Part shown: in pieces, positions 1 through 23,570 of the stretch
Position numbering within the stretch: the first letter of the stretch is position 1
How the letters are laid out: each line of letters opens with the position of its first letter
Virus record (IMG/VR): IMGVR_UViG_3300013132_000265
Location: 1-23,570 of that record
Direction: 5' to 3' (one strand)
Length of the DNA stretch: 23,570 nucleotides
From: a virus
Made by a program: the position numbers and the translations under genes
Notes under the pieces: model-generated
Told to the model about the DNA's origin: nothing
Database searches by the model: none
The model's input: only the letters and a program-made list of their open reading frames with translations

Positions 1-602
1 TCTGCCTGCTCTTTGGCCTGTTGTGCTTTTTCTAATTCGGTCACGTTGGTGTCCTCTTTGGTTGGGTTTGGATTGGCTTTGCCCGAGAAGGCTTTAATTG
101 ATGTGTTGCGATCAGCACCAGTCGAGCAGATCGTAAATTCACGAATACGGTTTTGACGGAAGATGGTGATTGGGCCTTCAAACGACTGACCATTTACAGT
201 GACCGTTTTGCCTTGAGACACTTCTTCAATCGATCCCGGATCAATCATCATCGACATCTGGAACGGGAAACCGTCATCAGAATCCTGGACAATTTCCTGT
301 GCTTTGGCGTTTGTAAGGAAATCACCTGATACATCAATCTTTCCGTTTGTGTCCACGGTTTGAACGACACCAATTCGACTTGAACCAAAGTGTTCTTCAA
401 GTAAGGCTGTTGGCTTATCAATCTCAATCCCATCAAGATCAAAGACCACACCTGAGCGTCCCCAATACCAATGACCATCTACACGGCCACCCGCATAAGC
501 AGTGCCTTTAAATTTTCGTTTTTGTCCCTCTTCAGCTTTGGGGACTTCAATTGCCGCAGCATTGAATAGATACTTCAATCGCTCTTCATTTGGATCTGGC
601 AT
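1..602 (-). CDS. Phage head maturation protease / scaffold, 3' part beyond window
   Basis: The first 200 residues of a protein that runs off the left edge. It starts MPDPNEERL; a GGAG sits about 8 nt upstream of this ATG. The body has a beta-rich N-terminal domain and then RIREFTICSTGADRNTS, the kind of segment that precedes the active region end in prohead proteases (a conserved G-A-D/N after a Phe/Val-rich strand). After that it becomes Gln/Glu/Lys-rich (ELEKAQQAKEQA), which looks like the start of a coiled-coil scaffold domain. The place directly after the portal and minor head genes is where Mu-like and HK97-like phages carry protease-scaffold genes. Role by family: cleaves the scaffold and other head proteins during capsid maturation. 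The family assignment rests on context and overall pattern. I could not identify the catalytic Ser/His with certainty. Confidence 0.7.
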   Translation of the reverse strand, partial: MPDPNEERLKYLFNAAAIEVPKAEEGQKRKFKGTAYAGGRVDGHWYWGRSGVVFDLDGIEIDKPTALLEEHFGSSRIGVVQTVDTNGKIDVSGDFLTNAKAQEIVQDSDDGFPFQMSMMIDPGSIEEVSQGKTVTVNGQSFEGPITIFRQNRIREFTICSTGADRNTSIKAFSGKANPNPTKEDTNVTELEKAQQAKEQA

Positions 603-615
603 TTTTCATGCTCCA

Positions 616-644
616 TAAAAAAACCGCCCCATAAGGAGCGGTTT
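616..644 (-). terminator. Intrinsic terminator after membrane cargo gene
   Basis: On the minus strand AAACCGC pairs with GCGGTTT (positions 621-644, one internal mismatch and two further pairs) and is followed by seven T. It lies between the stop of the membrane-protein gene at 659 and the protease gene at 602, so it insulates the cargo gene from the rest of the head operon. Confidence 0.8.
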
Positions 645-658
645 AAGTTGTTAAAGAC

Positions 659-1273
659 TTATATCTTGATGGCGTCTGTTTCAAATTTTTTCACAAAACG
701 TTGAGCGTCCTTATATTTAGCTCCTTCATGTAAAAACATTAGAGCAACAAGTATTGATAAAATTGGCCATGTAAACATATTAAAAATAACCAAGTATTGC
801 TTTGACTGCATATGGCTTTCAAAGATTTCAATAAAAGTATTAATAAATAAGAAAGGTAGTAGCCCAATGATTGCAAAAAAAACATACCCTAAAGTAAAAG
901 AAGCAACTTTCTTTCTAGAATAAGGATGATGAATTTTTATAATTTTACCATTGCTATGACGAACCAATTTAAGCTTATCTTTTAGGCGAATATACTCAGC
1001 AATCCATCTTTCCATATCACTATATTGATAGAAATAAGCAATCTCTAAATAAGTAATTTTCTTAGTTTCCAATAATTGCTGAGCCAGCCTATCCTTAACC
1101 AAATGAGATACATTTGAATCATGAATAGCCGCAAATTTTTCAGCAATTATTACATCTTCTGCAAATTCTTCTTTAGGGTGTCTTTTAACTGAATACTTTG
1201 AGTTCAAAAAAGCTATCGCCAATGGAACAATTATTGGTGTAATGACCGCTAAAATTTTTAATAAATTTTCCAT
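659..1273 (-). CDS. Unknown three-helix membrane protein (cargo gene in head operon)
   Basis: 204 residues, no family recognised. Predicted membrane helices are near residues 4-23, 125-148 and 160-181. The stretch between helix 1 and helix 2 is charged, soluble and Lys/Glu-rich. It interrupts the head genes (minor head protein upstream, protease downstream). Codon use is visibly more A/T-rich than in its neighbours, and it ends in its own intrinsic terminator. These are the hallmarks of a moron, a gene added to a prophage and expressed independently of the virion genes. A superinfection-exclusion or host-modifying role is a reasonable inference but nothing in the sequence proves it. The 43 bp upstream are very A/T-rich and probably hold a promoter, but I see no near-consensus -35/-10 pair. 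Confidence 0.75.
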   Translation of the reverse strand: MENLLKILAVITPIIVPLAIAFLNSKYSVKRHPKEEFAEDVIIAEKFAAIHDSNVSHLVKDRLAQQLLETKKITYLEIAYFYQYSDMERWIAEYIRLKDKLKLVRHSNGKIIKIHHPYSRKKVASFTLGYVFFAIIGLLPFLFINTFIEIFESHMQSKQYLVIFNMFTWPILSILVALMFLHEGAKYKDAQRFVKKFETDAIKI

Positions 1274-1316
1274 ATTATCTATTATTAGAAAAAGTGACTT
1301 AATCTAATACAGATAA

Positions 1317-2522
1317 TTAATTCATTAAAGCCTTTAATGTATAAACCACCCGCCCTTCAACTGTTTCAATCGAAACAACCTCAAATGACAATCCCATCGG
1401 CATCAGCACGCCATTCCCAGCATTCAGCATATCCAGATCAACACCTAGCCCTTTGGCATTCTCAATCTTAATTGCGATATCTGAAGCTGTATCAGTCATC
1501 AGCAACGGCGCATTAAACTGGACAGTTTGCCCTACCTGATAAGCCGCTACTTGATTAAGAGTCGCAGCCCCTAGCACGGTTGAAGCCGTATTGCTTGCCA
1601 CAGCTTGAATAGTTGCCATATCAGTACTCAGCCAGCGCTTAAGTACATCATCAGCCAGAGAGCTTGTAGCTGAGTTTAAATAGCTGGTCAGCGCTGAATC
1701 ATTCCCCTGTACATAATCAAGGAAAGTCCGAATCGCACTTGGTCGAATGCTGGGATCAAGTGGAATTACCGTATTGGCCACCGTATCAAATAGGTCCCGA
1801 GTCTTATCATCCATTGGAGCAAATAGGCTGGTGAGCTTTTTACTCGCCGTCCATTCAGCTCTTATAAGCTCCTTCTGCTCGAGGAGATATTCCTTATCTA
1901 GGCTTGAAGTACTGATCTTTTTATCCACCAGTGATTCAAGTTCACCAAACTGCAATGGATGTGATGACCAATCCAAAGCTTCAGCAACCTCTGGTAGCTT
2001 ATCGTCAGGTGTAATGCCGTATTTCAGCGCCTGTTTCTCAGTTAATGCTATGCATGTGCACCGACAGCGGAAACCTGTGGGAGGATAATGTGTCAGCCAA
2101 AACGGGTGATCAATCGGCAATACAATTCGATTCAATTCCAAATGACTCGGACGCACCCGGCTATCATTGATCGCTGAATACATTAGATATTGTCGTTTAG
2201 CCTTGTTACGTTGCTGCTGTTGCCACCGACCATGACCGTATGCACTTTGGATATTGGTACGAAATACATTATCCAGATAGTGCTTTGGCAGAATGATTTT
2301 AGATTCAGCAATTAGCTTTTGAAAGTCTTTAAAAGTACCGCCGTCGGCAATCGATTTATTCACAGCCTTAATGACTGTTTCAATCTGCTCAAGGCTCGAT
2401 AGAAAGCTAACCGTGGTTGCCATCTGTCGTGTTTTAAGGTCCATTGAGTAGAACTCATCAGGTAGCACAATCTTTTTATTGTGAGCAAACCGAAGCGCCT
2501 CAAGGAATGTGACTGGTTGCAT
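1317..2522 (-). CDS. Minor head protein, phage Mu F / SPP1 gp7-like
   Basis: 401 residues. Residues about 85-160 carry the Phage_Mu_F signature: an FRTNIQSAYGHGRW helix, then INDSRVRPSHLELN, then HYPPTGFRCRCTC. The last has the conserved PP-G-x-RC-x-C pattern of this head-morphogenesis family. Such proteins sit at the portal inside the procapsid and are needed for head assembly and DNA ejection. The gene starts 3 bp after the portal stop; GGGAAG lies 6 nt upstream of the ATG. The C-terminal 150 residues are Ala/Ser/Thr-rich with a final beta-rich segment and are not assignable. It is in the normal place, directly after the portal gene, as in Mu-like prophages. Confidence 0.88.
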   Translation of the reverse strand: MQPVTFLEALRFAHNKKIVLPDEFYSMDLKTRQMATTVSFLSSLEQIETVIKAVNKSIADGGTFKDFQKLIAESKIILPKHYLDNVFRTNIQSAYGHGRWQQQQRNKAKRQYLMYSAINDSRVRPSHLELNRIVLPIDHPFWLTHYPPTGFRCRCTCIALTEKQALKYGITPDDKLPEVAEALDWSSHPLQFGELESLVDKKISTSSLDKEYLLEQKELIRAEWTASKKLTSLFAPMDDKTRDLFDTVANTVIPLDPSIRPSAIRTFLDYVQGNDSALTSYLNSATSSLADDVLKRWLSTDMATIQAVASNTASTVLGAATLNQVAAYQVGQTVQFNAPLLMTDTASDIAIKIENAKGLGVDLDMLNAGNGVLMPMGLSFEVVSIETVEGRVVYTLKALMN

Positions 2523-2525
2523 AAC

Positions 2526-4010
2526 TTACTTCCCGTTTTGAGCTGTCACATACCCGAGCACATCTGCAGCATACAAAGCCTGATCCAGATTAGCTGTGAA
2601 CTGAGTCTGAGTTGCACCAGGTATCAATTGCATCAGGTTATAAGTCAGACTTTCAGGGCTATCAGACTTGAATACTAATTCCTTGATCTGATCCGGTTTC
2701 AGTAGCTGCAATTCATCCTGGCCATCAGTTAATTCTTCAACTTCCTGCTGCTCTGGTGAGAGCTTGTTTGCAGATGCCTTAAAGTTAAATGCCTGGCGCG
2801 GTAATGCGGTGAATTGATTGAAACCTGTTTGAGGCTGCTCAATCACATCACCATCTTCAAGCCCGTACTCACGCTTAAAGTATTGCGGCGTTAAGACCGC
2901 ACCAGCATTCTTTAACTTCACATCACGATCCGCTTTAGGTTCTTCCAGTGACTTCTCTTCACCAATGATGACCCGGTGGCGCTCCCAACCATTGATATCG
3001 CATAGTGCATTAATAATGGCTTGAATCGTCGGCATGATCATCCGAACATCGGCTTTGTACTTTGAGTTTTGAACCTCAAGATGCACATCACCTAACGCAC
3101 GCGAACCTGCGCCGTCGGTACCACTTGTCAAAGTCTGGCCAAGGATAACTTTTTGAATACGGCGTTCAAGGTTCTTATCAAAGACTTCAAATGTCTGGGA
3201 AGCATTGCCATTAGTATTAGCAGTTTGAATCTCCACCGAATCTGTGCCACTTAAGGCAATAACCGAACTGGCATGTGCTCTAAGCAGTGCATCACGCATA
3301 TCTGTCGTCTTGCCGGCAGTTTTACCAACCAGCATTGGTAAGCCAAACTTTTCAACAAACTTGGCCCAGAACTTAAAGCCAGACGTTTTGAAGAACCAGA
3401 CCCAGTACAGTCGACTTAAAAGAGCCTCACCCAATGGATTCTCATAAGTAGATTTACAACGTGTCAAAAAGTGTTTGAAGCGCTGATCTACTTCTTGATC
3501 TTGTCGAGTCGTGTTGTAGTTAGCCAGCAACATCAGGCGACCATCATTTTTAGGCTCATACCACTGCATTGGCTTTTCACCAATCCATTTAAAACCAATA
3601 AACGGAGTAATGGTGTCACCTTCAATATGCAAACTTGGTTCTTCTGGTTTGTTGTAGATGGCTTCTAAAACTGAATACCCATACCAGCGGGCATTCTGTG
3701 CACCCAATAGAATCTCAGACCACCACTCGCGCAAATGCTCCATGATGATTTTGGATTCCGGTCGATCCATCGGTTCTACACGCCATGATGCACTTTCGAG
3801 TTTATCCTGGCGTTTTTCAATCGCCTGATAAATCTCATCGTCATACATAATGACTTTTAACCGTGGACGTGTGACCCCGGCCTTACGAAGAACCTCATCA
3901 CCATCCGGCATTTTCGTCAAATAGCTGATTAAGGCCTGCTCTGCCTCATGAGAATAGAGTGCACCAGATTCGGGCTTGCTATTTTCAGACTTTTTACTTT
4001 TCTTAGCCAT
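2526..4010 (-). CDS. Portal protein, DUF935 / Mu gp29-like
   Basis: 494 residues from the MAKKSKKS start. An upstream in-frame start at 4052 would overlap the terminase gene by 32 bp, whereas the ATG at 4010 has AAGG 8 nt upstream and lies 10 bp after the terminase stop. The protein has the DUF935 layout: YDDEIYQAIEKRQDKLESASWRVEP near the N-terminus, LLGAQNARWYGYSVLEAIYN, the WVWFFKTSGFKFWAKFVEKFGLP segment, then FEVFDKNLERRIQKVILGQTLTS. DUF935 proteins form the dodecameric portal ring through which DNA is packaged and ejected, and to which the terminase docks. The acidic, Gln-rich C-terminus is variable. Its place between TerL and the minor head protein fits. Confidence 0.92.
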   Translation of the reverse strand: MAKKSKKSENSKPESGALYSHEAEQALISYLTKMPDGDEVLRKAGVTRPRLKVIMYDDEIYQAIEKRQDKLESASWRVEPMDRPESKIIMEHLREWWSEILLGAQNARWYGYSVLEAIYNKPEEPSLHIEGDTITPFIGFKWIGEKPMQWYEPKNDGRLMLLANYNTTRQDQEVDQRFKHFLTRCKSTYENPLGEALLSRLYWVWFFKTSGFKFWAKFVEKFGLPMLVGKTAGKTTDMRDALLRAHASSVIALSGTDSVEIQTANTNGNASQTFEVFDKNLERRIQKVILGQTLTSGTDGAGSRALGDVHLEVQNSKYKADVRMIMPTIQAIINALCDINGWERHRVIIGEEKSLEEPKADRDVKLKNAGAVLTPQYFKREYGLEDGDVIEQPQTGFNQFTALPRQAFNFKASANKLSPEQQEVEELTDGQDELQLLKPDQIKELVFKSDSPESLTYNLMQLIPGATQTQFTANLDQALYAADVLGYVTAQNGK

Positions 4011-4020
4011 AAATAAAACC

Positions 4021-5556
4021 TTAAGCCGCTGGTGGGCTGTAATTAATCGCAATCACTGCGTCTTCAATTGCATCAATGAGCGTATCCACTTGGTCATCAT
4101 GATCATGGGTAAATGCCGCATTGAACGCTTCACACTCTTCAAAGAACTCGCCTACCCAGTGAGCATCTTTAGGTACCATCACAAAACGATCTTCAGGCTT
4201 ATCCTTATAGTTCGCTTCAAGATGAACCTGTACATCCATAAACCGGGATAGCTTGTCTGTATTACGCTGGACCGGAATCACAGCAACACCGGAATAAGTT
4301 CCTAGTGTCTGGATCAATTGGGTGCCAGATGCCTTGTCCTCTACTTTCATGTAGCGAATAGGCTTGGTGTGCCAGGTATATTCCTTGTGCTTATCCAGAA
4401 ATGCCTTAGCCTGACGGTTAAGCTCTGGTGCTTCCCATTTGCCACGTAAAAGATCAAGCAAGTACAACTTGCCATCTATACCCATACCCACAAGCAGGAA
4501 TACAGAGTAGTCATTGTGCTCTTTGGTTTTCTGCGCCGTATCAACAAGGATGGCGCGCCACTCAAGCTCCGGATGCTCTTTATAGAATCCAAACCATTCA
4601 GACTTGATTAGATCACCACCAAGTTTCTTAGGCTGCTGCATGTACTGACTTGAGAATGTATAACGGGATACCGTAGCACCTTCTTTGTCCTTACCACCCT
4701 TTTCGAGCTGTAGTAGAGATTGAAGTGATTCTTTCTTGGGCCAGTAGCTTTGGCGACCTTGCTCATCACGCTCAGCATCTCGCGGTACCAACTTTTGTAT
4801 GTGGTCTGGCAAGGCTGCAATGTACTTATCATCAATCAGTGCTGGAATAGATACTTGGCTCCATTCACCTGGTAGATTTCCCGTCATGACAAAGTTAGTT
4901 GGATCCTCAGTGTGAAGACGCTGCATGATCATGATGATCGGTGTATCAGACTTAGCTTTACGGGAGTTCACCGTGTTCAGTAGCTTACGATTCGCAGCAT
5001 CCCGCTTGATCTTACTGAAAGCATCTTCAGGCTTTAACGGGTCATCAATGATGATACAGCCAGTAAATCCATCATCTGCCAATGTCCCTGCCCGCCGTCC
5101 CGTTACCTGTCCACCCATGGAAGCCACATACACATGGCCAACGTCGTAGTCCTCAACCGTAATCTTCCATTCTTTTTTGGAGTCGGTACTGTTTGAGACA
5201 GTTAGATCCCACATCTGGCGATAGTCTTTCGACTTCACGATGTCACGTGCCGTATCGGATACACCCTCAACTAATGATTGAGAGAATGACAAATACAAGA
5301 ATCGAGAACGCGCATTTAACGCTAAGCCGCGTGGAATTAGGTTGGTGGTCAGTTCAGTTTTTCCGGCCCCTGGTGGAACATTGATAACTACGTTCGCAAT
5401 CTCACCAGCTATCACCTGATCAATGATCCAAGAGATATAAACATGGTGCCAGTTCACAGTAAATTTAAAACCCATACGGGGTTTAAAGAATCGCCGGGTG
5501 AAATATAAATGCTCATCTTCACACAGCTTCTTTTCAACCTGTGTTTGCAGATCCAT
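4021..5556 (-). CDS. Terminase large subunit
   Basis: 511 residues, normal length for TerL. The ATPase domain has a Walker A at NVPPGAGKTEL (residues 59-69, Lys66) and a Walker B at GCIIIDDP (Asp171-Asp172). The RNase H-like nuclease domain begins near residue 333 with RAILVDTAQ (Asp339) and ends with HDHDDQVDTLIDAIEDA, which supplies the C-terminal metal-binding acids. The protein is the motor and nuclease that packages concatemeric DNA into the prohead through the portal. It starts immediately after the small terminase stop, with GAGGAA as ribosome binding site. All expected catalytic residues appear intact. Confidence 0.96.
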   Translation of the reverse strand: MDLQTQVEKKLCEDEHLYFTRRFFKPRMGFKFTVNWHHVYISWIIDQVIAGEIANVVINVPPGAGKTELTTNLIPRGLALNARSRFLYLSFSQSLVEGVSDTARDIVKSKDYRQMWDLTVSNSTDSKKEWKITVEDYDVGHVYVASMGGQVTGRRAGTLADDGFTGCIIIDDPLKPEDAFSKIKRDAANRKLLNTVNSRKAKSDTPIIMIMQRLHTEDPTNFVMTGNLPGEWSQVSIPALIDDKYIAALPDHIQKLVPRDAERDEQGRQSYWPKKESLQSLLQLEKGGKDKEGATVSRYTFSSQYMQQPKKLGGDLIKSEWFGFYKEHPELEWRAILVDTAQKTKEHNDYSVFLLVGMGIDGKLYLLDLLRGKWEAPELNRQAKAFLDKHKEYTWHTKPIRYMKVEDKASGTQLIQTLGTYSGVAVIPVQRNTDKLSRFMDVQVHLEANYKDKPEDRFVMVPKDAHWVGEFFEECEAFNAAFTHDHDDQVDTLIDAIEDAVIAINYSPPAA

Positions 5557-6021
5557 TTAGTATTCCTCTTGGGCCTTCTTTACAGCAGCTTCAACTTGGT
5601 CTTGAGTGGCGTGCACAACTGTTGTTTGTAATGCTTCGCCGTCCTTACCGGTAATTTCTTGTCGGTTAGTGAATTGACCACCTACATCTTTAGCAGCCTG
5701 TTCAAGAATCTTGAGTGCTAATTTTGCATTCTTGGTTTTTTCAAGTTTCTTCTGATATTGCTTAAGCCGGTAATACTTACTAGCAATTGGAATATCTATC
5801 AAACCTTCATCAAATTTCTTACGAGTCTGGTTGAATAGATCTGCAAGTTTTTTCCCGAGATTGCGACCTGCATATTTAGTCGGGTCATAGTTTTCACACT
5901 GACGGCGATCAATTTCAATATTGAACTCTTGCTTGACCAACTCCGCAACTTCTTGAGGGGTATCACGGCATGCAAGAGCTTGAACGATAAATATTTTTAC
6001 AGGCTCTTTAAGTGCTGCCAT
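5557..6021 (-). CDS. Small terminase-like DNA-binding protein, DUF2280
   Basis: 154 residues from MAALKEPVKIF. An upstream ATG at 6039 lacks a ribosome binding site, whereas AGGGGG precedes this one by about 5 nt. The N-terminal 60 residues match the DUF2280 pattern (VKIFIVQALACRDTPQEVAELVKQEF then RRQCENYDPTKYAGR), a helix-turn-helix-like DNA-binding fold. The rest is helical and Lys/Gln-rich. DUF2280 genes sit directly upstream of large terminases in transposable-type and related Pseudomonas and Acinetobacter prophages, and act as the small subunit that recognises the packaging site. It abuts the TerL gene, so the two are translated together. The DNA-recognition role is family knowledge plus position. 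Confidence 0.85.
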   Translation of the reverse strand: MAALKEPVKIFIVQALACRDTPQEVAELVKQEFNIEIDRRQCENYDPTKYAGRNLGKKLADLFNQTRKKFDEGLIDIPIASKYYRLKQYQKKLEKTKNAKLALKILEQAAKDVGGQFTNRQEITGKDGEALQTTVVHATQDQVEAAVKKAQEEY

Positions 6022-6060
6022 AAATCCCCCTTTTGTCATGCTACGTCATGCAAAGTAGGC

Positions 6061-6085
6061 AAAAAAAATCCCCTTTAATCGGGGA
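6061..6085 (-). terminator. Intrinsic terminator upstream of terminase genes
   Basis: Minus strand TCCCC-GATTAAA-GGGGA (6069-6085) followed by eight T (6061-6068). It lies between the 69-residue gene and the small terminase gene. It can be read through only by antiterminated (Q-modified) polymerase, or it separates two transcripts. Confidence 0.75.
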
Positions 6086-6091
6086 GCTTTT

Positions 6092-6301
6092 TTAAATCAT
6101 TTCAAAATGCCTCAATGCTTCTTCAACCTTACCCTTATGTTCTTCAGGACAAGGATGAACACGGTTATCTGGATCATATCTATTAGGTGCTTGCCTTTTA
6201 GTTAAACCATGCTGATTTTTAATATCTGCTATCCAGCAACTTTTAAAAGTACGCCCATGTTTTTCAGTAAGGAATTCTTGAATTTGTTTATATGTAGCCA
6301 T
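6092..6301 (-). CDS. Small conserved phage protein of unknown function
   Basis: 69 residues, MATYKQIQEFLTEKHG start, ending ALRHFEMI. The pattern (short N-terminal helix, TFKSCWIADIKNQHGLTKR, then APNRYDPDNR-x3-CPEE) recurs in small proteins scattered through bacterial genomes and phages; I recall this from memory as an uncharacterised family. A very strong ribosome binding site (AAAGGAGG, 7 nt before the ATG) suggests high expression. It stands alone between the metallopeptidase gene and a terminator upstream of the terminase genes. No catalytic motif is visible apart from two separated cysteines. Function unknown. Confidence 0.75.
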   Translation of the reverse strand: MATYKQIQEFLTEKHGRTFKSCWIADIKNQHGLTKRQAPNRYDPDNRVHPCPEEHKGKVEEALRHFEMI

Positions 6302-6368
6302 ACGTACCCTCCTTTAGATCAAATCTACAAAAAAATAAAATAAAGTAAAGCTAAAATCTGATCCCATT

Positions 6369-7010
6369 TTAATTAATCACACAGTTCCCACAACACGCAG
6401 CAATACTTGTTTCAGATACAAACGGCGCATTCTTAGCAATTTCCAGAAGCCGTTTAACAGATTCGTCTGCACCCCAGCGTTTAGTCTCACCAAAGAACAC
6501 TTCAACGTCATGGCCAGCTAAATAATGCTTAGGTAGTCCAGTATGGTCGCTATAAATGATTTCGCCGTCTTCATCACGCTCTACACCAATATGGTATAGC
6601 TCATGCTCAATCAGCCGGCAGAACTCACGATCTGAGGCTTGTTCACAAAAGGCAGCATCAACCGTAATCAGATACTGAGGTACAAAACCGAACCAATCCC
6701 GCATCTGCTGCTCCTGACGTGCTTTTTTCCAGCCACCCTGGTTAAACATGACCTTTTCACATTGGCCCAGTACCATGCGTTTTTTCGCTACGGCGGCAGA
6801 TGAAGCCCAGGCGAATGCAAGGAACTCATCATTGTCGTGTAGCAGCTCGGCAATATGATCATGATCCGGGTTATGTAATTCACCGCCTAAAGTAAGCCAG
6901 TTATTCACGACCCATTCTTTAAGCTCTGGTCCCGGTGCTAAACGTATAGCTTCCTCTTCCTCGGCCTGATCAATCAGATTCGACGGCGGGAATGGTCTGA
7001 ATTGTTCCAT
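6369..7010 (-). CDS. Putative phage zinc metallopeptidase
   Basis: 213 residues. A zinc-protease motif HELYH occupies residues 136-140 (two His ligands plus catalytic Glu137). A downstream GHDVEVFFGE (His167, Glu170) probably gives the third ligand. This matches the uncharacterised putative-metallopeptidase family common in Pseudomonas and Acinetobacter prophages next to the packaging genes. Flanking W/F-rich segments (FLAFAWASS, MRDWFGFVPQYLITVDAAFCEQ) are typical of it. The N-terminus overlaps the upstream nuclease-like gene by 41 bp, so translation is coupled. The substrate is unknown; the C-terminus ends in CCGNCVIN, which might bind an extra metal. Confidence 0.8.
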   Translation of the reverse strand: MEQFRPFPPSNLIDQAEEEEAIRLAPGPELKEWVVNNWLTLGGELHNPDHDHIAELLHDNDEFLAFAWASSAAVAKKRMVLGQCEKVMFNQGGWKKARQEQQMRDWFGFVPQYLITVDAAFCEQASDREFCRLIEHELYHIGVERDEDGEIIYSDHTGLPKHYLAGHDVEVFFGETKRWGADESVKRLLEIAKNAPFVSETSIAACCGNCVIN

Positions 7011-7407
7011 CTTCTAATCTCGCTAACTGACTTTGAATCCAACGAATCACACCACCCGACTCAATTGCATGTGGCTCAAAACGCATAATCGTATAACCTT
7101 GGTCTTCAGCAAGATCATATTTATTAAATGAATTCGCTATCTTTTTCCCACCACGACCAACCGACCACGGGCTGCCGGCGATTTCAATAAGAAGATTCAA
7201 CTTCACAATATAAAAATCAAAGCGCCAATTTCTGGTTGACTCAAATTGAAACTTTCGTCGATAACCGATTCGATGTTCTTCTAATTCTTGAAATAAGGTT
7301 TCTTCTGCTTCTAAGTATTTTTCTTTAGCTTTCGGTAAAGGCTTAGTACGTGGTTTTGTTGTGAGTGGGCGCTTTTTGGTTTTCCAGAAATAGTCATCTA
7401 TGTCCAT
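6970..7407 (-). CDS. Vsr/DUF559-like PD-(D/E)XK protein, possibly inactive
   Basis: 145 residues from MDIDDYFW. An upstream in-frame start at 7455 lies on the far side of an intrinsic terminator, so the start at 7407 is preferred despite a weak ribosome binding site. Residues 57-110 have the Vsr/DUF559 nuclease pattern: RNWRFDFYIVKLNLLIEIAG with Asp64 and Glu75, then a GRGGKK loop and YTIMRF strand. The second acid found in the related gene at 11526 (EVEG) is Ala here (EIAG, Ala77), so catalytic activity is doubtful. The two proteins are clearly paralogous in this region. By fold it could bind branched or mismatched DNA. It overlaps the metallopeptidase gene. Confidence 0.68.
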   Translation of the reverse strand: MDIDDYFWKTKKRPLTTKPRTKPLPKAKEKYLEAEETLFQELEEHRIGYRRKFQFESTRNWRFDFYIVKLNLLIEIAGSPWSVGRGGKKIANSFNKYDLAEDQGYTIMRFEPHAIESGGVIRWIQSQLARLEDGTIQTIPAVESD

Positions 7408-7420
7408 AAACTGTACCCAA

Positions 7421-7444
7421 TAAAAAAACCTCCCGGAGGAGGTT
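7421..7444 (-). terminator. Intrinsic terminator of second membrane cargo gene
   Basis: Minus strand AACCTCC-TCCG-GGAGGTT (7427-7444), a perfect 7-bp stem, with seven T running from the right arm to 7422. It sits 13 bp past the stop of the gene at 7458. Confidence 0.88.
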
Positions 7445-7457
7445 GATACTGCCACTA

Positions 7458-8210
7458 TTAATTTGATTTTAAATTATCAATAATTTCACTTGGTAGAATT
7501 TTTAAAATTTCACTATTTTTGGCAATTTTGCTCTCTAATAGCTCTTTTAACTCAGGCTTATAACAGGTCTCATCCCAAACACCTAGATTATTTAAAATTG
7601 TCCATACAGCCATTGTCCCTTCAAAGCTCAACTGAATCTCGTGAGGGATAGTGAATTTATCTGCATAATACTTTTTTACTTCCGCACCAAAATCTCTTAA
7701 GTGTTTAGAATTACTGTTATCATATATGTAAATTAATGTTGAAATTTGAGCGAATAAAACGAAGTTCATACTGCTTAAAAAGGGAAATTCATTGCTAGTT
7801 GTACTATTACTAGGTACCACTGGTTCAGGAGTCATATTTTTTATCAAGTTCTGAATATTACTTAATGTTATTTCCTTTGTGTGATTTACATCCTTTTTTA
7901 GATCAGCTATTTGTTCTAAAACATTCACTTGATCTCCGAGTTTTTCTTTAATTTCACTCAACCCTCGTATCTGAATTATCAATTCATCTTCATTATGTTT
8001 TTGCCGGATTGATTCACCGTACGTATAACCTATTGCAATAACTGCAAGTATTATAGAAACCATTGTTCCTGCAAAAGATACATAACCCAATGCATTCGTG
8101 CTGCTATTATAAACAAAAGCTAAAAAATAAATTATGAACTGGCCAACCATAGAAAGAATCAGAATATATACCCAGTCCCTTTGTTGTATTTTATATTTTG
8201 TTTTTTCCAT
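7458..8210 (-). CDS. Unknown membrane-anchored protein with coiled coil (cargo gene)
   Basis: 250 residues, family not recognised. Two membrane helices are near residues 13-34 and 41-63, followed by a charged heptad-like segment (about 70-125), a Pro/Ser/Thr/Asn linker (128-142) and a soluble C-terminal domain of about 105 residues. By charge the bulk is probably cytoplasmic. It has its own promoter (extended -10 at 8244) and terminator (7421), is A/T-rich against its neighbours, and is inserted among late genes. It is therefore an independent unit that can be expressed in the lysogen. Two helices plus a cytoplasmic sensor/effector domain is a layout seen in phage-exclusion proteins; that role is inference only. 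The ribosome binding site is weak. Confidence 0.75.
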   Translation of the reverse strand: MEKTKYKIQQRDWVYILILSMVGQFIIYFLAFVYNSSTNALGYVSFAGTMVSIILAVIAIGYTYGESIRQKHNEDELIIQIRGLSEIKEKLGDQVNVLEQIADLKKDVNHTKEITLSNIQNLIKNMTPEPVVPSNSTTSNEFPFLSSMNFVLFAQISTLIYIYDNSNSKHLRDFGAEVKKYYADKFTIPHEIQLSFEGTMAVWTILNNLGVWDETCYKPELKELLESKIAKNSEILKILPSEIIDNLKSN

Positions 8211-8243
8211 TGTTTGATGTACCAGAATAGTTAAATTAATTGA

Positions 8244-8252
8244 ATTATATCA
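8244..8252 (-). promoter_or_regulatory. Extended -10 promoter for membrane cargo gene
   Basis: Minus strand TGATATAAT is a perfect extended -10 element (TGnTATAAT) 33 bp upstream of the ATG at 8210, in the spacer after ninB. Extended -10 promoters need little -35 sequence, and none near consensus is seen. Confidence 0.65.
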
Positions 8253-8266
8253 ATTATCAACCATTA

Positions 8267-8758
8267 TTATGCATCTAAATAACACCACTTCAAATCATCC
8301 AGCACAGTTAAATGCACACCCAACTTCACCACAGCAAAGTCATGCACACAATTCAAATACTCAGTCATCTGCTTAACGCTTAATTTGGTTGTACTGCAAA
8401 GTCTTATCACTTGCTCTGCAATCACTCTGTATTCTTCACACTCATTTTGCTTAAGCATTGCAATCGCTTCGCATGTCTCAGCAAACTCTTGATCATCACG
8501 ACGATAGATATAGATCAAAAACTTCTTCTTAAACTCGTAATGCAGTGAATCTTTATCCTGACCAGTCTTTCTTTCAATCTGGCCTAACCACATCCAGTAC
8601 AAACGATTCTGCGCTGTCGATCTATCATCCTGCTTCTGATCAATCACCACACGTAAAGGCCTGCCCTCATTAATCGCTTGAGTGTAATTGGTGTGCATGT
8701 AGTTAATGGCTTTGGTGATGTCAGCATGACTCTGGATAGGAAACACGGCTTTTTGCAT
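8267..8758 (-). CDS. ninB: NinB-like recombination protein
   Basis: 163 residues, a little longer than lambda NinB (146). Key match: DRSTAQNRLYWMWLGQIERKTG followed by KDSLHYEFKKKFL, the family's S-x-x-Q-N-R-x-Y-W and LHxxFKxxFL signature. Lambda NinB (Orf) binds single-stranded DNA and SSB and stands in for RecFOR in phage recombination. A good ribosome binding site (GGAG then AGGA) precedes the ATG. Upstream is a 56-residue small gene and an HNH gene, which recreates a nin-like region; unusually it lies downstream of Q, in the late transcript. Confidence 0.88.
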   Translation of the reverse strand: MQKAVFPIQSHADITKAINYMHTNYTQAINEGRPLRVVIDQKQDDRSTAQNRLYWMWLGQIERKTGQDKDSLHYEFKKKFLIYIYRRDDQEFAETCEAIAMLKQNECEEYRVIAEQVIRLCSTTKLSVKQMTEYLNCVHDFAVVKLGVHLTVLDDLKWCYLDA

Positions 8759-8774
8759 TTCCTATCTCCAGTGT

Positions 8775-8945
8775 TTATTTGATTAGTGGTACTTGCTGAA
8801 AGTCACAGCGACTATGTGTGCTGTGGTTTCTTTTCTGTTTCTCACATACTTCTTGTGTGGCGTATTGAAGTTGATACGAGTATCTGGATGAACCCTGATC
8901 AAACGGGTATACCGTCAAAACCCAAACTGTTACCCATGTAATCAT
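8775..8945 (-). CDS. Small 56-residue protein, unknown, coupled to HNH gene
   Basis: Encodes MITWVTVWVLTVYPFDQG and ends FQQVPLIK. Its ATG overlaps the stop of the HNH gene (TGATG) and GAGG lies 7 nt upstream, so it is very likely translated. A hydrophobic N-terminus (residues 2-15) may be a short membrane anchor; the rest is polar with two Cys and several His/Gln. No family recognised. It ends 16 bp before the ninB start. Confidence 0.68.
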   Translation of the reverse strand: MITWVTVWVLTVYPFDQGSSRYSYQLQYATQEVCEKQKRNHSTHSRCDFQQVPLIK

Positions 8946-9220
8946 CAAAACACCTCTTTATCTTCCATCACCAATATCCGATTCACTCTCACCAACCACT
9001 TCTCAAACATGGCTTCACTCTCTGCCCGATTACCCAACTGGAAAGTATCGAACTGGAAATGACAGGAATGGCACATGGGAATGGTTTTACTATCATCAGC
9101 CTTGATTCCCCTGCCTTTACCATCACGGCTTGAATTTGAATGAGCAGCCTGGCTATGTGGATTACCGCACCGAATGCATGGCAGCTTTCTGATTGCTGCG
9201 AGTCTTTTTGAATTCCGCAT
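8945..9220 (-). CDS. HNH/zinc-binding nuclease-like protein (Ref/DUF968 type)
   Basis: 91 residues. Residues 13-30 read LPCIRCGNPHSQAAHSNS and 44-58 TIPMCHSCHFQFD. The pairs Cys15/Cys18 and Cys50/Cys53 form a treble-clef zinc knuckle, and His27 with His51/His54 sit where HNH catalytic residues are expected. The length and KGRGIKADD linker resemble the small HNH proteins of lambdoid nin regions (DUF968, and the RecA-dependent nuclease Ref of P1). Probable role: DNA cleavage in recombination. The start overlaps the preceding gene by 59 bp, which is long; a later start would remove the first Cys pair, so this start is kept. Confidence 0.78.
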   Translation of the reverse strand: MRNSKRLAAIRKLPCIRCGNPHSQAAHSNSSRDGKGRGIKADDSKTIPMCHSCHFQFDTFQLGNRAESEAMFEKWLVRVNRILVMEDKEVF

Positions 9221-9383
9221 TTAATTGTTCTTCTATGCCGTGGATCTGCTTATTTACTTTGCGAAGTTCAGCACCGCACATTTCTTTAAATGCATAGCTT
9301 GAAAACAGATGGTTGTAATTCATTAAGCGACTGCGGTTTCTCTCGAGTACTTCTAAATTCCGTTTTGCTTCTACTGTGTCCAT
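9162..9383 (-). CDS. Small helical protein of unknown function
   Basis: 73 residues from MDTVEAKRN, preceded by GGTGGTG. Almost wholly predicted helix with heptad-like spacing (LEVLERNRSRLMNYNHL and AELRKVNKQIHGIEEQL), so probably a coiled-coil dimer. Its C-terminal 20 codons overlap the start of the HNH gene. No family recognised. Translation signal and spacing mirror those of the next gene upstream, supporting a real operon. Confidence 0.68.
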   Translation of the reverse strand: MDTVEAKRNLEVLERNRSRLMNYNHLFSSYAFKEMCGAELRKVNKQIHGIEEQLNAEFKKTRSNQKAAMHSVR

Positions 9384-9400
9384 GATCACCACCAATAAAA

Positions 9401-9589
9401 TCAACTCACAGGCTTTAGTATGTGCTCTGGTATTGTTGAGAACTTTACTTTTGAATCATCGCCATAAATATCGAGATCCATGTTCACGGTCATAAATTTC
9501 ACCCCAAGTTTGTCTTGGGTGCGCGCTACCGCTCGAATCAACTCAGCCTGCAACTCTCGCGCAATAACTTCGTCACTATACTGAGTCAT
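9401..9589 (-). CDS. Small protein of unknown function
   Basis: 62 residues from MTQYSDEVIAREL; GGTGGTGG lies just upstream of this ATG (a TTG start at 9601 would fall inside that site). An N-terminal amphipathic helix (residues 6-30) is followed by a beta-rich segment, VKFMTVNMDLDIYGDDSK. It is the first gene past the last of the serial terminators of the late leader. No family recognised. Confidence 0.65.
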   Translation of the reverse strand: MTQYSDEVIARELQAELIRAVARTQDKLGVKFMTVNMDLDIYGDDSKVKFSTIPEHILKPVS

Positions 9590-9604
9590 AACCACCACCA
9601 ATAA

Positions 9605-9645
9605 GAAAAGAAAAACCCCTCAACATCTAGAATGCGAGAGGCTTT
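9605..9645 (-). terminator. Late-leader terminator t6
   Basis: Minus strand AAAGCCTCTC pairs with GAGGGGTTTT (9636-9645 with 9612-9621; two G-U pairs) around a 14-nt loop, followed by a T-rich stretch. It is the last of six minus-strand terminators between the late promoter and the first larger late genes. Confidence 0.65.
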
Positions 9646-9700
9646 GATTGCCGTAATACGATCGGCTATTTAAGGTTTCGATTAAAGTGTATTGTTTGTG

Positions 9701-9706
9701 TATAAT
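9701..9706 (+). promoter_or_regulatory. -10 element for the opposite-strand membrane micro-gene
   Basis: A perfect TATAAT, 70 bp before the ATG at 9776. The -35 region 17 bp upstream (TCGATT) is poor, so strength is uncertain. Confidence 0.5.
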
Positions 9707-9722
9707 TTACGTTAACAATAAC

Positions 9723-9738
9723 TTAACAATTATGTTAA
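9723..9738. promoter_or_regulatory. Inverted repeat, possible operator
   Basis: TTAACA-ATTA-TGTTAA, a perfect 6+4+6 palindrome just downstream of the TATAAT at 9701, with a further GTTAAC palindrome at 9711-9716. Its position over the transcription start fits a repressor site. It has the same 6+4+6 geometry as the CI/Cro operators but a different half-site. Confidence 0.4.
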
Positions 9739-9775
9739 TTTGATCGCCCCTTATTCTCCGAATGCCTACCCCATC

Positions 9776-9961
9776 ATGAAAATATCTTTTCTTTATTACG
9801 TATTAGGCATTTTTATTTGTGTATCTGTTGCTTGTTTAGTATTAGCAACAATTTCACATGACATATTCTTTTTAGAAATTTTGGGGCTCCTCGCCTTGTC
9901 AACGGTTTTAGTGGGTTTAGAAATCAAGGATAAGAAATACGATTCTTTTAATTTGGAATAA
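9776..9961 (+). CDS. Small two-helix membrane protein on the strand opposite to late genes
   Basis: 61 residues from MKISFLYYVLGIF (a TTG start at 9740 is possible). Helix 1 spans about residues 4-24 and helix 2 about 30-47, followed by a short charged tail (EIKDKKYDSFNLE). It has its own TATAAT upstream and a strong terminator downstream, and is the only plus-strand gene inside the minus-strand late region. No ribosome binding site of note. An autonomous membrane micro-cargo is the best reading; function unknown. Confidence 0.6.
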   Translation: MKISFLYYVLGIFICVSVACLVLATISHDIFFLEILGLLALSTVLVGLEIKDKKYDSFNLE

Positions 9962-9987
9962 AACACAAGCGATATATTCTTATTCAG

Positions 9988-10011
9988 ACCCCATTTATTA
10001 GTGGGGTTTTT
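9988..10011 (+). terminator. Terminator of the opposite-strand micro-gene
   Basis: ACCCCA-TTTATTAG-TGGGGT followed by TTTT on the plus strand, 26 bp past the stop codon at 9961. Confidence 0.8.
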
Positions 10012-10012
10012 A

Positions 10013-10126
10013 TCATTCAACTTCTTTCAAACAATCCCGACACACTTTGATTTCTTCATCATCAACCGTGTAATCGATCTCGGTCACACCATGAAGGCCG
10101 AATAAACAGAATATAAATTGGAGCAT
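10013..10126 (-). CDS. 37-residue microprotein with CxxC
   Basis: Encodes MLQFIFCLFGLHG followed by an acidic stretch (DDEE) and CRDCLKEVE. GGAG lies 6 nt before the ATG, a good ribosome binding site. Cys7 plus the Cys-x-x-Cys near the C-terminus suggests metal binding, or it is a truncated relative of short zinc-ribbon peptides. It sits between late-leader terminators t5 and t6, so its expression should depend on antitermination. No family recognised. Confidence 0.62.
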   Translation of the reverse strand: MLQFIFCLFGLHGVTEIDYTVDDEEIKVCRDCLKEVE

Positions 10127-10140
10127 ACTTTTCTCCGGGC

Positions 10141-10171
10141 AAAAAAATGCCTCCTTTTGGGGAAAGGAGGC
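10141..10171 (-). terminator. Late-leader terminator t5
   Basis: Minus strand GCCTCCTTT-CCCCA-AAAGGAGGC (10149-10171), a perfect 9-bp stem, then A and seven T. It lies 15 bp upstream of the 37-residue gene. The strongest terminator in the window. Confidence 0.92.
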
Positions 10172-10266
10172 TGAATAGGAAAGACTCTACAGCATAGAAT
10201 CTAGGTGGTCATTTTATACAAAGCCATAATTTATTCATTAGCATAATGTTACTTTATTGATCACGT

Positions 10267-10301
10267 TAAAAAGCCCACTTACTCGTTAAAATAAGTGGGC
10301 T
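10267..10301 (-). terminator. Late-leader terminator t4
   Basis: Minus strand AGCCCACTTA-TTTTAACGAG-TAAGTGGGCT (10272-10301), a perfect 10-bp stem followed by TTTT. Confidence 0.85.
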
Positions 10302-10460
10302 AGGGCTGTAGTCATTTTTTCGTATTACTTGAGTTTCTTCTTATCGCGAAAACAATATAGCACCATGGGTTTAATAAGAAAGTATAGATAATATTAAGAA
10401 ACTGTTTTCAAATGTTGAACTTAAGTTAACTTTCTTTTCACGCAATAAATTCTAAGCATT

Positions 10461-10486
10461 AAAAAAGCCCACCTTTCGATGAGCTT
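10461..10486 (-). terminator. Late-leader terminator t3, GNRA-capped
   Basis: Minus strand AAGCTCATC-GAAA-GGTGGGCTT (10465-10486), nine pairs with two G-U wobbles and a GAAA tetraloop, followed by T. It shares its sequence with t1 and t2. Confidence 0.85.
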
Positions 10487-10508
10487 CCATTCAATCTTTT
10501 CTAAAAAC

Positions 10509-10652
10509 TTATTTAGAGGCTTTAACCTCCTCAGATAGTTTTTCTAAACTCTCTAACCTGTCTTTTTTAGAAAGGTTATGCACGTGAAAACACAAAAAGA
10601 ATATAAGTGCTAATAATATTCCGCCTAAAATCACAACCCTTTGCAGATTCAC
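10509..10652 (-). CDS. 47-residue single-helix membrane microprotein A
   Basis: GTG start, reading VNLQRVVILGGILLALIFFLCF and ending EEVKASK. One membrane helix (about residues 6-23) is followed by a charged helix (SKKDRLESLEKLSEEV). It has the same layout as the 48-residue gene at 10713: hydrophobic N-terminus, His-containing junction, then K/R-E-R/D-x-L/I-E-x-LE. The two look like diverged tandem copies, each followed by the same terminator. The ribosome binding site is weak, so the start is uncertain. Confidence 0.55.
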   Translation of the reverse strand: MNLQRVVILGGILLALIFFLCFHVHNLSKKDRLESLEKLSEEVKASK

Positions 10653-10712
10653 AAGGATTCAACTTGATTTAAACTTGAACCTTAATATGACACCTATTCA
10701 CTTAATAAGCTA

Positions 10713-10859
10713 TCAAAAAGAGTCCACCTTACGATGAACTTCTGTAGTGTTATCCATTCTCTCCAGCTGATCGATTCTTTCTTGCTTACCTAAGGCATGC
10801 ATAAAGTACAGAATTAAAAGTAAGAAGATAAATATTCCGGATATGAATATTTTTTTCAT
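10713..10859 (-). CDS. 48-residue single-helix membrane microprotein B
   Basis: Starts MKKIFISGIFIFLLLILYFM, a membrane helix at residues 3-20, then a charged helix (GKQERIDQLERMDN). An in-frame ATG three codons earlier (10868) is a possible start. The last codons (EVHRKVDSF) are encoded by the stem of terminator t2, so the stop codon lies inside the terminator's T-tract. Layout parallels microprotein A. A small membrane protein in the late leader could be a lysis timer, an exclusion peptide or a leader peptide; none is shown. Confidence 0.6.
   Translation of the reverse strand: MKKIFISGIFIFLLLILYFMHALGKQERIDQLERMDNTTEVHRKVDSF
10715..10740 (-). terminator. Late-leader terminator t2, overlapping a coding region
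   Basis: Minus strand AGTTCATC-GTAA-GGTGGACT (10721-10740), eight pairs with a GTAA (GNRA) loop, then C and five T. Homologous to t1 and t3; it overlaps the 3' end of microprotein B. Confidence 0.75.
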
Positions 10860-10974
10860 TACATGCATGCAGAATCACTCATTTTATTTGCTAGATAAGA
10901 TCAAATATGACATTTATTTTTTTAATAACACGCCTATTTAACAAATTTATCAACAAAACCAAATAATGCATAAA

Positions 10975-11001
10975 CAAAAAAGCCCACCATTTGGCGAGCT
11001 T
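10975..11001 (-). terminator. Late-leader terminator t1 (tR'-like)
   Basis: Minus strand AAGCTCGCC-AAAT-GGTGGGCTT (10980-11001), nine pairs, then T. It ends roughly 65 nt after the predicted start of the late promoter, matching the early terminator at which Q acts in lambdoid phages. Confidence 0.85.
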
Positions 11002-11048
11002 TTAAATCAATCTAGTGCTTTAACGTACACTGTGATCACTATAACATG

Positions 11049-11077
11049 AATATATCAATATACACCCTGACTTTCAA
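11049..11077 (-). promoter_or_regulatory. Candidate late promoter pR'
   Basis: Minus strand TTGAAA (11072-11077), 17-bp spacer, TATATT (11049-11054). Each hexamer is 5/6 to consensus, and the -10 is preceded by TGA, making it extended. It overlaps the stop codon of the Q-like gene and fires toward the serial terminators and late genes, exactly where lambda's pR' lies. Confidence 0.72.
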
Positions 11078-11523
11078 GCCCCAATTATGCGACTTCTAAA
11101 CTGATACTTGGTCGCCAGTCGAACCATGCCTAGCATCTTGTCACGAGCCACTGAGAATTCAGATATTCCAAGCTGCTTTGCGATTGTCGCTTCTGATTTA
11201 AATTCTACATAAAACATAATCACAATTTTAAGCCACTTTTGAACTTTGGAATTTTCATTCTTCATTAGAGCAGTCAGCATGTCACTCACAGCATCAGCAT
11301 GCACATCATTAATTTTACATCGTGGCGCCACACGCTCCCGCTTATCAACACACACCCCATTAACCGTATCAATTAAATGCCCTAAAATGCTTGATGCCCC
11401 TAAACACACATAGTTTTCGTCAACCAAAAGCCATGACCCGTATTGCTCCAAATGCCATTCAATAGGCTGCTCCGCCCAATTAATAGCTACCGAAAAATGT
11501 TTTCTATCAACCATCGCATTCAT
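11074..11523 (-). CDS. Late-gene antiterminator, Q-like
   Basis: 149 residues. The C-terminal half contains WLKIVIMFYVEFKSEATIAKQLGISEFSVARDKMLGMVRL, the Phage_antitermQ helix-turn-helix in which IAKQLGIS-x-x-x-V is the recognition unit. Q proteins bind near the late promoter, load on paused RNA polymerase and let it pass terminators. The last gene of the early leftward operon, directly upstream of a late promoter and terminator, is the canonical Q place. AGGGGAA precedes the start; an ATG at 11514 is an alternative. The N-terminal half is divergent. Confidence 0.85.
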   Translation of the reverse strand: MNAMVDRKHFSVAINWAEQPIEWHLEQYGSWLLVDENYVCLGASSILGHLIDTVNGVCVDKRERVAPRCKINDVHADAVSDMLTALMKNENSKVQKWLKIVIMFYVEFKSEATIAKQLGISEFSVARDKMLGMVRLATKYQFRSRIIGA

Positions 11524-11525
11524 CC

Positions 11526-11930
11526 CTATTCCCCTACCATCTTCTCAATTTGCTGGATCGCGTGACCTGACTTCACTTGATCTGTACTAAACCTTAATAC
11601 TTGAAAACCCATCATTGTTGCGGCGTTATATTTTTCCATGTCCCCGATATACCCCTTGCCTCTGGTATGCCTTCCTCCACTCCAGATCCCGCCTTCCACC
11701 TCGACTAATATCCTTTTGTCTACCAAGTGAAAATCAGCTCTCCATTTCCGCTTTGGGTGAAACTCAAATTCCTGCTCAAACTCAATTTTTAAAGTCTTTA
11801 GTTCTCGGGCCAGTTTCGCTTCAAACTCATTTGGTATTTTTTCGCCTTTCACCTTAGGACGCTTGGAACGCCCTTTAGGTTTTGTGGCCTTAACCATTTT
11901 TTTGTATTCAGCGATTGAGTAGCTGGTCAT
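11526..11930 (-). CDS. Vsr/DUF559-like PD-(D/E)XK endonuclease
   Basis: 134 residues. The core reads KRKWRADFHLVDKRILVEVEGG (Asp66, Glu77, Glu79), then SGGRHTRGKGY and FQVLRFSTDQV. This is the Vsr/DUF559 arrangement: an upstream helix with Glu (NEFEAKLARELK), the metal-binding Asp, an E-V-E strand and a final LRF strand. Phages often carry this type in the nin region where others have RusA or Rap, so a branch-cutting or resolvase-like role in recombination is likely but inferred. The start shares ATGA with the stop of the 25-residue gene. The N-terminus is Lys/Arg-rich and probably binds DNA. Confidence 0.8.
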   Translation of the reverse strand: MTSYSIAEYKKMVKATKPKGRSKRPKVKGEKIPNEFEAKLARELKTLKIEFEQEFEFHPKRKWRADFHLVDKRILVEVEGGIWSGGRHTRGKGYIGDMEKYNAATMMGFQVLRFSTDQVKSGHAIQQIEKMVGE

Positions 11931-12004
11931 TCACCCCAAACCCTCAATACAACGGCGCCAATAGCCATGAAAATAAACATCAGCGCTTTGTTTAGATCCT
12001 TCAT
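11927..12004 (-). CDS. 25-residue membrane microprotein
   Basis: Encodes MKDLNKALMFIFMAIGAVVL and ends RVWGE: one hydrophobic helix between charged ends. Its ATG overlaps the stop of the gene before it (ATGA, 12001-12004) and its stop overlaps the start of the nuclease gene (ATGA, 11927-11930). So the frame is exactly chained into the operon. It fills an otherwise unexplained gap in a compact operon. Function unknown. Confidence 0.7.
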   Translation of the reverse strand: MKDLNKALMFIFMAIGAVVLRVWGE

Positions 12005-12318
12005 ACGGCAATTTCACCCTTTACATTCATAATGTCTTTGGCATATGCAGTTGCACGGTAATGACTCTCTGATACACGCTCCAAATAACCACCTTTGACA
12101 TGCTCCTGAAGCAGGCTGTAAATAGTGGTTCTATGGAAATCAAAAACAGCTTCTTGCACGTCCTTCACTGAAAATGGCGTAGTGGCATAACAAGCAAAAA
12201 GCATCAAACTTATCTGATCTTCAAAGCTAACTTTCCTATGGATTTTTGACTGATCATCAGAATCAATTTGCTTAATCTCGCCACCATTTTTCAAAAATTC
12301 TTCAATTGTTGTATTCAC
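12001..12318 (-). CDS. Winged-helix-like small protein in replication operon
   Basis: 105 residues from a GTG start (reading VNTTIEEFLKNGGE), chosen because it overlaps the DnaC-like stop as GTGA and has AGGGGG 6 nt upstream. Residues 33-90 look like a winged helix: ISLMLFACYATTPFSVKDVQEAVFDF, then RTTIYSLLQEHVKGGYLERV, where the second is the recognition helix and the hairpin wing follows. Might regulate the operon or assist replication. No specific family recognised. Confidence 0.72.
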   Translation of the reverse strand: MNTTIEEFLKNGGEIKQIDSDDQSKIHRKVSFEDQISLMLFACYATTPFSVKDVQEAVFDFHRTTIYSLLQEHVKGGYLERVSESHYRATAYAKDIMNVKGEIAV

Positions 12319-13061
12319 ACCCCACCCCCTACACGCCGATCCATCCAATTGCACTCAACCACAGCCAATCCGTCATGCTGGAACCGGGACCATAGTCGAT
12401 CACCCAAATCAGTCGCCAAATCATCTTTCGTCATATTTGAAATCAGCATGGTCGGCTTACCTGCGTCATAACGCGCATATAAAACCTTGTGAACTAGTTG
12501 CAGGCGGTTTTCATGGCGATCATGCAATCCATATTCATCCAGAATCAGAAGGTCATAATCGGTATAGCGCCAGATTGCGTTGGCTTCGTTGTCATCGGCT
12601 TTTTTCCAAGCGTTGGCAATCTCATTAGCCATATCTTCAGAAGTGACGTAGCGGGCGTATTTACGCGCCTCCAGAACGTTGCGAGCGACTGCGCATGCCA
12701 AATGGGTTTTTCCAGTACCAGTACGACCCACCATAATCAGATTGCGAGTGATGCCTTCCAGAAAGTCTTTAGTGAATTTCACACACTGAGCTTTGGCATG
12801 TTTCTGGCCGTCGTTAGTGGTGATGTATTCCTTAAAACCACTGTTTGCATGACGACCTGGTAACTTCGCGCCTTCAAAATGCTTTTCACGAACCATCTGA
12901 TTGACAGAGGCTGCATGATCCTGATGGGCCTGATTTAAGATTTCAGATGCACACTGTTTGCAAATTGACTGGTTACCCAGTTGAACTTTTTGCATTTGGT
13001 GGCGGTCACAGTATTCAGAGCTGATCTGAATTTTTGAACCAAGTAGAGCTGCTGCATTCAT
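12315..13061 (-). CDS. Replicative helicase loader, DnaC-like (lambda P function)
   Basis: 248 residues. The N-terminal zinc knuckle is Cys18, His21, Cys34, Cys37 (EYCDRHQMQK and QSICKQCASE). The AAA+ domain has Walker A GRTGTGKT at residues 112-119 and Walker B LLILDEYG with Asp175-Glu176, then a sensor-like segment LISNMT. DnaC/DnaI-type loaders open the host DnaB ring onto the phage origin. The start overlaps the O gene stop by 4 bp (ATGA), the usual O-P arrangement. Downstream overlap with the next gene is also 4 bp. All key ATPase residues are present. Confidence 0.92.
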   Translation of the reverse strand: MNAAALLGSKIQISSEYCDRHQMQKVQLGNQSICKQCASEILNQAHQDHAASVNQMVREKHFEGAKLPGRHANSGFKEYITTNDGQKHAKAQCVKFTKDFLEGITRNLIMVGRTGTGKTHLACAVARNVLEARKYARYVTSEDMANEIANAWKKADDNEANAIWRYTDYDLLILDEYGLHDRHENRLQLVHKVLYARYDAGKPTMLISNMTKDDLATDLGDRLWSRFQHDGLAVVECNWMDRRVGGGV

Positions 13062-13909
13062 ACTAAGCCCTCCAAGTCGATGTCATCGGTTGCGGGTGCG
13101 TATTGTTGAACCTGGCCCCAGTTTTGATTTACGTTGCGGTTGTTTTGGGCGGGTGCTGCAGAGTGTGAATTTTGTTTTTGAGTGAACTTTCGCTTGATCC
13201 ACTTCACGAAGTTTGAATACATCTGGGTGTCTGTAATCTGACCTGCATTCAAACGTGGTTCGTAGTGAGCATTCACTTCAATTAAAATCTGATTCACCAG
13301 TTCTTTGGTCATCGGAGTTTCACCTGATCGCTGTAACCAAGAATTCAGAGAATGTAAATCTGGTGTCCAGAGATTCAGAACCTGATCAACTGAATTTTCT
13401 TGCGCGTTTTTCTCTTTAAAGTTTTCTTTAAATGTTTCTTTAAGTGTTTCTTTAATAGGGTCCCGTTCAACGGTACTAGTCCCGTCACCTTTAAGGGTAC
13501 TACCTTCATTTGGTACTAGTCCCTTTTCGCGGTACTGGTCAGGAGTAAATTGATATTCACTTAGACAGCCTGTTGTTCTCTCAACTTTGATCAAACCGAG
13601 TTCTTCCAGATCCCGAATGCATGACATAACCGTATCGCGTTTTTTTATCCCGCAATATTTCTGAAATTGAGTAATAGCGATTGGATGTGATACACGATCA
13701 AACCCTAAGGTTTGGCGCATGACAAACATTAAGCACTTAAATGCTTTGTCATTTAACTGAGCCATAATCTGGCCATCAATTAAAGCATTAGGCATCTTGG
13801 TGTAGCGCTCTTCTTTATTCGACATAGCTTTGCGCTCATTTTTTGGAAAATGAACTACTTGCCCTTGAGGTAGCGGTGGTTCATATGCTAAATTTGATTT
13901 CATATTCAT
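13058..13909 (-). CDS. Replication initiator, phage O-like
   Basis: 283 residues from the ATG at 13909, which has TTGGAACC just upstream (a TTG at 13918 is the alternative). Residues about 36-125 form the Phage_rep_O winged helix: YTKMPNALIDGQIMAQLNDKAFKCLMFVMRQTLGF, FQKYCGIKKRDTVMSCIRDLEELGLI. A low-complexity linker (KETLKETFKENFKEK) coincides with DNA iterons, and a C-terminal domain (about 180-245; WTPDLHSLNSWLQRSGETPMT) resembles DnaT/PriA-interacting domains. O binds the origin and recruits the loader. The origin inside its own gene is as in lambda. Confidence 0.88.
   Translation of the reverse strand: MNMKSNLAYEPPLPQGQVVHFPKNERKAMSNKEERYTKMPNALIDGQIMAQLNDKAFKCLMFVMRQTLGFDRVSHPIAITQFQKYCGIKKRDTVMSCIRDLEELGLIKVERTTGCLSEYQFTPDQYREKGLVPNEGSTLKGDGTSTVERDPIKETLKETFKENFKEKNAQENSVDQVLNLWTPDLHSLNSWLQRSGETPMTKELVNQILIEVNAHYEPRLNAGQITDTQMYSNFVKWIKRKFTQKQNSHSAAPAQNNRNVNQNWGQVQQYAPATDDIDLEGLV
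13411..13542. repeat. Iteron arrays inside O gene, probable replication origin
   Basis: Two repeat families lie side by side. TTTCTTTAA occurs at 13423, 13435 and 13447 with an exact 12-bp period, plus a variant TCTCTTTAA at 13411. GGTACTAGTCCC occurs at 13472 and 13512, with related copies GGTACTACCTTC (13496) and GGTACTGGTCAG (13531). One A/T-rich array next to one with a palindromic core (ACTAGT) resembles the iterons and melting region of lambda ori, which also lie in the middle of O. Confidence 0.7.
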
Positions 13910-13936
13910 TGGTTCCAATCATTAATGAATTGAATA

Positions 13937-13970
13937 AGCCTGATCTCGTAAATCAGGCTTTTTCTTTTTG
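13937..13970 (+). terminator. Hairpin at cII/O junction, terminator on plus strand
   Basis: AGCCTGAT-CTCGTAA-ATCAGGCT (13937-13959), a perfect 8-bp stem followed by TTTTCTTTTT on the plus strand. On the minus strand only TATTC follows, so leftward operon transcription should mostly pass. It overlaps the stop codon of the CII gene. Confidence 0.7.
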
Positions 13971-14432
13971 TGTGAATTTATGCATTTGCTTGTTTAAAGC
14001 CATATCCGCTGCTTTAGCGTTTTCAATAATGCGATTAAGAATTTCGCTCGCTTCCGCATACTCTTGTGGCGTCACCATGCCATCTTCCAAAACCTCATAA
14101 ACCTTTTGATTGGCTTTTCCAGTTTCAGAATTCATTTGAAGCAATGCTTCCACGATAGTCATCTGACGATGTGTGCCTTCGCCACCTGCTGGCATAAGAA
14201 CAAAACCAAGCATGTGCGCCCAAACTTTCAAAACAACCGGGTTTTGGGTCAAAAGCATAATTGCTTCAAACTTCTTAAGACTTGGATCATGGTTTTCCAT
14301 ATTTGGATTGCCATAGTTACAAATCGTCTTGTGAGCATCACCAGTGACTTGAGCAATATCCTTTGGATCAAATCCTTCAGACTGATTAATCATCTGATGA
14401 ATCGCTATTCTTGTTTCTTTCTTTAGAATCAT
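13953..14432 (-). CDS. Phage regulatory protein CII (CP76 family)
   Basis: 159 residues. The N-terminal half resembles Phage_CP76: AIHQMINQSEGFDPKDIAQVTGDAHKTICNYGNP with a helix-turn-helix, then HDPSLKKFEAIMLLTQNPVVLKVWAHMLGFVL. CP76 proteins are DNA-binding regulators that favour lysogeny or control early promoters. It is the second gene after cro, as cII in lambda, though of a different fold class. AGGGATT precedes the ATG by about 6 nt. The C-terminal part (about 95-159) is helical. Confidence 0.8.
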   Translation of the reverse strand: MILKKETRIAIHQMINQSEGFDPKDIAQVTGDAHKTICNYGNPNMENHDPSLKKFEAIMLLTQNPVVLKVWAHMLGFVLMPAGGEGTHRQMTIVEALLQMNSETGKANQKVYEVLEDGMVTPQEYAEASEILNRIIENAKAADMALNKQMHKFTQKEKA

Positions 14433-14488
14433 GTGAATCCCTGTTTTTGTTCACGTTTCTTTAAAACGATTACTGCTTGATAATTGGT

Positions 14489-14665
14489 TTAAGCTACTTT
14501 CTGATGAGGAATGCTTGGATCCACATCTAAAAGTTTGAATGCTGATTTTTCTGGAACCAATTCACCCCACTGATAAACAGCTTGGCGAGTAATTTTTAAT
14601 GTTTGAGCTACCTTAGGTGCGTTAAATCGAGCCAAAACATCACTTGTTTTCATCTCAATTCTCAT
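14489..14665 (-). CDS. cro: Cro repressor
   Basis: 58 residues: MRIEMKTSDVLARF, then APKVAQTLKITRQAVYQWGE, a typical Cro helix-turn-helix (VAQTLKIT-RQAVYQW), and a short tail. Cro turns down early transcription and blocks repressor synthesis by binding the same operators as CI. The start at 14665 has GGAG 6 nt upstream; an internal ATG at 14653 (MKTSDVL) is an alternative. It is divergent from cI across three operators. Confidence 0.88.
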   Translation of the reverse strand: MRIEMKTSDVLARFNAPKVAQTLKITRQAVYQWGELVPEKSAFKLLDVDPSIPHQKVA

Positions 14666-14694
14666 CCTTAACTCCGTTAAGTTTAATTTAATTA

Positions 14695-14710
14695 GTTAAG
14701 AATACTTTAC
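14695..14710. promoter_or_regulatory. Operator O1 of the cI/cro region
   Basis: GTTAAG-AATA-CTTTAC, a 6+4+6 dyad. It covers the -10 of the cro promoter. One of six like sites in the window. Confidence 0.8.
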
Positions 14711-14727
14711 TTTAAAAACATAAGCAA
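14699..14727 (-). promoter_or_regulatory. pR promoter for cro operon
   Basis: Minus strand TTGCTT (14722-14727), 17-bp spacer, TATTCT (14699-14704). The -10 falls at positions 7-12 of operator O1 and the -35 inside O2, so a repressor on O1 and O2 would shut it. Confidence 0.6.
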
Positions 14728-14734
14728 ACTTTAC
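14719..14734. promoter_or_regulatory. Operator O2 of the cI/cro region
   Basis: CATAAG-CAAA-CTTTAC, centred 24 bp from O1, close to the spacing of lambda operators. Overlaps the pR -35. Confidence 0.78.
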
Positions 14735-14743
14735 ATATGAAAA

Positions 14744-14759
14744 GTTAAGCTAGCTTTAC
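14744..14759. promoter_or_regulatory. Operator O3 of the cI/cro region
   Basis: GTTAAG-CTAG-CTTTAC, centred 25 bp from O2 and 21 bp before the cI start codon, so placed to control the cI maintenance promoter. Confidence 0.8.
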
Positions 14760-14780
14760 AATAAAATTGGATTTTTATTC

Positions 14781-15470
14781 ATGAGTACCCTTCAAGAAAG
14801 AATGGCCCAAGCAAAAGCGCACTACGAAAAAGTGACAGGTAGGAAATTTAGAAACACTGACTTGGCCGAGCATGTTGGGGTTAGCAAGGTGAATGTTGGG
14901 CTATGGCTTAAGGGTCCAACTCAAGAGATTGGTGGATCTAATTTAGTTAAGGCTGCTGCTTATTTAAAGGTTAATTCACGGTGGTTGGCGGGTGAAAAAG
15001 CACCTATGACTTTAGAGGCCTCACAACTTGATAACAATATCGATTTAACTCAGAAAATAAATATCGAGGGTCGCCCTGTTCCTGTTATCTCATGGGTAGC
15101 TGCTGGCTCATTTGAGCCGATCGAGACTGTTTTAAAAGATGCGGAGATCGAGGAGCACCTTCCCCCAATTAAAGAGTGTGGCAAGAATGGCTATGGATTG
15201 GTGGTTGTTGGTAATTCAATGAAGCCAGACTTTAAACCAGGTGATCGTATTTATGTAAATCCAGATATTCAAACATTCGATTTACAAACAGATGATTTAG
15301 TTATCATTGCTTGTAGTGGTGAGAGCGAAGCTACTTTTAAGAAGCTTATTATTGAAGGCGGGGACAAGTATCTTCAGCCACTTAACCCAGATTGGCCTGA
15401 GCAGATTATCAAGCTGACAGAAGATTGCCGCTTAGTTGGTAAAGTTGTTGGCTTATACAGAAAAATCTAA
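14781..15470 (+). CDS. cI: CI repressor, LexA-like self-cleaving (S24)
   Basis: 229 residues. Helix-turn-helix at about residues 26-45 (DLAEHVGVSKVNVGLWLKG). The C-terminal S24 domain has the cleavage pair Ala108-Gly109 (SWVAAGSFEP), catalytic Ser146 (VVGNSMKPDFKPGD) and Lys187 (EATFKKL). All residues needed for RecA-stimulated self-cleavage are present, so the prophage should be inducible by DNA damage. It maintains lysogeny by binding the operators between it and cro and those at 18578-18644. The ribosome binding site is poor, as is common for cI messages from the maintenance promoter. A hairpin follows the stop. Confidence 0.95.
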   Translation: MSTLQERMAQAKAHYEKVTGRKFRNTDLAEHVGVSKVNVGLWLKGPTQEIGGSNLVKAAAYLKVNSRWLAGEKAPMTLEASQLDNNIDLTQKINIEGRPVPVISWVAAGSFEPIETVLKDAEIEEHLPPIKECGKNGYGLVVVGNSMKPDFKPGDRIYVNPDIQTFDLQTDDLVIIACSGESEATFKKLIIEGGDKYLQPLNPDWPEQIIKLTEDCRLVGKVVGLYRKI

Positions 15471-15478
15471 ATAATCAA

Positions 15479-15497
15479 AAGCCGCTATATGCGGCTT
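15479..15497 (+). terminator. Hairpin after cI
   Basis: AAGCCGC-TATAT-GCGGCTT, a perfect 7-bp stem 9 bp past the cI stop, without an immediate T run (GGGTTG follows). It may terminate weakly, letting some transcription reach the downstream ATPase-nuclease gene. A T6 run occurs at 15538-15543. Confidence 0.5.
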
Positions 15498-15570
15498 GGG
15501 TTGAGTTGTTTAGAGAAATCTGCCCTCAATTGGTTGGGTTTTTTAGAATTATTAAATTGAAGAGAATATA

Positions 15571-17511
15571 ATGGAACAACAAAATTTATTTGAAGCTAGG
15601 TACGACTCGAGATTTCTTGATAACTTCCTCGGTAATATGGCTAAGGACCCAATCATTGCTATTACAGAACTATTAGCTAACGCCTTCGATGCTGGATCTA
15701 CAGAGGTTTATATATCTTGGCCAAAAAACAAAGAGTTATCTAATCCTATCTTTAAAATACATGATAACGGTAAAGGACTAACCTTAGATGAATTTAAAAA
15801 AATATGGAGTAAATTAAATTACAATCGAATAGAGAATCAGGGTAGCACGGTGAGCATACTTGATGAGAACGGTAAGGTAATTGAAAAACGTGATGTTTTT
15901 GGAAAAAATGGTAAAGGGCGCTTCTCTGCATTCTGCTTTAATGATTATTACGAAGTAGTATCTTCTAAAAATGAGGAAACATTTTCAGCAAAAGTATCTA
16001 AATCTACAGAAACTGACACCTCCCCACTATTGATAACAAATATAAAAAATCTTACACCTAATTTAAAACCAGGCATCACAATTGCCACACCAATAAAATA
16101 TTTAGATCACTTTATCGATGAAGATGAGTTAAGGAAAGAATTAAGTGCGCGCTTTATATCTAGACCAACATTTAAAATTTATATAAATAAAAAACAGTTA
16201 AGTCTAAATGACATCCCAGCAGAATGTATTATAGAAAGAGAAGTTGAATTTAAAAACAATACGATAAAAGTACGTCTTATAGATACAAACAAAATTGATA
16301 CTTCAACAAAACAACGAGGGGTTGCTTGGTGGGTTAAAGGAAGGTTGGTCGGCGGGATTAACTGGAGCTTCCTAAAAAACTTTGATGAGTTTGACCAAAG
16401 AAAATCCGCTGCTAAAAAGATGAATCTGATCATCGAAGCTGACTGTCTTCACTCTCTAAATTTAGTTTTAGATGATTGGTCTGGCTTTGACTTGCAGAGT
16501 GATTTATGGTTGGAATTTGAAGATATTATGATTCCATTCATAAAAAATTTAATGCAAGAACCAATTGTAAAGTCTCAAAGAGAAAAAGCGAATAAGATTC
16601 TTAGTGCTGTGCGCACAAATACAAATTCATTAAGCCGTCTATCAAAATCCAAAGTTACTACTTTTGTTGATGAGACAGTAAGTCTATGCCCCACACTATC
16701 TGAGAAAGACCTATATAACATAACCAACATATTGATAAATTTAGAAAAATCATCCAATAAGTTTAATTTATTACAAAAATTAGCTAATATTTCTTCAGAT
16801 GAGTTAGATAAACTAAATTCAATATTAGAAGACTGGGGTGTGAGTATGGCTAAAATTATACTCGATGAAATTGAGGGACGTTTAAAAACTATTGCAGAAT
16901 TCGAATCAAGAATAAATATTATTGGGGTAAAAGAGGTTCAGGAATTACAAACTCTTTTTAATAATGGATTATGGATGTTTGGTGCTAATTTTGAGGCTAT
17001 TGATTTTAGTTCAAACAAAGGAATGTCTAAAGTATTTAAGAGTCTATTTGGAATTCAGCAAAAAGGATCTTTGAATAGACCGGACTTCGTGATAATTCCT
17101 GAAGCTTACACACGACCTAAATTTGATGACGAAAATCATGAAGAGATTGGAATTGATCATGTTGTTATTGTGGATTTAAAGACCACAGGTTTAATGCTTG
17201 GTAGTGATGAAAAGGATCAAATTTGGAAATATGTTAAAGAATTGGAATCTAAAGGTGCTATTTCAAAAACAACTAAAGTTCATGGCTTTATATTGGGTGA
17301 TAAAATTGAAAGTGGAGAAAATTCACCACGTAAAGAATGGAATGATCATGTTGTAATTACTCCGATTCTATATACAACCCTGCTCTCTAGAGCCAAAAAT
17401 AGAATGTTAAATCTATCAGATAAAGTCTCATCTGCAGCAGTATTGAAAAGTCATCTTAATAATGAACAGCGACGTTTAGATGAAATCTATAACCAAGGTC
17501 TGCCTGTTTGA
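15571..17511 (+). CDS. GHKL ATPase fused to PD-(D/E)XK (Shedu/DUF4263-like) nuclease, putative anti-phage protein
   Basis: 646 residues. The N-terminal HSP90/MutL-type ATPase has an N-box ITELLANAFDAG (Glu33, Asn37, Asp40), G1 box HDNGKG (64-69) and G2 box GKNGKGRF (111-118). Residues about 130-330 look like a transducer domain with a basic KQRGVAWWVKGRLVGG segment. The middle (330-450) is helical. The C-terminal part has LWMFGANFEAID, then RPDFVI (Asp505), VVIVDLKTTG (Asp535, Lys537) and DQIWKY (Gln550, Tyr554). This is the D...DxK...Qx3Y pattern of PD-(D/E)XK enzymes and resembles the Shedu nuclease. Gene position matches lambda rexAB (after cI, before the opposite early operon), it is A/T-rich, and it has a GAAGAG ribosome binding site and a downstream terminator. 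ATP-gated nuclease acting on invading DNA is inference. Confidence 0.82.
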   Translation: MEQQNLFEARYDSRFLDNFLGNMAKDPIIAITELLANAFDAGSTEVYISWPKNKELSNPIFKIHDNGKGLTLDEFKKIWSKLNYNRIENQGSTVSILDENGKVIEKRDVFGKNGKGRFSAFCFNDYYEVVSSKNEETFSAKVSKSTETDTSPLLITNIKNLTPNLKPGITIATPIKYLDHFIDEDELRKELSARFISRPTFKIYINKKQLSLNDIPAECIIEREVEFKNNTIKVRLIDTNKIDTSTKQRGVAWWVKGRLVGGINWSFLKNFDEFDQRKSAAKKMNLIIEADCLHSLNLVLDDWSGFDLQSDLWLEFEDIMIPFIKNLMQEPIVKSQREKANKILSAVRTNTNSLSRLSKSKVTTFVDETVSLCPTLSEKDLYNITNILINLEKSSNKFNLLQKLANISSDELDKLNSILEDWGVSMAKIILDEIEGRLKTIAEFESRINIIGVKEVQELQTLFNNGLWMFGANFEAIDFSSNKGMSKVFKSLFGIQQKGSLNRPDFVIIPEAYTRPKFDDENHEEIGIDHVVIVDLKTTGLMLGSDEKDQIWKYVKELESKGAISKTTKVHGFILGDKIESGENSPRKEWNDHVVITPILYTTLLSRAKNRMLNLSDKVSSAAVLKSHLNNEQRRLDEIYNQGLPV

Positions 17512-17533
17512 TTATTTACAACACATAATATTG

Positions 17534-17560
17534 CCCACCTCAGCGGTGGGTTTTCTTTTT
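17534..17560 (+). terminator. Terminator after ATPase-nuclease gene
   Basis: CCCACC-TCAGC-GGTGGG (17534-17550) followed by TTTTCTTTTT. Confidence 0.92.
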
Positions 17561-17572
17561 CCCAAACTCGCT

Positions 17573-17578
17573 TATAAT
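17573..17578 (+). promoter_or_regulatory. -10 element of lipoprotein gene
   Basis: A perfect TATAAT 30 bp before the ATG at 17609, immediately after the preceding terminator. No good -35. Confidence 0.5.
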
Positions 17579-17608
17579 TCAAAGTCCAATAACAATAAAA
17601 CTATAACT

Positions 17609-17944
17609 ATGAAGCACATCACGTTTATCACCCTACTCTTATCTTTAGCTTTTACCGGCTGCCAAAAGCAACAAGCTGCTGATGTCGATCTGGATGCAGT
17701 GACCACTGCCCTGGAAAAGTCAGACAACATTCTCGGTATATATATTGAAAAACTAAATTCAGAATTCACGACACAAGATGTGCGGGTAAAGATCTTATGC
17801 AGAGACTACCCGCGCGAGTATGAAAAAAACTATATGCCTAACTTATTGAAGCTATCACCTGGTGAATACTCTAAAGTTGCACTTTTGACTGATATGGATT
17901 TGGTTTTGGATCACTACAAAGAGAAAGATTCTATTCAGTGCTAA
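17609..17944 (+). CDS. Small lipoprotein, unknown (cargo)
   Basis: 111 residues from MKHITFITLLLSLAFTGC. A type II signal peptide with the lipid-modified Cys at residue 18 (AFTGC; Phe at -3 is unusual but tolerated). The mature part is small, acidic and helical with two further Cys (ILCRDYPREYE and a C-terminal DSIQC), which might form a disulfide in the periplasm. A longer frame begins at 17480, inside the upstream gene and terminator, and is not likely. It has its own -10 and terminator: a free-standing lysogenic-conversion gene. No family recognised. Confidence 0.72.
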   Translation: MKHITFITLLLSLAFTGCQKQQAADVDLDAVTTALEKSDNILGIYIEKLNSEFTTQDVRVKILCRDYPREYEKNYMPNLLKLSPGEYSKVALLTDMDLVLDHYKEKDSIQC

Positions 17945-18032
17945 AACTTTCTTACTGCTGAAATATTAAATCTTTATATTGAGCTTAAGGCCTCTCATGA
18001 CCTGGCCTGTAATAACAAAGCAAAGCATCACT

Positions 18033-18060
18033 AACCCGACTTTACGTCGGGTTTTTCTTT
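18033..18060 (+). terminator. Terminator after first lipoprotein gene
   Basis: AACCCGAC-TTTAC-GTCGGGTT (18033-18053), 8-bp stem, then TTTCTTT. The stretch 17945-18032 before it shows no gene. Confidence 0.92.
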
Positions 18061-18064
18061 ATGT

Positions 18065-18086
18065 AAGGTAAGTGTAACCTTACCTT
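18065..18086. promoter_or_regulatory. Inverted repeat upstream of second lipoprotein gene
   Basis: AAGGTAAG-TGTAAC-CTTACCTT, perfect 8-bp arms. It contains a 16-bp segment (18068-18083) whose outer GTAA/TTAC match the phage operators, so it is either a diverged operator or a site for another regulator. Confidence 0.5.
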
Positions 18087-18087
18087 T

Positions 18088-18108
18088 AAATGTTACATTA
18101 TAACAATT
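18088..18108. promoter_or_regulatory. Zur-like box
   Basis: AAATGTTA-x5-TAACA with core TGTTACATTATAACA. It differs from the gammaproteobacterial Zur consensus as I recall it at two positions. Just downstream is TATAAA (18111-18116), a plausible -10, placing the box over the promoter of the lipoprotein gene at 18153. Confidence 0.45.
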
Positions 18109-18152
18109 AGTATAAAGATACCTATGATTCATAACTAGAAAGGTAAGTCTCA

Positions 18153-18506
18153 ATGAAATATTTGTTAGGTGCAGCATTGTTAGGATTAGCGATTACTGGC
18201 TGTACTTCAAATCCAAAAAACGAAGCGGTGCAAGAAAAAGTTGTGAGCAATACTCCAGCTGAAACTCAGGTAATTAACTTTACTGGTCCAATGGATCTTA
18301 CAGTTGAATTGAAATCTTCAGATAATTTTGAAACCGCAGAAATGACAGATAATTCTGGCAAGGTTTATCACCTTAAACGAGCTATTTCAGGAAGTGGTAT
18401 GCGTTTGGCCAATGATGACGGCGTTTCAATTCACTTCAAAGCTGGTGAAGGTATTGTAGAGTTTATGAAAGACAAACCCATCAGTATTACTGAATACAAA
18501 AAATAA
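18153..18506 (+). CDS. Lipoprotein, possibly MliC-like lysozyme-inhibitor fold
   Basis: 117 residues. Signal peptide MKYLLGAALLGLAITGC with lipobox AITGC and Cys17. After a Ser/Thr/Glu linker (18-40) a beta-rich domain contains EMTDNSGKVYHLKRAISGSGMRL then DGVSIHFKAGEGIVEF. The SGSG(M)R element followed by a Lys-Gly strand resembles MliC/PliC inhibitors of c-type lysozyme (SASGARY in typical members), but the disulfide Cys of MliC are absent; similarity is weak. Good ribosome binding site (AAAGGTAAG). Upstream are an inverted repeat and Zur-like box, downstream a terminator. A cell-envelope role for the lysogen is likely. Confidence 0.7.
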   Translation: MKYLLGAALLGLAITGCTSNPKNEAVQEKVVSNTPAETQVINFTGPMDLTVELKSSDNFETAEMTDNSGKVYHLKRAISGSGMRLANDDGVSIHFKAGEGIVEFMKDKPISITEYKK

Positions 18507-18523
18507 GATTTACGCTTTAAGAG

Positions 18524-18548
18524 AACCCACCTTGTGTGGGTTTTCTTT
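18524..18548 (+). terminator. Terminator after second lipoprotein gene
   Basis: AACCCAC-CTTGT-GTGGGTT (18524-18542) followed by TTCTTTT. It separates the cargo genes from the pL region. Confidence 0.9.
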
Positions 18549-18577
18549 TGCCTATTGAAACATAGCTCTCAATAAAA

Positions 18578-18593
18578 ATTAATAAAACTTTAC
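18578..18593. promoter_or_regulatory. Operator OL-a
   Basis: ATTAAT-AAAA-CTTTAC. Right half identical to the cI/cro operators; left half matches at four of six bases (GTTAAG). Confidence 0.65.
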
Positions 18594-18600
18594 TTTTTTT

Positions 18601-18616
18601 GTTAATCTCTCTTTAC
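18601..18616. promoter_or_regulatory. Operator OL-b
   Basis: GTTAAT-CTCT-CTTTAC, centred 23 bp from OL-a. Its right half contributes to the -35 TTTACA of the rightward promoter. Confidence 0.75.
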
Positions 18617-18640
18617 ACAACAAATAAAGTAAAGTAATCT
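18612..18640 (+). promoter_or_regulatory. pL-like promoter of the rightward early operon
   Basis: TTTACA (18612-18617), 17-bp spacer, TAATCT (18635-18640). The -10 falls at positions 7-12 of operator OL-c, the same register as the -10 TATTCT in operator O1 of the cro promoter. Confidence 0.6.
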
Positions 18641-18644
18641 TTAC
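18629..18644. promoter_or_regulatory. Operator OL-c
   Basis: GTAAAG-TAAT-CTTTAC, a perfect 6+4+6 palindrome and the best of the six sites, centred 28 bp from OL-b. Covers the pL -10. Confidence 0.8.
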
Positions 18645-18661
18645 CAAATAAACAAAGACAA

Positions 18662-18690
18662 GCCCCAGCGTTGCTGTAACAACCTGAGGC
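18662..18690 (+). promoter_or_regulatory. Stable hairpin in the pL leader RNA
   Basis: GCCCCAG pairs with CTGAGGC (one mismatch), then after a bulged C GTTG pairs with CAAC around a CTGTAA loop. It begins about 15 nt after the predicted transcript start and is not followed by a T run, so it is not a terminator. Possible cis antitermination element or RNA-binding site. Confidence 0.5.
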
Positions 18691-18724
18691 GTGACCCACA
18701 CCCTAAACTGTGAGTGAAATTATT

Positions 18725-18964
18725 ATGAACAAAAACCCTATTCAAAGCAACTTGCCAGAGTTCGGCCAGTCAAGCATGACTTCTGAGCGTTTGCGTCAAC
18801 ATCCGGTTCCGACACCTAAACCACATTGGCTGAGTAACTTCTCTGCATTGTTGCTCCTTATCTCTATCTTCATCGGTCTAGCTGCTATGTTTACCTATGC
18901 AGCGGATCAGGAAGCTGCTTATCAAGCTGAAGCGATTGCTAAGGCCGTTGGGGGTGCAAAATGA
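18725..18964 (+). CDS. Small single-helix membrane protein, first gene of rightward operon
   Basis: 79 residues from the ATG at 18725 (GAGTGA upstream); an in-frame GTG at 18710 is an alternative. The N-terminus is polar and Pro-rich (residues 1-35), then comes one membrane helix (about 36-59, LSNFSALLLLISIFIGLAAMF) and a short Ala/Glu-rich tail. The stop overlaps the next start (ATGA). First gene under pL, where lambda has N; it has no Arg-rich motif, so it is not an N-type antiterminator. Function unknown. Confidence 0.75.
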   Translation: MNKNPIQSNLPEFGQSSMTSERLRQHPVPTPKPHWLSNFSALLLLISIFIGLAAMFTYAADQEAAYQAEAIAKAVGGAK

Positions 18965-19497
18965 TTTTAAATTCTGCTGATCAAATTTTTGAAGCACTCC
19001 TGAATGGCCAATCGGTCTACTGGTGTGAGTGTGGCTCTAATGACTGGTCTCCTTTAAATGATCGAACTCAAATTAATTTTGTGGACCTTTACACTGGTTT
19101 CCTGCAATTCAAAGCAGATGAGCTACCTGTAGTGCCAATGCCGATTGAGTTCAACTCAACTCATCGCTATTTCTCTGAATACATCAAGACCTTTGAAGGA
19201 CTTGAAATCTATCGAGTGGGTAAAACCCGTGCAAGCTATTTTGCCCTACGTGTCAAAAGTTCAGGAACTATTTCTGACTATTTCTGCAATACGCAGATCT
19301 ACTCCATTCAGTCTAATGGTTCATTGAAGAAGATGGATAAATCTCTTACTCCGCAGTGGATCTTAGATGGATTAGAAAATGCGCGTGTTGCTATGCGCAA
19401 GAACAAGCGTCATCAAATTTTGGAAAATACCGGCTTCTTTGCATCTGAAGACTATAAGAACTTTAAGCGCAATAACCGTCCTGCAGGAGTACGTTGA
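18961..19497 (+). CDS. Unknown protein sharing an N-terminal domain with the gene at 20617
   Basis: 178 residues. It begins MILNSADQIFEALLNGQSVY; the gene at 20617 begins MKILNSKEAFEAMMAGRNIM. The first ~50 residues of both share ILNS-x-[E/Q]-x-F-E-A-[L/M]-x-x-G followed by a short W/F-D-x-L segment, so they carry a common small domain, perhaps a DNA- or partner-binding module. The remainder is mixed alpha/beta with a basic C-terminus (RKNKRHQ and FKRNNRPAGVR). Stop-start spacing to the ATPase gene is 1 bp. Function unknown; likely linked to the recombination ATPase. Confidence 0.75.
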   Translation: MILNSADQIFEALLNGQSVYWCECGSNDWSPLNDRTQINFVDLYTGFLQFKADELPVVPMPIEFNSTHRYFSEYIKTFEGLEIYRVGKTRASYFALRVKSSGTISDYFCNTQIYSIQSNGSLKKMDKSLTPQWILDGLENARVAMRKNKRHQILENTGFFASEDYKNFKRNNRPAGVR

Positions 19498-19498
19498 G

Positions 19499-20620
19499 AT
19501 GGCGATTAATATTATTCCAGCGAATCAGGCGCTGTTGGTCCAAGCAATTATTGTTTACCTGTACGCAGATCCGGGTTTGGGTAAAACCTCTATCGGCTTT
19601 ACGGGTGACAAAGCTATTTCTTTCGACTTTGACAAAGGTTCTCACCGTACTGGTGAACTTCGTCGCGGTGCTGTAGTTCAGGCTCACCAGTGGTCTGATG
19701 TTGCAAACCTAACAATGGCCGATCTTGAACCGTATAACACCATTGTGATTGATACCGTCGGTGCAATGCTTGAAAGCATCAAAACCCATTTAATGCTCAA
19801 TGCGACCAATAAACAGAAAGATGGATCGTTAAAGCTTAAAGCCCAGGGTTTGGCCAACAACATCTTTAAACAGTATGTGAACACTCTGATCGCATCTGGA
19901 AAGGATGTGGTGTTTATTGCTCACGCTTCTGAAGATCAAAGCGGTGACCAGGTAATTTACCGGCCTGATCTGGGTGGTAAGAACCGGAATGAGCTTTACC
20001 GCATTGCTGACATCATGGGCTATTTGACCACAGTCACCACTGGTGAAGGTAAGAATGCCCGGGTAATTAGCTTTAAGCCTTGCCCTACCCATCACGCTAA
20101 AAATGCAGGCGGCTTGGGTGGCGAGACTGGTGAAGTATGGGTGCCAGATCTAAAGACCAATCCTACGTTTCTGGCAGACCTTATCAAACAGGCCAAGGAC
20201 CATATCAACACACTGACACCAGATCAATTGTCCGCAATCAAGGCTCAAGAAGATCTAGAAAACTGGGTACAAAGCTGTGGTGAGGCCCAGTATGCAAGTG
20301 ATCTAAATCAGCTCACTCAGTCTCTTGAAGATACTCACCTGTATTACAAAAACATGCGTGCTGAATTGGTCCGTCGTGCCCTAGAAATGAAATGCACATT
20401 TGATAAACAGCGCAATGCCTGGGTAGATCCACCAGAGTTCAATGGTATTTCTGATGAGCAGCTGGCCGATCTGCAGGATTTCATCGACACCTGTGGCCTT
20501 GATGCAAAAACAGTGTGTGAGCACTTAGGGCTTGATGCTCTCAATCAGATAGAAGCTTCCAAATTTGAAGCTGTAAAAAATGAAATAGAACAAGTAGCGA
20601 AGGGAGCAATGACAGCATGA
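19499..20620 (+). CDS. RecA-fold ATPase, Sak4/AAA_24-like recombinase
   Basis: 373 residues from MAINIIPANQ; AGGAG lies 9 nt upstream and the longer frame from 19379 overlaps the previous gene. Walker A ADPGLGKT at residues 23-30 (Lys29), Walker B TIVIDT at 81-86 (Asp85), and a following KDVVFIAHASE strand. The FDFDKGSHRTGELRRG segment after Walker A and the KTHLMLN/LKLKAQGL helices match the phage AAA_24 family that includes Sak4, a RecA-like single-strand annealing protein acting with SSB. About 120 residues beyond the core form a helical C-terminal extension. It is the recombination centrepiece of the pL operon, where lambda has Red. Annealing activity is inferred. Confidence 0.85.
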   Translation: MAINIIPANQALLVQAIIVYLYADPGLGKTSIGFTGDKAISFDFDKGSHRTGELRRGAVVQAHQWSDVANLTMADLEPYNTIVIDTVGAMLESIKTHLMLNATNKQKDGSLKLKAQGLANNIFKQYVNTLIASGKDVVFIAHASEDQSGDQVIYRPDLGGKNRNELYRIADIMGYLTTVTTGEGKNARVISFKPCPTHHAKNAGGLGGETGEVWVPDLKTNPTFLADLIKQAKDHINTLTPDQLSAIKAQEDLENWVQSCGEAQYASDLNQLTQSLEDTHLYYKNMRAELVRRALEMKCTFDKQRNAWVDPPEFNGISDEQLADLQDFIDTCGLDAKTVCEHLGLDALNQIEASKFEAVKNEIEQVAKGAMTA

Positions 20621-21741
20621 AAATTTTAAATAGCAAAGAAGCTTTTGAAGCAATGATGGCTGGCCGAAATATCATGTGCCGCGCTGCTGGTGAGTTAATG
20701 GATTTTGATGATCTGTCTCAGTTCCCGGCTACGATTTTCGCTATGCCAGGCTATGAATTCTGCATCAAGATTGAAACCATGGAACTGGCTGGTATTACAT
20801 TTACCAAGCCTTTGACTCTTGATGATGTCGTGGAAGATCAGGAAATCTTTATTATTCATCCTGACCATATCTCACAGGTTAAATACAGCAAACAGTGCAT
20901 GGAGTATTTCAAAGCTGTCGACAATGGTTTTGCTCAGGCGGATAAAGAAAATGCCGAATTACAATTAGTGGCAATGGGTGAGCTATTTGGTCGAATTATT
21001 GTCTACCCCCCAACTATAGACAATACAGGCAAACCCAAAAAGAGACGCTCAACCAAAGCTAAGAATGAGACTGAACAGGCTGGCATATCAGCTGGCCCAG
21101 GTGATGCTGTACCAGATATTGAAAAACAGCCTGAGCCAGAGGTGATTCAGCCTATTGAAGCCATAGAGCAAGAAGCCACTATTAATACTGAAACTCCAGT
21201 TACAGAAATTGAAGCGGATTCAGTTGAAACCGACCGGGTAAAGCTTGTTGAGAAGTTCACAGTACAAATTGACCGATTTACTAAGGCTGATGATGTTCTC
21301 TCATTCCGTCACGTATTTCTGGCCAATGGACAGTTAGATCAAAAAGATCAACAGCACTTGTGCAGGCTAACTGAAGATAAATTGCTTGAACTAGATCCTG
21401 AACAATATACGTCCAAGGTTGAACCTGAACCAATCGCAGATGAAGTCATTGAAGTCGTGCAACCTAGTTTGATTGATCAAATTGAAAATACTGCACGCAA
21501 ACAAGCAGCAGTGGAAAGTGCTGAGCATGGTAGTGCCTCTATCGATCTGTTCTACAAAAAGAAGAAGCAGGTTTTGATCAATCGAATCTATGACATGGAT
21601 TCAGTTGAAACTTTAGAACGACTGGCACCAGCAATACCTGCAGCTAAATTACTACCAGCTGATCACCAGGAGCTACTTAGCCTGTATGCACAGCGCAAAG
21701 ATGCCTTGATTCAAGCTGCTGAAACTGGGGAGGCTTCATGA
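20617..21741 (+). CDS. Unknown acidic protein coupled to recombinase
   Basis: 374 residues. The N-terminal ~50 residues share a domain with the gene at 18961 (ILNSKEAFEAMMAGRN). Then a mixed segment to about 135, a basic patch KPKKRRSTKAKNE, a long Glu/Pro/Thr-rich acidic linker (about 150-205), and two helical blocks with a similar pattern (VQIDRFTKADDVLSFRH and LINRIYDMDSVETLERL). The latter look like a repeated ~40-residue unit. Acidic tails of this kind are found on SSB-partner and DNA-mimic proteins. Start overlaps the ATPase stop (ATGA). No enzymatic motif; role in recombination or replication is by context only. Confidence 0.75.
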   Translation: MKILNSKEAFEAMMAGRNIMCRAAGELMDFDDLSQFPATIFAMPGYEFCIKIETMELAGITFTKPLTLDDVVEDQEIFIIHPDHISQVKYSKQCMEYFKAVDNGFAQADKENAELQLVAMGELFGRIIVYPPTIDNTGKPKKRRSTKAKNETEQAGISAGPGDAVPDIEKQPEPEVIQPIEAIEQEATINTETPVTEIEADSVETDRVKLVEKFTVQIDRFTKADDVLSFRHVFLANGQLDQKDQQHLCRLTEDKLLELDPEQYTSKVEPEPIADEVIEVVQPSLIDQIENTARKQAAVESAEHGSASIDLFYKKKKQVLINRIYDMDSVETLERLAPAIPAAKLLPADHQELLSLYAQRKDALIQAAETGEAS

Positions 21742-21875
21742 GTTACTCCTACTCTTCAATGACCCGCGTGCTGCTTGTGCAGCACAAAGGTCGGGTTAGA
21801 ACTTACCGCAACATCAACCTATTCGGTATTGATGATTGCCTTCGAAATTTTGCGAACACCTGGGGGTACAGATGA
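21738..21875 (+). CDS. 45-residue basic microprotein
   Basis: Encodes MSYSYSSMTRVLLVQHKGRV and ends NFANTWGYR. Start overlaps the upstream stop and its stop overlaps the next start, each as ATGA, so it is embedded in the coupled operon. GGGGAGG lies just upstream. Basic, with alternating beta-strand-like pattern; no family recognised. Confidence 0.72.
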   Translation: MSYSYSSMTRVLLVQHKGRVRTYRNINLFGIDDCLRNFANTWGYR

Positions 21876-22114
21876 TCTTCAGAATTAAAAAGAAGCATGA
21901 GGTTGGCTTTAAGCTTTGGCTAGAAAAATTGGGTTATATCAAAAATGAACTTGCAGATGGCAGTTCTACATTTACCGGAAAAGGCACACGCAAGACACTG
22001 AGTTACGTGCTCTTAAAGAAAGATTTAACAGGTAATGCGGCATGTCAGGTGCTATTCGATGAATATGAAGAACACCTGGATAACCCTGATTATTTAGATG
22101 TGAAGGTGGCGTGA
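21872..22114 (+). CDS. Small basic protein of unknown function
   Basis: 80 residues from MIFRIKKKHEVGFKLW (start inside the ATGA overlap; GGGGG lies upstream). Mixed alpha/beta, Lys-rich N-terminal half, acidic C-terminal half (DEYEEHLDNPDYLD). No family recognised. Confidence 0.75.
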   Translation: MIFRIKKKHEVGFKLWLEKLGYIKNELADGSSTFTGKGTRKTLSYVLLKKDLTGNAACQVLFDEYEEHLDNPDYLDVKVA

Positions 22115-22449
22115 TGGATATTCAAGAAAAGAAAGCTTTTGAGATTGCCTTCGACAATAAATTAGGCGCTCGTGGATGCCAGTTTGATCTTGATGAAGAT
22201 GGTAATTATGAAGATCGTGAAACTTTATGTGGTTGGCATATGTGGCTTGAGGCCAAAGCCCAAGCGGTGCCGGAAGGATTTGTTTTGGTTTCTGTTGAGC
22301 AAATGAGCCAATGGGGCCACATGGCTAATTGCGCTCAAGAATATGGCTGCCCTGAGTGTTATGAAGCCAGAGGATATGCGCATAGTTTGGCTTGTGAAAT
22401 TAATGCTTATTTCAATGTAAGTGAAGCACAGGAGCCAGCGAATGACTGA
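22114..22449 (+). CDS. Small protein with cysteine cluster, unknown
   Basis: 111 residues from MDIQEKKAFE (a GTG one codon earlier is possible; AAGGTGG upstream). N-terminal helix plus W-rich segment (GWHMWLEAKAQ), then VPEGFVLVSVEQMSQWG and NCAQEYGCPECYEARGYAHSLAC. The Cys spacing in the latter (C-x6-C-x2-C) could hold zinc. The GFVLVP-like element is common to many phage ead/Ea22-type orphan proteins. Function unknown. Confidence 0.75.
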   Translation: MDIQEKKAFEIAFDNKLGARGCQFDLDEDGNYEDRETLCGWHMWLEAKAQAVPEGFVLVSVEQMSQWGHMANCAQEYGCPECYEARGYAHSLACEINAYFNVSEAQEPAND

Positions 22450-22756
22450 AATTCAATTAACCAACGTGCAGTTCGCCCAGCTTCAAATCGACAATCTTGT
22501 GGCCAAAGATAAGCCATATATTGAGACATGGTCTGCCGGTGATGTTGGCTCATTCAATGCGATTTTAAATGCGGTCGATTTTGACAATGAGTTCACGTAT
22601 CACATGCGAGGCTGGTCAAGACAGCGGGTTAAAAGTGGCACTGGCGGGATTATCACGGTAGATGAAAGTAATGCGGATAAGTTGTATCACCTATTCACCT
22701 GCTATTTGAGCAAGTTGCCGAGTGGTGTGGTGATGGCTTTGGGAGAAGTGTCTTGA
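22442..22756 (+). CDS. Small phage protein of unknown function
   Basis: 104 residues from MTEIQLTNVQF. AGGAG lies 8 nt upstream and the gene overlaps the previous one by 8 bp. Single alpha/beta domain without a recognisable motif (SGTGGIITVDESNADKLYHLF). Part of the coupled operon. Confidence 0.75.
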   Translation: MTEIQLTNVQFAQLQIDNLVAKDKPYIETWSAGDVGSFNAILNAVDFDNEFTYHMRGWSRQRVKSGTGGIITVDESNADKLYHLFTCYLSKLPSGVVMALGEVS

Positions 22757-23076
22757 ATCTAATTGAGCAGTTGGGTGGGTACGAGAAGGCTAAAAAAGAG
22801 CTAAACAGCCCATCAAATACAAATGTGTTTTTTCAATGCGAGATAGAGCAAGCCCTTCTCGAATACCGCCGCCAGCACAATATTTTTGAAGAAGGCGATA
22901 TTTGCAAATTAAAGATCAAGCATGACTTTGGTTTGTACAAATTCCGAAGAATAGAAGGTGATCGAATTTATCTAGAAGACCGGCTAGGTTTTGCGGAGTT
23001 CGGAATAAACAAAGGTGTTGTTGAGCATGCCACCGATAAAGAAATCAAAGCGGGCAAAAGATTGGAGGTGTCTTAA
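22753..23076 (+). CDS. Small phage protein of unknown function (TTG start)
   Basis: 107 residues. The TTG at 22753 overlaps the upstream stop (TTGA) and GGGAGAAG precedes it, so a TTG start is well supported. An N-terminal helix (LIEQLGGYEKAKKEL), then a beta-rich half (GDICKLKIKHDFGLYKFRRIEGDRIYLEDRLGF) that looks like a small SH3/KOW-like barrel. No family recognised. Confidence 0.75.
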   Translation: MNLIEQLGGYEKAKKELNSPSNTNVFFQCEIEQALLEYRRQHNIFEEGDICKLKIKHDFGLYKFRRIEGDRIYLEDRLGFAEFGINKGVVEHATDKEIKAGKRLEVS

Positions 23077-23387
23077 TGGAAGTTGGCTCAAGCCGATGGA
23101 TGCCTGAGATTTTCGCCATGTTTGAAGAGCTTAAATCTCAGAATCAGTATCTGGTTGAGAAAGTCGAGCGCCTGGAAGAAATTGTAGACAAGAAGCCTTT
23201 GACACTAAATACTGCTGAAGCAGCAAAAGTTTTGGGTTATTCAGCGGAATATGTCAGAAAGCTTGATCGTGATGGTAAAATGCCAAAACGTGTGTCAAAA
23301 GATGGACAGCGCTCTCGATGGAATCGATCAGATATTGAAAAAATGGCTAAATCGAAGAAAACTGGAAGACCGAGAAGCAACTCTTAA
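23076..23387 (+). CDS. Excisionase-like helix-turn-helix protein
   Basis: 103 residues; ATG overlaps the upstream TAA (TAATG), GGAGG 8 nt upstream. A short coiled coil (about residues 14-36) precedes a MerR/Xis-type winged helix: LNTAEAAKVLGYSAEYVRKLDRDGKMP, KRVSKDGQRSRWNRSDIEKM (HTH about 44-65, wing after it), with a basic tail (KSKKTGRPRSNS). Last gene before the attachment region, the usual place for xis. Xis bends DNA at att and directs excision. It could instead be a plain HTH_17 regulator; position favours Xis. Confidence 0.72.
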   Translation: MEVGSSRWMPEIFAMFEELKSQNQYLVEKVERLEEIVDKKPLTLNTAEAAKVLGYSAEYVRKLDRDGKMPKRVSKDGQRSRWNRSDIEKMAKSKKTGRPRSNS

Positions 23388-23397
23388 AAGTAAGGGT

Positions 23398-23417
23398 TGC
23401 ACCAAATCTGCACCAAA
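23398..23417. repeat. Direct repeats near attachment site (integrase arm-type)
   Basis: TGCACCAAA at 23398-23406 and again at 23409-23417, an 11-bp period. Adjacent near-perfect direct repeats 30-50 bp from a tRNA 3' end look like arm-type integrase binding sites. Confidence 0.6.
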
Positions 23418-23448
23418 GAGTTACAAGTTATTGATTTTATATAATGTA

Positions 23449-23534
23449 TGGTGGGGATAGAGAGACTCGAACTCTCACGCCCAGAAGGCGCTGCGACCTG
23501 AACACAGTGCGTCTACCAATTCCGCCATATCCCC
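23449..23534 (-). tRNA. tRNA-Leu(CAG), prophage integration site
   Basis: 86 nt including an encoded CCA. Acceptor stem GGGGATA/TATCCCC, D arm with GGTAGAC, anticodon stem CTGTG/CGCAG around loop TTCAGGT (anticodon CAG), long class II variable arm (CGCC-x5-GGCG) and T arm GAGAG-TTCGAGT-CTCTC. Its 3' end faces the phage genes, so the attachment core is probably in the 3' half. Complete and functional in appearance. Confidence 0.95.
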
Positions 23535-23546
23535 ATGGCTGTGTAT

Positions 23547-23552
23547 ATTATA
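23547..23552 (-). promoter_or_regulatory. -10 element of tRNA-Leu promoter
   Basis: Minus strand TATAAT 12 bp upstream of the tRNA 5' end. The -35 would lie at or beyond the window edge. Bases 23535-23570 are host flank. Confidence 0.65.
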
Positions 23553-23570
23553 GCGATCAGACCTGATTCA

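Follow-up and report, generated by a model that had tools for sequence, protein, structure and literature searches.

In phage lambda, the rexAB genes lie directly after the repressor gene. What occupies that position in the Acinetobacter-phage-like record analyzed here (23,570 bases; the window), and what does its product do? A first-pass annotation of this DNA had placed the gene in question, a candidate GHKL ATPase fused to a nuclease, between cI and an opposite early operon. This picture stands in part. The CI-type repressor gene lies immediately upstream, and an operon that begins with a CII-like activator and includes O-like and DnaC-like genes diverges on the other strand (Table 1), but the early genes downstream, a Sak4-like gene among them, share the strand of the GHKL-nuclease, as in lambda PL. 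The gene is A+T-rich, as had been described, with 31.6% GC at 16 to 17 kb versus approximately 35 to 44% around it, and a terminator-like hairpin of its own follows it, again as proposed. A promoter scan returned fewer sites than were found in shuffled sequences and established no promoter. The small gene that bounds the slot downstream carries a lipoprotein-like signal, for which its recombination directionality factor (RDF) label is odd.

Table 1. Features of the window and of related prophage loci (positions are those of the window unless a locus is named)
Feature	Position	Strand	Basis or remark
CII-like activator gene that opens the divergent early operon	13953..14432	-	phrog_101, E 3.3e-22
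CI-type repressor gene, immediately upstream of the GHKL-nuclease gene	14781..15470	+	phrog_4, E 1.9e-45
GHKL ATPase - PD-(D/E)XK nuclease gene	15571..17511	+	646 aa
GHKL N box, residues 33-41 (E33, N37, D40, A41)	15667..15693	+	invariant, 65/65
GHKL G1 box, residues 65-69 (DNGKG)	15763..15777	+	D65, G67, G69 invariant
GHKL G2 box, residues 111-117 (GKNGKGR)	15901..15921	+	G111, G114, G116 invariant
Alpha-helical linker, residues ~311-448	16501..16914	+	AlphaFold secondary structure
Predicted PD-(D/E)XK nuclease domain, residues ~455-620 (E475, D505, D535-x-K537, Q550, Y554)	16933..17430	+	conserved residues, predicted fold, profile comparison
Terminator-like hairpin after the GHKL-nuclease gene	17533..17551	+	consensus scan; 3 found in region vs 1.8 expected
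Small lipoprotein-like gene, downstream slot boundary	17609..17944	+	kept in sister prophages; PHROG RDF match, E 3.2e-11
Conserved downstream gene	18153..18506	+	phrog_6360; conserved in sister prophages
tRNA-Leu (CAG), right end of window, possible attachment site	23449-23534	-	
100-aa protein gene	L001:7601-7903, L002:7613-7915, L096:7602-7904, L200:8009-8308, L201:6784-7086		

The start, the stop and both motif sets of the 646-residue open reading frame were verified. In an alignment of 65 homologs, the GHKL residues E33, N37, D40, D65, G67, G69, G111, G114 and G116 are invariant, as are the nuclease residues K537, Q550 and Y554; D505 is kept in 64 of the 65, and position 535 is D or E in all of them. 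The residues that had been named as an intact GHKL site and a C-terminal nuclease signature within one chain therefore hold in 64 or 65 of 65 sequences, and the alignment adds a further active-site candidate that had been missed, E475 (E in 64/65). Judged by this conservation, the protein carries a full predicted GHKL site and an E-D-(D/E)xK-Q nuclease signature. The only Pfam family above its cut-off is HATPase_c_3 (residues 29 to 144; E 2.9e-13), and PHROG 6203, which has no annotated function, matches the N-terminal part (E 5.6e-33). Comparison with the 97% identical prophage copy in L001 shows purifying selection (dN/dS 0.075; nuclease part, 0.056), indicating that the protein is maintained.

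Structure prediction agrees with this domain order. We modeled the whole protein with AlphaFold2 from the 65-sequence alignment (mean pLDDT 81; pTM 0.59), and the C-terminal 202 residues separately (pLDDT 81; pTM 0.74). Foldseek matched the predicted N-terminus to Hsp90/TRAP1 and MORC3 structures in the PDB (E approximately 1e-14 to 1e-12), and the model aligns with TRAP1 and MORC3 over about 400 columns, past the ATPase domain, at low TM-scores that do not rate the S5 region separately. T4 rIIA-type proteins also appeared among the structural matches, which we read as a shared GHKL fold only. The nuclease fold that had been proposed for the C-terminus was recovered: the top PDB matches are mostly PD-(D/E)XK enzymes, namely N.BspD6I (probability 0.98), BstEII, a cap-snatching endonuclease, EndoMS (0.96) and McrC. 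Their E-values are modest (0.01 to 0.1 each), and the informative point is the consistent PD-(D/E)XK fold across the predicted matches, not any single E-value. No Shedu structure is among the best 50 Foldseek matches of this domain, and a PDB sequence search with it gave nothing meaningful. By these models, the C-terminus is restriction-nuclease-like and the N-terminus is Hsp90/MORC-like.

Profile comparison points to a more specific kinship of the nuclease. When the C-terminal family was aligned with 13 Shedu proteins (hhalign), the E-value was 1.5e-5 and the score was 42.6, versus a maximum of 17.8 among 100 column-shuffled templates, and D505, D535-x-K537 and Q550/Y554 coincided with, or were next to, the D, ExK and Q/Y positions of Shedu. 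By this comparison, the domain is homologous to that of Shedu. Direct domain calls are sparse: the 646-residue protein has no match to Pfam SduA_C (DUF4263) at E≤10 or to the PADLOC SduA models. SduA_C is nonetheless the commonest C-terminal Pfam match among the relatives (13/65, weak, best E 0.0028), and one PADLOC SduA model matches at most 8 of the 65, weakly. Most sampled SduA_C proteins differ from ours in being shorter and having no GHKL N-terminus, with the exception of L121/L125.

Two described groups share the whole architecture, and the first-pass statement that no named system has such a fusion was incorrect on their account. The older is paraMORC3, defined in 2008 by Iyer, Abhiman and Aravind as a GHKL and S5 module followed by a C-terminal restriction-endonuclease fold with an E-D-ExK signature, a subset of which is standalone in proteobacteria and Bacteroidetes (PMC2292703). 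Our protein likewise has intact ATP-binding motifs and a predicted C-terminal restriction-endonuclease-fold nuclease with E475, D505 and D/E535-x-K537, and it may have an S5-like region. The sections of the 2008 account drawn on here describe paraMORC3 from sequence only, with many standalone members and no fixed neighbors, and do not mention a prophage site next to cI (PMC2292703). The other is VcSduA of Vibrio cholerae, a GHKL-DUF4263 protein assigned to Shedu type I-D and reported in 2025 to block phages; its activity is abolished by E27A and by K557A, which alter the GHKL glutamate and the nuclease lysine, it is modeled as an entwined clamp-like dimer, and its authors state that proteins of the same organization were formerly called paraMORC3 (PMC12137116). 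VcSduA and our protein are both encoded by a single gene on a mobile element, with an N-terminal GHKL ATPase, a C-terminal PD-(D/E)XK nuclease and no linked methyltransferase. The spacing from the GHKL glutamate to the nuclease lysine is 530 residues in VcSduA and 504 here (493 to 507 in the family), and DUF4263 is recognizable in VcSduA but is not called in our protein, a comparison made with VcSduA as published. Searches for VcSduA orthologs (Pfam SduA_C in Gammaproteobacteria and Enterobacterales samples, and the C-terminal profile) yielded the E27/K557 positions in none of the proteins measured. Since our protein is negative in the Pfam domain test, and the comparison with VcSduA draws on the published description, we do not assign our protein to Shedu type I-D; the best reading is that it would work like VcSduA and paraMORC3 and belongs to that broad kind. 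WonAB, our first candidate for a known counterpart, was ruled out because WonA is an ABC ATPase and not a GHKL protein (PMC12137116).

Searching INPHARED phages with the 646-residue protein found no match, and scanning GTDB contigs with the single sequence found no confirmed relative. An alignment-based scan of the GTDB contigs identified 94 relatives, of which 80 were kept. The relatives belong to Proteobacteria, Verrucomicrobia, Planctomycetes, Bacteroidetes, Spirochaetes and the archaeon Methanoperedens. The validated GHKL ATPase and nuclease defense architecture is extended to a broad clade spanning many bacterial phyla and one archaeon. Most of the family profile can be aligned with GHKL-nuclease groups carrying Shedu-like C-termini, and family-profile alignments gave E-values of 6e-47 (L009/L290/L300), 2e-26 (L125/L126) and 5e-22 (L295/L296/L298). 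BbrUII- and HgiDII-type GHKL restriction enzymes resemble our protein in N-terminus and overall layout, and the gene could encode a type II enzyme of this kind, whose partner cytosine methyltransferase marks self DNA. The N-terminus does match NCBIfam restrict_BbrUII (E 1.5e-21), and GHKL relatives of the same layout adjoin DNA cytosine methyltransferases, but at 76.6 bits the match falls far below the cut-off of 550. In a tree of 44 proteins, moreover, the window family forms one clade (support 99/99) apart from the GHKL-nucleases that mostly adjoin such methyltransferases, those of the BbrUII/HgiDII type that we examined included. No C5 methyltransferase is encoded in the 23,570-base record, where the surrounding genes serve phage regulation and replication, and the annotated plasmid neighborhoods of the family contain no adjacent Dcm. 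We regard a restriction enzyme of this type as very improbable. The methylase-free clade also opens to experiment how host DNA might be spared by an ATP-gated nuclease that has no modification to rely on.

The rex-like position proposed for the gene recurs. A GHKL-nuclease gene follows a CI-type repressor gene on the same strand in five prophages, the window and L001, L002, L096 and L097, whose GHKL-nucleases are 97%, 73%, 58% and 57% identical to the window copy, respectively. It comes directly after the repressor in the window and in L097, and one or more small open reading frames intervene in L001, L002 and L096. The repressors of these four other prophages have no or weak resemblance to that of the window; the gene therefore keeps its place behind the repressor across differing immunity types. 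This places a member of the clade in the immunity region of a temperate phage. RexAB of lambda has the same place behind the repressor. RexAB and the RexAB-type systems of prophages exclude other phages, but they consist of two proteins, RexA, which binds DNA, and RexB, which lies in the membrane (PMC12894663), where a single GHKL-nuclease is found here. The window has no RexA/RexB pair at this position, and the terminator-like hairpin sets off the gene that follows.

To view the slot across related prophages, we fetched 69 viral loci sharing the window cI and 32 sharing the downstream gene at 18961-19497, some of them short and not spanning the slot. The only one of these sister loci with the GHKL-nuclease is L195, whose contig is that of L001. 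In 58 cI loci, the first open reading frames downstream of cI form 14 clusters that are unrelated to one another. Pfam identified an HSDR_N nuclease there in L198 and its close relatives L199, L200, L202 and L203, and in L264 a Septu-like pair, an AAA_21 ATPase and, after it, an HNH protein with a weak score. In other sister prophages, the stretch that runs from cI, or from the end of the record, to the conserved lipoprotein gene contains DUF262/GmrSD_N genes (L164, L176 and L178), C5 methylases (L164 and L187), AAA_21 ATPases (L187, L190 and L192) and a RelA/SpoT domain protein (L185); labels of HEPN-like, N6- and Dam-like methylase and DUF1828-like for other slot genes were given by eye only. 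These families are typical of defense and restriction-modification genes, suggesting that the slot after cI is probably a hotspot for defense cargo. The slot contents lie outside the argument of the first-pass annotation, and they are the best independent support for the anti-phage role that it had proposed, which the anti-phage activity of VcSduA, a protein of like architecture, also favors (PMC12137116). If the slot is such a hotspot, sampling the genes after cI in these prophages offers a direct route to new defense systems. A bolder proposal, which we hold tentatively and think somewhat doubtful, is that the cI slot of Acinetobacter-type prophages is an undescribed defense hotspot and that the methylase-free GHKL-nuclease clade is distinct from both VcSduA and the Dcm-linked enzymes, with its own recognition of phage DNA. 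A 100-residue protein (MIATLNKSKTALTINRQEF...) without a Pfam match recurs in the slot beside a GHKL-nuclease or HSDR_N gene (Table 1); it is not a required partner of the GHKL-nuclease, because the window lacks it.

These loci also bear on whether the protein instead serves the phage's own DNA metabolism, in repair, recombination or MutL-like clamp handling of replicating DNA. Its GHKL module is both MutL-like and MORC-like, and the gene lies in a prophage upstream of the Sak4-like recombination gene. A function of this kind is hard to reconcile with a gene that is missing from nearly all fetched sister loci sharing cI or the downstream gene, that has its own terminator-like hairpin, whose relatives are spread over many phyla, on chromosomes and on plasmids, and whose counterparts in the slot resemble defense rather than replication genes. 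We consider it a remote prospect.

Genes near the nonviral relatives are in keeping with a defensive role. The commonest Pfam families listed among 137 neighbors of chromosomal homologs are GmrSD_N, UvrD and Methylase_S, followed by N6_Mtase/HsdM, SduA_C, ResIII and AAA_21, among others, each represented by two or three proteins, and PADLOC called GajB-like and mad5-like genes as well. Plasmid relatives lie near AbiEii, Shedu, UvrD, MmeI and Cas9 genes, and type I restriction-modification genes are found near chromosomal and plasmid relatives. Among the matches listed for 137 proteins from random gammaproteobacterial regions, there were none of those families and two C5 methylases; because this control comes from other genomes and the tables give top matches only, the difference is suggestive only. 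No Pfam family occurs in more than 3 of the 137 neighbors, and no conserved partner gene was found, among the matches listed, as for standalone paraMORC3. On a Rhizobium plasmid (L006:9943-11373), the GHKL-nuclease gene is immediately followed by another gene, annotated as Shedu.

Taken together, the analysis confirms the first-pass observation and supports its interpretation in part, as largely right on function and wrong on novelty. We think it likely that the GHKL-nuclease works like VcSduA, as an autonomous single-gene, ATP-gated anti-phage effector that would cut invading phage nucleic acid. Hsp90/MutL-type GHKL proteins and VcSduA suggest how dimerization, an ATP gate and a DNA substrate might combine: two copies would join by way of their ATP-bound GHKL/S5-like modules and enclose DNA like a clamp, and ATP binding or hydrolysis would license the C-terminal PD-(D/E)XK nuclease to cut the invading nucleic acid. 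A lysogen would express the protein alongside CI, and host and prophage would be protected from other phages. The same protein might instead act by abortive infection, cutting host DNA or RNA and halting growth, as proposed for WonAB, an alternative that differs only in the route of protection. Its Rex-like position after cI fits such an effector, and PD-(D/E)XK effectors, WonB among them, are capable of arresting growth. VcSduA, however, which of the tested proteins has the architecture nearest to ours, gave protection whatever the multiplicity of infection tried, and its authors interpret this as direct restriction, with the host preserved (PMC12137116). By analogy with VcSduA only, we favor direct restriction and regard abortive infection as unlikely, though a more serious contender than the other alternatives.

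Two variant proteins were also encountered. A viral contig (L100:6812-8794) carries the GHKL-nuclease in two open reading frames of 424 and 234 residues, perhaps through a frameshift or as a two-gene form. L127 (G052:C134) encodes a GHKL protein with what appears by eye to be a TIR-like C-terminus, recalling the paraMORC4 of Iyer 2008.
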